From: Chromobacterium sp. ATCC 53434
Lineage (GTDB): Bacteria; Pseudomonadota; Gammaproteobacteria; Burkholderiales; Chromobacteriaceae
DNA: 64,000 nucleotides
Reading direction: 5' to 3'
NCBI RefSeq assembly: GCF_002848345.1
Contig: NZ_CP025429.1
Span: forward strand, 4,650,001 to 4,714,000
This document shows positions 1-64,000 of the stretch, piece after piece. Within the stretch, counting starts at the first letter, position 1; each line of letters starts with the position of its first letter. The translations under genes were made by a program, and so were the position numbers. The notes below the pieces were generated by a model that worked only from the letters and a program-made list of their open reading frames with translations, ran no database searches and was not told where the DNA came from.

Positions 1-13
1 ACGTTGATACGCA

Positions 14-88
14 GGGTGCGTCACCCCGTAGGGTGCGTCACCCGAAGGGCGACGCACCGTTGGCGACGCACCATTAGGCGACACACCG
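14..88. repeat. REP-type palindromic repeat cluster
   Basis: A complete palindromic unit (GGGTGCGTCACCC, a short loop, then GGGCGACGCACC) lies at about 30-58. It is preceded by one half unit and followed by two degenerate half units (61-72 and 76-87). The same unit recurs at 4329, 4415, 4493, 4570, 5023, 5122, 43062, 43126 and 60175. Placed outside genes and next to a RAYT gene elsewhere in the window, it fits the REP/BIME class of repeats mobilised in trans. Confidence 0.85.
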
Positions 89-212
89 CTGGTGCTTGTC
101 AGTTTGAGTGTAGCGGATGGGAGGGAAGGGGGTTTCGCAGCAAACGTCGACAAAGCTTTGTGTCCGCTTTGCGGACGATTGATTTTCATGGCGGGGCTGC
201 CCGCCGGGCAGG

Positions 213-397
213 TCAGGGAGCTGTCTCGCCAGCCATCGCTGAGCGAATCAGAGATTCGCACGCAGACAACACCCCTAGGCGACCCCAGCATCGCTGCGAA
301 ACCCCGTCTCCAAAACCATTCCCAAGGCGCCGGCGAACTCGCGTCGCGCTAACGTCGCGCCGCTCAAACATGCGCCGTCTTAAAACCTTGGGAATGG
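213..397 (-). repeat. Island-flanking inverted element, copy A
   Basis: The core at 328-385 (58 nt) is matched on the opposite strand by 3062-3119 with a single difference. The core is enclosed by 12-nt arms, CCATTCCCAAGG (316-327) and CCTTGGGAATGG (386-397), which are exact reverse complements. Copy B has different arms that are also complementary. Weaker similarity continues leftward, away from the AT-rich island. Read on the minus strand, a 52-codon ORF runs from ATG 371 to TGA 213 and begins MFERRDVSATRVRRRL, as does the ORF in copy B. Whether the ORF is translated is unknown. The near identity of the core compared with its flanks suggests constraint on the nucleic acid rather than the protein. 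Confidence 0.7.
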
Positions 398-687
398 CTT
401 CGGAGCCGGCTTGCTCTGATGGGGATAGGGGTGCGTCGATACCGTCCTTACCGACTCGTACTTTTGGTGGATATGTCGGGAAAGCAGAGAGTGCCGCTCT
501 TGGCCCAACCTATAGCATCACTATTTACCACACAAAACTGTATGAACGTGCGGACAATGCTGCTGATATTAACCCTGGCAATAGCAACTGCAGGGATCCA
601 AACCAGACAGACCATAATTAACTATATACAAATACAAAAAGGTCCATAAGCACTTGATTCGTGTCTATATGGAGCCATATTACAGCT
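398..687. other. Intergenic stretch, no gene supported
   Basis: This is the left edge of the AT-rich block. Base composition changes from GC-rich to AT-rich at about 480-650. Open frames here are short or are continuations of repeat-derived frames with no ribosome binding site or recognisable domain. It contains the 3' flank of the minus-strand deaminase operon; no strong terminator hairpin was seen. Confidence 0.5.
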
Positions 688-879
688 TTAATTATATTTC
701 TGCGCAGCAGTGATAATTTGTTTTATTAAATTAGATGTTTGTTTTTTCTTAATCATATCCGTAATAACTATTACATTTGACTTCAATATATTATTTTCTA
801 TTTCCGAAGATCTATGTTCGGCTTCTTGATATATATCAGGTAACGGTTTAAATAAATCAGGTTGAAATGGTATCTTCAT
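688..879 (-). CDS. Small protein coupled to the AvcD-like gene
   Basis: A 63-aa ORF whose ATG (877-879) lies inside the last codons of the deaminase gene, giving a 23-bp overlap. A purine-rich GGAGAAGG sits just upstream of the ATG, so translation coupled to the deaminase is likely. The product is AT-rich in codon use, like its neighbour. It begins MKIPFQPDLFKPLP, and the C-terminal half is lysine/isoleucine-rich and probably helical. No signal peptide, membrane segment or known domain is visible. The overlap and ribosome binding site make it likely to be real. A role as an accessory or regulatory partner of the deaminase is inference from position only. Confidence 0.55.
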   Translation of the reverse strand: MKIPFQPDLFKPLPDIYQEAEHRSSEIENNILKSNVIVITDMIKKKQTSNLIKQIITAAQKYN

Positions 880-2470
880 GGCCTTCTCCGTTAATATTTA
901 GAATGCCATTTTGAGCAAGAGCTTTCGTAACAATAGCCTCAAGCACATGCAGCGCCTCGACCGATTTTTCATACCTCGGTGTAGCACTTTTTTTATCATA
1001 AGTCAACAGTTTACCATCCTTTTTCCGCCCTGTCGAGTTCGCGACAAAAAGCTCATGATAACGACGTGGTGCCACCCCTTCAAAAGCCAATAATCTTACT
1101 TTCTTTGAATCTTTTTCATTCTCAGTTAGACTATCATTATGCAATTTTGTTGCTAGGCTTTTTCGATATGGTTCAATAAAATAGACTTCAGAAATCCCTG
1201 CTGCAACGATATGACGAGCACAGGAATGGCACGGATATGTAGTGCAGTATAATTTGGCTCCAATTAATGAGCCATTACTATGATTCCCTGCATTTATAAT
1301 TGCATGCATTTCTGCATGCACAGCTCTTGAAAATTCAATCAAGCTTTTCAGGCGGGCACTATTTTGTATAGCTTTTTTTGCAGCTTCTTTCTTATCTGGC
1401 TCAATTATACAAGCGTTAATTAAATCATCAACAACCTGCGTAGCAACAATACCCTTCTCTTTCTCATTATGGCATTCACTTGCTTTATAATTCCAACAAC
1501 GCTTATCTTTATTTTTATCCTCTATATTAATATAGAGTCCGCCATTAAACTTTGGCACATCATTCCAACCAAGTGCTATTATATTGCCAGTTTTATCAGC
1601 AATAGCGGCCCCTACTTGCCTTGAAAGACATGCCGAGTTCTTTGCGGCTGAACTAGCAGCATGCATTGCTGTCTCAGCAGTAGTTGGCGTTATTAAACTT
1701 GTACCAAATAATAAATCTAAAAAACGACGAATTTTCTCCTCAATTTGAGAGGCAGAACTTTCATCAATCCTCAAAAAAAAGTCACTTAACGGAAAAACCT
1801 CAGAAACTTGTTGTCCACTACTTATTTCTTCCCCAGAATCTGTATCTATTAGCAAATGAACGTTTCGCTCTTCAATACCCCTAGATTTTAGTTCTGACAC
1901 TCTATCTTCTATCGGAGAAAAAACTCCGACAGTAAATAATATTTCTCCATATATTAATTGCAACAGCTCTAATTCTTCTGGGTTTTTTATAGAGTTAATT
2001 ATATAGCACACGCGATTTTTGTTTTCATCAATTATACTTTTTTTTCCTGAAGGTGCTTCACGAACCTTCCTATCCATTGCTATTTCACATACAGCTAGTT
2101 CTGCAAGAAATCGCCCTCCATGCGTCCTCCTTAACTCGTCACCAATATCAATCGCCGTCTTTATACGGTTAAACTCAGAGGATGGGTCAACATGCTTTTT
2201 TAATAATTCCTCTCCATATTGGCTTATACTATCGCTCAGCTTTATAATTTTTGAATTATAGTTATAATCTGATTTCAATATATGATCTAATTTTTTAGAA
2301 ACTTCGTGTATTGGAGAACCGATAGGGCCGCATAATGCTATAACCAACTCTTCGGTATAGGTTGATTTCACTGTTTTCTTAGAATCAAATTTACTCCCTT
2401 CAAATAAGTCATTAGCCGCCAACGATTTAGCTGATTCTTTCTTTATAGCTTCTCCCACTGTCCTCTCCAT
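857..2470 (-). CDS. AvcD/anti-phage dCTP deaminase-type protein
   Basis: A 537-aa two-part protein. The N-terminal third begins like a P-loop NTPase (ELVIALCGPIGSP, about residues 42-54), but the glycine-rich loop lacks the Walker lysine. The C-terminal half is a zinc cytidine/deoxycytidylate deaminase: HAE (HAEMHAI, near residue 384) supplies the zinc histidine and catalytic glutamate, and PCHSC (near 412) supplies the two zinc cysteines. This architecture and length match AvcD and the anti-phage dCTP deaminases, which deaminate dC nucleotides on infection and starve phage DNA synthesis. An ordinary dCMP deaminase is about 150-200 aa. The gene is far more AT-rich than the chromosome around it, indicating transfer. 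ATG 2470 has no clear Shine-Dalgarno. The family call is firm on motifs; activity against phage is inferred. Confidence 0.85.
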   Translation of the reverse strand: MERTVGEAIKKESAKSLAANDLFEGSKFDSKKTVKSTYTEELVIALCGPIGSPIHEVSKKLDHILKSDYNYNSKIIKLSDSISQYGEELLKKHVDPSSEFNRIKTAIDIGDELRRTHGGRFLAELAVCEIAMDRKVREAPSGKKSIIDENKNRVCYIINSIKNPEELELLQLIYGEILFTVGVFSPIEDRVSELKSRGIEERNVHLLIDTDSGEEISSGQQVSEVFPLSDFFLRIDESSASQIEEKIRRFLDLLFGTSLITPTTAETAMHAASSAAKNSACLSRQVGAAIADKTGNIIALGWNDVPKFNGGLYINIEDKNKDKRCWNYKASECHNEKEKGIVATQVVDDLINACIIEPDKKEAAKKAIQNSARLKSLIEFSRAVHAEMHAIINAGNHSNGSLIGAKLYCTTYPCHSCARHIVAAGISEVYFIEPYRKSLATKLHNDSLTENEKDSKKVRLLAFEGVAPRRYHELFVANSTGRKKDGKLLTYDKKSATPRYEKSVEALHVLEAIVTKALAQNGILNINGEGHEDTIST

Positions 2471-2760
2471 ATGTTAGTTTCGCAATCATGACAAAAAACA
2501 CTACATCGTTATTGTATATGTATTAACAACACTAGTTGCTGGCATATCATGCCTTAACTCTAAATTAACTCTCTACCTAACCATCTATAAATTTTTCATC
2601 GGAAATTTATACAATATAACTAACTCAGCCGAATACAATACAGTAATTATTGGTTAAGTTAATTATGCTTTCACTCATTCTTACTAGCCTAAAGCATATA
2701 ACTATGTTTGAAATTCTAAGTTTGAATAAATTACCGCATGCTCTCTCAGAGAACCTTAAG
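2471..2760 (-). ncRNA. Candidate AvcI-like RNA/leader region
   Basis: AT-rich non-coding DNA immediately upstream of the deaminase. In known AvcID systems a small RNA (AvcI) encoded at this place inhibits AvcD until phage shut off transcription. Two adjacent small inverted repeats are visible: CAAC/GTTG around 2527-2538 and GGCAT-ATC-ATGCC at 2541-2553. No ORF of useful length is present. The RNA call rests on position and structure only; no sequence match to a known AvcI was tested. Confidence 0.3.
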
Positions 2761-2784
2761 GCTACAAAAACTAATAATCTACTC

Positions 2785-2816
2785 AAAAAAGTAATGGTCC
2801 GCTACGTGTAGCAGAC
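2785..2816 (-). terminator. Hairpin with downstream T-run (minus strand)
   Basis: At 2797-2816, GTCYGCTA and its complement form an 8-bp stem with a 4-nt loop. On the minus strand the one imperfect pair becomes a G-U wobble. Six T residues follow after a gap of about six bases (2785-2790 on the plus strand are A). The gap makes it a weak terminator. It could end a transcript entering the island from the right or bound the candidate leader RNA. Confidence 0.3.
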
Positions 2817-2830
2817 TTCCCCAACACCAA

Positions 2831-3053
2831 TTACTCACCACAAAGGCATTTCCACATAATAGTAAAAATAACAATCAATCCATCTAGAACAAAATATGTG
2901 AGAATACTTAACGGTCGGCCTACCCAGAAGATCACAACAAAAAGTTTCATACTTCGCACTAAGTTCAATCCATCATCACCACCCAAGCAGCCCCCAGCAA
3001 AACCGAACCAACTCGCCCCCATCCCCCTCAGCTCGCGCCGGTCAAAAATCGTT
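2831..3053. other. AT-rich non-coding stretch
   Basis: The right part of the AT-rich island upstream of the deaminase operon. Only short overlapping frames on both strands occur, without ribosome binding sites or recognisable motifs. Composition returns to GC-rich at about 2990-3050, just before the second flanking element. Confidence 0.5.
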
Positions 3054-3252
3054 CGGCCAGGTTTTAAGCCGGCGCATGTTTGAGCGGCGCGACGTTAGCG
3101 CGACGCGAGTTCGCCGGCGCCTGGCCGGGCGGTTTTTGATCGGGGTTTCGCGCGGTGCGGGGGCGGCCTGGGGGTGCCGGGGGGCTGGCCGCGCAGCCCC
3201 CTGGCCCGCCCGCCGGGCGGAACCCGACGTTTTGCAGAACCGACTTATCTAG
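3054..3252 (+). repeat. Island-flanking inverted element, copy B
   Basis: The core at 3062-3119 is the reverse complement of 328-385 with one change. Its arms, CGGCCAGG (3054-3061) and CCTGGCCG (3120-3127), are exact complements but differ from the arms of copy A, so pairing is kept while sequence varies. Similarity to copy A continues outward to about 3240. An ORF of 58 codons runs from ATG 3076 to TAG 3252 and shares the start MFERRDVSATRVRRRL with copy A. Together the two copies bracket the AT-rich deaminase island in divergent orientation. Confidence 0.7.
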
Positions 3253-3558
3253 GAAGCTCCCGGCTATCAGCCCCTCTTTCGTTGTTCCCACCCTCTGCCG
3301 CTGTTAGAATTTCCAACGGTGCTGAACACACCGACACACTAGCGGTTGCCTCGCCCGACAGACGAGGTCCTTGCGTCCATGGCTTTCACAGTCGCGCCTT
3401 GCTCTTGGTGCGTCTGCCGCTTATGGCCGGGTAGCGCGTCTGTCGAAAAATAGCCCGAAAGGACTAAGGCAGCGGGCCGTCTAGTGTCGGTGTTCAAGTA
3501 CCTGGCCACCCCTCTGAACAGGGGGTTTCCGCATGGATAAAACACTAGGAGCCTCATC
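3253..3558. other. Intergenic stretch upstream of the BRO-like gene
   Basis: No convincing gene. Frames here run through the repeat and stop without a domain. The layout (flank element, spacer, then a strong AGGAG site before a short ORF and a BRO-N gene) is reminiscent of phage or satellite regulatory DNA, but nothing here could be assigned to a known family. Confidence 0.4.
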
Positions 3559-3666
3559 ATGGATGCTCGTTTTGTTGCATTCGCCTTTCCTCCCCACCAC
3601 CTCCCATCCGCGCCGCACCTGCCGATCCCTCACGGTCGCGACCACACCTGGGAGCCCCGTCCATGA
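3559..3666 (+). CDS. 35-aa ORF coupled to the BRO-like gene
   Basis: A short ORF that begins MDARFVAFAFPPHH, is proline/histidine-rich and ends WEPRP. It has a good AGGAG site eight bases before its ATG, and its TGA overlaps the ATG of the next gene as ATGA (3663-3666). The following gene has no ribosome site of its own outside this ORF, so the short ORF probably delivers ribosomes to it. The function of the peptide, if any, is unknown. It is too short to place in a family by eye. Confidence 0.55.
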   Translation: MDARFVAFAFPPHHLPSAPHLPIPHGRDHTWEPRP

Positions 3667-4331
3667 ACCACCACATCGACCTGGACGTGAACGCCCCGCT
3701 GCGCCTCGACTACGCCAAAGACCTGCCGCTGCGCGTGATCCGCCGCCAGGAAGGCTTCTGGTTCGTCGCCGCCGAAATCGCCGCCGCGCTGAAACAGGAC
3801 GTCGACACGCTGCTGCCAGCACTGGAAGCGCCGGCCGGACGCCTGCTGTTACTGGCAGGCGAGACCGAGCCCGTGCTGTGCCTGTCCGAAGGCGAGCTGG
3901 ACGAAACGGTGCGGCGGGTGAAGACGCCGGGCGCGCGGCGCTTGCGGCGCTGGTGGAAGGAGGAGACGCGGCCGGCGCTGCTGCATCAGGGCGGCCCGGC
4001 CACGACGGCGGAGAGCCTGCATCTGGCGCTGGCGCTCGCCGCCGAGGCGGCGCAACAGGTCAGCCGGGCGGTGATGGAGGCGGTGCTGCGCGGCCCCGGC
4101 CCGTGGCAGCATTCGCGCTGGGTGGTGGCGCTGGACTACGAGCGCCGCAACCGGCAGCGCTGGCCGCACGGCAAGCTGATCGGCCTCTCCAGCTCCGTCG
4201 CCACGCTGGAAGGGCTGGCCGAGCTGATCGCCGAGCCGGGCCGGATGCCGGTCAACAACGCCGACCTGGTCAAGCTGGCGGCAGCCTGCCATTTGCGGCT
4301 GGCGGAGCGGATGGGACGCGCTCAGGCGTAG
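3663..4331 (+). CDS. BRO-N/phage antirepressor-like protein
   Basis: A 222-aa protein. Residues about 15-50 (LPLRVIRRQEGFWFVAAEIA, then an amphipathic helix) match the BRO-N pattern, in which a hydrophobic strand ends in WFVA and is followed by a helix. BRO-N domains occur in phage antirepressors and bind DNA. The rest (about 95-220) is helical and alanine-rich, without a KilA or P22AR domain that I can recognise. No signal peptide or membrane segment is present. It starts inside the stop of a 35-aa ORF (ATGA overlap). With the neighbouring repeats and RAYT it suggests a decayed phage-derived or satellite region. Regulation of a phage gene is inference. Confidence 0.55.
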   Translation: MNHHIDLDVNAPLRLDYAKDLPLRVIRRQEGFWFVAAEIAAALKQDVDTLLPALEAPAGRLLLLAGETEPVLCLSEGELDETVRRVKTPGARRLRRWWKEETRPALLHQGGPATTAESLHLALALAAEAAQQVSRAVMEAVLRGPGPWQHSRWVVALDYERRNRQRWPHGKLIGLSSSVATLEGLAELIAEPGRMPVNNADLVKLAAACHLRLAERMGRAQA

Positions 4332-4374
4332 GGTGCGTCACCCGCAGGGCGACGCACCGATGGGGCGACATACC
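4329..4374. repeat. REP unit after the BRO-like gene
   Basis: One complete palindrome (GGGTGCGTCACCC/GGGCGACGCACC, 4331-4358) overlaps the stop codon of the BRO-like gene and is followed by a degenerate half unit. It could act as a 3' stem-loop in that mRNA. Confidence 0.8.
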
Positions 4375-4414
4375 GCCATCACGACCATGCTCCGCTTGCC
4401 CATGTCCGGCAAAA

Positions 4415-4601
4415 CGGTGCGTCGCCCTGCGGGTGACGCACCCTACGATTCGCACGGAGCTGTACGGTTGCAGGCGGCCGCGCATCGGCCAACGGTGCGT
4501 CGCCCTCCGGGTGACGCACCCTACGATTCGCATGGAGCTGTACGGTTGCCACGGCCGCGCATCGGCCAACGGTGCGTCGCCCTTCGGGTGACGCACCCTA
4601 C
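4415..4601. repeat. Tandem array of REP units, period 77-78 bp
   Basis: Three REP palindromes start at 4416, 4494 and 4571. They are separated by nearly identical spacers containing TTCGCAYGGAGCTGTACGG and CGGCCGCGCATCGGCCAAC. The repeat unit is therefore palindrome plus spacer, spaced 78 then 77 bp. The palindromes are inverted relative to the one at 4331, making a BIME-like composite. A tail of short GAAACACACC-like repeats follows to about 4625. Confidence 0.85.
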
Positions 4602-4653
4602 GAAACACACCCTACGAAACACACCGTACGAGACGCGCCGTACGATTGGCGGT

Positions 4654-4959
4654 TTATTGGCGCACGAAGCTGTACTGTTGCAGCAGCTTCTTCACGTCCT
4701 TGTCCTGGCCCCATTTCTTGGCCAGCGCCGGATACAGCGCCTTCGCCTTGCCGCAGGCATCGTCGATGCCGGCCTGGATTTCGCGCTTGTTCTCGTCCGG
4801 CAGGTCCGGGTCCCACTCGCCGGCGAAATGCTCGCAGGCCTCGGCGTTTTCCTTGAACGTCTGGACATCCTTGCTCATGTTCCCCCCGGCGATGGCGGCG
4901 GCGGGGATCAAGATCAGGCAGGCGGCAAACATGGCCTTGATCGATTGGCGGTCCAACAT
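4654..4959 (-). CDS. Small exported protein of unknown function
   Basis: A 101-aa protein with a classical signal peptide (MLDRQSIKAMFAACLILIPAA, cleavage after AIAGG). The mature part of about 75 residues has two cysteines (EACEHFAGEW and DDACGKA) that could form a periplasmic disulfide, and is otherwise helical and charged. AAGGA lies about eight bases upstream of ATG 4959. A pair of 24-bp direct repeats sits just upstream of the start. It appears monocistronic and lies between REP clusters. No function is proposed. Confidence 0.75.
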   Translation of the reverse strand: MLDRQSIKAMFAACLILIPAAAIAGGNMSKDVQTFKENAEACEHFAGEWDPDLPDENKREIQAGIDDACGKAKALYPALAKKWGQDKDVKKLLQQYSFVRQ

Positions 4960-4969
4960 TTCATTCCTT

Positions 4970-5017
4970 CATCTAAATGGAAATCGGCGCCGACATCTAA
5001 CTGGAAATCGACGCCAA
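4970..5017. repeat. Two 24-bp direct repeats upstream of the small exported gene
   Basis: Two tandem copies at 4970-4993 and 4994-5017 share CATCTAAMTGGAAATCGRCG and differ at three positions. They lie directly upstream of the minus-strand gene starting at 4959, in the position of a promoter or operator. A tandem regulator-binding site is possible; a neutral duplication is equally possible. Confidence 0.5.
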
Positions 5018-5022
5018 ATGGC

Positions 5023-5053
5023 GTAGGGTGCGTCACCCGAAGGGCGACGCACC
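5023..5053. repeat. REP unit
   Basis: A complete palindrome (GGGTGCGTCACCC, GAA loop, GGGCGACGCACC) about 100 bp downstream of the RAYT stop codon. Confidence 0.85.
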
Positions 5054-5106
5054 ATCACCGCAACCATGAGCTTCCGATGCCTGCTTGGTAAAACCGACGG
5101 AGTGCA

Positions 5107-5154
5107 CGGTGCGTCATCCAACGGTGCGTCGCCCCGATGGGGTGACGCACCCTA
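5107..5154. repeat. REP pair abutting the RAYT stop codon
   Basis: A degenerate half unit (5107-5118) is followed by a complete palindrome, GGTGCGTCGCCCC/GGGGTGACGCACC (5123-5151). The last bases of the repeat include the TAG stop of the transposase. This intimate placement at the 3' end is typical of RAYT genes, which are flanked by the REPs they are thought to mobilise. Confidence 0.85.
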
Positions 5155-5667
5155 CCTTGGCGTGGCTTCGCCGGCCCAGTCCCTGGGCAAGATTCCCTGC
5201 CTGACATAGCGGTGGAAGCTGGAATACGGCCACTCGGCCACCCGCTCCACATGGCCGTGCTTGACCGGATTGTAATGAAGATAATCCAGATGCCGCGCCA
5301 GATCGGCCTCGTCCCGGATCCGGTGTTCCCAGTAGCGCCGCTGCCAGATGCCGCGCTCCTTGCGCCGCGTGCGCGACGAGGACAGGCTTTCCCCGCTTGC
5401 GATGCGCTTGGAAAACGTCATCTTGATCAAGCGCCAGCGCAGGGCGAAATCGGCGTCTTCGGCCGGCAGCTCCAGCACGCAATGCAAGTGGTCCGGCAGC
5501 ACCACCCAGCCGTGGATGACGAAGGGGTGTCTGGCCTTGACCGCGCGCACCGCCTCCCGCAGCGCATCCACATGCCGCACCAGCAAGTCGTTGCCGTGCC
5601 GCCGCCATAGCGCCACCGTGAAGAAATAGGTGCCGCCGGGCGTCCAGCAGCGTCGGTAATCCGGCAT
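5152..5667 (-). CDS. REP-associated tyrosine transposase (RAYT)
   Basis: A 171-aa protein of the Y1 HUH endonuclease/transposase superfamily (IS200-like; Pfam Y1_Tnp). It begins MPDYRRCWTPGGTYFF, as RAYTs do. The HUH metal motif is HLH in VVLPDHLHCV, and the nucleophilic tyrosine is in YLHYNPVKHG. In E. coli, RAYT/TnpA-REP cleaves single-stranded REP DNA. ATG 5667 was chosen over an in-frame upstream start at 5730 because family similarity begins there. There are no terminal inverted repeats of its own. REPs sit at its 3' end and, in degraded form, upstream, matching a domesticated transposase that acts on dispersed REPs. The reading frame is intact, so it may be active. Confidence 0.9.
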   Translation of the reverse strand: MPDYRRCWTPGGTYFFTVALWRRHGNDLLVRHVDALREAVRAVKARHPFVIHGWVVLPDHLHCVLELPAEDADFALRWRLIKMTFSKRIASGESLSSSRTRRKERGIWQRRYWEHRIRDEADLARHLDYLHYNPVKHGHVERVAEWPYSSFHRYVRQGILPRDWAGEATPR

Positions 5668-5741
5668 GGCCGTTCTCCGCGAAGCGGGAGCGCTATCGTT
5701 GCATCCCGGAACCCCATCCTGCAAACCCACCTTATAACGTA

Positions 5742-5878
5742 TGGTGCGTCACGCGTATGGCGCGATGTGCCATTGGACAACGCGCAGTTGAACGGCGCGC
5801 CGTCGTTTTCACCGGCCATGCGCAAGCGGGCGTGGCTGGATGACGGCGCGTCGCCCCGTTGGGGGCGCATCACCCGAC
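5742..5878. repeat. Two degenerate REP units
   Basis: Degraded palindromes at 5742-5772 (GGTGCGTCACGCG, then GGCGCGATGTGCC) and 5848-5878 (GGCGCGTCGCCCC, then GGGGGCGCATCACCC). Both lie between the RAYT gene and the WYL regulator. They mark the upstream REP flank of the transposase. No gene is supported between 5668 and 5948. Confidence 0.65.
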
Positions 5879-5948
5879 AGCCGGTACATTGTTGCCCCCG
5901 CGCGCCGGCGCTAAACTCAATGGTTCCGCTCTCGAAACCGCCATCCCC

Positions 5949-6671
5949 ATGCGCAAAGCCGAACGCCTGTTCCAACTGGTCAACCTGATCCGCGCCCGCC
6001 AGCCCATCACCGCGGCGGAGCTGGCCGAGCGGCTGGATGTGTCGGTGCGCAGCATCTACCGTTATATCGATGATCTGTCGGTCAACGGCATCCCGATCTA
6101 CGGCGAGGCCGGCGTCGGCTACCGGCTGGACGAGAACTTCGAATTGCCGCCGCTGACGCTGACCTCGGCCGAGCTGGAGGCGCTGACGCTGGCGACCGAC
6201 ATGCTGTCGCGCGCGGTCGGCAACGATCTGAGCCGGGCGGCGCAGAGCCTGCTGGCCAAGATCTACGCCAGCTTGCCCGACGCGCGCGCCCGCGGCGGCG
6301 ACGGCGCGGTGCTGGCCTTCACCACGCCGTTCGACGACGCGCACAAGGCGCGCTGGGACAAGCTGCACCAGGCCATCACCGAACGCACGGCGCTGGAGAT
6401 CGACTATTTCAGCCTGGAGCAGCGCCGCACCCGGCGCGCGGTGTTTCCGCTGGGCCTGTTGTACTGGGGCGGCAAATGGACGCTGGTGGCCTGGTGCTGT
6501 CTGCGCGGCGATTACCGCAGCTTCCGCGTCGACCTGATCCAGTCGCTGCAGCGCGCCGAATCGCCGCCGCCGCCGGCGCACGCCAGCCTGACCGACTATC
6601 TGCGCCGCCAGCAGCAGGCGTGGCAGCCGGACGAGGCCACTGACAATACGCTGTCAGCAGAGGAAAAATAA
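5949..6671 (+). CDS. HTH-WYL domain transcriptional regulator (YafY family)
   Basis: A 240-aa regulator. Residues about 5-60 form a winged helix-turn-helix of the HTH_11/DeoR-like type (ITAAELAERLDVSVRSIYRYIDDL). The middle and C-terminal parts carry a WYL domain in which the name motif is replaced by the related EIDYFSLEQRRTRRAVFPLGLLY, followed by the usual YRSFRVDLI segment. WYL proteins are ligand-sensing transcriptional regulators, often of stress or defense genes. ATG 5949 starts at MRKAERL, the normal family start. The VOC-family gene 80 bp downstream is a likely co-transcribed target or partner. Confidence 0.85.
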   Translation: MRKAERLFQLVNLIRARQPITAAELAERLDVSVRSIYRYIDDLSVNGIPIYGEAGVGYRLDENFELPPLTLTSAELEALTLATDMLSRAVGNDLSRAAQSLLAKIYASLPDARARGGDGAVLAFTTPFDDAHKARWDKLHQAITERTALEIDYFSLEQRRTRRAVFPLGLLYWGGKWTLVAWCCLRGDYRSFRVDLIQSLQRAESPPPPAHASLTDYLRRQQQAWQPDEATDNTLSAEEK

Positions 6672-6750
6672 ACTGTCTCCATGCCAGGACGGCAGGGGAC
6701 GAGCTTCCCGCCGTTCACCGGCCGAAACGCCATCAACAAAGGACAAGTTT

Positions 6751-7137
6751 ATGAAGCGCGCCCCCTTCACCGCCTGCCTGGCGGTGCACGACATCGACGA
6801 GACCCTGGACTTCTTCGAGTCGCTCGGCTACCTGGTGGGCCGCGACAGCGTCTCGCCGGAAGAGACCGTGCACATGATCAGCGATCGCGACGGCCTGCTG
6901 TTCATGGTGCAGCCGCTGACCGAGGCCAATGTCTTCATGCCGCGCCTCCCGGCCGCCGCCACCGCGGCCAGCGCGATGTTCTATCTGTACGTCGACGACA
7001 TCTTCGCCAAGCTCGACCAGGTCGGCGACAAGATAGACATCATCGCCAAATACGAGGACGACAACTGCCGGGTCTGCTATTTTCCCGATCCCAACGGCTA
7101 TGTGTTCGCCTTCGTCGAGATGGCCGAGGAGGCCTGA
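6751..7137 (+). CDS. VOC/glyoxalase-family protein
   Basis: A 128-aa protein with the vicinal-oxygen-chelate fold pattern: an N-terminal strand (FTACLAVHDIDETLDFFESLGY) and a C-terminal CRVCYFPDPNGYVFAFVEM. The DPNGY turn and final glutamate are typical of glyoxalase/bleomycin-resistance proteins. The substrate is unknown. AAAGGA precedes ATG 6751. It follows the WYL regulator in the same direction, and a bidirectional terminator closes the unit. Confidence 0.85.
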   Translation: MKRAPFTACLAVHDIDETLDFFESLGYLVGRDSVSPEETVHMISDRDGLLFMVQPLTEANVFMPRLPAAATAASAMFYLYVDDIFAKLDQVGDKIDIIAKYEDDNCRVCYFPDPNGYVFAFVEMAEEA

Positions 7138-7153
7138 GGCCTCGGCCGGGCAT

Positions 7154-7190
7154 GAAAAAACCCCGCGCCTGGGCACGGGGTTTTTCGTTT
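7154..7190. terminator. Bidirectional intrinsic terminator
   Basis: AAAAAACCCCG, a loop containing CGCCTGGGCA, then CGGGGTTTTT: a short GC stem with A and T tracts on the two sides. It separates the VOC gene from the convergent M24 peptidase. Confidence 0.85.
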
Positions 7191-7203
7191 AGCGTCCGGC
7201 GGC

Positions 7204-8592
7204 TCAGACCGCCATCACCGCTTCCACTTCCTCGACCGTCTTCGGGATCGGCTCGCCCAGCACGCGGCTGCCGTCTTCGGTGACCAGCACATTGTCCTCG
7301 ATGCGGATGCCGCCGAAATCGGCGTATTCGCGGAACTTGGCGTAGTCGATGTACTGGCTGTGGCGGCCTTCCTTCTCCCAGGCCTCGATCAGCGCAGGGA
7401 TGAAGTAGACGCCCGGTTCCACCGTCACCACCATGCCGGCCTTCAGCGGCTTGCCCAGCCGCAGATAGCCGAGGCCGAACAGGCCGCTGCGCTCGGCGCC
7501 GTCGCCATAGCCGACCAGGTCCTCGCCCAGCGCTTCCATATCGTGCACGTCCATGCCGATCTGGTGGCCCAGGCCGTGCGGGAAGGCGATGGCGTAGGCG
7601 CCGGATTCGACGACTTCGTCGGCATCGCCGCGGAAGAAGCCCAGCTCGGCCATCCGCTCCACCATCACCGCGGCGGACAGCTTGTGGATGTCCTGGTATT
7701 TGACGCCCGGCTTGACGGCGGCGATCGCCGCCTCCTGCATCTCCAGCACGATGTCGTACAGCTCGCGCTGGCGGGTGGAGAACTTGCCGCCGACCGGGAA
7801 GGTGCGGGTGATGTCGCTGGCGTAGCCGCCGCCGCTGGCACAGCCGGTGTCGTTCAGCACCAGGTCGCCCTGCTGCAGCACGTGGCCGTGGCCGTGGTTG
7901 TGCAGCACTTCGCCGCGCTTGGAGAAGATGGACGGGTAGGCCAGCTGCCAGTCATGGCGGCGCATGATGCCTTCCATGATGCCGACCACCTGGTATTCCA
8001 GCACGCCCGGCTTGGCATTCTGCATCGCGGCGATGTGCATCGCGTGGGTGACGCCCAGCGCGGCTTCCATTTCGGCGATTTCCTCGTCGCCCTTGATCTC
8101 GCGCAGCGCCACCACGGCGCGGGTCAGCGCGGGGGAGAAGCCTTCCTTGACCTTGGCCGGGTGCGTGTCCAGCAGCCGGCCCATCTCGATCAGCGTCTCG
8201 CCGCGGTACGGCGCCAGGTAGTGCACCGGGCGGCCGGCGGCGCGGGCTTCGGCCACCGCCTGCGCCAGTTCGGCGTACGGGCGGCTGCGCTCGACGGCGG
8301 CACCGGCGGCGCGCTCGGCCAGGCTGGGCAGCGGGCCGGTCCAGACGATGTCGGCCACGTCCGGATCATTGCCGAACAGCGTCGCGACGCCGCTGTCGGC
8401 GTCGATGGCGCCGGCGAGGCCGGGTTCGTTCAGGCCGAAGAAGTAGCGGAAGCTGGAGTCCTGCACGAAGGGCAGGGTGTTGTCGTGGTAGTTCATCGGC
8501 GAGTCGACGTTGCCGACGAACAGCAGCAGGCCGGAGAGGCCGGCCTGCTTCAGGCCGGCGCGGCGCAGGGCGTAAACGGAAGGGGCGAACAT
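7204..8592 (-). CDS. M24B Xaa-Pro aminopeptidase-type metallopeptidase
   Basis: A 462-aa aminopeptidase P-type enzyme that releases N-terminal residues preceding proline. An AMP_N-like domain occupies about residues 5-165 and a pita-bread M24 domain about 175-450. All five metal ligands of the M24 family appear in order: LNDTGC and SDITR (aspartates), PHGLGH (histidine), VEPGVY and RIEDNV (glutamates). No signal peptide, so cytoplasmic. Its length is close to other bacterial aminopeptidase P proteins. ATG 8592 lies after AAGGAGAAAAGC. It appears to be a single gene. Confidence 0.9.
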   Translation of the reverse strand: MFAPSVYALRRAGLKQAGLSGLLLFVGNVDSPMNYHDNTLPFVQDSSFRYFFGLNEPGLAGAIDADSGVATLFGNDPDVADIVWTGPLPSLAERAAGAAVERSRPYAELAQAVAEARAAGRPVHYLAPYRGETLIEMGRLLDTHPAKVKEGFSPALTRAVVALREIKGDEEIAEMEAALGVTHAMHIAAMQNAKPGVLEYQVVGIMEGIMRRHDWQLAYPSIFSKRGEVLHNHGHGHVLQQGDLVLNDTGCASGGGYASDITRTFPVGGKFSTRQRELYDIVLEMQEAAIAAVKPGVKYQDIHKLSAAVMVERMAELGFFRGDADEVVESGAYAIAFPHGLGHQIGMDVHDMEALGEDLVGYGDGAERSGLFGLGYLRLGKPLKAGMVVTVEPGVYFIPALIEAWEKEGRHSQYIDYAKFREYADFGGIRIEDNVLVTEDGSRVLGEPIPKTVEEVEAVMAV

Positions 8593-8694
8593 GCTTTTCT
8601 CCTTGGCCGCATGACGGCTTGGAAACGCTCATGCGGAATATTGTATGCAGCCGCCTAACTTATCACGCGCCGGCCACGGCGGCCAGCCGAGGCC

Positions 8695-9906
8695 TCAGCG
8701 CCCCACCGTCTCGACGGCCTGTTTCGGCGCTGGTCTGGCCGGGCTCAGCAGCCGGCACAGCAGGCCGCCGGCCAGCATCGCCCACAGCGGCGCGCCGAGA
8801 CCGGCGATGCTGATGCCGGAGGCGGCCACGACGAAGGTCAGCAACGCCGCCTCGCGGTGTTCGACGTCGGCGAGCGCGGCGCCCAGCGACGAGGCCAGCG
8901 TGCCGAACAGCGCCAAGCCGGCGGCGGCCACCACCAGCGCCTGCGGCAGCAGCAGCACCAGCGCCGCCAGCGCGCCGCCGGCCAGGCCCAGGCCGATGTA
9001 GAGCAGGCCGCAGAACAGGCCGGCGACGTAGCGGCGGTTTCGGTCCGCATGCGCTTCCGGCCCGGTGCAGATGGCGGCGATGATGGCGGCCAGCGTGACG
9101 CCGTGGCCGCCGAACGGCGCGGTCAGCAGCGAGGCGACGCCCAGCGCCGTCACCGGCGAGCGCGCCGGCAAGTCGTAGCCGGACGCGCGCAGCACCGCCA
9201 TGCCGGGCAGGAACTGGCTGGTCAGCGCCAGCAGCGCCAGCGGCAATGCCAGGTTGACGAAGGCGGTCCACGACCAGGCCGGCATCGTCAGCACCGGACC
9301 GGCGATGCCGGACAGCGCGCCGGCGGCCGGGGCGTGGATCCGCCCCTGGGCGACGCACAGCGCCACGCCCAGCGCCAGCGCCGCCAGCAGCGCCCAGCGC
9401 GGGAAGAAGCGCCGGCCGACGAAGAACAGCGCCGCCATCGGCAACACCAGCGCCAGCTCGCGGCCGGCCTCGGCCACCGTCTCGCCGACGAAGCGGAACA
9501 GGATGCCGCCCAGCAGCGCCGCCGCCAGCGCCGGCGGAAACAGCGCCATCAACCGGTCGAACAGGCCGCTCGCGCCGACCAGGGCGACGATGGCGGCCGC
9601 GGCGACGAAGGCGCCCACCGCCTCCGGATACGGCGTGCCGGGCAGGGCGGTCAGCAGCAGCGCCGCGCCCGGCGTGCTCCAGGAGGCGATCACCGGCGCC
9701 TTCCAGCGCCAGCTCAACCAGGCGCCGGCCACGCCTGAGCCTATCGACACCGCCCATACCCAGGAGCCGAGCTGGGCGGCGTCGAGGCCGGCCGACTGCG
9801 CGGCGTGGACGATGATCAGAAAGGGACCGGAATAGCCGACCAAGAGCGCCAGCACGGCGGCCAGCAAGGAGGAGGGCGCGGCGTCGCGCCGCAGGGTTTG
9901 CCACAT
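8695..9906 (-). CDS. BenE/YdcO-type inner-membrane transporter
   Basis: A very hydrophobic protein of about 403 aa with roughly 11-12 predicted membrane helices. It matches the benzoate/H+ symporter (BenE) family, for example SWSTPGAALLLTALPGTPYPEAVGAF and GVTLAAIIAAICTGPEAHAD. BenE imports benzoate by proton symport, while YdcO-type members have unknown substrates, so the substrate here is open. ATG 9906 (MWQTLRRDAAPSS) is preferred to the frame start at 9948 because the family begins just before the first helix; the ribosome site is weak. It is divergent from a MocR regulator that probably controls it. Confidence 0.85.
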   Translation of the reverse strand: MWQTLRRDAAPSSLLAAVLALLVGYSGPFLIIVHAAQSAGLDAAQLGSWVWAVSIGSGVAGAWLSWRWKAPVIASWSTPGAALLLTALPGTPYPEAVGAFVAAAAIVALVGASGLFDRLMALFPPALAAALLGGILFRFVGETVAEAGRELALVLPMAALFFVGRRFFPRWALLAALALGVALCVAQGRIHAPAAGALSGIAGPVLTMPAWSWTAFVNLALPLALLALTSQFLPGMAVLRASGYDLPARSPVTALGVASLLTAPFGGHGVTLAAIIAAICTGPEAHADRNRRYVAGLFCGLLYIGLGLAGGALAALVLLLPQALVVAAAGLALFGTLASSLGAALADVEHREAALLTFVVAASGISIAGLGAPLWAMLAGGLLCRLLSPARPAPKQAVETVGR

Positions 9907-10024
9907 GGAGGTTCTCGCCAATCGGTATCGATGGCTCGAGCATGCCATGGCGGCAACTGTCGCTTCTGCTACACCGATGGCAAACAGTTTGTACCCGCCG
10001 CAATCTGTTTGATATAACAGTTTG
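9907..10024. promoter_or_regulatory. Divergent promoter region with repeated CTGTTTG/CAGTTTG motifs
   Basis: Between the BenE-type gene and the MocR gene lie CAAACAGTTTG (9981-9991, near-palindromic), CTGTTTGAT (10005-10013) and CAGTTTGAT (10018-10026). The last two are direct repeats 13 bp apart; the final copy overlaps the MocR start. MocR/GntR regulators often bind paired direct repeats in such divergent intergenic regions, so this is a likely operator. Confidence 0.5.
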
Positions 10025-11449
10025 ATGGAAGCGATCTACCAGGACATCGCCTGCCGCCTGCAGGCCCGCATCGACGCCGGCGAGTTTCCGCCGGGCAGCC
10101 GGCTGCCGTCGGTGCGGCAGCTGGCCGCGCAGCACCAGGTCAACAATCTGACCGCGCTGGCCGCCTACCGCTGGCTGGAGGCGCGGCAACGGGTGGTGGC
10201 GCGGCCGCGCGCCGGCTTTTTCGCCGCGCCGCCGGCCGGCGCCGACAGCCCGGTCGCCCGCGTGCTGCCGTCGCCGGCCGCGCTGGTGGACGTGGACAAC
10301 CGGATGTCGCGGCTGGTGGAGTTGTCGGCGTCCGACGTGGCGGTGCAGCTGCACATGGCCGAGGCCCACCACAGCCTGTATCCGGCGATGGAGCTGGCGC
10401 GCCGCCTGCAGCAGACGCTGCTGCAGCGGCCGGAATTGATCGGCGCCCACCTGCCGGCCGCCCAGAGCGACCGGCTGCACGGGCTGATGCGGCGACTGGC
10501 CGCCGGCTGGCAGCTGGAGCTGCCGGCCGACCAGATCCTGTTCTGCAACGGCATCACCGAGGGCATAGGCCTGGCGCTGCGCCATCTGACCCGGCCCGGC
10601 GACACGGTGGCGGTGGAGACGCCGGTCTATTTCGGCCTGTTGCAGACGCTGGCGGCGCTGGGACTGAAGGCGCTGGAGATTCCGTGCACGCCGGACGCCG
10701 GCCTGTCGCTGGAGGCGCTGGAGTTCGCGCTGCGCCACGGCCCGCCGGTGCGCTGCCTGGTCACCGTGCCGCATTTCCAGAACCCCACCGGCGCGCTGAT
10801 GCCGGACGACAACAAGAAGCGGCTGCTGGCGCTCGCGCGCCGCCACGGCCTGACCATCATCGAGGACGATGTCTTCGGCGAGCTGTATTTCGGCACCCGG
10901 CGACCGACGCCGCTGAAGGCCTGGGACCGCGACGGCGACGTGATCTACTGCGCCTCGTTCACCAAGAGCCTGGCGCCGTCGTTCCGGCTGGGCTGGCTGT
11001 CCGGCGGCCGCCACCACGCGGCGCTGGAACGGCTGCGCGCCAGCAACAGCCTGGTCAGCTCGACGCTGTTGCTGGGCGTGCTGTCCGACCTGTTGGCCAG
11101 CGGCGACTACGTCCGCTTCGGCAATCAGCTGCGCGCGCGGCTGGCCGGCCAGATGGAGACGGTGGCCGACGCGGTGCTGGCGGCCTTCCCGGCCGGCACC
11201 CGGCTGCGGCGGCCCCGCGGCGGCCTGTTGCTGTGGGTGGAGGGGCCGGAGGAGCTGGACAGCGCGCGGCTGCTGCAGGCGGCGCTGGCGGAGTCGATCA
11301 GCTTCGCGCCCGGCATGTTGTTCTCGGCCGAACCGCGCTTCGGCCACTGCCTGCGCTTGAATTTCGGCCAGCCCTGGGACGCGGCGCAACAGGCCGCCAT
11401 CGTCCGGCTGGGACGGCTGGCCGCCGAACAACTGGAGACGCAACGATGA
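10025..11449 (+). CDS. MocR/PdxR-type GntR-aminotransferase regulator
   Basis: A 474-aa regulator. Residues about 1-70 are a GntR winged helix ([32 protein letters not shown]). From about 100 it has the fold-type I aminotransferase domain. The PLP lysine is K314 in [16 protein letters not shown], and PHFQNPTG and [12 protein letters not shown] carry other cofactor contacts. MocR proteins use PLP adducts to sense amines or amino acids. ATG 10025 immediately follows an in-frame TTG. It overlaps the next gene by ATGA, forming an operon with a GNAT and an FAD oxidoreductase, and lies divergent to a BenE-type transporter. Confidence 0.9.
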
Positions 11450-11958
11450 ATCCGCAACCGACGATACGGCCGGCCCGGCCGGACGATCTGCCCGCGCTGG
11501 CCGGCATAGAGCGCCGCGCCGCCGCGCTGTTCGCGCCGGAGGACCTGCCGCCGGCGCTGCGCGGCGAGACCGTGCCGGAACCGACGCTGCGGCAAGCGCA
11601 GGCCGACGGCCTGCTGTGGGTGGCCGAGGACGGCGGCCGGCTGGCCGGCTTCGCGCTGGCCGAATGGCTGGACGGCCGGCTGCACCTGGCCGAGATGGAC
11701 GTGGACCCGGACCACGGCCGCCGCGGCGTCGGCGCCGCGCTGCTGGCGCACGCGGTGGAGCAGGCCGCGCGGCTGGGCTGCGACGCCGTCACGCTGACCA
11801 CCTTCGACCATCTGCCGTGGAACGCGCCGTTCTACCGCCGCCACGGTTTCGCCGACATCGCGCCGCCTCCGGCTTCGTCGCTGGCGGCGCGACTGCGCGC
11901 CGAGGCGGAGGCCGGCCTGGCCCGGCGCGTCGCGCTGCGGCGCGGCATCGTCCGATAA
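11446..11958 (+). CDS. GNAT-family N-acetyltransferase
   Basis: A 170-aa acetyltransferase. The acetyl-CoA-binding motif A is clear ([22 protein letters not shown]), followed by motif B ([13 protein letters not shown]). The target is unknown. ATG 11446 overlaps the stop of the MocR gene (ATGA), so translation is probably coupled. The adjoining FAD oxidoreductase suggests an amine or amino-acid related substrate, but that is inference. Confidence 0.85.
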
Positions 11959-11984
11959 GAAGCTGCTCGAAGGAAGGCGTCGAT

Positions 11985-13079
11985 ATGGAACGGGTGGAAT
12001 GCGTGGTGATAGGCGCCGGCGTGATCGGCTTGGCGGTCGCGCGGGCGCTGGCCGGCGCCGGCCGCGAAGTGCTGGTCGTCGAGGCGGAGCAGGCGATAGG
12101 CCAGCACGCGTCCAGCCGCAACAGCGAGGTGATACACGCCGGCCTGTACTACCCGACCGGCAGCCTGAAGGCGCGGCTGTGCGTGGCCGGACGCGACGCG
12201 CTGTACCGCTATTGCGCCGAACGGGCGATTCCGCACCGGCGGCTGGGCAAGCTGATCGTCGCCGGCCATGACGGCCAGCTGGCCAGGCTGGACGCATTGG
12301 AAAAACAGGCGCGCGCCAACGGCGTCGCCGACATCCGCCGGCTGGCGGCCGACGAGGCGCGCGCGCTGGAGCCGGCGCTCGATTGCGCCGCCGCGCTGCT
12401 GTCGCCGTCCACCGGCATCGTCGACAGCCACGCGCTGATGCTGGCGCTGCTGGCCGACGCCGAGGCCGGCGGCGCGCAGCTGGCGCTGGCCTCGCCGGTG
12501 GAAGACGGCGCAATCACCGCCGACGGCATCGTGCTGCGTGCCGCCGGCATCGAGCTGCTGGCGGACAAGGTGGTCAACGCCGCCGGCCTGTTCGCGCCGG
12601 GCGTCGCCCATACCCTCGCCGGCCTGCCCGCCGCCAGCGTCCCGACCGCCCGCTACGCGCGCGGCGTCTATTTCTCGCTGCAGGGCCGCTCGCCGTTCTC
12701 GCGGCTGATCTACCCGCTGCCGGAGGCCGGCGGCCTGGGCAGCCACCTGACGCTAGACCTGGGCGGCCAGGCCCGCTTCGGCCCGGACGTCGAATGGGTG
12801 GACGGCGTCGACTACCGCGTCGATCCGGCGCGCGAGGCCGCCTTCTACCGCGCGGTGCGCGCCTGGTGGCCGCAGTTGCCGGACGGCGCGCTGTCGCCCG
12901 GCTACGCCGGCATCCGCGCCAAGATCGTCGGCCCCGGCGAGCCGGACGCCGACTTCGTCATCCAGGGCCCGGCCGAACACGGCGCGCCGGGCCTGGTCAA
13001 TCTGTTCGGCATCGAGTCGCCGGGCCTGAGCAGCTGCCTGGCCATCGCCGACGCCGCGCTGGCGCGGCTGGCGGACTGA
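11985..13079 (+). CDS. FAD-dependent oxidoreductase, L-2-hydroxyglutarate dehydrogenase-like
   Basis: A 364-aa DAO-fold flavoprotein. The N-terminal dinucleotide-binding motif is [18 protein letters not shown]. Next come [27 protein letters not shown], a stretch highly typical of the LhgO/L2HGDH group, and a C-terminal [18 protein letters not shown]. Members oxidise 2-hydroxy acids or related substrates and pass electrons to the respiratory chain. The exact substrate here cannot be read from sequence. AAGGAAGG precedes ATG 11985. It is the third gene of the MocR-GNAT unit. Confidence 0.85.
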
Positions 13080-13151
13080 CGGCGCCGGACGTTGACTGGC
13101 GCCGATGCAAATCGCTTACAATTTGCCGCAACAAGCGGAGAAACAACAACA

Positions 13152-13916
13152 ATGCTGATCCTGAATCAACGTCAACAAGCGCTGCTGGACATGGTCAAGC
13201 GCGAGAGCTACGTCAGCGTGGAGAAGCTGGCCGAGCACTTCGACGTCACCCGCCAGACCATACGCCGCGACATCGCGCTATTGGCCGAGCACCAGCAGCT
13301 GCAGCGCTACCACGGCGGCGCCAGCGTGCTGTCCAGCGTCGAGAACGTCGCCTACCAGGCGCGGCAGGTGCTGTGCATAGAGGAAAAGCGCCGCATCGCC
13401 CGCTGCCTGGCGCGCCACATCCCGGACAACGCCTCGCTGTTCATCAACCTCGGCACCACCACCGAGGAAGTGGCCAAGGCGCTGCACCGCCACCGCGGCC
13501 TGAGGGTGATCACCAACAATCTGCACGTGGCCGAGCAGATGTGCGACTACCCGGACTGCGAGGTCATCGTGCTGGGCGGCACGCTGAGAAAGCGAGACCG
13601 CGGCCTGACCGGCGAGGCCACCGTGCAGCTGATCCGCCAGTTCCGCGTCGACTACGGCATCATCGGCGTCTCCAGCATCGAGACCGACGGCACGCTGCGC
13701 GACTACGACTACCGCGAGGTGCGCACCACCGAGGCCATCATCCAGCAATCGCGCCAGGTCTTCCTGGCCGCCGACCACAGCAAGTTCGACCGGCCGGCGC
13801 TGGTGGAGCTGGGCCGGCTGGCCCAGATCGCCGCGCTGTTCACCGACAAGCCGGTGCCGCCGGCGATCGCCCGGCTGATGCAGGAGGCCGGCACCCAGCT
13901 GCACGTCGCGGAATAG
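13152..13916 (+). CDS. DeoR/GlpR-family transcriptional repressor
   Basis: A 254-aa DeoR-type regulator. The N-terminal helix-turn-helix (EKLAEHFDVTRQTIRRDIALL) is followed by HGGA and the sugar-phosphate isomerase-like sensor domain (INLGTTTEEVAKAL, VITNNLHVAEQM, FLAADHSKF). These features match glycerol-3-phosphate repressors (GlpR). The metabolic target is not next to it: the upstream gene is an FAD oxidoreductase and the downstream gene an EAL protein. A second, clearly paralogous GlpR lies at 17037-17804. Confidence 0.85.
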   Translation: MLILNQRQQALLDMVKRESYVSVEKLAEHFDVTRQTIRRDIALLAEHQQLQRYHGGASVLSSVENVAYQARQVLCIEEKRRIARCLARHIPDNASLFINLGTTTEEVAKALHRHRGLRVITNNLHVAEQMCDYPDCEVIVLGGTLRKRDRGLTGEATVQLIRQFRVDYGIIGVSSIETDGTLRDYDYREVRTTEAIIQQSRQVFLAADHSKFDRPALVELGRLAQIAALFTDKPVPPAIARLMQEAGTQLHVAE

Positions 13917-14026
13917 CTGGGGCGCGCGCCTGGCGGAATACTCTGCAAGCGTTTGTTAGCGGGTCCGATTTCGATACGTGTTTTTGCTATGCTGAAACAT
14001 CGTTCCCACGCCAAGGCAGGTGCGCC

Positions 14027-14806
14027 ATGCAGCCCACTCTCGGCGCGCAGGCGGGCAGCATGCTGTTCCGCGACGCATCCGGCCGCTACTGCGCCGCCCT
14101 GGCCGGCTACCGCTTCCTCAGCGTCTTCCAGCCCATCGTCTACCGCGGCGGCGCCCTGTTCGGCCACGAGGCCCTGCTGCGCGTCGTCGACGACGGCGGC
14201 GAATGGCTGGCGCCGGACCGCTTCCTGGCCTCGCTGCCGGCCGAGCTGGCGCTGGAAGCCGACCGGCTGGCGCGGCTGATCCATGTGCGCAACTTCGCGC
14301 AGAGCGGCGCCGAGGGCTGCTTGTGCCTGAACCTGATGCCGGCCACCGTGCAGCTGGACCACGGCGGCCGCACCCATCTGCCGCTGCTGCAGAACCTGCT
14401 GGCCAGCCTGGAGATAGACGCCGGCGTCACCATCTTCGAGGTGCCGGAATTCGAGATCGAGCAGCACGGCCAGCCGCTGCTGGACGGCATGCGCCACGCC
14501 GCCGAGCTGGGCTTCGGCGTGGCGGTCGACGATTTCGGCGCGCTGGCCTCGCGCCACGGCAAGGTCGGCGCGCTGTGCCCGGACATCATCAAGATAGACC
14601 GCAGCCTGCTGCTGGACCACATGGCCGGCGAAACCCAGCAATTGCCGGCGCTGCTGGAGTTCGGCTGGCAAATCGGCAGCCGCATGCTGGTGGAAGGGGT
14701 GGAAACCGCCGAACAGCTGGAAGCGATGCGCGCGCTCGGCGTCGAGCTGTACCAGGGCCATCACCTTGGCCGGCCCGGCGAATTGCCGGTGATCCGCCAG
14801 TTGTAG
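14027..14806 (+). CDS. Stand-alone EAL-domain protein with altered loop 6
   Basis: A 259-aa EAL domain with no sensory partner. The family hydrolyses c-di-GMP. Most active-site residues can be seen: GHEALLR, CLNLMP, FEVPE, VAVDDFG, IIKIDRS, VEGVET and YQGHHLG. The loop after the double aspartate reads DDFGALASRHG instead of DDFGTGYSS, so the loop that couples dimerisation to catalysis is changed and activity is uncertain. No signal peptide or membrane helix. The gene ends 46 bp inside the convergent MFS gene. Confidence 0.8.
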   Translation: MQPTLGAQAGSMLFRDASGRYCAALAGYRFLSVFQPIVYRGGALFGHEALLRVVDDGGEWLAPDRFLASLPAELALEADRLARLIHVRNFAQSGAEGCLCLNLMPATVQLDHGGRTHLPLLQNLLASLEIDAGVTIFEVPEFEIEQHGQPLLDGMRHAAELGFGVAVDDFGALASRHGKVGALCPDIIKIDRSLLLDHMAGETQQLPALLEFGWQIGSRMLVEGVETAEQLEAMRALGVELYQGHHLGRPGELPVIRQL

Positions 14807-15987
14807 CCGCCGGCGTCCAGACGCAGGCTGAGCAGCGCCAGCAAGGCCAGCAGCGCGCCCAGCCACAGCGGCGCGCGCAGGCCCAGGCCGGCGTCCAGGC
14901 CGGCGCCGCCCGCCCAGGAACCGAACATCAGCCCCAGATTCACCACCGCCATGTGCAGGCTGTTCACCATCGGCCCGCTGCCGCCGACGCGCACCACCCG
15001 CGCCACCATCGCCGGATTCATCGGCAGGCCGGCCAGGCCCAGCAGGGCCACTCCGGCCACCGTCAGCGCCTGCCATTGCGCGCCCAGCGCCAGCGCCGAC
15101 ATCACCAGACACAAGGTCAGCGTGCCGCCCAGCAGCACGCGCCGGGTGTGGCGGTCGGCCAGCCGTCCGGTCAGCAGATTGCCCAGCACCGTCGCCGCGC
15201 CGTAGACGCCGAACAGCAGCGGCACCGTCTCGCCGGAAAAACCGCCGACCTCGACGAAGATCGGCGCCAGATAAGTGAAGGCGGCGAACACCGCGCCGAT
15301 GATCAGGCCGCTGGTCAGATAGGCCGCCCACAGCGGCGGCCGCGCCAGCGCGCGCAGCTCGTCGCCGGCGTCCTGCCGCGCCGGCTTGTCGCCGGCCGGC
15401 GCCAATGCGGCGATGCCCAGCATCGCCAGCCCCACCAATGCCGCCACCAGCCAGAACGCCGGCCGCCAGCCCCATTGCTGGTCCAGCAGCGTCGCCAGCG
15501 GCAGGCCGGCCACCGAGGCCAGCATCAGGCCGTTCAACACCAGGGCGGCGGCGCGGGCGATGCTCGCCATCCCCACCAGTTCGCCGGCCAGCGCCAGCGC
15601 CACGCCGAAGAAGGCCGACTGCGCGACGCCGCAGACGATGCGCGACGCCAGCAGCTGCGGATAGCCGCCGGCGGTCGTGCCTATCAGCTGGCCGATCAGG
15701 AACACCGCCAGCAGACCCAGCAGCGCCGGCTTGCGCCGCGCCGCGCGCAGCCTCAGCGTCAGCAACGGGCCGCCGACCACCACGCTGGCGGCGAAGGCGG
15801 ACACCAGCTTGCCGACATCGGCCAGCGAGACATGGAAGGCCGCCGCCAGCGACGGCATCATGCCGGCCACCATGAACTCCGAGGTGGCCATCGCGAAGAT
15901 GCACAGGCCAAACAGATAGATGACGGCCGGCAGCGGCCGGGACGCCGCGGCGCCCTCCTGGGGGGAAACAGCGGACGGTGTGGACAT
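14761..15987 (-). CDS. MFS transporter (AraJ/drug-efflux type)
   Basis: A 408-aa, 12-helix major-facilitator protein. It starts with a short soluble tail, then VIYLFGLCIFAMATSEFMVAG, typical of the DHA1 sugar/drug efflux subgroup (AraJ, YdhP, Cml). The substrate is unknown. GGAG precedes ATG 15987. Its 3' end overlaps the convergent EAL gene by 46 bp. A LysR regulator is divergently transcribed 111 bp away and probably controls it. Confidence 0.85.
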   Translation of the reverse strand: MSTPSAVSPQEGAAASRPLPAVIYLFGLCIFAMATSEFMVAGMMPSLAAAFHVSLADVGKLVSAFAASVVVGGPLLTLRLRAARRKPALLGLLAVFLIGQLIGTTAGGYPQLLASRIVCGVAQSAFFGVALALAGELVGMASIARAAALVLNGLMLASVAGLPLATLLDQQWGWRPAFWLVAALVGLAMLGIAALAPAGDKPARQDAGDELRALARPPLWAAYLTSGLIIGAVFAAFTYLAPIFVEVGGFSGETVPLLFGVYGAATVLGNLLTGRLADRHTRRVLLGGTLTLCLVMSALALGAQWQALTVAGVALLGLAGLPMNPAMVARVVRVGGSGPMVNSLHMAVVNLGLMFGSWAGGAGLDAGLGLRAPLWLGALLALLALLSLRLDAGGYNWRITGNSPGRPR

Positions 15988-16066
15988 GGCGGCACTCCTG
16001 TAAGGTCAGGCCCCGATGCTAATGGCGCCGCCCATGACGGATAAATGGGTTAGCATGCCGCTCATA

Positions 16067-16083
16067 ACGGAATGTTTTTCCGT
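16067..16083. promoter_or_regulatory. Inverted repeat between the MFS and LysR genes
   Basis: ACGGAA (16067-16072) and TTCCGT (16078-16083) are separated by five bases, just upstream of the LysR start. LysR-type regulators usually bind interrupted palindromes in the divergent promoter they share with their target, so this is a plausible autoregulatory site. Confidence 0.45.
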
Positions 16084-16098
16084 AATTCAGGAAAAATC

Positions 16099-16983
16099 AT
16101 GGACAAGATGAGCGGAATCGAGCTGTTCGCCCAGGTGGCGCGCCAGGGCAGCCTGGTGGCGGCCGGCCGTCAGCTGGGCCTGTCGGCGTCGGCGGTGGGC
16201 AAGGGGCTGGCGCGGCTGGAGCAGCGGCTGGGCGCGCGCCTGGTCCACCGCAGCACGCGGCGGCTGGCGCTGACCACCGAGGGCAGCCAGTACCTGGCCC
16301 GCTGCCTGCGCATCCTGGACGAGGCAGAAGCGGCCGAGCGCGAGCTGCAACAGGGCCTGGCCGCGCCCAGCGGCCGGCTGAAGGTAGGGCTACCGCACGA
16401 AAGCGGCCTGCTGACGCCGCCGCTGGCCGATTTCATGCGCCGCTACCCGCAAGTGGCGCTGGACCTGGACTACAGCGACCGGCTGGTGGACGTGATAGGC
16501 GAGGGCTTCGACGTGGTGGTGCGCGGCGGCGAGCCGGCCGACTCCCGGCTGGCCGCGCGCAGGCTGGGCGGCTACCGGATGCGGCTGCTGGCCTCGCCCG
16601 GCTATCTGGCCGAACACGGCGAGCCGGCGACCGCGCGCGATCTGCTGCGGCACCGCTGCCTGCACTACCGGCTGCCCCACAGCGGCAAGCTGCTGCCGTG
16701 GCCGCTGCTGCCGGACGGCGACGGCGAGGTGTCGCCGCCGATCAGCGCCAGCTGCAATACCGGCGAGGCGCTGATCGCGCTGGCCGCGCGCGGCATGGGC
16801 ATCGCCTGCCTGCCGGACTTCACCGTCCGGCGCGAGCTGGCCGCCGGCACCCTGGTCCAGCTGGCGCGGCCGCAGGTGGAACGCAGCGGCAATCTCTATC
16901 TCTTGTGGCCGGCGGCGCCGGCGATGCCGCCGCGGCTGCGCGCCTTCATCGACCACATGGCGGCGCATGCCTTCGCCGAGTGA
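16099..16983 (+). CDS. LysR-family transcriptional regulator
   Basis: A 294-aa LysR protein. The N-terminal winged helix (VARQGSLVAAGRQLGLSASAVGKGLARLEQRLGARL) is followed by a periplasmic-binding-protein-like effector domain (FDVVVRGGEPADSRL, GMGIACLPDF). It resembles the CrgA/DsdC-like group of LysR proteins with a DYSDR effector region. ATG 16099 follows CAGGAA. It is divergent from the MFS transporter, its probable target. Confidence 0.9.
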   Translation: MDKMSGIELFAQVARQGSLVAAGRQLGLSASAVGKGLARLEQRLGARLVHRSTRRLALTTEGSQYLARCLRILDEAEAAERELQQGLAAPSGRLKVGLPHESGLLTPPLADFMRRYPQVALDLDYSDRLVDVIGEGFDVVVRGGEPADSRLAARRLGGYRMRLLASPGYLAEHGEPATARDLLRHRCLHYRLPHSGKLLPWPLLPDGDGEVSPPISASCNTGEALIALAARGMGIACLPDFTVRRELAAGTLVQLARPQVERSGNLYLLWPAAPAMPPRLRAFIDHMAAHAFAE

Positions 16984-16992
16984 GCCGCCATG

Positions 16993-17020
16993 AAAAAACC
17001 GCCCGGAGGCGGTTTTCGTT
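16993..17020. terminator. Bidirectional intrinsic terminator
   Basis: AAAAAACCGCC, a CGGA loop, then GGCGGTTTT, between the convergent LysR and GlpR genes. Confidence 0.85.
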
Positions 17021-17036
17021 TGGGAGAAGCGTCCGC

Positions 17037-17804
17037 TCAGACCTCGGACAGCACCAGCCGCACGCTGTGTTCCTCCAGCAGCTTGCTGACCGGCTCCGGC
17101 GGCATCGCGTCGGTGAACACGGTGTGGAACTCGCTGATGTGGCCCATGCGCACCAGCGCGTTGCGGCCGAACTTGCTGTGGTCGGCGGCCAGGTAGCGGT
17201 GGCGGGCGTTGTTCATCATCGCCTGCGCCACCCGCACCTCGCGGTAGTCGAAATCCAGCAGCGAGCCGTCGGACTCGATGCCGGACACGCCGATGATGGC
17301 GTAGTCGACCTTGAACTGATTGATGAAGTCCAGCGTCGCCACGCCGGTGATGCCGCCGTCCGACGCGCGCACGGTGCCGGAGGTGATCATCGCGGTGAAG
17401 TCCGGATTGGTGGACATGATGGACGCGACGTGGATGTTGTTGGTGATCACCCGAAGGCCCTTGTGCGTCGCCGTCAGCGCCTGCGCCACCGCTTCTATGG
17501 TGGTGCCTATGCTCATGAACAGCGAGGCGTGGTCGGGGATGCTGCGCGCGATCATGTCGGCGATGTGGGCCTTTTCGCTCTGAAACTTTCCTTTGCGAGC
17601 AAAATAGTCCTCGTTCTCCACGCTGTTGCCGAGCGCGGCGCCGCCGTGGTAGCGGCGCAGCAGATTGGCCTCGCACAGCTGGTTGATGTCGCGACGTATC
17701 GTCTGCGGCGTGACATCGAGCAACCTGGCCAGCTCCTCGATCGGCATGAAGCCGTTTTCGCGGACCAGTTGCAGAATCTTGTCGTGACGTGGAGAGCGGC
17801 TCAT
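17037..17804 (-). CDS. GlpR-type DeoR-family repressor
   Basis: A 255-aa DeoR regulator with an N-terminal helix-turn-helix (EELARLLDVTPQTIRRDINQL), YHGGAALGNSVEN, and a sensor domain with IGTTIEAVAQAL, RVITNNIHVA, YAIIGVSGIESDGSLLDFDYREV and ADHSKFGRNALV. This is the glycerol-3-phosphate regulon repressor signature and fits GlpR better than the copy at 13152-13916. No glp structural genes lie in the window, so targets are elsewhere. Confidence 0.85.
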   Translation of the reverse strand: MSRSPRHDKILQLVRENGFMPIEELARLLDVTPQTIRRDINQLCEANLLRRYHGGAALGNSVENEDYFARKGKFQSEKAHIADMIARSIPDHASLFMSIGTTIEAVAQALTATHKGLRVITNNIHVASIMSTNPDFTAMITSGTVRASDGGITGVATLDFINQFKVDYAIIGVSGIESDGSLLDFDYREVRVAQAMMNNARHRYLAADHSKFGRNALVRMGHISEFHTVFTDAMPPEPVSKLLEEHSVRLVLSEV

Positions 17805-17827
17805 AACTATTCGGAATCGAAAATCAC

Positions 17828-17841
17828 GTTACTTTAGTAAC
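17828..17841. promoter_or_regulatory. Palindrome upstream of the GlpR-type gene
   Basis: GTTAC-TTTA-GTAAC lies 24 bp upstream of the regulator start, a symmetrical element in the promoter position. It could be an autoregulatory operator, but the sequence differs from the E. coli GlpR operator. Confidence 0.35.
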
Positions 17842-17940
17842 ATATTTTTCGCCCCGTTAGCAAATGCCGGCTGCAATTTTCGTCCCGTTCCCGACCGGCG
17901 GCGTGCGGCCGCCACAACGGCGGCCGGATGTCGCTCGACG

Positions 17941-19515
17941 CTAGGGCGCCGTCGTCGCCGACGCGAAACGGTCTACCCGCGGCCAGGTGTCGCCGGCGAT
18001 CAGCCGGCGCGCGAACTCGTCCAGCGGCATCGGCCTGGCGATATGGAAACCCTGCAGCCAGCCGACGCCGAGCTGGCTCAGATAGGCCAGCTGCTCGGCG
18101 GTCTCGACGCCCTCGGCCACCGTTTCCAACCCCAGCTTGGCCGCCAGTTCCGCCACGCTGTCGACGATGTGGGCGGACAGGCCGTCGCTGCCGATGCCGG
18201 CGACGAAGCTCTGGTCTATCTTCAACCCGTCCACCGCCAGCTGTTGCAGATAGACCAGACTGGAATGGCCGGTGCCGAAGTCGTCCAGCGCGATCTTCAC
18301 CCCCAGCTGGTGCAGCCGGTGGAACAGTTCCTCCACCTCGGGCGTGACCTCGACCAGCTCGCGCTCGGTCAACTCCAGCGTCAGCACCGCTCCGCTGCCC
18401 TGCAGCGACTGCTGCAGCTCGCGGCAATCGTCGTAGAAGCGCGGGTCCTGCAGATGGGCGCGGCTGATGTTGAAGCCGAGATGGAAGTCCGGCGGCAGCG
18501 GCAGCCTGCGCAGACGGTCCGCCACCTGCCGCATCATCTGCCAGGTCATCGGCACGATCATGCCGGATTCCTCGGCGTGCGGGATGAACAGCTCGGGCCG
18601 GATCAGGCCGTCGCGCGGATGGCGCCAGCGCATCAGCGCCTCGGCGCCCTGCCAGCCCGGCAGGCCGGGCTTGATCACCGGCTGCAGAAAGCCCTCGAAC
18701 TCGTCGTTCGCCAGCGCGCGCCTCAGCTCGGCCAGCGGCGAGGCCGGCCGGCCCAGCAGCCAGTACAGCGTCGCGCCGGCGGCCAGGCCCAGCGACAGCA
18801 GCACGATGACCAACAGGCCGTGGCGCTGCCACAGCAGGCGCGGCCACGACGGGACCTCGTAGCTGGTCAGCAAGGTATACGGATAGCGCTGCGAGCGGCC
18901 GATCTCGACGGTGCGCCACGCTTGCGGCGGCGGACCGCGTCCGACCCGGCGCGGCCCCAGCCATGCGGCGCCGACCTGCAGGAAGACCGGGGAGGTGTCG
19001 CTGGCGTCCTGCAGCGCCAGTTGCAGGTAGCGGCCGTCCACGGTGGCGATGGCGTCGCCGCGCGGCCCGCGCAGCCGGTAGTACAGCAGCGGCACGTTCG
19101 GCGTGATGTGGTTGCCGGGCAACAGCTGCAGCCGCCCCTCGGCGAAGCCGCCGGAATCGAGCGGCAGCGAGATGCTGCCGCTGAGCGAGGTGCAATAGAA
19201 GGTGTCGGCGCGCGCCAGCGCGGTGCTGCGGACGAAGGGCACCATCGCCACCTGCCGGCGCAGGCTGTACACCGCCTGGCCGCAGGGCTGGCCGGCATGC
19301 GGCAGGATGGTGCGGCTGGCCTGGTCGGCCTGGTCCAGAATCTCGTCGACCTGGGCCACCCCCTGCTGGATCTGCTGCCGGGCCAGCCGGCGCAAATCCT
19401 GCCCCTCCTGCCACAGCAGCGTCGGCGCCACCGTCAGCAGCGGCAGCAGGGCGACCAGCAGCGCCGGCAGCAAATGGCTGAGCCGGTGTTGGCGGCGCGG
19501 ATGCAAGGGACTCAT
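17941..19515 (-). CDS. CSS-motif EAL c-di-GMP phosphodiesterase
   Basis: A protein of about 524 aa. An N-terminal membrane helix (residues about 12-35) leads to a periplasmic CSS-type domain ending at a second helix (about 240-262) and a cytoplasmic EAL domain. In the CSS domain, cysteines appear in GQPCGQAV and FYCTSLSG, a CTS variant of the C-S-S motif whose disulfide state controls such enzymes in E. coli (PdeC group). The EAL part is complete: AEALMRW, FNISR, LELTEREL, ALDDFGTGHSS, LKIDQSF, AEGVET. ATG 19515 is preferred to 19578 because GGAG precedes it. Likely a redox-responsive phosphodiesterase; that trigger is inferred. Confidence 0.85.
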   Translation of the reverse strand: MSPLHPRRQHRLSHLLPALLVALLPLLTVAPTLLWQEGQDLRRLARQQIQQGVAQVDEILDQADQASRTILPHAGQPCGQAVYSLRRQVAMVPFVRSTALARADTFYCTSLSGSISLPLDSGGFAEGRLQLLPGNHITPNVPLLYYRLRGPRGDAIATVDGRYLQLALQDASDTSPVFLQVGAAWLGPRRVGRGPPPQAWRTVEIGRSQRYPYTLLTSYEVPSWPRLLWQRHGLLVIVLLSLGLAAGATLYWLLGRPASPLAELRRALANDEFEGFLQPVIKPGLPGWQGAEALMRWRHPRDGLIRPELFIPHAEESGMIVPMTWQMMRQVADRLRRLPLPPDFHLGFNISRAHLQDPRFYDDCRELQQSLQGSGAVLTLELTERELVEVTPEVEELFHRLHQLGVKIALDDFGTGHSSLVYLQQLAVDGLKIDQSFVAGIGSDGLSAHIVDSVAELAAKLGLETVAEGVETAEQLAYLSQLGVGWLQGFHIARPMPLDEFARRLIAGDTWPRVDRFASATTAP

Positions 19516-19625
19516 CGGGTCTCCGCGGCAAGCGTCCGCGGCATGCGGGACCGCCCGGCCACAACGGGTTGTCGACATTGAGGAAGCGCCCTCCTCGCGG
19601 AGGGCCGTCGCCTGGCGCGCCGGGC

Positions 19626-21005
19626 TCAGCCGAGCCGGGCGCGGTGTCGGGCGATCTGCGCCGCCACCTGCCGCGGCGCGGTGCCGCCGACGTGGTCGCG
19701 TTGCGCGAGGCTGCCTTCCGGCGTCAGTACGGTATAGACGTCATCGGCGATCAGCGCACTGAAGCCCTGCAACACCGCCAGCGGCAGCTCGGCCAGGTCG
19801 ACCCCCTGCCGCTCGGCGTGGCGCACCGCCAGCGCGACCACTTCATGGCTGTCGCGGAACGGCAGGCCCTTCTTGACCAGGTAGTCGGCCAGGTCGGTGG
19901 CGGTGGCGAAGCCCTGCAGCACCGCGGCGCGCATCGCCTCCGGCTTCACCGTCACGCCGCGCATCATGTCGGCGTAGATGCGCAGCGTGGTCTGCAGCGT
20001 GTCGACGGTGTCGAACAGCGGCTCCTTGTCTTCCTGATTGTCCTTGTTGTAGGCCAGCGGCTGCGCCTTCATCAGCGTCAGCAGCGCAATCAGGTGGCCG
20101 ACGACGCGGCCGGACTTGCCGCGCACCAGTTCCGGCACGTCCGGGTTCTTCTTCTGCGGCATGATGGACGAGCCGGTGCAGAAGCGGTCGGCGATGTCGA
20201 TGAAGCCGACGCGCGGGCTCATCCACAGGATCAATTCCTCCGACAGCCGCGACAGGTGGATCATCACCAGCGAGGCGGCGGCGGTGAATTCGATGGCGAA
20301 ATCGCGATCGGACACCGCGTCCAGCGAGTTGTGGCAGACGTCGTCGAAACCGAGCAGCTCGGCGGTGTAATGGCGGTCTATCGGGTAGGTGGTGCCGGCC
20401 AGCGCCGCCGCGCCCAGCGGCAGCCGGTTGACGCGCTTGCGGCAGTCCTGCATCCGCTCGGCGTCGCGCGCCAGCATCTCGACATAGGCCAGCAGATGGT
20501 GGCCGAAGGTGACCGGCTGCGCCACCTGCAGGTGGGTGAAGCCGGGCATCACGGTGGCGGCGTGCGCCTCCGCCAGTTCCAGCAGGCTCTTCTGCAGCTC
20601 GGCCAACAGGTGGACGCTGGCGTCGATCTCGCCGCGCAGCCACAGCCGGATGTCGGTGGCCACCTGGTCGTTGCGCGAACGGCCGGTGTGCAGCCGCTTG
20701 CCGGCGTCGCCGACGCGGTCGGTCAGCCGGCGCTCGATATTCATGTGCACGTCTTCCAGATCGACGCTCCACGCCAGCCCGCCGGCGCGGATCTCGTCGC
20801 GGATCTCGGCCATGCCCTGGCGGATCGCCGCCAGGTCGGCGTCGGACAGCACGCCCGCCCGGTTCAGCATCGCCGCGTGGGCGAGCGAGCCGTCGATATC
20901 CGCCTCGGCCAATCGGTAGTCGAAACCGATGGAGGCGGTGTAGTGCTTGACGAGTTCGGAAACCGGCTCGGAAAAGCGGCCGGACCAGGCGTGTTGGTCT
21001 TGCAT
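19626..21005 (-). CDS. argH: Argininosuccinate lyase
   Basis: A 459-aa fumarase/aspartase superfamily enzyme that splits argininosuccinate into arginine and fumarate, the last step of arginine synthesis, in the cytoplasm. The signature [16 protein letters not shown] carries the catalytic serine loop. [17 protein letters not shown] and [17 protein letters not shown] are also diagnostic. Length matches the family. ATG 21005 ([11 protein letters not shown]) is the usual start; five codons lie upstream in frame. Single gene. Confidence 0.96.
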
Positions 21006-21085
21006 GGCGTTGCGTCCCACTGGTAATCGTGCAAAAGCCCTACTATGCCAGCCGCCACCGCGCGCGGCCAGCGCGGATTTTGCAA

Positions 21086-21841
21086 CTAACGCTCATCGGC
21101 GCCCTTTTTGCCGCCGGCCAGCAGCCGGGCGACGCTGCCGTCGGCCAGCATCGCGCGCAGCGTCCGCGCTATCCGCGCCCGCTCCGGATAACGCGGGGAA
21201 GTCCGCGCCAGCGCCAGCCGGTTCGGACGGGTGTCGTCCAGCGTCAGGGGCACGCGCCTGACGCTGGCGGCGAACTCCGGACTGGCCGCCAGCAGGCCGC
21301 TTTGCTGCTCGTTGCCTATCAGCACGTCGACGCGGCCGGCCACCAGCTTGCGGAAACTGGACTCCATCGTCGGCGCCGTGTCGCGGCGGATGCGGAAGTC
21401 GGCGTCGAAGCGCGGATGGTAGCGCACGCCCTGCACCACCCCCACCGTCAGCGGCAGCAGGTCGGCGTAGCGGGCGACGCCGCGCCCGTCGTCGCGGCGC
21501 TGATACAAGACCAGCCGGTTGCCGCTGGCGAACGGCGGCTCCAGGTAATCCAGATAGCGGGCGCGCTCGGCGCTGTACTGCACCCCTATCATCAGGTCGG
21601 CCTTGCCGGCCTGCATCGCCGCCAGACAGCGCGACAGCGGGCACTGGAAGAAACGCAGCGGCATCCCCAGCCGGCGCGCCAGCTCGCGCACGATCTCGGT
21701 GTACGGGCCGACTGGCCGGCCCTGCGCGTCCACCCGCTTCCAAGGCTCGAACACGTTGTAGGCGAAGACCAGCTCGTGGGCGGCCGCCGGCGCGGACGTC
21801 AGCGTCAGGCAGCACAGCAGCAGGGCGATCAGTCTTTTCAC
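21086..21841 (-). CDS. Periplasmic solute-binding protein (family 3-like)
   Basis: A 251-aa protein with a signal peptide ([21 protein letters not shown]) and a type II periplasmic-binding fold typical of amino-acid receptors ([45 protein letters not shown]). It begins at GTG 21841. No transporter genes are coupled to it: the adjacent ABC operon has its own receptor. It may serve another permease or act as a sensor partner. Confidence 0.75.
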
Positions 21842-21963
21842 GGTGTTTGCTTGGAAATGTTTTCACCCATGCTATCCGCGAATCGCGCGTACCGGGAATT
21901 CGGCGTGCCGATAGTCGGATCGTTGTTGTAAAAACATCTCGCCGGCGGACGCGGTCCGGGCGC

Positions 21964-21992
21964 AAAAAAGCCCGCGCCGGGCGCGGGCTTCG
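21964..21992. terminator. Intrinsic terminator of the glt operon
   Basis: AAAAAAGCCCGCGC followed after CGG by GCGCGGGCTT: a strong GC stem with an A-tract on the plus strand that reads as a T-run for minus-strand transcripts leaving gltL. Confidence 0.8.
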
Positions 21993-22010
21993 CCATCGGC
22001 GCGACGCCGA

Positions 22011-22754
22011 TCAATGCTGCAGGATCTTGGACAGGAACTGGCGCGCGCGCTCGCTGCGGGCGTCCATATCGCCGAAAAAGTCGTCCTTGGCGCAGTCCTC
22101 GACGATGTGGCCCTGGTCCATGAAGATGACGCGGTCGGCGACGCGGCGGGCGAAGCCCATCTCGTGCGTCACGCACATCATCGTCATGCCCTCGTGCGCC
22201 AGCTCGGTCATCACGTCCAGCACCTCGTTGATCATCTCCGGGTCCAGCGCGCTGGTCGGCTCGTCGAACAGCATCGCGATCGGCTCCATCGCCAGCGCGC
22301 GGGCGATGGCCACCCGCTGCTGCTGGCCGCCGGACAACTGGCCGGGATGCTTGTCGGCGTGCGCCCTGAGACCGACGCGGTCCAGCAGCTTCAGGCCCTT
22401 GGCCATCGCCTCGTCGCGGCCGCGGCCCAGCACCTTGACCTGGGCGATGGCCAGGTTTTCCGTGATGGTCAGGTGCGGAAACAACTCGAAGTGCTGGAAC
22501 ACCATGCCGACGCGGCTACGCAGCTTCGGCAGATCGGTCTTGGCATCGCCGACCGAGATGCCGTCGACGACGATCTCGCCCTGCTGGAACGGCTCCAGCG
22601 CGTTGACGCACTTGATCAGCGTGGATTTGCCGGAGCCGGACGGCCCGCACACCACGACCACCTCGCCCTTGGCGACCCGGGTCGTGCAATCGGTCAGCAC
22701 CTGGAAGTCGCCATACCATTTGCTGACCTTGTTCAGCGCAATCATTGCAGTCAT
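22011..22754 (-). CDS. gltL: Glutamate/aspartate ABC transporter ATPase
   Basis: A 247-aa polar amino-acid ABC ATPase. Walker A is GPSGSGKST, the Q-loop [12 protein letters not shown], the signature LSGGQQQRV, Walker [13 protein letters not shown] and the switch histidine VTHEMGFA. It powers uptake of acidic amino acids with the two upstream permeases and the binding protein. ATG 22754 overlaps the permease stop (ATGA), showing tight coupling. It is the last gene of the operon, followed by a terminator. Confidence 0.92.
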
Positions 22755-23416
22755 ACAGCCAACCTTTGTTGCAGGCGCTTCACCAGTCGCGAGGCGCCAA
22801 AACTGATCACGAAGTAGACCATGCCGGCGAATATCAGGAATTCATGCGGCAGGCCGACGATGTCGCCCTTGGAACGGGCGGTGTTGAGAAAATCCATCAG
22901 GCCGACAGCGTATACCAGAGACGTGTCCTGGAACAGGATGATGGACTGCTGCAACAGCAGCGGCAACATCTTGCGCAGCGCCTGCGGCAGCACGACCAGC
23001 CCCATCACCTGGTGGTAGCGCATGCCCAGCGCGTAGGCGGCGCCGGCCTGTCCCTTCGGTATCGCCTGGATGCCGGCGCGGACGATCTCGGCGAAATAGG
23101 CTGCCTCGAACATCACGAAGGCCGTCAGGCAGGAGGTGAACGCCCCGACCGGCTCGAAGTTGCCGGTGATCCAGTTCAGCAGCAGCGGCACCGCCAGATA
23201 GAACCAGGAGATCACCAGCAGCAACGGAATCGAGCGGAAATAGTAGACGTACAACGTGGCCAGCACCGACAGCGGCTTGAAATCGGACAGCCGCGCCAGG
23301 GCCAGCAGTATGCCGAGCAGCACGCCGCCCATCACGCCGCCGGCCAGCATCTTCAGCGTCAGCAGCATGCCCGCGCCCAGACCCGGCAGCGCCGGGACGA
23401 TCTGGCTGAAATCCAT
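22751..23416 (-). CDS. gltK: Glutamate/aspartate ABC transporter permease
   Basis: A 221-aa inner-membrane permease with about five helices. The cytoplasmic EAA loop is visible as [29 protein letters not shown], the contact to the ATPase. It is the second of two HisMQ-type permeases and pairs with the 246-aa upstream protein. Its start overlaps the upstream stop by one base and its stop overlaps the ATPase start. Confidence 0.9.
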
Positions 23417-24156
23417 TACTTGCCTCCCATCATGCCGGGCACCCTGAGCTTCTTCTCCAGCGCGTTCATCATCAGCATCAGGCTCATGTTGAGCACGAAG
23501 TAGATGATGGTGGCCAGCGTGAAGGCTTCGAAGATATTGGCGGAAAACTCCGCGGTCTGCTTGGTCTGCGCCAGCAATTCGGCCAGGCCGATCAGCGACG
23601 CCACCGATGAGTTCTTGATGATGTTCAGAAACTCGCTGGTCAGCGGCGGGATGATGATGCGCATCGCCTGCGGCAGCAGCACGTGGCGGTAGGTCTGGCC
23701 AAGCGAGAAGCCGACCGCCATCGCCGCGTTGCGCTGGCCGCGCGGCAGCGCCTCGATGCCGGTCCTCACCTGCTCCGCCACCCGGGCGGCGGTGAACAGG
23801 CCGAGACAGACGACGACAGACAGGAATTGCGAGGTGATCGGCGACAGATCCTGCTTGAACCAGATCTGCGCGCCCTCCGGCAGCATGTCCGGCACCAGGA
23901 AGTACCAGACGAACAGCTGCACCAAGAGCGGCACGTTGCGGAACAGTTCGACGTAGGCGGTGGCGATGCCGGCCACCCAGCGGTTGGGCAGCGTGCGCAG
24001 CACGCCGACCACGGTGCCCAGCGACAGCGCGATGATCCAGCCGCTCAAGGCCACCGCCAGCGTCCAGCCGAAGCCGCTGACGAACCAGTTCAGATAGATC
24101 TCGCTGCCGACACCGGTAGGCTTGAAGAAGATTCCCCAGTCCCAGTGGTAATTCAT
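23416..24156 (-). CDS. gltJ: Glutamate/aspartate ABC transporter permease
   Basis: A 246-aa HisM/GltJ-type permease. It begins MNYHWDWGIFFKPTG, close to the conserved GltJ start, and has the EAA loop ARVAEQVRTGIEALPRGQRNAAMAVGF. GGGAG precedes ATG 24156. It forms the membrane channel with GltK for import of glutamate and aspartate. Confidence 0.92.
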   Translation of the reverse strand: MNYHWDWGIFFKPTGVGSEIYLNWFVSGFGWTLAVALSGWIIALSLGTVVGVLRTLPNRWVAGIATAYVELFRNVPLLVQLFVWYFLVPDMLPEGAQIWFKQDLSPITSQFLSVVVCLGLFTAARVAEQVRTGIEALPRGQRNAAMAVGFSLGQTYRHVLLPQAMRIIIPPLTSEFLNIIKNSSVASLIGLAELLAQTKQTAEFSANIFEAFTLATIIYFVLNMSLMLMMNALEKKLRVPGMMGGK

Positions 24157-24277
24157 GAAGCCACTCCCAGCCGCGCGGCCGCGAAGGCGCGCGGCGATCG
24201 ATGCCCCCGCCGGCCGGCGGCCGGACAGGGTCGAGCAGCCACCCGCCGGATGCGGATGGCTTCGGTTTGAAGGCTCA

Positions 24278-24295
24278 GGCCGCCGTCAGGCGGCC
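24278..24295 (-). promoter_or_regulatory. Intercistronic hairpin between gltI and gltJ
   Basis: A perfect stem (GGCCGCC, GTCA loop, GGCGGCC) sits eight bases after the gltI stop, without a T-run. In ABC operons such structures often stabilise the binding-protein message or dampen read-through, giving more receptor than permease. This role is inferred. Confidence 0.55.
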
Positions 24296-24303
24296 GCGCC
24301 GGA

Positions 24304-25203
24304 TCACTCGGCGGGCTTGTCGGTCGGCTTGGCCAGCAGCGCCTTCAGCTCGTCGGACATCGGGAAGTTCAGGTTCAGGCCCTTAGGCGGGACCGGGGAG
24401 GTGAACCATTTGGCGTAGATCTTGTTCACTTCGCCGGACTTGAAGGTTTTCTCCAGCGCGGTGTCCACCACCTTCTTGAACGCCGGATCCTCCTTGCGCA
24501 GCATGCAGCCGTAGATCTCGTACGATTGCGACTTGCCGGTCACCACCCAGTTGGACGGATTCTTGGCCTTGGCCATCTCGCCGTACAAGAGCGCGTCGTC
24601 CATCATGAAGGCGGCGGCGCGGCCGGACTCCAGCATCAGGAACGATTCGCCGTGGTCCTTGGCCGAAATGATGTTCATGCCCATATTCTTGCTGGCATTC
24701 ATCGATTTGATCAGCCGCTCCGAGGTGGTGCCGGCGGTGGTGACCACGTTCTTGCCCTTCAGATCCGGGAAGTCCTTGACGCCGGAGGTCTTGGCGGTCA
24801 GCAAGCGGGTGCCGATCTCGAAGATGCCGACCGAGAACGCCACCTGGCGGCCGCGCTCGGCGTTGTTGGTGGTGGAGCCGCACTCCAGGTCCACGGTGCC
24901 GTTCTGCACCAGCGGGATGCGGGTCTGCGAGGTCACCAGATTGTATTTCACCTGCAGATTCGGCAGCTTCAGTTCCTTCTTCACCTCGTCCACCACCTTG
25001 CCCGCGAGGTCCATCGAATAGCCGATAGGCTTCTGGTTGTTGTCGTAGTACGAGAACGGGATCGAGGAATCGCGGTTGCCCAGCACGATCACGCCGGACT
25101 CCTTGATCTTCTTCAACGTGCCGGTCAGTTCGGCGGCGCCGGCCGGCAGCGCGGCGACCGCGGCCAGCGTACATCCAACGAGAACGGAAGTGCGAATGCG
25201 CAT
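24304..25203 (-). CDS. gltI: Glutamate/aspartate-binding periplasmic protein
   Basis: A 299-aa protein with a signal peptide (MRIRTSVLVGCTLAAVAALPAGAAE). The mature protein follows GltI closely: LKKIKESGVIVLGNRDSSIPFSYYD, PIGYSMDLAGKVVDEVKKEL, VDLECGSTTNNAERGRQVAFSVGIF and DDALLYGEMAKAKNP. It captures glutamate/aspartate in the periplasm and delivers them to GltJK. AAGGAG lies upstream of ATG 25203. First gene of the operon. Confidence 0.93.
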   Translation of the reverse strand: MRIRTSVLVGCTLAAVAALPAGAAELTGTLKKIKESGVIVLGNRDSSIPFSYYDNNQKPIGYSMDLAGKVVDEVKKELKLPNLQVKYNLVTSQTRIPLVQNGTVDLECGSTTNNAERGRQVAFSVGIFEIGTRLLTAKTSGVKDFPDLKGKNVVTTAGTTSERLIKSMNASKNMGMNIISAKDHGESFLMLESGRAAAFMMDDALLYGEMAKAKNPSNWVVTGKSQSYEIYGCMLRKEDPAFKKVVDTALEKTFKSGEVNKIYAKWFTSPVPPKGLNLNFPMSDELKALLAKPTDKPAE

Positions 25204-25322
25204 GAGTGTTTCTCCTTATGACTCTCTTTGCGGGGTGAGACGGCGCCGCTTCTAGGGCTGGCGCCTTGATCTTCTTTGTAGTGTTTGTCTGTCCGACAGT
25301 ATGCGGATATTTTTTATTCGTG

Positions 25323-26111
25323 TCAGGACTTAATGCCCTTGTCAGACAAATGATTGGCTAGCCGGACATAGTCCTCGACCGGCAGGTTCTCCGGCCTCAG
25401 GCCCGGGTCTATGCCCAGCGCCTCCAGATCGGCCACATCGACCAGACCCTTCAGATTGTTGCGCAGCGTCTTGCGCCGTTGCGAGAACGCCTGGATCACC
25501 AGTTTCTCCAGCAAGCCCTCGTCGCGGGCGACGCCGCAGCGGCCCGGCGCCGGAATCATCCGCACCACGGCGGAGTCGACCTTAGGCGGCGGCCAGAACG
25601 CCTCCGGCGGCACGAACAGGATGTTTTCCATGTAGAAGCGGTACTGCAGCATCACCGACAGCCGACCGTAGTCGGCGTTGGACGGCTCGGCCACCATCCG
25701 CTCTATCACTTCCTTCTGCAGCATGAAGTGCATGTCCAGCACGCGGTTGCCGTAGCTGGCCAGGTGGAACAGCAGCGGCGTCGAGATGTTGTACGGCAGG
25801 TTGCCGACGATCTTCAGCGGCTTGTCGCTGACCGCGCCGAAGTCGAAGGCCAACGCGTCGCCGGCGTGTATGGTCAGCTTGTCGGCCGGATGCTCGGCGC
25901 GCAGACGCTCGATGATGTCGCGGTCGATCTCGACCACATGCAGGTGCGGCAGCCGCGCCAGCAGCGGCTTGGTGATCGCGCCCAGGCCGGGACCGATCTC
26001 GACGACGATGTCGTCCGCTTGCGGATTGACTGCGTGGACGATGCCGGCGATGACGCTGTCGTCCTGCAGGAAATTCTGCCCGAAACGCTTGCGGGGGATG
26101 TGCTTGCTCAT
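25323..26111 (-). CDS. rsmA: 16S rRNA adenine(1518/1519) dimethyltransferase
   Basis: A 262-aa KsgA/RsmA. It uses SAM to dimethylate two adjacent adenines in helix 45 of 16S rRNA late in small-subunit assembly. [10 protein letters not shown] opens the protein, [14 protein letters not shown] is the SAM loop, NLPYNIST the catalytic motif (NLPY) and [16 protein letters not shown] the C-terminal rRNA-binding signature. ATG 26111 is the usual start. Its common neighbour pdxA is absent here. Confidence 0.96.
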
Positions 26112-26191
26112 GAATCTGCCAAATCTTGGAACAGCCGCGATTGTACTCGCGCCGCGGCAAATGTCCCAAGCGATTCAGGCAGTTGTCGGAC

Positions 26192-27415
26192 TCAGGCGCC
26201 TGCCGGCGCCGGCACGCCCTGCAGGCGCAAGGCCAGCAGGCAGGCCAGCAGGCAGGCCAGCGGCAGCAGCAGCGCCGCGCCGCCCAGCGCCCATTCCCCC
26301 GGCAGCGGCAGCGCGGCCAGTGCCGCCGACAACACCGCGGCGAACAGCATCTGGGCGCAGCCCAGCAAGGCGGCGGCGCGGCCGGCCGCGTGGGCGAACG
26401 GCGCCATCGCCAGGCTGCTGGCCGGCCCCAGCGTGAAGGCGAAGCCCACGCTCAGCACCGCCACCGGCCCCATGTAATGCCAGGCGCCGCTTTTGCCGGA
26501 CAGCGCCAGCAACAGCGCGCCCGACAGCGCCATCAGGCCCAGGCCCCAGTGCAGCAGCGTCTGCTGCGAGAAACGGCCGATCAAGCGCAGGCCGACGAAG
26601 CTGGCAGCCATGATCAGCAGCGCGTTGGCGCCGAACAGGAGGCCGAAGACGGCCGGGCTGACGCCGCCGTCGGCGATCAGCACCTTGGGCGACAGCGTGA
26701 CGTAGCCGAGTATCATGCCCAGCGCCGTGCAGCAGCAGGCGCCGTAGCGCAGCAATTCCGGATGGCGCAGCAGCTCGGCGCTGCCGGCGCGCTCGGCGCG
26801 CGGCGGGGCGGCGGGGCGCGTTTCCGGCATCTTCCACGCCAGCGCGGCGAAGGCCGCCAGCGCCAGCGCCGCCAGCAGCAGGAAACACGACGGCCAGCCG
26901 TACTGCCGGACCAGCACGCTGCCCAGCGTCGGCGCCATCGCCGGCACGATGCTGAGCATGCCGTTCAGCAGGCTGTAGCGGCGCGCGGCGGCGTTGCCGG
27001 AGAAGCAGTCGCGGATGATGGTGAACGCGCATACCGAGCTGGCGCTGGCGCCCAGCCCCTGCAGCACGCGGGCGAGCAGGAAGCCGCCCAGCGTGCCGCA
27101 ATGGCCGGCCAGCAGGGAGGCGACGGCGTAGACCAGCAGGCCGCCCAGCGCCACCGGCCGGCGGCCGACGCGGTCGGCCAGCGGGCCGAACAGCAGCTGG
27201 CCCAGGCCCAGGCTGAACACGAAGGCGCCTATGCTGGCCGAGGCGTCGGCATGGAACTGGCTTTGCAGCATCGGCAGGGCCGGCAGATACAGATCAATGC
27301 CCAAGGGATTGAACAGAATCAGCAAAATGGCGGTGGCGGTGGCCGGATTGGCGTGGCGGGCGGCGGGGCTGGCTGGCGACATAGGAGGCGGCGGAAACGG
27401 TAAAAAGACAGTCAT
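26192..27415 (-). CDS. Bcr/CflA-type MFS drug efflux protein
   Basis: A 407-aa, 12-helix MFS protein. IDLYLPALPMLQSQFHADAS and LGQLLFGPLADRVGRRPVALGG are the Bcr/CflA hallmarks, and ARVLQGLGASASSVCAFTIIRDCF is motif C. Such pumps export bicyclomycin, chloramphenicol or other small molecules; the substrate here is unknown. The start is uncertain: ATG 27415 and an internal ATG at 27382 both lack strong ribosome sites. Single gene, divergent from maf. Confidence 0.87.
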   Translation of the reverse strand: MTVFLPFPPPPMSPASPAARHANPATATAILLILFNPLGIDLYLPALPMLQSQFHADASASIGAFVFSLGLGQLLFGPLADRVGRRPVALGGLLVYAVASLLAGHCGTLGGFLLARVLQGLGASASSVCAFTIIRDCFSGNAAARRYSLLNGMLSIVPAMAPTLGSVLVRQYGWPSCFLLLAALALAAFAALAWKMPETRPAAPPRAERAGSAELLRHPELLRYGACCCTALGMILGYVTLSPKVLIADGGVSPAVFGLLFGANALLIMAASFVGLRLIGRFSQQTLLHWGLGLMALSGALLLALSGKSGAWHYMGPVAVLSVGFAFTLGPASSLAMAPFAHAAGRAAALLGCAQMLFAAVLSAALAALPLPGEWALGGAALLLPLACLLACLLALRLQGVPAPAGA

Positions 27416-27661
27416 CTTATCAAAACCGTCGCTTGCAGTTCAATTTGCATAAAAATTAATTTCACTATGCTTTATGACATAAAAACAGCCGCCGGGCCTT
27501 GCCAAGCGACTACAATCGTTCACCAATTGCCAGCCGGCGCAAGGCATTGAATCTCCATCGCTTTCCACCGGACCAGCCCCCCGCGGCCACCGCGACCATG
27601 GTTGGCGCCGGGCCGCTCTGGTAACCTAGGCATCAGCCCAAGAACAAACGAGCAGCCTGAT

Positions 27662-28258
27662 ATGAGCACCAATGACAACAGAATCTACCTCGCGTCCGGC
27701 AGTCCACGCCGGCGCGAGATCCTGGAACAGCTGGGCCTTCATCTGGAACGCATTCACGCCGAAATCGACGAAACGGCGAGGCCGGGCGAGGAAGCCGTCG
27801 CCTATACCGAACGGCTGGCGCGCGAGAAGGCCGAGGCCGGCTGGCGCGTGGTTTCCTCCTGCGGCCTGCCGGAGCGGCCGCTGCTGGCCGCCGACACCAC
27901 GGTGACGCAGGACGGCGAGATCTTCGGCAAGCCGGAGAACGCCGACGACGCCCGCCGCATGCTGCGCGCCTTCTCCGGTCGCCGCCATCAGGCGATCACC
28001 AGCGTGGCGCTGCGCCAGGGCGAGCGGCTGCTGCTCAAGACCTCGGTCACCGACGTTTGTTTCAAGACCCTGTCCGACGCCGAGATCGAACGCTACATCG
28101 CCAGCGGCGAGCCGTTCGACAAGGCCGGCGCCTACGGCATACAGGGCCGCGCCGGCGTGTTCGTCGAACGCATCGAGGGCAGCTACACCGGTGTGATGGG
28201 CCTGCCGGTACACGAAACCGCGTTGCTGCTGGCCGAATTCGGCTTCGAGCTGCCATAA
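27662..28258 (+). CDS. maf: Maf/YhdE-family nucleotide pyrophosphatase
   Basis: A 198-aa Maf protein (YhdE branch, dTTP/UTP pyrophosphatase). The signature begins LASGSPRRREILEQLGL, followed by ADTTVTQDGEIFGKPEN and RRMLRAFSGRRH. YGIQGRAGVFVERIEGSYTGVMGLP holds the C-terminal family motif. It hydrolyses non-canonical or excess nucleotides to monophosphates. ATG 27662 starts at MSTNDNRIYLA. It lies 14 bp upstream of rng, a conserved pairing in proteobacteria. Confidence 0.95.
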   Translation: MSTNDNRIYLASGSPRRREILEQLGLHLERIHAEIDETARPGEEAVAYTERLAREKAEAGWRVVSSCGLPERPLLAADTTVTQDGEIFGKPENADDARRMLRAFSGRRHQAITSVALRQGERLLLKTSVTDVCFKTLSDAEIERYIASGEPFDKAGAYGIQGRAGVFVERIEGSYTGVMGLPVHETALLLAEFGFELP

Positions 28259-28272
28259 GCCGGGGAGCGAAC

Positions 28273-29769
28273 ATGCTGCATCAATCGATCGCGCTGCCGC
28301 GCGACCTGCCGCGGCCGCAGGAACAGATATTGGTCAACATCACGCCGCAGGAAACCCGCGTCGCGGTGCTGGAAGAGGGCATTGTCCAGGAATTGCATGT
28401 CGAGCGCGCCGCCAGCCGCGGCATCGTCGGCAACATCTACCTGGGCCAGGTCAAGCGGGTGCTGCCCGGCATGCAGAGCGCCTTCATCGAGATCGGCCTG
28501 GAGCGCGCCGCCTTCCTGCACATCGCCGACGTGCTGGAACAGCGCCAGCACCCGACCGAGCCGCAACGGATAGAGAAGATGCTGTTCGAGGGCCAGACCG
28601 TCCTCGTCCAGGTGATCAAGGACCCGATCGGCACCAAGGGCGCGCGGCTGTCGACGCAGATCTCGCTGGCCGGCCGCTTCCTGGTGCACCTGCCGCAGGA
28701 AGAGCACATCGGCGTGTCGCAGAAGATAGAAAGCGACACCGAGCGCCACAGCCTGAAGGCGCGGCTGGAAAAGCTGCTGCCGGCCGGCAGCCCGAAGGGC
28801 TACATCATCCGCACCAGTGCCGAGACCGCGCGCGACGACGAGCTGGCCGCCGACATCGACTACCTCAGCAAGCTGTGGTCCGACATCCAGCAGAAATCGA
28901 AGACGCTGCCGGCGCAGAGCGTGCTGTACGAGGATCTGCCGCTGGCGGTGCGGGTGCTGCGCGACATGGTCAGCGGCTACACCGAAAAGGTGCTGGTGGA
29001 CTCCAACGAGAACTACAGCCGGATGGTGGAATTCGCCGAGCAGTACGTGCAGATCGCCGTCGACAAGATAGAACGCTACGCCGGCGAGCGGCCGCTGTTC
29101 GAGATGCACGGCATCGAGACCGAGATAGACAAGGCGCTGGCGCGCCGCGTCAATCTGAAGTTCGGCGGCTACCTGATCATCGACCAGACCGAGGCGATGA
29201 CGACGATAGACGTCAACACCGGCGGTTTCGTCGGCAACCGCAACTTCGACGAGACCATCTTCAAGACCAATCTGGAGGCGACCCAGGTGATCGCCCGCCA
29301 GTTGCGGCTGCGCAATCTGGGCGGCATCGTCATCGTCGACTTCATCGACATGGACAGCGACGAACATCAGGCGGCGGTGCTGGCCGAGCTGGCCAAGGCG
29401 ATGGCGCGCGACCGCACCCGGGTGACGCTGAACGGCTTCACCAGCCTGGGCCTGGTCGAGATCACCCGCAAGCGCACACGCGAAAGCCTGGCCCACGTGC
29501 TGTGCGAGCCGTGTCCGACCTGCCAGGGCCGCGGCGAGATCAAGACGGCGCAGACGGTGTGCTACGAGGTCCAGCGCGAGATCGTCCGCGAGGCGCGGCA
29601 ATACGACGCCAAGGGCTACCGCATCCTGGCCGCGCAGTCGGTGATAGACATGTTCCTCGACGAGGAGTCGCAGAGCCTGGCGATGCTGGTGGACTTCATC
29701 GGCAAGCCGGTGTCGTTGTCGGTGGAGGCCAGCTACACGCAGGAGCAGTTCGACGTGGTCCTGCTGTAG
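28273..29769 (+). CDS. rng: Ribonuclease G
   Basis: A 498-aa RNase E/G-family endonuclease for rRNA 5' processing and mRNA decay. It has an S1-like start (GNIYLGQVKRVLPGMQSAFIEIG), a 5'-sensor, the catalytic DNase-I-like region (TTIDVNTGGFVG and VIVDFIDM with the metal aspartates) and the zinc-link cysteines CEPCPTCQG. It lacks the long C-terminal scaffold of RNase E. GGGGAGCG precedes ATG 28273. Operon with maf. Confidence 0.95.
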   Translation: MLHQSIALPRDLPRPQEQILVNITPQETRVAVLEEGIVQELHVERAASRGIVGNIYLGQVKRVLPGMQSAFIEIGLERAAFLHIADVLEQRQHPTEPQRIEKMLFEGQTVLVQVIKDPIGTKGARLSTQISLAGRFLVHLPQEEHIGVSQKIESDTERHSLKARLEKLLPAGSPKGYIIRTSAETARDDELAADIDYLSKLWSDIQQKSKTLPAQSVLYEDLPLAVRVLRDMVSGYTEKVLVDSNENYSRMVEFAEQYVQIAVDKIERYAGERPLFEMHGIETEIDKALARRVNLKFGGYLIIDQTEAMTTIDVNTGGFVGNRNFDETIFKTNLEATQVIARQLRLRNLGGIVIVDFIDMDSDEHQAAVLAELAKAMARDRTRVTLNGFTSLGLVEITRKRTRESLAHVLCEPCPTCQGRGEIKTAQTVCYEVQREIVREARQYDAKGYRILAAQSVIDMFLDEESQSLAMLVDFIGKPVSLSVEASYTQEQFDVVLL

Positions 29770-29778
29770 CCATTCGAC

Positions 29779-29816
29779 TTATCCACAGCTTGCGGCCGGC
29801 GCGCGTTTTATCCACA
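29779..29816 (+). promoter_or_regulatory. Pair of perfect DnaA boxes
   Basis: TTATCCACA occurs exactly at 29779-29787 and again at 29808-29816, same orientation, in the 67-bp gap between convergent rng and metH. Two perfect consensus boxes 29 bp apart are not expected by chance in DNA this GC-rich. They may titrate DnaA. Confidence 0.6.
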
Positions 29817-29836
29817 ACGCCGCCGGCCGCGCCGCT

Positions 29837-33547
<3,711 letters not shown>

Positions 33548-33669
33548 GTCGCGCGCGCTTACTTTTGTCTAAAACGGTATCAACAACAAGGGCTATAGTG
33601 CCCAATCATCTTAACACCGGCATCCTGGCTATCCGATGCCCGGCCATAGAATAAAGAGAGAGAGTCGAT

Positions 33670-34425
33670 ATGGCCCTTTTGCATAAAAAATGCATAGGCT
33701 TCTTATTGCTGATGGCGACGGCCGCGTCTCAAGCCGCCGCCCTGCGCATCGGCGTCGCCGACACCGACGCCCCGCCGATCGCCGTGCTGTCCGAGGACGG
33801 CAATACCCTGAACGGCGGCCTGGCTCGCGACCTGGGCCTGCTGCTGGCCGACGAGATGGGCATGAAACCGCAGTTCCTGCTGCTGGCGCGGCGCCGGGTC
33901 GAACCCAGTATCGAAACCGGCAAGGTAGACCTGATCTGCAACGCCAATCCGGACTGGTTCGCCAATTCCGCCCGCCTCAACTGGAGCCATGAAATCTATC
34001 CGCTGACCGAACGCGTGCTGTCGCTGAAGGGGCTGCCGCCGATACGTCAGCCGGACGACCTGGCCGGCAAGCATATCGGCACGCTGCATGGCTATCATTA
34101 CCCGTCGCTGGAATACCTGTGGTCCAGCAACCGCAGCGAGCGGCAGACCGAGGCCCGTTTCGACCTGATGTTCAAGTCGCTGGAGAAACGGCTCAGCGAC
34201 GTCGCCATCGTCACCGAGCTGACCTATGTCTGGTGGGCGCGCGGCCACGCCCAGGAAGCGTCCAGCTTCAAGGTGCACCCGCTGGTGGTGTCGTCGCAGC
34301 CGACCATGTGCGCGCTATCGCCGCAGTCGCCGGTCAAGCTCGACCAGCTGAACCACGCGATAGACCGCCTGCACAAGAACGGCCGGCTGAAGACGATGAT
34401 GTCGCGCTACCAGTTGCAGGAGTAA
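33670..34425 (+). CDS. Periplasmic family 3 solute-binding protein
   Basis: A 251-aa protein with a signal peptide (MALLHKKCIGFLLLMATAASQA). The mature fold is that of amino-acid-binding proteins (LRIGVADTDAPPIAV, GGLARDLGLLLADEMGM, GKVDLICNANPDWF). No transport genes adjoin it. A purine-rich AAAGAGAGAGAG stretch lies before ATG 33670. Like the orphan receptor at 21086-21841, it may feed a distant permease or a signalling protein. Confidence 0.75.
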   Translation: MALLHKKCIGFLLLMATAASQAAALRIGVADTDAPPIAVLSEDGNTLNGGLARDLGLLLADEMGMKPQFLLLARRRVEPSIETGKVDLICNANPDWFANSARLNWSHEIYPLTERVLSLKGLPPIRQPDDLAGKHIGTLHGYHYPSLEYLWSSNRSERQTEARFDLMFKSLEKRLSDVAIVTELTYVWWARGHAQEASSFKVHPLVVSSQPTMCALSPQSPVKLDQLNHAIDRLHKNGRLKTMMSRYQLQE

Positions 34426-34489
34426 CGCCGCCAAAACGGGACGGGACGCATGCTAAAATGGCGTTTTTGCAGTGGAAAAGCGTCCCGTC

Positions 34490-36628
34490 ATGAGCGATCT
34501 GTTAGCCGGTCTGAATCCCGAACAACTGCGCGCGGTCACCTGGCCGGCCAAGAGCGCGCTGGTGCTGGCCGGCGCCGGCAGCGGCAAGACGCGGGTGCTG
34601 ACCACCCGCATCGCCTGGCTGTTGTCCACCAGCCAGACCTCGCCGGCGGGCTTGCTGGCGGTGACCTTCACCAACAAGGCCGCGCGCGAGATGCAGACCC
34701 GGCTGTCGGCCCAGGTGCCGGTCAATGTCCGCACGATGTGGATAGGCACCTTCCACGGCCTGTGCAACCGCTTCCTGCGCATACACTATCGCGACGCCGG
34801 CCTGCCGCAGACCTTCCAGATCCTCGATTCCGCCGACCAGCAGGCGGCGATCAAGCGGCTGCTGAAAAGCCTGGAACTGTCGGACGAGAAATACCCGCCG
34901 CGCGCGGTGCAGAGCTTCATCAACGGCAACAAGGAAGCCGGCGTGCGCGCCGAGGCGCTGCCGCCGGCGCTGAATCCGTACGAGGCCAAGCTGGTTGAGC
35001 TGTACGCCGCCTACGACGCCCAGTGCCGCCGCGAAGGCGTGGTCGACTTCGCCGAGCTGCTGCTCAGAAGCTACGAGCTCCTGTCGCGCAACGAGGCGCT
35101 GCGCGCTCATTACAGCGGCCGCTTCGCCCACATCCTGGTCGACGAGTTCCAGGACACCAACCGGCTGCAATACGCGTGGCTGAAACTGTTGGCCGGCGAG
35201 CACGGCGCGCTGTTCGCCGTCGGCGACGACGATCAGAGCATCTACGCTTTCCGCGGCGCCGAGGTCGGCAATATGCGCGCGCTGCTATCCGACTTCCAGG
35301 TGGCCGAACCGGTGCGGCTGGAGCAGAACTACCGCTCGATGGGCCACATCCTGAACGCCGCCAACGCGCTGATCGAGAAGAACGACGGCCGTCTCGGCAA
35401 GAATTTGTGGACCGACGCCGGTGACGGCGAAAAAATCCGCTTCTTCCAGGCCGGCAGCGACGGCGAGGAGGCCGAGTTCATCGTCGACGAGGCCAAGAGT
35501 CTGCACCGCGAAGGGCTGGCGCTGTCCGACATGGCCGTGCTGTACCGCTCCAACGCCCAGTCTCGGCTGCTGGAACACGTGCTGGTCAACGCCCAGATTC
35601 CGTACCGCATCTACGGCGGCCTGCGCTTCTTCGAACGGCAGGAGATCAAGCACGCGCTGGCCTATCTGCGGCTGGTTGCCAATCCGGACGACGACAACGC
35701 GCTGCTCAGAGTGATCAATGTGCCGGCGCGCGGCATAGGCGCGCGCAGCGTCGAGGGCCTGCAGGCCGTCGGCCGCGAGCAGGGCATCTCGCTGTGGCAG
35801 GCCGCCTGCGGCGCCGGCAGCGGCCGCACCGCCGCCAAGATAGGCGAATTCGTGCTGCTGATAGAGCGGATGCGCGAGCAGAGCCGCGACTTCAGCCTGG
35901 CCGAAACCATCAGCCTGGTCATAGACCGCAGCGGCCTGCGCGACATGTACGAACAGGACAAGAAGGACGGCGAGGAGCGGCTGGCCAACCTCGACGAACT
36001 GATCAACGCCGCCGCCAGCTTCATGCCGGACCAGCCGGAGCAGGCGCTGACCGAATTCCTGTCCGCCGCCAGCCTGGAGGCCGGCGAGCACCAGGCCGAC
36101 GCCGGCAGCGACGCGCTGCAGCTGATGACGGTGCACGCCGCCAAGGGCCTGGAGTTTGACGCCGTCTTCGTCAGCGGCCTGGAAGAAGGCCTGTTCCCGC
36201 ACGAGAACAGCGTGATGGACGGCAAGGGCCTGCAGGAAGAGCGTCGGCTGATGTATGTGGCGATCACCCGCGCCCGCAAGCGGCTCTATCTGTCCAGCGC
36301 GCAAAGCCGGATGCTGCACGGCCAGAGCCGCTACCCGATACCGTCGCGCTTCATCGACGAGATTCCGGCGGAACTGATCCATTCTCTGTCTGCTACAGTG
36401 AAAACACCCGCCGCGCCGGCGGCTAGACAGTCGGCCGCGATGCCGCGCCGCCAGGCCGACAACGACTACGGCCTGCGCATCGGCCAGTCGGTCAGCCACG
36501 CCAAGTTCGGCGTCGGGGTGGTGATCAACGCCGAAGGCGGCGGCGCGGACGTGCGGCTGCAGATCAATTTCGCCGAACACGGCGTGAAGTGGCTGGATCT
36601 GCGCTACGCCAAGCTGACGCCGGCCTGA
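34490..36628 (+). CDS. uvrD: UvrD/Rep-family DNA helicase II
   Basis: A 712-aa superfamily 1A helicase for nucleotide excision and mismatch repair. Motif I is AGAGSGKTRVLTTRI, Ia VTFTNKAAREM, II VDEFQDTN, III VGDDDQSIYAFRGA, IV EQNYRS, V MTVHAAKGLEF and VI YVAITRARKRLYL. The C-terminus ends in a Tudor-like region (GQSVSHAKFGVGVVI) used by UvrD/PcrA to contact RNA polymerase. ATG 34490 (MSDLLAGLNPEQLRAV) fits the family start better than the in-frame GTG at 34472. Confidence 0.94.
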   Translation: MSDLLAGLNPEQLRAVTWPAKSALVLAGAGSGKTRVLTTRIAWLLSTSQTSPAGLLAVTFTNKAAREMQTRLSAQVPVNVRTMWIGTFHGLCNRFLRIHYRDAGLPQTFQILDSADQQAAIKRLLKSLELSDEKYPPRAVQSFINGNKEAGVRAEALPPALNPYEAKLVELYAAYDAQCRREGVVDFAELLLRSYELLSRNEALRAHYSGRFAHILVDEFQDTNRLQYAWLKLLAGEHGALFAVGDDDQSIYAFRGAEVGNMRALLSDFQVAEPVRLEQNYRSMGHILNAANALIEKNDGRLGKNLWTDAGDGEKIRFFQAGSDGEEAEFIVDEAKSLHREGLALSDMAVLYRSNAQSRLLEHVLVNAQIPYRIYGGLRFFERQEIKHALAYLRLVANPDDDNALLRVINVPARGIGARSVEGLQAVGREQGISLWQAACGAGSGRTAAKIGEFVLLIERMREQSRDFSLAETISLVIDRSGLRDMYEQDKKDGEERLANLDELINAAASFMPDQPEQALTEFLSAASLEAGEHQADAGSDALQLMTVHAAKGLEFDAVFVSGLEEGLFPHENSVMDGKGLQEERRLMYVAITRARKRLYLSSAQSRMLHGQSRYPIPSRFIDEIPAELIHSLSATVKTPAAPAARQSAAMPRRQADNDYGLRIGQSVSHAKFGVGVVINAEGGGADVRLQINFAEHGVKWLDLRYAKLTPA

Positions 36629-36700
36629 ACCGCTCCGGGAGCGGGGACGGCGCTTCCATTCGACTGACACAGGACCATGCCGCGAGCATAGCGACATCCG

Positions 36701-38413
36701 ATGAGCGAATCCCCGACCCAACCGTCCACGGCGCCGGAACCGGTGCACCATGTGCGTTCGGCGCCGCCGCGCAACGGCTACGAAGACCCGTACGCCAAAC
36801 GGCTGTTCCTGATCATAGACAGCCTGCCGCAGATGCAGCGCGCGCTGGCGATGACGCTGTCGTCGTTCGGCGCCAACACCGTCGAGTTCGCCAGCAAGCC
36901 CAGCGACGCGCTGGCCAAGATGGCCAAGTACGATTTCGACGTGGTGCTGTGCGACTACGACCTCGGCAACGGCTACGACGGCCTCTATCTGTTCGAGGAA
37001 GTCCGCGAGCGCAATCTGCTGAAGCAATCCTGCGTCTTCATGATCGTCACCGGCGAGCGCCGCTCGCAGCGGGTGATCTCGGCCGCCGAGCTGGTGCCGG
37101 ACGACTACCTGTTGAAACCGTTCACCGGCGAGGTGCTGCGGGCGCGGCTGGAGCGGGCGATGCGCAAGCGCGACGCGCTGCGCCTGGTCGACGAGAGCGT
37201 GCTGCGCCACGAATACCTGACCGCGATCGACACCTGCAGCCGCAAGATCGCCGAAGACAACGAATTCGCCATCGACTTCATGCGGCTCAAGGGCTCGCTG
37301 TCGCTGAAGATCAACGATTACGACACCGCGCGCGAAGCCTATATGCAGGTGCTGCGGCTCAAGCCAGCCACCTGGGCCAAGATGGGCCTGGCCAAGTCGC
37401 TGGCCGGCCTGAAATCGCCGGACGAGGCGCGGATGCTGTTCGAGGCGGTGCTGGCCGACAACAACCAGGTGATGGAAGCCTACGACTGGCTGGCCCGGCT
37501 CTACCGCGGCAGCCATGACCTGGACCGCGCCCAGGACACGCTGCAGACCGCCACCGAAATGTCGCCGGTGGTGTTCCGCCGCCAGCAGCAGCTGGCCGAG
37601 GTGGCGGTGCTCAACGGCGACCTGGCCACCGCCGAGACCGCCTGCCAGCAGACGCTGGACATCGCCAAATACACCTGGCATCGCAGCCCCACCCACTACG
37701 CCGCGTTGCTGCGGGTACAGCTGGCGCGCGGCGACAGCGGCAACGCCGGCCGCACGCTGGCCAATCTGCGCCACGACTACCGCTACAACGAGGAGGGCGA
37801 ATGGCTGGCCGGCGTGATGGACAGCCAGCTGCAGGCCAAGAACGGCAATGGCGACAAGGCCCGCGAGTTGCTGGAGGCCGCCGGCGAGCGCTTCAAGCAG
37901 CTCGCCCCGAAGCTGAACGAGGAGTCCCAGATGGAATACGCCCGCGCCTGCTACCGGCAAGGGCGCGATCAGCAGGGCAATGCGGTGATGGAATACCTGG
38001 TGCGCAACCATCACGACGACGAGGACATGCTGGCCCGCTTCGGCGACATGTTCGAGGAAATCGGCCTAGCCGAGGCCGGCCGCCAACTGATCTCCCAGAA
38101 CGTCAAATCGGTGCTGGAGCTGAACAACCAGGCGGTGCGCGAAGCGCAGACCGGCGCCTTCGACGCCGCGATCGAACGCTTCATCAAGGCGCTGGAGGAA
38201 ATGCCGCACAATGTGCAGATCATGCTGAACCTGATCAATGCGGTATTGGCCTACGTCAGCCAGCATGGCTGGCACGAGAGCCATATGCGCCGCGCCTACG
38301 AGCTACTGGCCAAAGTGCGGGAAATCGCGCCGGCCAACAACAAATTCCAGAAAATCCTGCAATCATGGCGCGCGCTGGTCGACAAGATGGACAAGCGACA
38401 ATGGACGCTGTAA
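36701..38413 (+). CDS. Receiver-TPR signalling protein
   Basis: A 570-aa protein. Residues about 35-155 are a CheY-like receiver: acidic pocket near LFLIIDSLP, phosphoacceptor in VVLCDYDLGNG, threonine in MIVTGE and lysine in YLLKPF. The first acidic pocket residue appears weakened (IIDS). The rest is a series of TPR-type helical repeats (about 190-540). There is no DNA-binding or enzymatic output, so it probably works through protein contacts. It overlaps the LytTR regulator by 13 bp, implying joint expression. Confidence 0.8.
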   Translation: MSESPTQPSTAPEPVHHVRSAPPRNGYEDPYAKRLFLIIDSLPQMQRALAMTLSSFGANTVEFASKPSDALAKMAKYDFDVVLCDYDLGNGYDGLYLFEEVRERNLLKQSCVFMIVTGERRSQRVISAAELVPDDYLLKPFTGEVLRARLERAMRKRDALRLVDESVLRHEYLTAIDTCSRKIAEDNEFAIDFMRLKGSLSLKINDYDTAREAYMQVLRLKPATWAKMGLAKSLAGLKSPDEARMLFEAVLADNNQVMEAYDWLARLYRGSHDLDRAQDTLQTATEMSPVVFRRQQQLAEVAVLNGDLATAETACQQTLDIAKYTWHRSPTHYAALLRVQLARGDSGNAGRTLANLRHDYRYNEEGEWLAGVMDSQLQAKNGNGDKARELLEAAGERFKQLAPKLNEESQMEYARACYRQGRDQQGNAVMEYLVRNHHDDEDMLARFGDMFEEIGLAEAGRQLISQNVKSVLELNNQAVREAQTGAFDAAIERFIKALEEMPHNVQIMLNLINAVLAYVSQHGWHESHMRRAYELLAKVREIAPANNKFQKILQSWRALVDKMDKRQWTL

Positions 38414-39147
38414 GCGAACTGCGGGTGGTGGTGGTGGACGACGAGATGCTGGCGCGCGAGCGGCTGCGCCAGCTGCTGGCCGACAACGGCGTCGGCCAGG
38501 TGCAATGCCTGGAGGACGGCCAGGCCGCGCTGGACTGGCTGGCCCGCCATCCGGCCGACGTGGTGGTGCTGGACATCTCGATGCCCGGCCTCGACGGCAT
38601 CGAGGTGGCCAGACTGCTGCGGCGGCAGCCGTTGTCGCCGCAACTGATCTTCAGCACCGCGCACGACCACTTCGCGGTGGAGGCCTTCGAGCTGGACGCC
38701 GCCGACTACCTGCTGAAGCCGGTGCGGCGCGAACGGCTGGCCGAAGCGCTGCGGCGGGCGCTGACGCGCTGCGGCAACCAGGCCTCGATGCCCGGCTTCA
38801 CCGTGCGCCAGCGCGGCCGCTTGTTGAACGTGCCGTTCAGCGAGGCGCGCTATCTGAAGGCCGAGCTCAAATACGTCACGCTGGTCAGCCGCGACGGCGA
38901 ATATTTGCTGGACGACGCGCTGGTGGCGCTGGAGCAGCGCCTCGGCGACGCGGTGCTGCGCATCCACCGCAACTGCCTGGTGATGCGCCACGCGGTGCAG
39001 GAGTTGCGCCGCAGCGGCAACGGCGGCGACGAGCAATGGGTGGTCAGGCTGCGCGACATCGCCGAACCGCTGCCGATAAGCCGTCGTCAAATCCACGCAA
39101 TTAAGGCCGCATTAGCCGCCGCGCCTACGTTACGTACTATTACTTAA
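38401..39147 (+). CDS. LytTR-family response regulator (AlgR-like)
   Basis: A 248-aa regulator. The receiver domain has VVVVDDEMLARERL, the phosphoacceptor VVVLDISMPGLDG and YLLKPV. The LytTR DNA-binding domain spans about 140-245 (YLKAELKYVTLVSRDGEYLL, RIHRNCLVMRHAV). Length equals AlgR of Pseudomonas, which controls exopolysaccharide and twitching genes. ATG 38401 lies inside the end of the REC-TPR gene. No histidine kinase is adjacent. Confidence 0.9.
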   Translation: MDAVSELRVVVVDDEMLARERLRQLLADNGVGQVQCLEDGQAALDWLARHPADVVVLDISMPGLDGIEVARLLRRQPLSPQLIFSTAHDHFAVEAFELDAADYLLKPVRRERLAEALRRALTRCGNQASMPGFTVRQRGRLLNVPFSEARYLKAELKYVTLVSRDGEYLLDDALVALEQRLGDAVLRIHRNCLVMRHAVQELRRSGNGGDEQWVVRLRDIAEPLPISRRQIHAIKAALAAAPTLRTIT

Positions 39148-39234
39148 TTCGATCTTTCGCCGATTTATTGCTAAAAAATAGGCACCCGTTCTTATAGAAT
39201 CAGTCATTGCCGAATATATGTCGATGGTTTTAAC

Positions 39235-40758
39235 ATGCAAGCAAGACTGGTTTATGCTGGATGCATAGCGCTATGGCTGATACTGAGCGCGCTGGCGGCG
39301 CTGTCCATCGCCAGCCGCTCGCTGCTGGGCGCGGAACAGCAATTCAACAACCAGTTGCAGCAATTGACCGAACAGCTGAAACAGCGGCTGCTCACCAATG
39401 AAACCATACTCGACAGCTACGCCACTTTCAGCGCGCTCGACCACCGCAACGAAACCCGCCGCAAACACCCGTTCGTCACGCAACTGCTGCGCCGCTATCC
39501 GCAAATCGTCGCGCTGGCCCACATCGAGCGGGTGCCGCCGGCCCGGCTGAACGGCTTCAACCGCCAGCTGCAACGCGAGTACGGCGCCGACCATCGGCTG
39601 CGCCCGTTCGGCGCGCGGCAAGCCGACGCCGCGCCGCCGCCGCAAACCGAATACTTCCCGCTGATGTTCGCCGAACCGCAATCGCAGGCCAATCTGCAAT
39701 TGGTCGGCATGGACGCCTGGCAGCAGCCGCAATTGCGCGAGGCGCTGCAAGACAGCCTGAACAGCGGCCGCACCACCTTGTCGCGTCAGTTGCGGCTGCC
39801 GCAGGGCGATCCCGGCTACGCGCTGCTGCGCAGCATAGACAACCATGCCGCCGACAAGCCGCCGGATCTGCAGCCCCGGCACTTCGCGCTGCTGTTCATC
39901 CGCGCCGACTCGCTGCTGCCGGCCGACCCTCCACTGCCGGCCGGCATGGAGGTCTCGATCCGTCACCGCGACGATAGTTCGCGGACCGCGAGCGGCCAGC
40001 CGCTGCGCCTGGACGGCGCGCAGGCCGGCATGCTGGAGCGGCTGCTGTTCCCGCGGCTGGAAACCAGCCAGTTGCTCGGCGGCGGCAACCAGCCATTGCG
40101 CTTCACCCTGAGCTGGCAGCAGGGCTGGGGGCAGATCGGCATGCTGGAATGGGCGGTGTGGCTGCTGCTGACGCTGCTGCTGGCGATAGGCATGGGGCTG
40201 GCCGGCTACGGCTTCGTGCGCAGCAGCAACAACCGCCGCCAGCGCGAAAACCAGTTGTTTCACCTGGCCAACCACGACCGGCTGACCGGGCTGGCCAACC
40301 GCAATCTGTTCTATGACCGGCTGCAGCACGCGATCAGCCGCGTCGACCGCAGCGGCAAACGGCTCGGCCTGCTGTTTCTCGACCTCGACCGCTTCAAGCC
40401 GGTCAACGACACCTACGGCCACGTCGTCGGCGACCGGGTGCTGCAACTGATCGCCGCCCGCATCCAGGACGTGATACGCGACGAGGACACCGTCGCCCGC
40501 ATCGGCGGCGACGAATTCGTGATCCTGATGGAAGACATCGAGTCCAACCGCGAGGCCGACAAGGTAGTGGCGCGGCTGAAACAGGCGATCCAGATGCCGT
40601 ACCAGGTCGACAACCACCGCATCCTGGTCGGCGTCAGCATCGGCACCGCCTACTATCCGGAGGACGGCCTGCTGATAGACGAGCTGCTGGCGGTGGCGGA
40701 CCGCAAGATGTACGGCAACAAGCAGTCCCCCAGCCGCCACGCCGAAACCGTGGACTGA
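39235..40758 (+). CDS. Membrane diguanylate cyclase with periplasmic sensor
   Basis: A 507-aa protein. Helix 1 is residues about 5-28, a periplasmic sensor of about 275 residues follows, and helix 2 is about 303-325, then a GGDEF domain. The active site is intact (RIGGDEFVILMED), and RDED five residues before it is the RxxD inhibitory site for product feedback. DLDRFKPVNDTYGHVVGD holds the metal and substrate residues. It makes c-di-GMP. The periplasmic ligand is unknown. No clear ribosome site precedes ATG 39235. Confidence 0.9.
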   Translation: MQARLVYAGCIALWLILSALAALSIASRSLLGAEQQFNNQLQQLTEQLKQRLLTNETILDSYATFSALDHRNETRRKHPFVTQLLRRYPQIVALAHIERVPPARLNGFNRQLQREYGADHRLRPFGARQADAAPPPQTEYFPLMFAEPQSQANLQLVGMDAWQQPQLREALQDSLNSGRTTLSRQLRLPQGDPGYALLRSIDNHAADKPPDLQPRHFALLFIRADSLLPADPPLPAGMEVSIRHRDDSSRTASGQPLRLDGAQAGMLERLLFPRLETSQLLGGGNQPLRFTLSWQQGWGQIGMLEWAVWLLLTLLLAIGMGLAGYGFVRSSNNRRQRENQLFHLANHDRLTGLANRNLFYDRLQHAISRVDRSGKRLGLLFLDLDRFKPVNDTYGHVVGDRVLQLIAARIQDVIRDEDTVARIGGDEFVILMEDIESNREADKVVARLKQAIQMPYQVDNHRILVGVSIGTAYYPEDGLLIDELLAVADRKMYGNKQSPSRHAETVD

Positions 40759-40761
40759 GGC

Positions 40762-41169
40762 TCAGGCCGGCACGCGCACCGGTCCGCGGCTCAGATCGGC
40801 CAGCGACTGGCAGACCTGCAGCCAGTCGGTCAAACTGCGCACGCCCTGCAGGATGATGCGCGCCAGCGCATCGTTGCATACCGCCGGGCCGAACTGCATC
40901 AACATCTCGTGCAAGGCGAAACGCAAGGTGTGGCTGCCCTGCATCAGCGCGTCGACTTCCTCGTGCACGTCGCCGCAGGCGCGCATGCCGCCCCTCTCGT
41001 CCCATTGCACCTGGTGGCGGGGGCAGAAGCCGGAACGGATCAGCGCGGTGTCGCTGTCGATATCGCGGGCGAACAGCAGCGCGCTGTGCTGCAGATAGCC
41101 GCAGGCGACGATCAGGCTCTCCAGCGAATGCGGCGCGACGCTGGGGCCGGCCGCGGGAATCGTGGTCAT
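40762..41169 (-). CDS. Hypothetical cytoplasmic protein
   Basis: A 135-aa protein with GAGGAG upstream of ATG 41169, so expression is likely. No signal peptide or membrane helix. A GFCPRHQVQWDERGGMRACG stretch holds two of its five cysteines (others at positions about 23, 98 and 119) and could bind metal. It is convergent with the diguanylate cyclase. I do not recognise a family. Confidence 0.7.
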   Translation of the reverse strand: MTTIPAAGPSVAPHSLESLIVACGYLQHSALLFARDIDSDTALIRSGFCPRHQVQWDERGGMRACGDVHEEVDALMQGSHTLRFALHEMLMQFGPAVCNDALARIILQGVRSLTDWLQVCQSLADLSRGPVRVPA

Positions 41170-41187
41170 GAAATCTCTCCTCTGTTA

Positions 41188-41214
41188 GAGCCTGTTCAAA
41201 GTCTTTGCAGGCTC
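41188..41214. other. Long imperfect hairpin in 5' region
   Basis: GAGCCTG and CAGGCTC enclose an inner CAAAG/CTTTG stem with only a TT bulge and a one-base loop, so nearly all 27 nt pair. It lies in the 5' leader of the gene ending at 40762 and upstream of yqiA. On the plus strand a T-rich stretch follows. It could be a terminator for rightward transcripts or a remnant of a mobile-element end. Confidence 0.4.
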
Positions 41215-41383
41215 TTATTGTCTTTACGTTCATTTGAGCATCGGCCGGCCGGTCATGACAATGGCGGAAATGCGCGAACGAACGCTTTTACCCGATATTT
41301 ACAAGCAAAACAGCTATTACGGCAAACTGACAATGGCCGCGCCGAGTCGTACCATCTGGATATTTCCCCATCGGCGCCCGAGC

Positions 41384-41965
41384 ATGCATATCGTCTATCT
41401 CCACGGCTTCAATTCCGGCCCGCAGTCGCTGAAGGCCGGCGAAACCGCCGCCTGGCTGCGGCAACACGCGCCGGACATCGGCCTGTCCTGCCCGCGGCTG
41501 TCGCCGCATCCGGCCGAAGCGATCGCCCAGGCCTCGGCGCTGCTGGACGCGCTGCCGGCCGACACGCTGCTGATAGGCAGCTCGCTGGGCGGCTTCTACG
41601 CCACCCATCTGGCCCAGCGCTACGCGCTGCCGGCGGCGCTGATCAATCCGGCGGTGCGGCCCGACCGCGATCTGGCGCGCTTCGCCGGCGAGCAGACCAA
41701 TCCGTACACCGGCGAGGTCTACACGCTGGGAGACGCCGACTTGCGGGCCTTGCAGGCGCAACGGGTGGAAAAACCGGACACCGGACGCTACTGGCTGCTG
41801 CTGGGCAGCCGGGACGAGACGCTGGACTGGCGCGAGGCCGCGGTGCATTACCGCCACAGCCGACAGACTGTACTCAATGGAGACGACCACAGACTGAACA
41901 ACTGGCCCAAGGTATTGCCCGAAGTCGTGGCCTGGGGACGCCGTCAACTGTCCAGCCGGACTTGA
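41384..41965 (+). CDS. yqiA: YqiA-family alpha/beta-hydrolase esterase
   Basis: A 193-aa small esterase. It opens MHIVYLHGFNSGPQSLKAG as YqiA does. The nucleophile serine is in LIGSSLGGFYATHLA, the acid in LLLGSRDETLDW and the histidine in LNGDDHRLNNWP. ATG 41384 was chosen because family similarity begins there, although the frame is open upstream and the ribosome site is poor. Physiological substrate unknown; YqiA acts on short-chain esters. Confidence 0.85.
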   Translation: MHIVYLHGFNSGPQSLKAGETAAWLRQHAPDIGLSCPRLSPHPAEAIAQASALLDALPADTLLIGSSLGGFYATHLAQRYALPAALINPAVRPDRDLARFAGEQTNPYTGEVYTLGDADLRALQAQRVEKPDTGRYWLLLGSRDETLDWREAAVHYRHSRQTVLNGDDHRLNNWPKVLPEVVAWGRRQLSSRT

Positions 41966-42044
41966 CGGCCCGTCGAGCGCGCCGGCCTTGCCGCCGGCAT
42001 GGCGCCGGCGCAGACTGGGCCCTTCCCTTCGCGAGGCATGCGCC

Positions 42045-43019
42045 ATGAACCAGATCATCGTCTTTTCCGAAACCGGCGGTCCCGAGGTGCTCAGGCTGGA
42101 GCGCGCCGACATCGGACCGCCCGGCCCTGGCCAGGCGCGGGTGCGCCACAGCGCCATCGGCGTCAACTTCATCGACACCTACCAACGCAGCGGCCTGTAT
42201 CCGCTGCCGCTGCCCAGCGGGCTCGGCTGCGAGGCGGCCGGCGTCGTGGAGGCGGTCGGCGCCGGCGTCGATGGACTGAAGCCGGGCGACCGCGTCGCCT
42301 ACGCCGGCGGCCCGCTCGGCGCCTATGCCAGCGAGCGGCTGATAGCCGCCGAGCACCTGGTCAAGCTGCCGGACGGCATCGCCGACGAGACCGCCGCCTG
42401 CGCGATGCTGCAGGGCATGACCGTCGAGTATTTGGTGCAGCGCACCTTTCCGGTTCGGGCTGGACAGACGGTGCTGTGGCACGCCGCCGCCGGCGGCGTC
42501 GGCCAGATCGCGCTGCAATGGCTGGCGGCGATGGGGGTCGAGGTGATCGCCACCGTCGGCTCGGAGGCCAAGGCCGAGATCGCGCGCCGGCTCGGCGCCG
42601 CCCACGTGATCCTGTATCGCGACGAGAACGTCGCCGAGCGGGTGCGGGAGATCACCGGCGGCACCGGCGTGCCGGTGGTGTTCGATTCGGTCGGCAAGGA
42701 CACCTTCACGGCGTCGCTGGACAGCCTGGCGCCGCGCGGCATGCTGGTATCGTTCGGCAACGCCTCCGGGCCGGTGCCGGCGCTGGCGCCGTTGGAACTG
42801 ACCCGCCGCGGCTCGCTGTTCCTGACCCGTCCCAAGCTTGGCGACTACATCGCCAGCCGCGCCGAGCTGGAAGCGTCGGCGGCGGCGCTGTTCGACCGGC
42901 TGCGGGACGGCACGATCAAGCTGGAACCGTCGCACCGCTATCCACTGGCCGAGGCGGCCCAGGCCCATCGCGACCTGGAAGCGCGCCGCACGACCGGCTC
43001 GGTGATTCTGCTGCCTTGA
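42045..43019 (+). CDS. qor: NADPH:quinone oxidoreductase (zeta-crystallin type)
   Basis: A 324-aa zinc-free medium-chain dehydrogenase. The start MNQIIVFSETGGPEVLRL, GVNFIDTYQRSGLYPLPLPSGLGCEAAG and the NADPH loop HAAAGGVGQIALQW match bacterial Qor. It reduces quinones one electron at a time with NADPH. Full length. The gene ends in a REP cluster. Confidence 0.92.
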   Translation: MNQIIVFSETGGPEVLRLERADIGPPGPGQARVRHSAIGVNFIDTYQRSGLYPLPLPSGLGCEAAGVVEAVGAGVDGLKPGDRVAYAGGPLGAYASERLIAAEHLVKLPDGIADETAACAMLQGMTVEYLVQRTFPVRAGQTVLWHAAAGGVGQIALQWLAAMGVEVIATVGSEAKAEIARRLGAAHVILYRDENVAERVREITGGTGVPVVFDSVGKDTFTASLDSLAPRGMLVSFGNASGPVPALAPLELTRRGSLFLTRPKLGDYIASRAELEASAAALFDRLRDGTIKLEPSHRYPLAEAAQAHRDLEARRTTGSVILLP

Positions 43020-43173
43020 GGTGCGTCGCACCATTGGGCAAGCGCTAGGCAACCTCGATGGCGGTGCGTCGCCCTATCGGGTGACGCACCCTACGCAACC
43101 CACCCAAAATCGCTCCCAAAACCAGGTAGGGTGCGTCACCCCGAAGGGGCGACGCACCGCTGGGCGACGCACC
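43020..43173. repeat. REP cluster downstream of qor
   Basis: A half unit touches the qor stop (43020-43032). Complete palindromes follow at 43062-43095 (GGTGCGTCGCCC/GGGTGACGCACCC) and, in opposite orientation, at 43126-43158 (GGGTGCGTCACCCC/GGGGCGACGCACC), with a trailing half unit at 43161-43173. The inverted pair is a BIME-like arrangement far from the RAYT gene. Confidence 0.85.
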
Positions 43174-43195
43174 GTTGGATAACACACCGTTGCGC

Positions 43196-43645
43196 TTACT
43201 CCACCAACGGCAGCGGCCACTGGCAGCCGCCGGCCGCGCGGCGGCGCGGACGGTCGCAGGCGGCATCGTCGGCCGCGCAGGGCGCCTGGGGGCGCGCGCA
43301 GTCCGCGGGCGGCAGGCGCTCGTCCAGACATTGCCGCCGGGCGGCGCCCAACATGCCTTCGCACGAGGCCTGCGCCGCCAGCAACGCTTCGCAGCGCCGG
43401 GCATCGCGCTGGCGCTGGCAATTCAACGGAGGAGTGTAGTAGGCGAGGCAGGCGCGGCGGCGCGGCTCGGCCAGGTCCTGGCAGCTGCGCAAGCCCTGAC
43501 GATGGATCTGGCAGCGCTGCGGCGCGACGGCGCGTCCGCAATCGTCGTCGACTTGCGCCGCCGCCATGCCGGCCAGGCAGGACAACCACAGACCGACTCC
43601 GGCCCGCACGCAATCCCCCCACCTGGTTTTCCGCTGATGCTTCAT
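43196..43645 (-). CDS. Cysteine-rich exported protein of unknown function
   Basis: A 149-aa protein with a signal peptide (about residues 15-31, LWLSCLAGMAAAQ). The mature part has about 13 cysteines in spaced pairs (DCGRAVAPQRCQ, CQDLAEPRRRAC, DCARPQAPCAADDAACD) and many arginines, suggesting several disulfides in the periplasm or outside the cell. ATG 43645 (MKHQRKTRWGD) is chosen over 43738 because the signal peptide begins there. Function unknown. Confidence 0.7.
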   Translation of the reverse strand: MKHQRKTRWGDCVRAGVGLWLSCLAGMAAAQVDDDCGRAVAPQRCQIHRQGLRSCQDLAEPRRRACLAYYTPPLNCQRQRDARRCEALLAAQASCEGMLGAARRQCLDERLPPADCARPQAPCAADDAACDRPRRRAAGGCQWPLPLVE

Positions 43646-43764
43646 CGCTGCGCCCTTTTCCGAGGGAAGGCGGCCCGGGGCCGCTGACAAAACGCCGCGC
43701 GGCGGCTGGATTGGGGCGCGCCGGCGCAGACCGTGCAATCGGGGCAGGGAAGCGGCGACGGTTC

Positions 43765-44097
43765 TTATTCGGACGGGTTCTGTTCCTGCTCCTGCCGGCG
43801 TTTATCCTGCCAAAAATTCGGCTTGCTGGGTACTGTCCGCGCGTGTCCATCGGGCGATGGCGGCAGCAGCCGGGACTGGTGCTTGACCGGATCGAAGCCC
43901 AGATCGCCGTTGCGCTCGGCCTCGCGCATCCTCAGATTGCGCAGCCGGCGGTGTTCCGCACACCCGGGATCGGCCTGGCACGCCTGCGGCGCGGGACCGG
44001 CATGGGGCCAGCTGCGGCCGCCTCCGGACGCCCGCGCCAACACCGCCTGTTGCGCCAACAGGCAGCCGCACGCCAGAATGATCAGGTATCGCTTCAT
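43765..44097 (-). CDS. Small exported protein of unknown function
   Basis: A 110-aa protein with a signal peptide (MKRYLIILACGCLLAQQAVLA). The mature part has QACQADPGCAEHRRLRNLRMREAER, with two cysteines before a basic helix, and a hydrophilic tail ending QDKRRQEQEQNPSE. The CQADPGC-type segment resembles the cysteine spacing in the preceding protein, so the two may be related exported factors. Function not known. Confidence 0.65.
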   Translation of the reverse strand: MKRYLIILACGCLLAQQAVLARASGGGRSWPHAGPAPQACQADPGCAEHRRLRNLRMREAERNGDLGFDPVKHQSRLLPPSPDGHARTVPSKPNFWQDKRRQEQEQNPSE

Positions 44098-44473
44098 ATC
44101 GACATTTTATCCTGTCCGAGACAAACCGGGCCATCGCCGCGGGGAACGACGCGACCCACCGCCGGAAAAGCCCGTGCCGGCAAGCGCGGTTCCGGATTGC
44201 CCATCGGGTGGCGCGCCGCTTGCGGCGCGCAATGATAAGAGCATGAAAGTACAGGGAAGCCGATGAAAGATTTGACTTTTTCCAGACAAGCGGCAGGCTT
44301 TCCCCTAGCATCTGCTTCAGCTTAAGCGCAAGCATTTGCTCAGACGTCAGCGCCGGCAGCACAATTGTTAACGACTGTATCGCGACGCATCGGCTTAACA
44401 TCTGTAAAAACAAGGTCGGCCAAAGCGCGCGCACCGGCGCTAAGCTGGCAACCGGAACACTGAGGAAACCCAC
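44098..44473. other. Intergenic region upstream of ompR
   Basis: No gene is supported. A perfect palindrome, GCGCGCCGCTTGCGGCGCGC (44211-44230), lies in the left half; without a T-run it is a stem-loop of uncertain role. The right half becomes AT-rich (CAATTGTTAACG near 44361) and likely holds the promoter of the ompR-envZ operon. Confidence 0.5.
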
Positions 44474-45199
44474 ATGGAACACAACAAAATCCTGGTCGTG
44501 GACGACGATGCCAAGCTGCGCGAACTGCTGACCCGTTACCTGACCCAGCAAGGTTACAGCGTGGAAACCCTGCCCGACCCGAAAGACCTCGATCGCAAGC
44601 TGGCGCGCAACCGCCCGGACCTGATCGTGCTGGACGTGATGATGCCGGGCGAGGACGGCCTGGCCGTGGTGCGCCGGCTGCGCGCCCAGGGCGAGACGCT
44701 GCCAGTAATCATGCTGACCGCCCGCGGCGAGGACATAGACCGCATCCTCGGTCTGGAAATGGGCGCCGACGACTATCTTCCCAAGCCGTTCAATCCGCGC
44801 GAACTGACCGCCCGCATCCAGTCCGTGCTGCGCCGCCACCACACGACGCCGGCGCTGGCCGCCCAGCACAATGCCGACGACGTGGTCGAGTTCGGCGAGT
44901 TCGCGCTGAACCTCGGCCAGCGCGAGCTGCGCCGCAGCGGCCTGCCCATCGCGCTGACCAGCGCCGAATTCGCCGTGCTGTCGGTGCTGGTCAGCCACCC
45001 GCGCCGGCCGCTGACCCGCGAACAGCTGATGGAACTGGCGCTGGGCAAGAGCAACGGCGAATCGCTGGACCGCAGCATAGACGTCCACATCTCGCGGCTG
45101 CGCAAGGCGCTGGAAAACGGCGACAGCCAGCTGCGCTACATTCAAACCGTGTGGGGCTACGGCTACGTCTTCGTGCCGGACGGCTCGCCGAGGGAGTAA
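44474..45199 (+). CDS. ompR: OmpR-type response regulator
   Basis: A 241-aa regulator. Receiver residues are ILVVDDDAKLREL, the phosphoacceptor in LIVLDVMMPGEDG, MLTARGED and DDYLPKPFNPREL. The winged-helix output domain follows (LTSAEFAVLSVLVSHPRRPLTREQL, RSIDVHISRLRKALE, YIQTVWGYGYVFVP). It is very close to OmpR, which controls porin genes in response to osmolarity and pH. It is four bases upstream of the kinase gene. Confidence 0.92.
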   Translation: MEHNKILVVDDDAKLRELLTRYLTQQGYSVETLPDPKDLDRKLARNRPDLIVLDVMMPGEDGLAVVRRLRAQGETLPVIMLTARGEDIDRILGLEMGADDYLPKPFNPRELTARIQSVLRRHHTTPALAAQHNADDVVEFGEFALNLGQRELRRSGLPIALTSAEFAVLSVLVSHPRRPLTREQLMELALGKSNGESLDRSIDVHISRLRKALENGDSQLRYIQTVWGYGYVFVPDGSPRE

Positions 45200-45202
45200 G
45201 CC

Positions 45203-46504
45203 TTGCTGCGCAAGTTGTTGGGCTCGCTGTTCTTCCGGCTGGCGCTGCTGGTGGTGACCGTGGTGATCACCACCCAGTTTTTCTCGTTCTGGATGGCCTC
45301 CAACGAACGGCACAAGCTGCTGGAACGCCAGCTGTACATCCAGGTGCTGGACACGCTGTCCTACCTGGAAGACTCGATGACGGGCATGAGCAACGAGGAG
45401 CGGCAGGCCTTCCTCGACAATTACAACCGTCCCGGTCTGCCCAGCCTGCTGCCGTTCAACGCCGACCAGGGCCAGACTTTCGCCGACGATCTGCCCAAGA
45501 TAGGCAGCATGCTGGCGCAGCGGCTGTCGCACGATCTGAACGAGCCTATCCAGGCCCATTATGCGCGCCGCGAGGACCACAGCGAGCTGTGGGTGCATGT
45601 GCACGTGCTGGACCAGCCGTACTGGCTGGTGATTCCGTTCGGCCGCTACCGCGACCGCTGGATCAATCCGTTGCTGCAGGCGTCCTTGCTGGCGGCGCTG
45701 TTCGCGACGCTGCTGGCCTCGCTGGTCGCCTGGCGCATCACCAGGCCGATCAGCCGGGTGGTGCAGGCCAGCCGCGAACTGGCCGGCGGCTCGATGCCGC
45801 AAACGATTCCGGAAACCGGTCCGCGCGAAGTTCAGCTGTTGGCGCACAACTTCAACAGCATGGCCCTGGCGCTGGACAATGCCGCGCGCGAGCGCCGGCT
45901 GATGCTGGCCGGCCTGTCGCACGACCTGCGCACGCCGCTGACCCGGCTGAAGCTGACGCTGGAAATGCAGGAAGCCAGCACCGACCAGCACGACATGCTG
46001 TCCGACATCGACGAGCTGTCGCGCATCGTGCGCCAGTTCATCGATTTCGCCCGCGCCGAGGAAACCAGCCGCCTGGAACCGGTGGCGCTGGCCGATCTGG
46101 CCGGCAGCGTCGTGGCCCGCTTCCGCCGCGAGGACATGGACGTGCGGCTGGACATCCGCAGCGAGGTCGAATTGCAGGCCGACGCGCTGGCGCTGGAGCG
46201 CCTGCTGAGCAATCTGCTGGAAAACGCCCGCCGTTACGGCCGGCCGCCGGTCATCGTCCGGGTGGAGCGGCTGGAGAGCGAGATCGCGCTCAGCGTCATC
46301 GACCACGGCGCCGGCATTCCCGCCGCGCTGCGCGAATCGGCGCTGGCGCCGTTCGAACGCCTGGCCGAGCACCGCGGCACCGACGGCGGCAGCGGTCTCG
46401 GCCTGGCCATCGTCGCCCGCATCGTCAAGCAGCACGACGGCAAGCTGGAGCTGGCCGACGAGGACGGCGGCTTCAAGGTGGCCATCCATCTGCCGACCTC
46501 CTGA
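45203..46504 (+). CDS. envZ: EnvZ-type sensor histidine kinase
   Basis: A 433-aa membrane kinase starting at TTG, with a good AGGGAG six bases before it. Helices at about 10-32 and 157-178 flank a periplasmic region. HAMP follows (WRITRPISRVVQASREL), then the H-box LAGLSHDLRTPLTRLKLTLE, N-box NLLENARRYG and G-box GGSGLGLAIVARIV. The cognate partner is the upstream OmpR. The non-ATG start may keep the kinase scarce relative to the regulator. Confidence 0.92.
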   Translation: MLRKLLGSLFFRLALLVVTVVITTQFFSFWMASNERHKLLERQLYIQVLDTLSYLEDSMTGMSNEERQAFLDNYNRPGLPSLLPFNADQGQTFADDLPKIGSMLAQRLSHDLNEPIQAHYARREDHSELWVHVHVLDQPYWLVIPFGRYRDRWINPLLQASLLAALFATLLASLVAWRITRPISRVVQASRELAGGSMPQTIPETGPREVQLLAHNFNSMALALDNAARERRLMLAGLSHDLRTPLTRLKLTLEMQEASTDQHDMLSDIDELSRIVRQFIDFARAEETSRLEPVALADLAGSVVARFRREDMDVRLDIRSEVELQADALALERLLSNLLENARRYGRPPVIVRVERLESEIALSVIDHGAGIPAALRESALAPFERLAEHRGTDGGSGLGLAIVARIVKQHDGKLELADEDGGFKVAIHLPTS

Positions 46505-46513
46505 GCGGTCCCA

Positions 46514-46930
46514 TCAGCGGAAACGCAACATCAGCCACAGGCCGGCCAGGCTCAACGCCATGCCGGCCACCCGCCCCGGCGACGGCTGTTCGTGAAACAG
46601 CCACCACCCCAGCGGCAGCAACATGGCCGTGCTCAGCACATTGGAACTGAAACCGGCGTAACCCAGGTTCCAGCCGGTGCGGTAGGCTAGCAAATACCCG
46701 ATTTCAACGCCCACAATCCCCAGCGCCACCCCCAGACTGCTCCAGTTCAGCGCCGCCACCCCGCGCTGCCCCGCCGGCAGCCACCACATCCCGACCAGGC
46801 ACATCGCCAGCGCCAAGGCGTAGCTGACCGCCAGTGAAAAGAACGGATTAATCGCCGCCGGCACCTGCTTGATCGACAAGTGATACAACACCGAGCCGGC
46901 TACCGTCAGCAACAAGGCCACTGCAAACAT
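46514..46930 (-). CDS. Single-domain EamA-type membrane protein
   Basis: A 138-aa protein with four predicted helices, half the length of ordinary ten-helix DMT carriers. It has the EamA pattern (GVEIGYLLAYRTGWNLGYAGFSS, LLPLGWWLFHEQPSPGRVAGMALSLAG). Such half-size proteins are thought to work as dimers, like small multidrug-resistance pumps. It is divergent from a LysR regulator and begins at ATG 46930. Confidence 0.8.
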   Translation of the reverse strand: MFAVALLLTVAGSVLYHLSIKQVPAAINPFFSLAVSYALALAMCLVGMWWLPAGQRGVAALNWSSLGVALGIVGVEIGYLLAYRTGWNLGYAGFSSNVLSTAMLLPLGWWLFHEQPSPGRVAGMALSLAGLWLMLRFR

Positions 46931-46941
46931 CGCGCCACTCC

Positions 46942-46969
46942 ATGCTAATACGTAGTATTCCGATGCTAA
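46942..46969. promoter_or_regulatory. Palindrome and direct repeat between EamA and LysR genes
   Basis: AATAC-GTA-GTATT (46947-46959) is a perfect interrupted palindrome, and ATGCTAA occurs on each side of it (46942-46948 and 46963-46969). Situated between divergent LysR and transporter genes, it is the likely LysR operator. Confidence 0.5.
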
Positions 46970-47027
46970 GCAAACAGCCCGCTTATAGGTAGACTGCAAA
47001 TCCAGGCAATCGTTATAGGTTTTCATT

Positions 47028-47891
47028 ATGACCAGAGACCTCGACACCGCGCTGTTGCGGGCGCTGGCGGCGGTGGCTCGCCACGGCAGCATCAACCGCG
47101 CCGCCGCCGAGCTGGGCCACAGCCAGCCGGCGCTGAGCCTGCAGTTGCGCAAGCTGGAACAGCACTGCGGCCAGACGCTGCTGCTGCGGTCCACCCGCGG
47201 CGTCAACCTCACCGCCGCCGGCCGCGCGCTGCTCCCCTTCGCCGAGCGCATCGTCAGCCTGGCGGAACAGATGCTGCCGGCCGAGGCCGCCATCGCCGCG
47301 GCGCCGTGCCGGGTAGGCCTGATCGAAGACGTGGTCAGCCGCCACCTGCCGCAGGTGCTGGCCGATTTTTCCCGCACCCATACCCAGCTGGGCCTGGAGG
47401 TCAGGGTGGAGCCGGGACGGGAGTTGAGCGCCGCTTACCGCGCCGGCGAGCTTGACCTGCTGATCGCCAATCCGCGGCTGTGCGGCCTGGAAGAACAGCC
47501 GCTGTGGTCGCTGTCCTGCGCGCTGCCGTGGTTGGCGGCTGGAGGAGCATGGCCGGACGGCGCCGAACTGCCGCTGGTGCTGTTCACCGCGCCGTGCAGC
47601 TGGCGCAACGCGATGCTGCAGGCGCTGGAATTGGCGGGCCAGCGCTATCGGGTGGTATTCGAGAGCTCCAGCCTGCTGGCGGTGCAAGCGGCGCTGGAAG
47701 CGGGGCTGGGCGTCGGCGCGCTGCTGCCGGACGCCGCGGGCGACAAACTGCGGCCCCTGCCGTCCGGCCGGCTGCCGGACTTGCCCGCGGTGCCGCTGGC
47801 CCTGTATCGCCGTACAGAACGGGCGGAAAATCGGGGACTGGAGCTGCTGAGCCGGCTGTTTTTCCGCGAATTGAGCCGCCTGGCCGCTTAG
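47028..47891 (+). CDS. LysR-family transcriptional regulator
   Basis: A 287-aa LysR protein. The winged helix is VARHGSINRAAAELGHSQPALSLQLRKLEQHCGQTLL, with an effector domain that ends after FRELSRLAA. It is divergent from the half-size EamA protein, its probable target, and convergent with the full-length EamA gene, with a four-base overlap at 47888-47891. Confidence 0.88.
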   Translation: MTRDLDTALLRALAAVARHGSINRAAAELGHSQPALSLQLRKLEQHCGQTLLLRSTRGVNLTAAGRALLPFAERIVSLAEQMLPAEAAIAAAPCRVGLIEDVVSRHLPQVLADFSRTHTQLGLEVRVEPGRELSAAYRAGELDLLIANPRLCGLEEQPLWSLSCALPWLAAGGAWPDGAELPLVLFTAPCSWRNAMLQALELAGQRYRVVFESSSLLAVQAALEAGLGVGALLPDAAGDKLRPLPSGRLPDLPAVPLALYRRTERAENRGLELLSRLFFRELSRLAA

Positions 47892-48742
47892 CGCCTGGCG
47901 TTCAACAACAGCACCCCGCCCAGGATCAGCGCCGCGCCGGCCAGCATCGCCGCGCTGACCGCCTCGCCGAGAAACAGCGCGCCCCACAACACGCCGAACA
48001 CCGGCACCAGATAAGTGACGCCGCTGGCCCCGGTTGCGCCCAGGCGGTCTATCAAGCGATAGAAGATCAGATAGGCCAGCGCGGTGCACAACAGCGCCAG
48101 CAAGGCCACCGCCAGCCAGGCGCGCGCCGGCGCCGGCGACGCCGGCCAGTTCCACCAGGCCAGGGGCAGCAGCAATAGCGCGCCGCTGGCCAGACCGCCG
48201 CAGGCGGTGAGCAAGGACGGCATTCCCGGCAGCCAGCGGCGGGTCATATGTCCGGCCCAGCCGTAACAGGCGGTGGCGCCCAGCATCGCCAGCACAGGCG
48301 CCAGCGCGGCCGCGTCGAAGCGGGCGCCGCGCCCCAGCAGCAGCGCCGCGACGCCGGCCAGTCCCAGGGCCAGACCGGCCAGGCGCCGCGCGCCGGGTCT
48401 CTCTCCGGCCAGCGGCCAGGCCCACAGCGCCGTCATCAGCGGCGTGGTGGCGTTCAGCACCGAGGCCATGCCGGCCGACAGCGACAACTGGGCCCAGGCG
48501 ATCAGGCAGAACGGCAAGGCGGTCAAAAACACGCCGACCACGGCGATAGCCCGCCAGCGGGCGCGCCACAACGGCAACAGGCCGCGCCAGCACAGCAGCG
48601 GCAGCAACAGGCAGGCGGCCAGCCCCACCCTCAGCGCGATCAGCGGCAGGGGGCCGAAGGCCGGCGCGGCGATGCGCATGAACAGGAAGGAGCCGCCCCA
48701 CAAGGCCGCCAGCAACAGCAACGGCGCGAACTCGCGCCTCAC
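47888..48742 (-). CDS. EamA/DMT-family exporter
   Basis: A 284-aa protein with two EamA repeats and about ten helices (ALWGGSFLFMRIAAPAFGPLPLIALRV; GVTYLVPVFGVLWGALFLGEAV). It begins at GTG 48742, overlapping the stop of the ada-type gene as GTGA, so translation is coupled. Substrate unknown; relatives export amino acids or drugs. Last gene of a three-gene operon. Confidence 0.85.
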   Translation of the reverse strand: MRREFAPLLLLAALWGGSFLFMRIAAPAFGPLPLIALRVGLAACLLLPLLCWRGLLPLWRARWRAIAVVGVFLTALPFCLIAWAQLSLSAGMASVLNATTPLMTALWAWPLAGERPGARRLAGLALGLAGVAALLLGRGARFDAAALAPVLAMLGATACYGWAGHMTRRWLPGMPSLLTACGGLASGALLLLPLAWWNWPASPAPARAWLAVALLALLCTALAYLIFYRLIDRLGATGASGVTYLVPVFGVLWGALFLGEAVSAAMLAGAALILGGVLLLNARR

Positions 48743-49617
48743 GCCGCCACCTCGCCGGCCGCCGCCAGCCGCGCGCTCTCCCAGCCTATCAGGTCCAGTT
48801 TGCGCTCCTCGCCCCAGCGATAACCGCCCAGCGCGCCCTCGGCGCGTATCACCCGGTGGCATGGAATCAGCCAGGCCACCGGATTGGCGCCCACCGCGTT
48901 GCCGACCGCCCGCGCCGCGCCCGGCCGGCCCAGCCGTTCCGCCAGCTGGCGATAGCTGAGCAAGCCGCCGTAGGGCACGGCCAGCAGCGCCCGCCACACC
49001 TGAATCTGGAAATTGCTGCCCTGCACCCTGAGCGCCAGCGGCGGACCGTCCGCCTCGGCCAAGGGATCGAACAGGCGGCCGCACAATTCCCGTCCCTGGC
49101 CGGCGACGTGGCGCAGCGCGGCGCGCGGCCATCGCGCCCGCAACCAGGCCTCGGCCTCCGCCTCGTCCGCCAGGAATTGCAGCGCGCACACCCCGCGCGC
49201 GGTTCTCGCCAGCAGCGCCGGGCCGAAGCGACTGGCTTCGACGCTCCACACGATGTCCAGCCCGGCGCCGCCCTGCTGGTATTCGCCCGGCGTCATCGCC
49301 TCCAGCGTGACGAACAGATCGTGCAGCCGGCTGGCGCCGGACAGGCCCAGTTCGTGCGACAGGGACAACACCGGCGCGCCGGCCGCCAGCCGCGTCTTGG
49401 CCGCCTCGCAGGTCAGCTGCTGGATGAAGCGCTTCGGACTGACGCCGGCCCAGCGGCTGAACAGCCGCTGCAGCCGCGATTCCGACAGGTAGAGCGCGGC
49501 GGCCAGATCGGCCAGCTGCGGCTGGTCGCCGGCATGGGAAACCAGATAGCGTATCGCGTCGCGAACGCGGGTGTAATCGCGACCGTTCTCCGCGTCGTCA
49601 AGCAGGGCGACGTTCAT
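48739..49617 (-). CDS. AraC-type regulator fused to O6-alkylguanine-DNA methyltransferase
   Basis: A 292-aa protein. Residues about 15-115 form an AraC helix-turn-helix (LADLAAALYLSESRLQRLFSRWAGVSPKRFI). The C-terminal half is a suicide alkyltransferase with IPCHRVI as the acceptor cysteine motif and the recognition segment VGANPVAWL. It lacks the zinc-binding N-terminal phosphotriester domain of E. coli Ada, so it resembles the Ada type lacking AdaA. It repairs O6-methylguanine and may autoregulate. Operon with a DUF1203 gene and an EamA exporter. Confidence 0.9.
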   Translation of the reverse strand: MNVALLDDAENGRDYTRVRDAIRYLVSHAGDQPQLADLAAALYLSESRLQRLFSRWAGVSPKRFIQQLTCEAAKTRLAAGAPVLSLSHELGLSGASRLHDLFVTLEAMTPGEYQQGGAGLDIVWSVEASRFGPALLARTARGVCALQFLADEAEAEAWLRARWPRAALRHVAGQGRELCGRLFDPLAEADGPPLALRVQGSNFQIQVWRALLAVPYGGLLSYRQLAERLGRPGAARAVGNAVGANPVAWLIPCHRVIRAEGALGGYRWGEERKLDLIGWESARLAAAGEVAA

Positions 49618-49618
49618 C

Positions 49619-50098
49619 TCATTCGCTCCGGTTCAAGCGCAGCGCGTAGCAGCCATGCGCGGGAAAGCGCAGCATCGCGAACGCGATTTCCGGCCGCGCC
49701 TCCCAGCGCGCCAGCGTCGCCTCCGCCTCGCGCGTCGGCAACAGCGCGGCTTCCAGCATGCTCTGTCCGTCGTCGTAGGCGCGCAGCGCCACGCCTTCTC
49801 CAAGATAGGCGTCCCCTCCGTCGCGACGCAGCAACGACGACAGACCGGGCAGCGATTCCGGCTGCGGCCCGGCCGCCAGGAAAACCGGGCCGTACTCGCG
49901 ATAAGGTCCGGTTTGGCGGAATGGGCTGTAGCTCGCCAGGATCAGCGCCTCGCCCCGACGGGCGCGGCGCAGCGCGTCGCGAAACGGTTCGCCGCCGGCG
50001 GCCGTCAGCCGCCGCACCGGCTGGCCGAGGGCGTCGACGCCCTCGCGCCTCGCCCGTTCGACGAAAGCCGCATCCAGGGTTTCCAGTTGCCAGGCCAT
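49619..50098 (-). CDS. DUF1203-family protein
   Basis: A 159-aa protein that matches DUF1203: PVRRLTAAGGEPFRDALRRARRGEALILASYSPF, GPYREYGPVFLA and a C-terminal HGCYALRL. The function of the family is unknown. It is the first gene of the ada-type operon, with one base between its stop and the next ATG. Confidence 0.8.
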   Translation of the reverse strand: MAWQLETLDAAFVERARREGVDALGQPVRRLTAAGGEPFRDALRRARRGEALILASYSPFRQTGPYREYGPVFLAAGPQPESLPGLSSLLRRDGGDAYLGEGVALRAYDDGQSMLEAALLPTREAEATLARWEARPEIAFAMLRFPAHGCYALRLNRSE

Positions 50099-50182
50099 GC
50101 CGCTCTCCTTCGTATCATTGCGATGTCCGAAGTCTATGGCGGCGGCGGCCCGGCGGCGACCCGATTCTTGCCATCCCCGGCC

Positions 50183-50785
50183 TCAACCGGTGTACAGCAG
50201 CGAGTACTGGATTTCCGACAAGGCCTGCGGCACGCGGATGAACGATAGCGGCATGCCCAGCAGCCGGGCCATATGGGTGGTGGAGAACAAGCCGCACAGC
50301 TCGTGGTGGCCATTGGCCGGATTCACCTCGACCACCAGCGCGTGCTGGCGGCCCAACTGTTTCATCGTCGCGATCAGCTGGCCGACATTGGCCGCCGCCA
50401 CGTCCTGCAGCCGCAGCGCGTCCAGATGGTCCCGCGGGGTCATCACGTCGGCGACCAGGATGTCGGCGTGATGCTTGCCGTGTTCCCGCATGCACTGGAT
50501 CGGCCGCTCGCCGAGCAGATCGACGGCGGTGACGATGCCCAGCAGACCGCCGCCGTCGTCGTGGGCGAACAGCAGACGGATGCCATGGCTGATCATTTTC
50601 TGGTGCGCCTCGCGCAGATCGGCGTCGGCGCGGATGCCGACAGGATTGACCACTCTCAGATCGGTCATCACGCTCAGCGCCGCGCTGTGAAGGTCGATCG
50701 GAGGGTGCGGACGCTGCTCCAGTTGCACCAGGTCGGTCGTGCGTGGCAGAGTCAGAGTGGGCAAGGAATGGAAATCGTTAGCCAT
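50183..50785 (-). CDS. CBS-domain protein
   Basis: A 200-aa protein of two CBS motifs (about 45-105 and 115-185), including VMTDLRVVNPVGIRADADL and VADVMTPRDHLDALRLQD. CBS pairs bind adenosine nucleotides and regulate other proteins. There is no fused enzyme. GAGGAG precedes ATG 50785, which is preferred to 50818. Single gene. Confidence 0.85.
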   Translation of the reverse strand: MANDFHSLPTLTLPRTTDLVQLEQRPHPPIDLHSAALSVMTDLRVVNPVGIRADADLREAHQKMISHGIRLLFAHDDGGGLLGIVTAVDLLGERPIQCMREHGKHHADILVADVMTPRDHLDALRLQDVAAANVGQLIATMKQLGRQHALVVEVNPANGHHELCGLFSTTHMARLLGMPLSFIRVPQALSEIQYSLLYTG

Positions 50786-50956
50786 GGCGGCTCCTCGCAG
50801 GGCAGACTCGAAAGGCAAAACGGGCCGGCCCGCCCATTGCGGTCAGCCCTGTCTTCACGTTAGCGGAAAAGCCGCCCGACTTCAGCACCCGGGCAGGGAA
50901 CTTTACGTTTCAAAATTGCCTCATTAGTGTATTTGTCCTAATTCCTGCGAAAATCT

Positions 50957-51682
50957 ATGAAGCATAACGATGATGGCCGGCGCCATGCCGGACGCTACGG
51001 CCGGTTCGCGCTGGCCTGCCTGCTGCCCGCCGCGCTATTGGCCGGCCCCGCCCACGCCGACGGCTGGCCCTATCCGGGCTGGCAGGACGACGGCGTGGTC
51101 CGCGTCAAGGCGCTGGCGCTGCTGCAGACGGCCAACGCGACCCTGCTGAGCCAGCCCAGCGCCACCCGCACCTTGCAGCAATGGTGCGCCGAGCACCGGC
51201 TGGCCGCCGAGCCCCGCATCCGCGCCTTGCGCGACACCGATACCCGCAAGCCGGCCAACGCCGAGATCCGCCGCCAGCTGCAAGTCGGCGCCGACGAGCC
51301 GATAGGCTATCGCCGGGTCAAGCTGGCCTGCGGCGAGCGGGTGCTGTCCGAAGCCGACAACTGGTATGTGCCGTCGCGGCTGACGCCGGAGATGAACCGC
51401 CTGCTTGATACCACCGACACGCCGTTCGGCACCGCGGTGCGCGCGTTGAACTTCAGCCGCCGCACCGAAAGCGCGCGCCTGCTGTGGTCGCCGCTGCAAC
51501 AGGGCTGGGAGATGCGGCCGCTGGCCGCGTCCGCCGGCAAGCCGCTGGAGATTCCGGAACAGGTGCTGCAGCACCGCGCGGTGCTGTACAAGGACGGCAA
51601 CACGCCGTTCAGCCTGGTGGTGGAAACCTACCGCCGGGAATTGTTCGCCTTTCCGCTGAACCAGCGGGAAACGGGCCGATGA
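50957..51682 (+). CDS. Exported chorismate lyase-like protein
   Basis: A 241-aa protein with an N-terminal signal (ALACLLPAALLAGPAHAD). The body resembles chorismate pyruvate-lyase/UTRA-fold proteins: YRRVKLACGERVLSEADNWYVP, then a threonine/proline turn before FGTAVRALNFSRR, and VLQHRAVLYKDGNTPFSLVVETYRR near the end. Chorismate lyase converts chorismate to 4-hydroxybenzoate and pyruvate. Here it would act in the periplasm. Its stop overlaps the start of a PheC-like gene (ATGA), so both likely handle chorismate-derived compounds. Fold assignment by eye; activity inferred. Confidence 0.6.
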   Translation: MKHNDDGRRHAGRYGRFALACLLPAALLAGPAHADGWPYPGWQDDGVVRVKALALLQTANATLLSQPSATRTLQQWCAEHRLAAEPRIRALRDTDTRKPANAEIRRQLQVGADEPIGYRRVKLACGERVLSEADNWYVPSRLTPEMNRLLDTTDTPFGTAVRALNFSRRTESARLLWSPLQQGWEMRPLAASAGKPLEIPEQVLQHRAVLYKDGNTPFSLVVETYRRELFAFPLNQRETGR

Positions 51683-52446
51683 ACGCCGTTCGCATCGTCG
51701 CCGTCTGCGCGGCGGCGCTGCTGGCCAGCGCCGTCGCCCGGGCCGACCGGCTGGACGACATTCTGGCGCGCGGCGAACTGAGGGTAGGCAGCAGCGGCGA
51801 CTACCTGCCGTTCAGCGGCAAGGACGACGCCGGCCGGTACCGCGGCCTGGACATAGACATGGCCGGGGATCTGGCGCGCGCGCTGGGCGTCAGGCTGCGG
51901 CTGGTCGACACCAGCTGGCCGACGCTGATGCGCGACCTCGCCGACGACAAGTTCGACATCGCGATGGGCGGCATCTCGATCAGCCTGGAACGGCAGAAGC
52001 GGGCGCTGTACTCGACCCCTTATTTCGACGACGGCAAGACCCCCATCGCCCGCTGTGACCAAGCGGCGCGTTTTCAGACGCTGGAACAGCTGAACCGTCC
52101 GGAAACCCGGCTGGTGGTCAATCCCGGCGGCACCAACGAACGCTTCGCCCGCACACGCCTGCCGAATGCCGGTTTAACGGTTTTCCCCGACAATACCGCA
52201 ATTTTCCAGCAGATCATCGCCGGCAAGGCCGACGCGATGGTGACCGACGCGGTCGAGACCCGTTATCAGCAAAAGCTGCATCCGGAACTGTGCGCCTTGC
52301 ACCCGGACAAGCCATTCGACTTCTCGCAGAAAGCCTATCTATTGCCGAACGACTGGCGCTGGAAAGCCTGGGTCGACCAATGGCTGAACCAGCGGATGCG
52401 CGACGGTGCCTTCGCCAGGCTGTCGGCCAAGTGGCTGGGATCCTGA
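51679..52446 (+). CDS. pheC: Periplasmic cyclohexadienyl dehydratase (PheC-like)
   Basis: A 255-aa protein with a signal peptide (VRIVAVCAAALLASAVARA). It has a solute-binding fold, but the diagnostic residues match PheC: LARGELRVGSSGDYLPFSG, TSWPTLMRDL, FDIAMGGISI, GKTPIARC, VNPGGTNERFAR, CALHPDKPFDFSQKAYLLP. PheC converts prephenate to phenylpyruvate and arogenate to phenylalanine outside the cytoplasm. Coupled to an exported chorismate lyase-like protein. A terminator follows. Confidence 0.85.
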   Translation: MNAVRIVAVCAAALLASAVARADRLDDILARGELRVGSSGDYLPFSGKDDAGRYRGLDIDMAGDLARALGVRLRLVDTSWPTLMRDLADDKFDIAMGGISISLERQKRALYSTPYFDDGKTPIARCDQAARFQTLEQLNRPETRLVVNPGGTNERFARTRLPNAGLTVFPDNTAIFQQIIAGKADAMVTDAVETRYQQKLHPELCALHPDKPFDFSQKAYLLPNDWRWKAWVDQWLNQRMRDGAFARLSAKWLGS

Positions 52447-52458
52447 AGCTGGCTCAAT

Positions 52459-52490
52459 GAAAAAACCGCCTGAACAGGCGGTTTTTTTAT
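52459..52490 (+). terminator. Intrinsic terminator
   Basis: AAAAAACCGCCTG, AA, CAGGCGG, then seven Ts and ATTTTT. Serves the pheC operon and, by the A-tract on its left, the convergent waaA gene. Confidence 0.9.
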
Positions 52491-52509
52491 TTTTGGCTGC
52501 AAACGCGTC

Positions 52510-53775
52510 TCAATCGGCCGGCAAGACCGTCTTCAGCAAGGCCAGCATCCGCTCGCTGGCGCCGCGGTGCGCCGCGCTGAAGCTCAGCGCGCCCTGCCGC
52601 ATCGTCTCCGCCCCGGCCGGATCGGCCAGCAGCGACAGCACCGCCTTCACCAACTCGTCGGCGTCGGCGACCTGCCTGCCGGCGCCGGCGGCCAGCGAAT
52701 CGGCGGCCGCCTGCTGGAAATTGAACACCGACGGACCAAACAACGCCGGGACGCCCATCAACGCCGGCTCTATCAGATTCTGGCAACCGAAGGGCAGCAG
52801 GCTGCCGCCGATGAAGGCGACGTCGCAGGCGCCCAGATAGGCGAACATCTCGCCCATGCTGTCGCCGAGCCAGACCCGGGTGGAGGCGGCCACCTCGGCC
52901 TCGTCGCTGCGGCGCTGCAGGGCAAAGCCGCGCTCGACGGCCAGTTCCGCCACCGGGTCCAAGCGTTCCGGATGGCGCGGCACCAACAGCAGCAGGGTGT
53001 CGCCGACGGCGGCGCCGGCCGCTCGCCAGGCATCGAGGATCAGGGCCTCCTCGCCGTCCCGGGTGCTGGCGCACAGCAGGACCGGCCGCGCGCCGATGCG
53101 GCGACGGAAGTCGGCCGCCAAATGACGCTGCGCTTCAGGTATCTCAATATCATATTTGCTACTGCCGCAAACAACGATATTTTCAGCGCCCAGTAGACGC
53201 AAACGATCAGCATCTTGCGCCGTTTGCGCGGCAACAGTGGTCAATTTCCTCATTTCCGGCGCGATCAAACCGCGTATTCGACGATAGCCTTTCAGCGATT
53301 TTTCGGACAATCTGGCATTGAACAACAATAGCGGCACCCGCTGCTCGGCGGCGGCGTGAATCAGATTCGGCCAGATCTCGGTTTCCATCAGCACGCCGCA
53401 ACGCGGCTGGTAGGCGCGCAGAAAATCGGCGACGGCGCGCGGGTAGTCGTACGGCAGATAGCGCACTTCGGCGTCGGGATACAGCGCCTCGGCGGTGGCG
53501 CGGCCGGTAGGCGTCATCTGCGTCAACAGCAGCGGCGCGTCGGGCCACTGGCGGCGAATCGCGGCGACCAGCGGCTGCGCGGCGCGGGTCTCGCCGACCG
53601 ACACCGCGTGGATCCAGATCGCGCCGCTCGCCCTGGGCGCCAGCGCCCGGCCGAAACGCTCGTCCCAATGTTCCAGATAAGCCGGCGCCTTGCGCGCGCG
53701 TTTACGCAGATAGCGGCGGATCAGCGGCGTCAGCGCCCGCCACAACAGGCCGTACAAGCCGCGCCGCCAGCTCAT
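52510..53775 (-). CDS. waaA: Kdo transferase
   Basis: A 421-aa inner-membrane-associated glycosyltransferase that adds Kdo to lipid IVA in LPS assembly. IWIHAVSVGETRAAQPLV, MTPTGRATA, METEIWPN (with catalytic glutamate nearby), GSSKYD, and GGSLLPFGCQNLIEPALMGVP are characteristic. ATG 53775 overlaps the stop of waaC (ATGA). Two-gene operon for inner-core LPS. Confidence 0.94.
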   Translation of the reverse strand: MSWRRGLYGLLWRALTPLIRRYLRKRARKAPAYLEHWDERFGRALAPRASGAIWIHAVSVGETRAAQPLVAAIRRQWPDAPLLLTQMTPTGRATAEALYPDAEVRYLPYDYPRAVADFLRAYQPRCGVLMETEIWPNLIHAAAEQRVPLLLFNARLSEKSLKGYRRIRGLIAPEMRKLTTVAAQTAQDADRLRLLGAENIVVCGSSKYDIEIPEAQRHLAADFRRRIGARPVLLCASTRDGEEALILDAWRAAGAAVGDTLLLLVPRHPERLDPVAELAVERGFALQRRSDEAEVAASTRVWLGDSMGEMFAYLGACDVAFIGGSLLPFGCQNLIEPALMGVPALFGPSVFNFQQAAADSLAAGAGRQVADADELVKAVLSLLADPAGAETMRQGALSFSAAHRGASERMLALLKTVLPAD

Positions 53776-54731
53776 GTCCAGTCTCGCCTCGCCTGCAGCG
53801 CCTGCATCACCTCGTCGACCGTCGGACATTGGCCGACATTGCCCAGATTGGTCGCCCACGGCGTTTCCACCACGCCGGTCTGCTGAGGATCGGTATCGGT
53901 GTAGATCGCCACCAGCGGCACTTGCAGAGCGTTGGCCAGGTGGGCGAGCCCGGTGTCGACGCCGATCACAGCGCTGGCGTGGCCGAGCAGGCCCGCCGCC
54001 TCGGACAGGCTCATCTTCGGCGCCACCACGGCCGCCGGCAAGCGCGCGGCCAGCCGTTCGGCGCGCGCCTTTTCCTTGTCGCTGCCCCATGGCAGCACCG
54101 TCACCAGGTCATGCCGGGACGACAGCTCCTCACCCAGCGCTATCCAGCGCGCTTCCGGCCATTCCTTGGACGCGCGGCTGGTGGCGTGCAGCAGCACCGC
54201 GTAGCGGCCGCTCAGCATCCAGGACGGTCTCTCGCCGGCGGCCACCCCGAAGTTGGGCGCGCCTTCGGGCCGATAGCCGAAACTCAGGCCGAACAGCAGG
54301 CGATTGCGGTCTATCGCCGACAGCAGGCGCGAAACCGTGTGTTTCTTGTCGTAGAACAGGCTGGCCAGCGACTCGCGCGCGCTCTTCCAATCCAACCCGG
54401 CCAGCGGCGCGCGCGCCCAACGCGCCGGAATGGCGCTCTTGATCAGGCCCTGGCTGTCCAGCACCAGATCGAAATGGGTGTCGCGCAGCTGCCGTTTCAA
54501 TTCCCGCAGTTCACGCCAGGCCGCAGGCCGCAGCAAGCCCTTGCGCCAGCTGCGCCAGCGCAGAGTCAGCACCTCGGCCACCTGAGGATGCAGCCGAGCG
54601 ATGTCGGCAAAGCTTTCCTCGGCCAGCCAGGTCAGCCGGATATTGGGGTAGTGCGTCTTCAGCTCGGTGATGGCGGGCCAGGTGTGGATAAGGTCGCCCA
54701 TCGACGAGGTGCGCACGATCAGCACATTCAT
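53772..54731 (-). CDS. waaC: LPS heptosyltransferase I
   Basis: A 319-aa GT9 enzyme that adds the first heptose to Kdo2-lipid A. MNVLIVRTSSMGDLIHTWPA is the N-terminal signature, HATSRASKEWP the central motif and GVDTGLAHLANAL the ADP-heptose-binding loop. ATG 54731 is chosen; an adjoining ATG at 54734 is equally possible. Coupled to waaA. Confidence 0.95.
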   Translation of the reverse strand: MNVLIVRTSSMGDLIHTWPAITELKTHYPNIRLTWLAEESFADIARLHPQVAEVLTLRWRSWRKGLLRPAAWRELRELKRQLRDTHFDLVLDSQGLIKSAIPARWARAPLAGLDWKSARESLASLFYDKKHTVSRLLSAIDRNRLLFGLSFGYRPEGAPNFGVAAGERPSWMLSGRYAVLLHATSRASKEWPEARWIALGEELSSRHDLVTVLPWGSDKEKARAERLAARLPAAVVAPKMSLSEAAGLLGHASAVIGVDTGLAHLANALQVPLVAIYTDTDPQQTGVVETPWATNLGNVGQCPTVDEVMQALQARRDWT

Positions 54732-54793
54732 CATGGCGCGCATTGTACCCGAGCGGGGCTGTGGTTAACCAAGTAAAATCCCGCCTAATCAGA

Positions 54794-55182
54794 TGTGGAT
54801 AAGTGCTTGTGAATAAGTTTCGCCACTTTTATCCACAATCTACCAGACCGTTGCACCCGGTAATAATCCAATGGCTATCAACAGGACAAGCCTATGAAGA
54901 AAAGCGTTTTTTTTCATTTGTCCACAAAAAAAGCCGCCTTCATTATTTTCATCATTTTATAGTTGCGTTAATGAAAATCCGCTGATGAAAAGCCGTTTCG
55001 CGACAAAAAACGTCATGCACAGGTCTGCGGGCAAAAGCATCGGTCTCCATGTGGAAAACTCGAGATAACGGACGAGGCTCAAAGTTATCCACATGTGGTC
55101 AACTTCGGATCAGCCTTGCTGACAACAGCTTGTCATGCAAGTTAAGTTGTTGAAAAATAAATGGTAAAATGACTTATCCACA
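54794..55182. promoter_or_regulatory. Cluster of DnaA boxes in a 500-bp non-coding region
   Basis: Perfect TTATCCACA boxes occur at 54829-54837, 55085-55093, 55174-55182 and (minus strand) 54794-54802. TTATTCACA, also within the consensus, is at 54808-54816 (minus). One-mismatch boxes are TTGTCCACA at 54918-54926 and TTTTCCACA at 55050-55058 (minus). The region also contains A/T runs (54905-54960). No gene fits between waaC and the glycosyltransferase. It is origin-like in appearance, but dnaA/dnaN are not adjacent, so a DnaA-titration or reactivation locus (datA/DARS-like) is the more cautious reading. Confidence 0.7.
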
Positions 55183-55239
55183 GTAAAGGACTAGCTTCTA
55201 CCAGTTTCATCATTTTATAAATGGGAAAAACAAGAAAAG

Positions 55240-55992
55240 ATGCGAGTCGCAATCAGCGCGGTACTCATCACCAAAAACGCGGGCAAACAGCTGGAACAAT
55301 GTCTGCAGAGTCTGGCCTTCGCCGACGAGATCGTCGTTGTGGATTCAGGCAGCAGCGACGATACATTGGCGATAGCTGCAGCCTATCGGGCCAAAGTTAT
55401 CCACCAGGACTGGCTGGGATTCGGTCCGCAGAAGCAATTCGCGGTCAGCCAAGCCAAGCACGACTGGGTGCTTTGCCTGGATGCCGATGAATACCTTTCC
55501 AAAGAATTATCTTTTTCTATCAATAGGATGCGAGACAATCCACAGGCCTCGGCCTACCGTTTCGCGCGTTGCAACCGTTTCATGGGTCGTTTTCTGAAGC
55601 ACGGCGAGGGTTACCCGGACTGGTCGCTGCGCCTGTTCGATCGCCGGCGCGCGCGCTGGTCCGACGACCTGGTTCACGAGTACGTGATCTGCGACGACGC
55701 TGTGGAAAAACTCGATGGGGATCTGATGCACGAGTCGGGAGAGGACATCGCGCTGTATCTGATCAAGCAGAACCGCTACACCTCGCTGCAGGCGGAACAC
55801 CTGCGCGCGCGCGGCAAGAAGGCGGGAGCCGGCAAGCTGCTGTTCAGTCCGCTGTTGCGTTTCTTCAAGTTCTATTTCGTTCGCCGCGGTTTCCTCGACG
55901 GCCTGCCCGGACTGGTGCATATCTCGATCGGTTGCTTCAACAGCTATATCAAGTACGCGAAGCTGATCGAGCTTCACCGGCTGAATAAATGA
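55240..55992 (+). CDS. WaaE/KdtX-like family 2 glycosyltransferase
   Basis: A 250-aa GT-A enzyme. ISAVLITKNAGKQLEQCLQSL opens the nucleotide-sugar domain, VDSGSSDDT and CLDADEYLS hold the metal-binding DxD, and EGYPDWSLRLFDRRRARW is typical of LPS core beta-1,4-glucosyltransferases (WaaE). Likely adds glucose to heptose I of the LPS core, consistent with waaA-waaC nearby. Upstream lies the DnaA-box cluster. Confidence 0.88.
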   Translation: MRVAISAVLITKNAGKQLEQCLQSLAFADEIVVVDSGSSDDTLAIAAAYRAKVIHQDWLGFGPQKQFAVSQAKHDWVLCLDADEYLSKELSFSINRMRDNPQASAYRFARCNRFMGRFLKHGEGYPDWSLRLFDRRRARWSDDLVHEYVICDDAVEKLDGDLMHESGEDIALYLIKQNRYTSLQAEHLRARGKKAGAGKLLFSPLLRFFKFYFVRRGFLDGLPGLVHISIGCFNSYIKYAKLIELHRLNK

Positions 55993-56050
55993 CGTTTGGT
56001 TTTTATTGGCGAATTCCCTTAGCATGGGGTTTTGCTTCGAAACCGAACCA

Positions 56051-56497
56051 ATGAATCCAATCCTGATCCGGACAATGACGGAAGCCGACATCGCCGCCGT
56101 CGCGAGGCTGTGTCAGGACCTCGACTACCCGACGACGCCCCGGCAATTGGCGTCGCGCTACGCGGCGGTGCGCGGGAGCCCGGACAACGAGATCTGGGTG
56201 GCGGAGCTCGATGGCCGGGTCGTCGGCTGGGCGCATGGCCACGGCGGTCATCTGCTGGAGGCTGACGGCTATGTCGAAATCGGCGGCATCGTCGTCGATC
56301 CGGCTTGTCGCAAGCAGGGCGTAGGCCGTTTGCTGTTGCAGGCCTGCGAACAATGGGCGCAGGCTCGCGGCTATCCGCGCATACGGCTGCGTTCCGGCAT
56401 TCATCGCGCCGACGCGCATGCCTTCTATCGCCATATCGGCTATCGGCAGCGCAACACCGGCATCACGTTCTCGCTCGATCTGCCGCGGCGCGATTGA
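56051..56497 (+). CDS. GNAT-family N-acetyltransferase
   Basis: A 148-aa GNAT protein: VEIGGIVVDPACRKQGVGRLLLQACEQWA (acetyl-CoA loop) and HAFYRHIGYRQR. ATG 56051 (MNPILIRTM) is preferred to the in-frame TTG at 56006. Substrate unknown. Confidence 0.85.
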   Translation: MNPILIRTMTEADIAAVARLCQDLDYPTTPRQLASRYAAVRGSPDNEIWVAELDGRVVGWAHGHGGHLLEADGYVEIGGIVVDPACRKQGVGRLLLQACEQWAQARGYPRIRLRSGIHRADAHAFYRHIGYRQRNTGITFSLDLPRRD

Positions 56498-56535
56498 ATG
56501 CGGCCGGCTCATCCACACGCTTCAGGATCACACCC

Positions 56536-57531
56536 ATGCCCATCCGTTTTCCGGCTCCGCTGAAGCCCGGCGACGCCATCGCCGTCACCGCCTTTTCCTC
56601 CGGCGTCCACAGACAGCTGCACGGCCGGCTGGACGACGCGCTGGCCTCGCTGCGCGCGCGCGGCTACCGCGTGGTGGAGGGCGAGTGCCTGCGCGACGAG
56701 AAACGCGATGCCAGCGCGCCCGCCGCCGCGAGGCTGGCCGAACTGCGCCGCTTTCTGTTCGATCCCGACATCCGCGCCATCCTGCCGCCCTGGGGCGGCG
56801 AGCGGGCGATCGAATTGCTGCCGGGCCTGGATTTCGACGCCTTGGCCGAATTGCCGCCGAAATGGATCGCCGGATTTTCCGACGTGTCCACCTTGATGGC
56901 GCCGCTGACCTTGCGGGCCGGCTGGGCGACGCTGCATGGCCCCAATCTGATGGATCTGCCGCTGCGGGACAGGGTGTTCGGCAACGAGGCGTTGCTGGCC
57001 GCGCTGGAGACAGGGATGCCGCCGGGGCAGTCGCAGCACGACCGCTACTGGCGCTGGGACGCGCCGGGCCGGCAATTCGCCAACCGGGTTCGGTTGCTGG
57101 ACGGCGAAGCGGGGAAAATGGAAGGAAGATTGATCGGCGGCTGTCTAGACGTGTTGGTTTCGCTGCAGGGCACGCCGTATTTCGATCTGGACGCGTTCAA
57201 GGCCGAACCGGCCATCCTGTACCTGGAAAACTGCGAACTCGCGCCCTGCGGCGTTCTAAGGGCCCTGGCGGGCCTCCGGCTATCCGGGGCGATGGATGGC
57301 CTGGCCGGGCTGGTGTTGGGCCGCAGCAACGGTCCCGACGCCGCCGATGGCGACGCCCTGGACTACGAGGGGGCGTTGCGCGCCGCGCTGGACGGTTTGC
57401 CGTGTCCGGTGGCGATAGACGCCGACATCGGCCACGTGCCGCCGCAATGGAGCCTGTTTAACGGCGCCTGGGCGGCTTTGGAGGTGTTCGGGGAGGGGAG
57501 GGCCAGGCTGGAGCAGCGCGCGACGCGCTGA
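56536..57531 (+). CDS. S66-family LD-carboxypeptidase/MccF-like peptidase
   Basis: A 331-aa serine peptidase of family S66. LKPGDAIAVTAFSSGV is the start pattern. The catalytic Ser-Glu-His are in AGFSDVS, YLENCE and DIGHVPPQW. Members recycle murein tetrapeptides (LdcA) or inactivate microcin C (MccF); which applies here cannot be told. No signal peptide. It lies 38 bp after a GNAT gene. Confidence 0.87.
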   Translation: MPIRFPAPLKPGDAIAVTAFSSGVHRQLHGRLDDALASLRARGYRVVEGECLRDEKRDASAPAAARLAELRRFLFDPDIRAILPPWGGERAIELLPGLDFDALAELPPKWIAGFSDVSTLMAPLTLRAGWATLHGPNLMDLPLRDRVFGNEALLAALETGMPPGQSQHDRYWRWDAPGRQFANRVRLLDGEAGKMEGRLIGGCLDVLVSLQGTPYFDLDAFKAEPAILYLENCELAPCGVLRALAGLRLSGAMDGLAGLVLGRSNGPDAADGDALDYEGALRAALDGLPCPVAIDADIGHVPPQWSLFNGAWAALEVFGEGRARLEQRATR

Positions 57532-57537
57532 GCGCGT

Positions 57538-57978
57538 TTAAAGCGGCATTCTGTAGAACACCACCCGCTCGGTCTCCTCGAAACCCAGCGACAGGTGGGC
57601 CTGCTGCGAGACTAGGTTGTCCAGGCTGGTGTCGGACGCCAGTTCGGCGCAGCCGTGGCCGCGGGCCCATGTCTTGGCCGCGTCCAGCAGCAGGGCCGCC
57701 ATGCCCGCGCGCCGGTGTTCCGGCGCCACGTACAGGCCTTCGACGAAGGCCACCGGCGAGCTGGATGCGCCGTTGACGTAGTCGCCGCGCAGCGAGAGTT
57801 CGATCAGGCCGATGGCCTCGTTCCCGCCGGCCAGCGCGAGGAAGGCGGCGCAACGGCCCGGATCGGCCGATTGCGCGGCGATTTCCCGCCGTTGCCGCGC
57901 CATCGGGCAATGCGGCCATAGCGCGGCGCGCAGGCCCAGCCAGTCGTCCGGACGCGCGGCGGCGGGGATGGCGGTCAT
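57538..57978 (-). CDS. AAC(6')-I-like aminoglycoside acetyltransferase
   Basis: A 146-aa GNAT protein with the pattern seen in aminoglycoside 6'-N-acetyltransferases: DWLGLRAALWPHC near the start, VEGLYVAPEHRRAGMAALLLDAAKTWA for acetyl-CoA, and CAELASDTSLDNLVSQQAHLSLGF, which is closely typical of AAC(6')-I enzymes. These acetylate kanamycin, tobramycin and amikacin. ATG 57978 overlaps the upstream stop (ATGA). Chromosomal and probably intrinsic; resistance is inferred. Confidence 0.75.
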   Translation of the reverse strand: MTAIPAAARPDDWLGLRAALWPHCPMARQRREIAAQSADPGRCAAFLALAGGNEAIGLIELSLRGDYVNGASSSPVAFVEGLYVAPEHRRAGMAALLLDAAKTWARGHGCAELASDTSLDNLVSQQAHLSLGFEETERVVFYRMPL

Positions 57979-59285
57979 ATCGATTCGAATTCCGGTTGCG
58001 GCAGGTGATGGCGCAGCACCAGGATCTTGTCGACCCGGGTCTTGTCCATGTCCACCACCTCGAAACTGAAGCCGTTCCAGTCGAAACGGTCGGCGACGCT
58101 GGGAATGCGGCCGAACTGGAACATCATCATGCCGCCCAGCGTGTGGATGTTGCCGCCGGCTTCGCCCGGCAGCGGCGCCTCCAGTTCGAAAAACTCGCGG
58201 AAACGCTCCAGCGACAGCATGCCGTCCACCAGCCAACTGCCGTCCTCGCGCTGCACGATCTCGTCATCTTCGCCGTCGATTGCCGGCATATCGCCGACGA
58301 TGGCTTCCATCACATTATTGATCGACACCAGGCCTTCCAGCTCGCCGTATTCGTCGACGACCAGCGCGCTGTGGCTGCGCGCCTGCTTGAACTGTTCCAG
58401 CAGCTGCATCAGCGAACTGGTCGCCGGCACATACAGCGCCGGCGCCAGGTCGGCGGCGAAGTCCAGCGGCTCGCCGCGCAGCAACCGGTCCAGCAGCAGC
58501 TTGGCGTTGAGCATGCCTATCACTTGGTCGGTGTCGCCGCGGCAGACCGGAAAATGGCTGAACGGGTGGCGCAGCAGCAGCTCGCGGTTGTGGTCGGGGC
58601 TGTCTTCCAGATCCAGGATCACCACGTCCTTGCGCGGCGTCATCACCGAGGCCACCTTGCGGTTGTCGAGCCGGAAGATGTTCGCCACCAGCGCCTGTTC
58701 GGCGCGGTCGAACACGCCCTCGTCGGCCCCTTGTTCCATCAGCACGCGGATCTCGTCCTCGGTGATCGACGGCTCGTCGCTCTTCTTCGCGCCCAGCAGC
58801 AGCAGCAGGCCGTCGGTGACGCGGCTGAACACTTGCACCAGCGGACCGCTGGCGCGCGACAGCAGCAGCATCGGCGGCGCAAGCGTCATCGCCACCCGTT
58901 CCGGATTCAGCAGCGCCAGCCGTTTCGGCACCAGTTCGCCGAAGATCAGCGACAACATGGTGATCAGCACCACCATCAACGCCACCGACAGCGGCTTGCT
59001 GTAAGGCGCCAGCGGCGGCAGGTCCAGCAGCACGTTCCTCAGGTGATCGGACAGCGCCGCCTCGCCGTAGACGCCGGACAGGATGCTGATCGAGGTGATG
59101 CCGATCTGGATGGTCGACAGGAAGCGGGTGGGCTCGGCGGACAGTTTCAGCGCGGCGCGGGCGCCTTTGTGGCCCGCGTCGGCCCAATGCCGCAGCCTGA
59201 CCTTGCGCGCGGAGACCACGGCGATCTCGGCCATGGCGAACACGGCGTTCAACAGGATCAGGCCCAGCAGCAGCAGAATTTCCAC
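57975..59285 (-). CDS. CNNM/CBS/CorC-type membrane protein (HlyC/CorC family)
   Basis: A 436-aa protein: CNNM membrane domain (about 1-180, four hydrophobic segments, FGELVPKRLALLNPERVA), a pair of CBS domains (about 200-330, VMTPRKDVVILDLEDSP) and a CorC/HlyC C-terminal domain (about 345-430). The family is linked to magnesium/cobalt efflux. The enzyme coupled to it is an acetyltransferase. Confidence 0.9.
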   Translation of the reverse strand: MEILLLLGLILLNAVFAMAEIAVVSARKVRLRHWADAGHKGARAALKLSAEPTRFLSTIQIGITSISILSGVYGEAALSDHLRNVLLDLPPLAPYSKPLSVALMVVLITMLSLIFGELVPKRLALLNPERVAMTLAPPMLLLSRASGPLVQVFSRVTDGLLLLLGAKKSDEPSITEDEIRVLMEQGADEGVFDRAEQALVANIFRLDNRKVASVMTPRKDVVILDLEDSPDHNRELLLRHPFSHFPVCRGDTDQVIGMLNAKLLLDRLLRGEPLDFAADLAPALYVPATSSLMQLLEQFKQARSHSALVVDEYGELEGLVSINNVMEAIVGDMPAIDGEDDEIVQREDGSWLVDGMLSLERFREFFELEAPLPGEAGGNIHTLGGMMMFQFGRIPSVADRFDWNGFSFEVVDMDKTRVDKILVLRHHLPQPEFESI

Positions 59286-59346
59286 GATGAAAGGAGGGAA
59301 GTGGCGAAGCTGTTAGCTTAGGGCAAGCCGGCCGCCGCGCAAAGCG

Positions 59347-60072
59347 TCAGAACAGACAGCTTTGCGCGGCGGGCATCACCGCCCAGCGTACCGGCTGACG
59401 GCCGCGGGCCAGCAGCCAGGCGTTGACCTGGGAGAAGTGCCGGCAGCCGTGGAAGCCGCGGCTGGCCGACAGCGGCGACGGATGGGCGGCGGTCAGCACC
59501 AGGTGGCGGCTCTGGTCGATGCGTTCGGCCTTGGTTTGCGCCCAGTTGCCCCACAGCAGGAACACGCAGCCGGGGTTTTCCGCGTTGACGGCGTCGATCA
59601 GCGCGTCGCTGACCGTTTGCCAGCCGAACTTGCCGTGGCTGCCGGCCTGATCCCGCTCCACGGTGAACACGCTGTTCAGCAGCAGCACGCCTTGTTGCGC
59701 CCAGTGGGTCAGATCGCCGCTGGAGGGGATGCCGAGGCCGAGGTCGGCCGCCAGTTCCTTGTAGATATTGCGCAGCGACGGCGGCACGCGCACGCCGTCC
59801 GGCACCGAGAACGACAGGCCCATCGCCTGGCCGTCGCCGTGGTACGGGTCCTGGCCCAGGATCACCACCCTGACGTCGGCCGGCGCGGCGAAGCTGAGCG
59901 CGTTGAACACCTGCGGCGGCGGCGGAAACAGCGTCTTGCCGTTTTGGCGCTGCAGCGTGAGCTGGCGGTCTATCTCGGCCAGGCGGGAGGCGATGGCGGG
60001 CTGGCCCAATACCGCTTCCCAGTCGGGATGGATGCGGGCGAGGGCGGGGGCGAGGTAGGTCGAAGAAGACAT
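59347..60072 (-). CDS. ung: Uracil-DNA glycosylase
   Basis: A 241-aa family 1 UDG that removes uracil from DNA. VVILGQDPYHGDGQAMGLSFSV holds the catalytic aspartate, LLLNSVFTVE the uracil-contact region and HPSPLSASRGF the catalytic histidine loop. ATG 60072 (MSSSTYLAPAL) is chosen; the frame is open upstream through a REP unit. Confidence 0.96.
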   Translation of the reverse strand: MSSSTYLAPALARIHPDWEAVLGQPAIASRLAEIDRQLTLQRQNGKTLFPPPPQVFNALSFAAPADVRVVILGQDPYHGDGQAMGLSFSVPDGVRVPPSLRNIYKELAADLGLGIPSSGDLTHWAQQGVLLLNSVFTVERDQAGSHGKFGWQTVSDALIDAVNAENPGCVFLLWGNWAQTKAERIDQSRHLVLTAAHPSPLSASRGFHGCRHFSQVNAWLLARGRQPVRWAVMPAAQSCLF

Positions 60073-60141
60073 GTCGGGTTCTTTGCGGCGTATCGTCAGG
60101 CGGTTAACGTGGTTTGGAATGATGGCTGCGCGATTCGTTCC

Positions 60142-60168
60142 AAAACAAAACACCGCCCGGAGGCGGTG
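60142..60168 (-). terminator. Terminator of the pcm-rhodanese operon
   Basis: CACCGCC-CGGA-GGCGGTG (60151-60168) with AAAACAAAA on its left, which reads as a T-rich tail for minus-strand transcripts. It lies between the rhodanese gene and ung, beside a REP unit. Confidence 0.75.
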
Positions 60169-60174
60169 TTGCTC

Positions 60175-60204
60175 GGGTGCGTCACCCCTCTGGGGCGACG
60201 CACC
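60175..60204. repeat. REP unit
   Basis: A complete palindrome (GGGTGCGTCACCCC, TCT loop, GGGGCGACGCACC) directly after the rhodanese stop codon. Confidence 0.85.
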
Positions 60205-60212
60205 ATCCGATA

Positions 60213-60539
60213 TCAATACCGGGCGACGGACGGGTCCACTTGAACCGACCAGGCATCGATGCCGCCTTGCAGGTTCAGCACCTGCTCGAAGCCGGCGTTC
60301 TGCAGGAACAGCGCCACCTGGGCGCTGCGCATGCCGTGATGGCAGATGGCGACGATGACGGTGTCGTCGGGCAGCTCGCCGTTCCGGATCGGGATCAGAT
60401 TCATCGGAATGTGGACGCTGCCGGCTATGTGCGCCAGCTGGACTTCCCAGCCTTCGCGCACATCCAGCAGCAGCGGGCGCGCGGCCTGCGGATCGGCCAG
60501 CAGCGCCGCCAGTTCCGGTGCGGTGATTTCGCGCAGCAT
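60213..60539 (-). CDS. Single-domain rhodanese-like sulfurtransferase
   Basis: A 108-aa rhodanese domain. The persulfide cysteine is in VAICHHGMRSAQVALFL, and LLLDVREGWEVQLAHIAGSVHIP is the N-terminal signature. It probably transfers sulfur or senses redox state. It starts two bases after the pcm stop, so they form one operon. Confidence 0.88.
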   Translation of the reverse strand: MLREITAPELAALLADPQAARPLLLDVREGWEVQLAHIAGSVHIPMNLIPIRNGELPDDTVIVAICHHGMRSAQVALFLQNAGFEQVLNLQGGIDAWSVQVDPSVARY

Positions 60540-60541
60540 GA

Positions 60542-61201
60542 TCAGAAACTGAAGCGGGCCGGCTCGACCGCCTGGAAGTTATGCAGGCGGCCGATACAGG
60601 TTTCGAACAGCGCGGTTTCGCGGAAGGCGGTGTCCGACTGGCGCTCGATCAGCGTGCAGCTCATCACCGGCAGGTCGCCGACGACCAGGATCAGGCGGCC
60701 GCCGACGGCCAGCTGGTCCTTCAGCTGTTGCGGCACCACCGGCAGCGAGCCGGCGACGACGATCACGTCGTACGGCGCTTGCGCCGGCAGGCCCAGCACG
60801 CCGTCGCCTTCGACCAGGGAGACGTTGTCTATGCCGGCCTTCTTCAGGCTGGCGGCGGCGCGTTCCTTCTGCGCCGGATCGATTTCCACGCTGACCACCT
60901 GCTTGCCGAGCTTGGCCAGCAGCGCGGTCATGTAGCCGTTGCCGGTGCCGATTTCCAGGATCTTGTCGGTCGGCTTGATCGCGGCGTCCTGCGCCAGCCG
61001 GGCTTCCATCTTGGGCTGCAGCATCTTGCCGCCGTTGGGCAACGGCAGTTCGGTGTCGACGAAAGCCAGCTGGCGCTGGCCGTCGGCGACGAAGTCCTCG
61101 CGTTTCACGTGAAACAGCAGATCCAGCACGGTGGTATCCAGAACGTCCCACGGGCGAATCTGTTGTTCGACCATGTTGAAACGGGTTTTTTCGAAATCCA
61201 T
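60542..61201 (-). CDS. pcm: Protein-L-isoaspartate O-methyltransferase
   Basis: A 219-aa SAM methyltransferase that repairs isoaspartyl residues. MVEQQIRPWDVLD at the N-terminus and ILEIGTGNGYMTALLAKLG for SAM are seen. ATG 61201 is preceded by an in-frame TTG at 61204. Bacterial relatives of this type often lie beside rhodanese genes, as here. Confidence 0.87.
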   Translation of the reverse strand: MDFEKTRFNMVEQQIRPWDVLDTTVLDLLFHVKREDFVADGQRQLAFVDTELPLPNGGKMLQPKMEARLAQDAAIKPTDKILEIGTGNGYMTALLAKLGKQVVSVEIDPAQKERAAASLKKAGIDNVSLVEGDGVLGLPAQAPYDVIVVAGSLPVVPQQLKDQLAVGGRLILVVGDLPVMSCTLIERQSDTAFRETALFETCIGRLHNFQAVEPARFSF

Positions 61202-61324
61202 CAACTTAAACTCCGGAGGGCTGGGAGTCCGCTCCGTCCGCGGGGGACATCGGCGGCGGCAAGGACTCGTATGATGACGATAACTTGCGATTATCCCATA
61301 TTTGCCTTACCTTCACACAGCATC

Positions 61325-63441
<2,117 letters not shown>

Positions 63442-63491
63442 ACCATGAGCGTTTTTTGCTGTTTGTCATGATTTTGTTGGCATAGCATGGC

Positions 63492-63520
63492 GGCGGCCCG
63501 GCATGTTGCCGGGCCGCCTT
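63492..63520. terminator. Hairpin after thiC
   Basis: A perfect 12-bp stem (GGCGGCCCGGCA, TGT loop, TGCCGGGCCGCC) followed by TTCATT. The T-run is short but the stem is strong; it likely ends thiC transcripts. Confidence 0.65.
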
Positions 63521-63546
63521 CATTCAGGATCGCCAAGAACAAAATC

Positions 63547-64000
63547 ATGCTGAAATCTCTTTTTGCCGCCATCGGCGTCGGCGGCGCCACCGTCGATACC
63601 CGCTTGCACAATCCCCGTCTGCGCCCTGGAGAACTGCTGCGCGGCGAAGTGACGGTCAACGGCGGCGCCATGGCGCAGGACCTGGTCAAGATAGAGTTGC
63701 AATTGCTGGCCGAGATCGACGGCGCCGGCCGGGAGCCGGCGATGCTGGCCAGCCTGCCGGTCTGCGGTCCGTGCCGGATTCCGGCCGGCTGCGAATGGCG
63801 GCTGCCGTTCCGGCTGGCGCTGCCGCCGGCGATGCCGGTCAACCATCTGCCGGGCCTGGCCGGCCGGCCGCCGTCGTGGCTGCATACCGATCTGGGCCTG
63901 CAGCGGCCGCGGGACGCCGACGCCGGCGGCTGGCTGCAGATCCTGCCGACGCCGCAGATGGAGGTCCTGCTGGACGCCTTCTCCCGGCTGGGCTGGGATT
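63547..64000 (+). CDS. Spo0M-family protein (truncated by window end)
   Basis: The first 151 residues of a sporulation-control Spo0M-family protein: MLKSLFAAIGVGGATVDTRL, RPGELLRGEVTVNGG, ELQLLAEI and the arrestin-like WRLPFRLALPP. The family is widespread in non-sporulating bacteria, with unknown function there. The 3' end lies outside the window. Confidence 0.85.
   Translation, partial: MLKSLFAAIGVGGATVDTRLHNPRLRPGELLRGEVTVNGGAMAQDLVKIELQLLAEIDGAGREPAMLASLPVCGPCRIPAGCEWRLPFRLALPPAMPVNHLPGLAGRPPSWLHTDLGLQRPRDADAGGWLQILPTPQMEVLLDAFSRLGWD

Follow-up and report, generated by a model that had tools for sequence, protein, structure and literature searches.

A folded repeat family whose inverted pairs may serve as a dock for exchangeable genes in Chromobacterium and related bacteria

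Two nearly identical sequences face each other in opposite orientation around an AT-rich stretch of the chromosome of Chromobacterium sp. ATCC 53434, which raises the question of what they are and what they have to do with the genes between them. The window, i.e. the whole stretch of DNA analysed, comprises 64 000 nucleotides (contig NZ_CP025429.1, positions 4,650,001 to 4,714,000), and coordinates given without a locus name refer to it. The reading that we favour, with a probability of roughly 0.42, is that a mobile, folded repeat provides, through its inverted pairs, a dock for cargo genes, the exchange step being the part that we infer.

The window elements and their repeat family

The two cores of 58 nt, one at 328-385 in minus sense and the other at 3062-3119 in plus sense, are identical but for a single position, and each is closed by complementary arms of its own, as an earlier note on this DNA had stated and as was found again here. 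The left arms pair over at least 12 bp, those of the right element over 8 bp or, if G.T pairs are included, over about 20. A stretch of 43 nt from the core (up to three mismatches) was found at two sites in the window, both at these cores, and in none of 100 shuffles. Folding as RNA resulted in z scores of -5.4 (left) and -6.0 (right), folding as DNA in z scores of -7.0 and -5.0, in each case better than all 200 dinucleotide shuffles. A chance origin of the core pair is excluded. The GC content is 32-40% at about 400-3000 and mostly 58-74% outside; based on these steps at about 400 and 3000, both elements lie at the edges of an AT-rich block. The features of the region are as follows:

160..450, minus strand: left element, arm type B (our naming), core 328-385, delimited by similarity to copies of ~268 bp; ends approximate and placed by eye, the 3' end facing outward with a hairpin at ~161-175 and the 5' end facing inward at ~440-450
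688..879, minus strand: small ORF of 63 amino acids in overlap with the avcD 3' end; no family assigned
857..2470, minus strand: predicted anti-phage dCTP deaminase of the AvcD family, 537 amino acids (NF041025, 480 bits, cut-off 400; PADLOC dCTPase, 4.5e-166; PF00383)
3000..3232, plus strand: right element, arm type D (our naming), core 3062-3119, ends approximate and placed by eye; the 5' end faces inward and the 3' end outward, where no terminal hairpin was recognised
3425..3515, plus strand: match to sRNA-Xcc1 (RF02221), on the 3' side of the right core and ~0.3 kb away
3663..4331, plus strand: protein of 222 amino acids after the sRNA, no PADLOC, NCBIfam or Pfam match
5152..5730, minus strand: RAYT-like gene (Y1_Tnp, 20.4 bits, thus short of the 23 bits that Pfam requires), close to palindromic repeats

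A search of the window genome with the left copy identified eight places (seven distinct rows), and in the three-helix hairpin derived from these eight copies 96.9% of 159 cells were paired, with 10 pairs changed on both sides. The same held for 117 distinct cores, in which 97.3% of 2677 cells across 23 pairs were paired, against at most 49.6% in controls with a slid register, and cells changed on both sides numbered 647, against 187.7 (s.d. 9.9) in shuffles. An alignment of 24 longer stretches extended the structure by an outer arm and two further hairpins toward the 3' side. The window elements belong to a non-coding repeat family with a unit length of about 270 bp and a hairpin that covaries strongly; one strand would fold into a long interrupted hairpin and then smaller ones. 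The covariation bears out the earlier note in its view of a structured element, and the core that it proposed to look for is present both elsewhere in the genome and in relatives, so that the element is not confined to this place. No Rfam family matched the window elements (window 1-5000, E up to 1) or the elements in 20 loci at gathering scores, and literature searches with motif strings and word combinations, covering abstracts of mostly non-subscription journals, yielded no recognised description. Similar strings may exist in other proteobacteria.

A model built from the eight copies identified 10 copies in the window genome at E <1e-5, together with an eleventh, weak one. It matched 32 of 61 genomes of the family, including 18 of the 19 belonging to the window's genus (its own genome counted), and 10 of 369 genomes in an even draw of the class at E 1e-4, the window's own again among them. 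Among the matches listed, at least eight genera were represented (Chromobacterium, Aquitalea, Pseudogulbenkiania, Crenobacter, Craterilacuibacter, Chitinibacter, Deefgea and Rheinheimera). Across 19 genomes, many of the matches to one copy had near-constant starts and stops in unrelated flanks, delimiting a unit of ~268 bp, and shorter matches were also present. A solo insertion was identified between convergent genes, which are separated by 382 bp in the window genome and by 51 bp in a relative lacking the element. The recurring ends and dispersed copies expected of MITEs and composite transposons are both found in this family. A phage or plasmid origin was not retained: blastn of window 3000-3240 against phage and plasmid collections resulted in no match in either, and the exact core pattern was present in three viral contigs.

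Orthologous elements are conserved nearly throughout; the exception is the tip stem, which has been substituted as a whole block with its complementarity preserved. In the 438 pairs of copies that reach 85% identity in both arms, mean identity was 94.5% in stem 1 and 78.5% in the tip stem, the latter falling below 70% in 134 pairs, figures that come from related copies and from a tip of only ~13 positions. The same tip words were found with different stem-1 sequences, suggesting exchange of tip stems between copies. Such wholesale replacement with complementarity kept is unusual and asks for a mechanism. The window pair combines one core with two arm types, even sharing a mismatched pair in the tip stem, and is read as the probable result of a recent conversion or exchange of the core. 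Near-identical cores were rejected as a hallmark of inverted pairs enclosing genes (brackets), as two different tip stems are present in 20 of the 22 brackets kept after de-duplication, a count from which the window's own bracket had been dropped.

Orientation of neighbouring copies and the genes between them

Neighbouring copies are designated -+ if their 5' ends point inward, +- in the reverse case and same if they point the same way. Orientation was counted in 15 genomes, namely the window's own, eight others picked mostly for few contigs, five of Rheinheimera and G085. Six of these were not chosen blindly, the Rheinheimera genomes having been reached via pair-bearing loci and G085 via AvcD. 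The numbers of -+, +- and same neighbours, in this order, were:

All 15 genomes (223 copies): 18, 0, 9 at 450-3000 bp; 18, 6, 6 at <450 bp; 16, 33, 49 at >20 kb
Nine genomes not reached through pairs or AvcD: 5, 0, 7 at 450-3000 bp; 9, 1, 5 at <450 bp
Five Rheinheimera genomes: 9, 0, 1 at 450-3000 bp; 4, 0, 1 at <450 bp
G085: 4, 0, 1 at 450-3000 bp; 5, 5, 0 at <450 bp
Five further genomes (among the matches listed): 1, 0, 2 at 450-3000 bp; 6, 0, 0 at <450 bp

According to the nine blindly chosen genomes, the absence of +- neighbours holds at 450-3000 bp, but same-way neighbours outnumber the -+ ones; P values for such counts are rough because the copies are related. The orientation list omitted 9 of 130 and 1 of 11 rows, all of them weak, with no single fixed cut-off, and restoring these ten altered no count below 3 kb. 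In addition, -+ pairs were found again in six of ten distant loci inspected. The nearly empty pairs have cores 137-310 bp apart, and the spacer of close pairs, judged by eye, consists of two 5' halves and a short unconserved middle. One genome contains alternating -+ -+ -+ units, empty and filled side by side. A frame of at least 130 amino acids was present inside 17 of 18 brackets of 450-3000 bp, the exception being in G017.

The gene between the window elements has both the curated family score and the zinc deaminase domain expected of anti-phage dCTP deaminases and is a predicted defence gene. A relative of it (36% identity) lies between elements of its own in G015. The cargo of other brackets is diverse, often rare and often AT-rich, and includes a protein matching HEPN marginally, a MerR regulator, a beta-barrel protein, a zinc-ribbon/ankyrin protein and many others that were assigned to no family. 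Five of the 10 AvcD genes in the 61 family genomes are within 1 kb of an element (four of nine with the window's gene set aside; ~0.12 expected from copy density by our own arithmetic) and a sixth is beside a weak match. The four remote ones are 5, 25 and 27 kb from the nearest element among the matches listed or, in one case, on a contig without any. This proximity is not independent proof, since accessory genes and such repeats share variable regions. In two places (L199 5724-7259, G018:C29; and G013:C56:41779-43446), AvcD is directly beside a GST gene with no element between them, and this GST gene also flanks the window island. Just outside a bracket of G015, a ThsA/PDC-S25-like protein is encoded (L049 3937-5301).

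Orthologous sites and the window island

Two comparisons within Rheinheimera, L140 with L202 and L111 with L137, revealed orthologous flanks and two orthologous elements around different genes, and in both the differences start near the inner ends of both elements. As one chromosomal site can carry different genes between repeat pairs of the same kind, the pair may be a dock for exchangeable genes. Among 22 genomes of the genus searched for the L140 site, one has the pair with cargo 1, one (G062) the pair with cargo 2 and a further insert of ~3.9 kb beyond the right element, and one a solo element; in four relatives 83-138 bp separate the aligned flanking parts, and the remaining genomes have other or unresolved content. 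Cargo 1 has nine relatives at E 1e-3 among 5.8 billion proteins, and a gene at another place in the genome of a different species matches it with 97% identity over 880 bp. No recognised element was found within 1.5 kb of this donor-like copy, which stands behind a frame of 390 amino acids (L235 352-1524), the end of which has partly travelled along. The frame had been taken by eye for a polymorphic toxin, the partner of cargo 1, a guess that family searches did not support (no match in Pfam, NCBIfam or PADLOC), and to call cargo 1 of L140 an orphan immunity gene is therefore also a guess.

The motif CCCGATGCYTTTGGCAATGCGTTGGG occurs at the transition from cargo to spacer in two brackets (L129 3673, minus strand, and L140 4001) and also behind the donor-like cargo 1 (L235 2450), and may be a second, cargo-borne end. 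At one intergenic site (L018 compared with L114 and L091), the elements of related species differ in arm type and orientation.

At the window locus itself, the aligned flanks are 85-96 bp apart in four relatives (G006, G009, G012 and G015), where the window genome has a block of ~5.9 kb, from about window -20 to about 5940. Besides avcD and the two elements, the block comprises the sRNA-Xcc1 module, short palindromes and the RAYT gene, and its junctions are outside the elements, by ~0.2 kb on the left and ~2.7 kb on the right, which makes the bracket one layer of a larger island. The earlier note had placed the elements at the edges of a foreign block; this applies to the AT-rich block and fails for the block missing from sister genomes, the junctions of which do not coincide with the elements, an outcome that the note itself had listed as refuting its reading. 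Its interpretation is, overall, partly supported. Unlike these junctions, the Rheinheimera swaps speak for the elements as borders of the cargo.

Other contents of the block recur near elements. A cluster of frames similar to the 222-residue protein covers 12 element loci. Antisense RNAs of the C4 or sRNA-Xcc1 type were identified in nine of 20 element loci scanned, some of which had been chosen for a shared module (L149, L115, L217, L051, L131, L046, L050, L055 and L067); in five loci and the window the RNA is ~0.3 kb from the core on the 3' side, and in L046 and L067 it is inside the bracket. The palindromic GGTGCGTC repeats and the RAYT-like gene occupy window 1-115, 4330-4610 and 5152-5730, and a DNA relative of this RAYT (79% identity) lies between elements in G015.

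Readings of the pairs and comparison with known systems

The reading as a dock builds on what is directly observed, namely the repeat family with its fold, the bias in local orientation, the presence of differing cargo at orthologous sites and the empty sites. Inverted copies with their 5' ends inward would form the dock, nearly empty or holding one or a few genes, and cargo would be replaced while the docking elements and the chromosomal flanks stay. The simplest route would be recombination of a resident pair with an incoming fragment carrying the same kind of pair, so that cargo would enter at the elements, via homologous recombination or an undiscovered trans-acting factor. Whether as a DNA recombination site or as RNA, the action of the element is putative.

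The strongest competitor, to which we give about one chance in four, is a MITE-like transposon with an undiscovered trans-acting transposase, nearby inverted copies being the ends of a composite transposon. Consistent with it are the recurring ends of the repeat, its 10-31 copies in many genomes, the inverted pairs and the empty sites. However, no autonomous relative was recognised in the fetched loci (40 clusters listed), no target-site duplication was identified at the empty sites (the L140 site and the window locus, both too diverged to call one) and species differ in the arm type found at one orthologous site. A mobilising enzyme was not established for the element: many of the 40 clusters are shadow frames over the element itself, and the only recurring transposase-like family among them is RAYT, in six element loci, two of which are the same place. 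Despite these frames, the window's RAYT as mobiliser is argued against by its distribution: at E 1e-20, a level that distant RAYTs would escape, it is absent from 11 genomes carrying 4-31 elements (G001, G002, G005, G006, G017, G019, G020, G029, G032, G035 and G040). An IS110-like transposase frame, recognised by eye, lies between two same-way (+) elements (L129 4671-5720).

A transcribed structured RNA (a regulator, terminator or RNA antitoxin), with pairs arising by accumulation in the same variable intergenic regions, is unlikely, at some one in five. It would agree with the antisense RNAs near elements, with at least one copy between convergent genes, with better folding of the sense strand in 183 of 194 copies and with 42 G-U against 8 A-C cells in the outer arm (43 other mismatches, 237 Watson-Crick cells). 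However, the strand difference is mostly base composition (-6.9 of -8.4 kcal/mol), G-U pairs are few in the core helices (45 of 2605 paired cells), no Rfam family matches and the -+ bias is unexpected for independent RNA genes. G-U content as a discriminator between RNA and DNA was indecisive, the outer-arm excess standing against the largely compositional strand difference.

Slightly more doubtful still is an extension of the dock to a new gene-cassette system, in which inverted, folded single-strand sites would be a platform for storing one gene at a time, often for defence or immunity, and exchanging it between bacteria, and the hypervariable, self-complementary tip stem a pairing or specificity tag read by an undiscovered factor. 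Least probable is that elements and accessory genes gather independently in intergenic hot spots, the window block being a pile-up of unrelated insertions: the several unrelated mobile features of the 5.9-kb insert, its junctions away from the elements and the frequent same-way neighbours in blindly chosen genomes favour this by-product, against which stand the lack of +- neighbours at cargo distances in 15 genomes and in five more (among the matches listed) and the two comparisons of orthologous sites in which cargo differences set in close to where both elements end on their inner sides.

MITEs and composite transposons involve short repeats, non-autonomous and inverted, with genes between them. 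The element is likewise short and encloses genes in this way, but has a covarying folded core and a block-replaced tip stem. The AID and rAID clusters of Bacteroidales store protective single genes in mobile clusters; such cargo is a likeness, with an immunity function here only a guess, whereas no tyrosine recombinase was recognised beside brackets in the clusters listed. REP and REPIN elements are mobilised in trans by RAYT transposases; in contrast to those with a cognate RAYT, the presence of the present element does not track the window's RAYT. REP, REPIN and BIME sequences are palindromic extragenic repeats in alternating orientation (PMC2817692), and to that extent the element resembles them. 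It differs in its size of ~270 bp, its three core helices, its tens of copies and the genes between its pairs.

The attC sites of integrons have the consensus boxes RYYYAAC ... GTTRRRY. An attC identity of the element was rejected, as the box pair (40-130 nt apart) was found in 0 of 194 copies, against a mean of 2.45 in shuffles. Like integron cassettes, the family combines folded non-coding sites with rare, mostly uncharacterised single-gene cargo and forms arrays in one genome; unlike attC, its elements flank the cargo on either side as an inverted pair and carry conserved internal loops in place of the R and L boxes. Should the bracket work as a dock, searches for -+ pairs could uncover a reservoir of single accessory and defence genes in proteobacterial genomes, as attC reveals cassettes.
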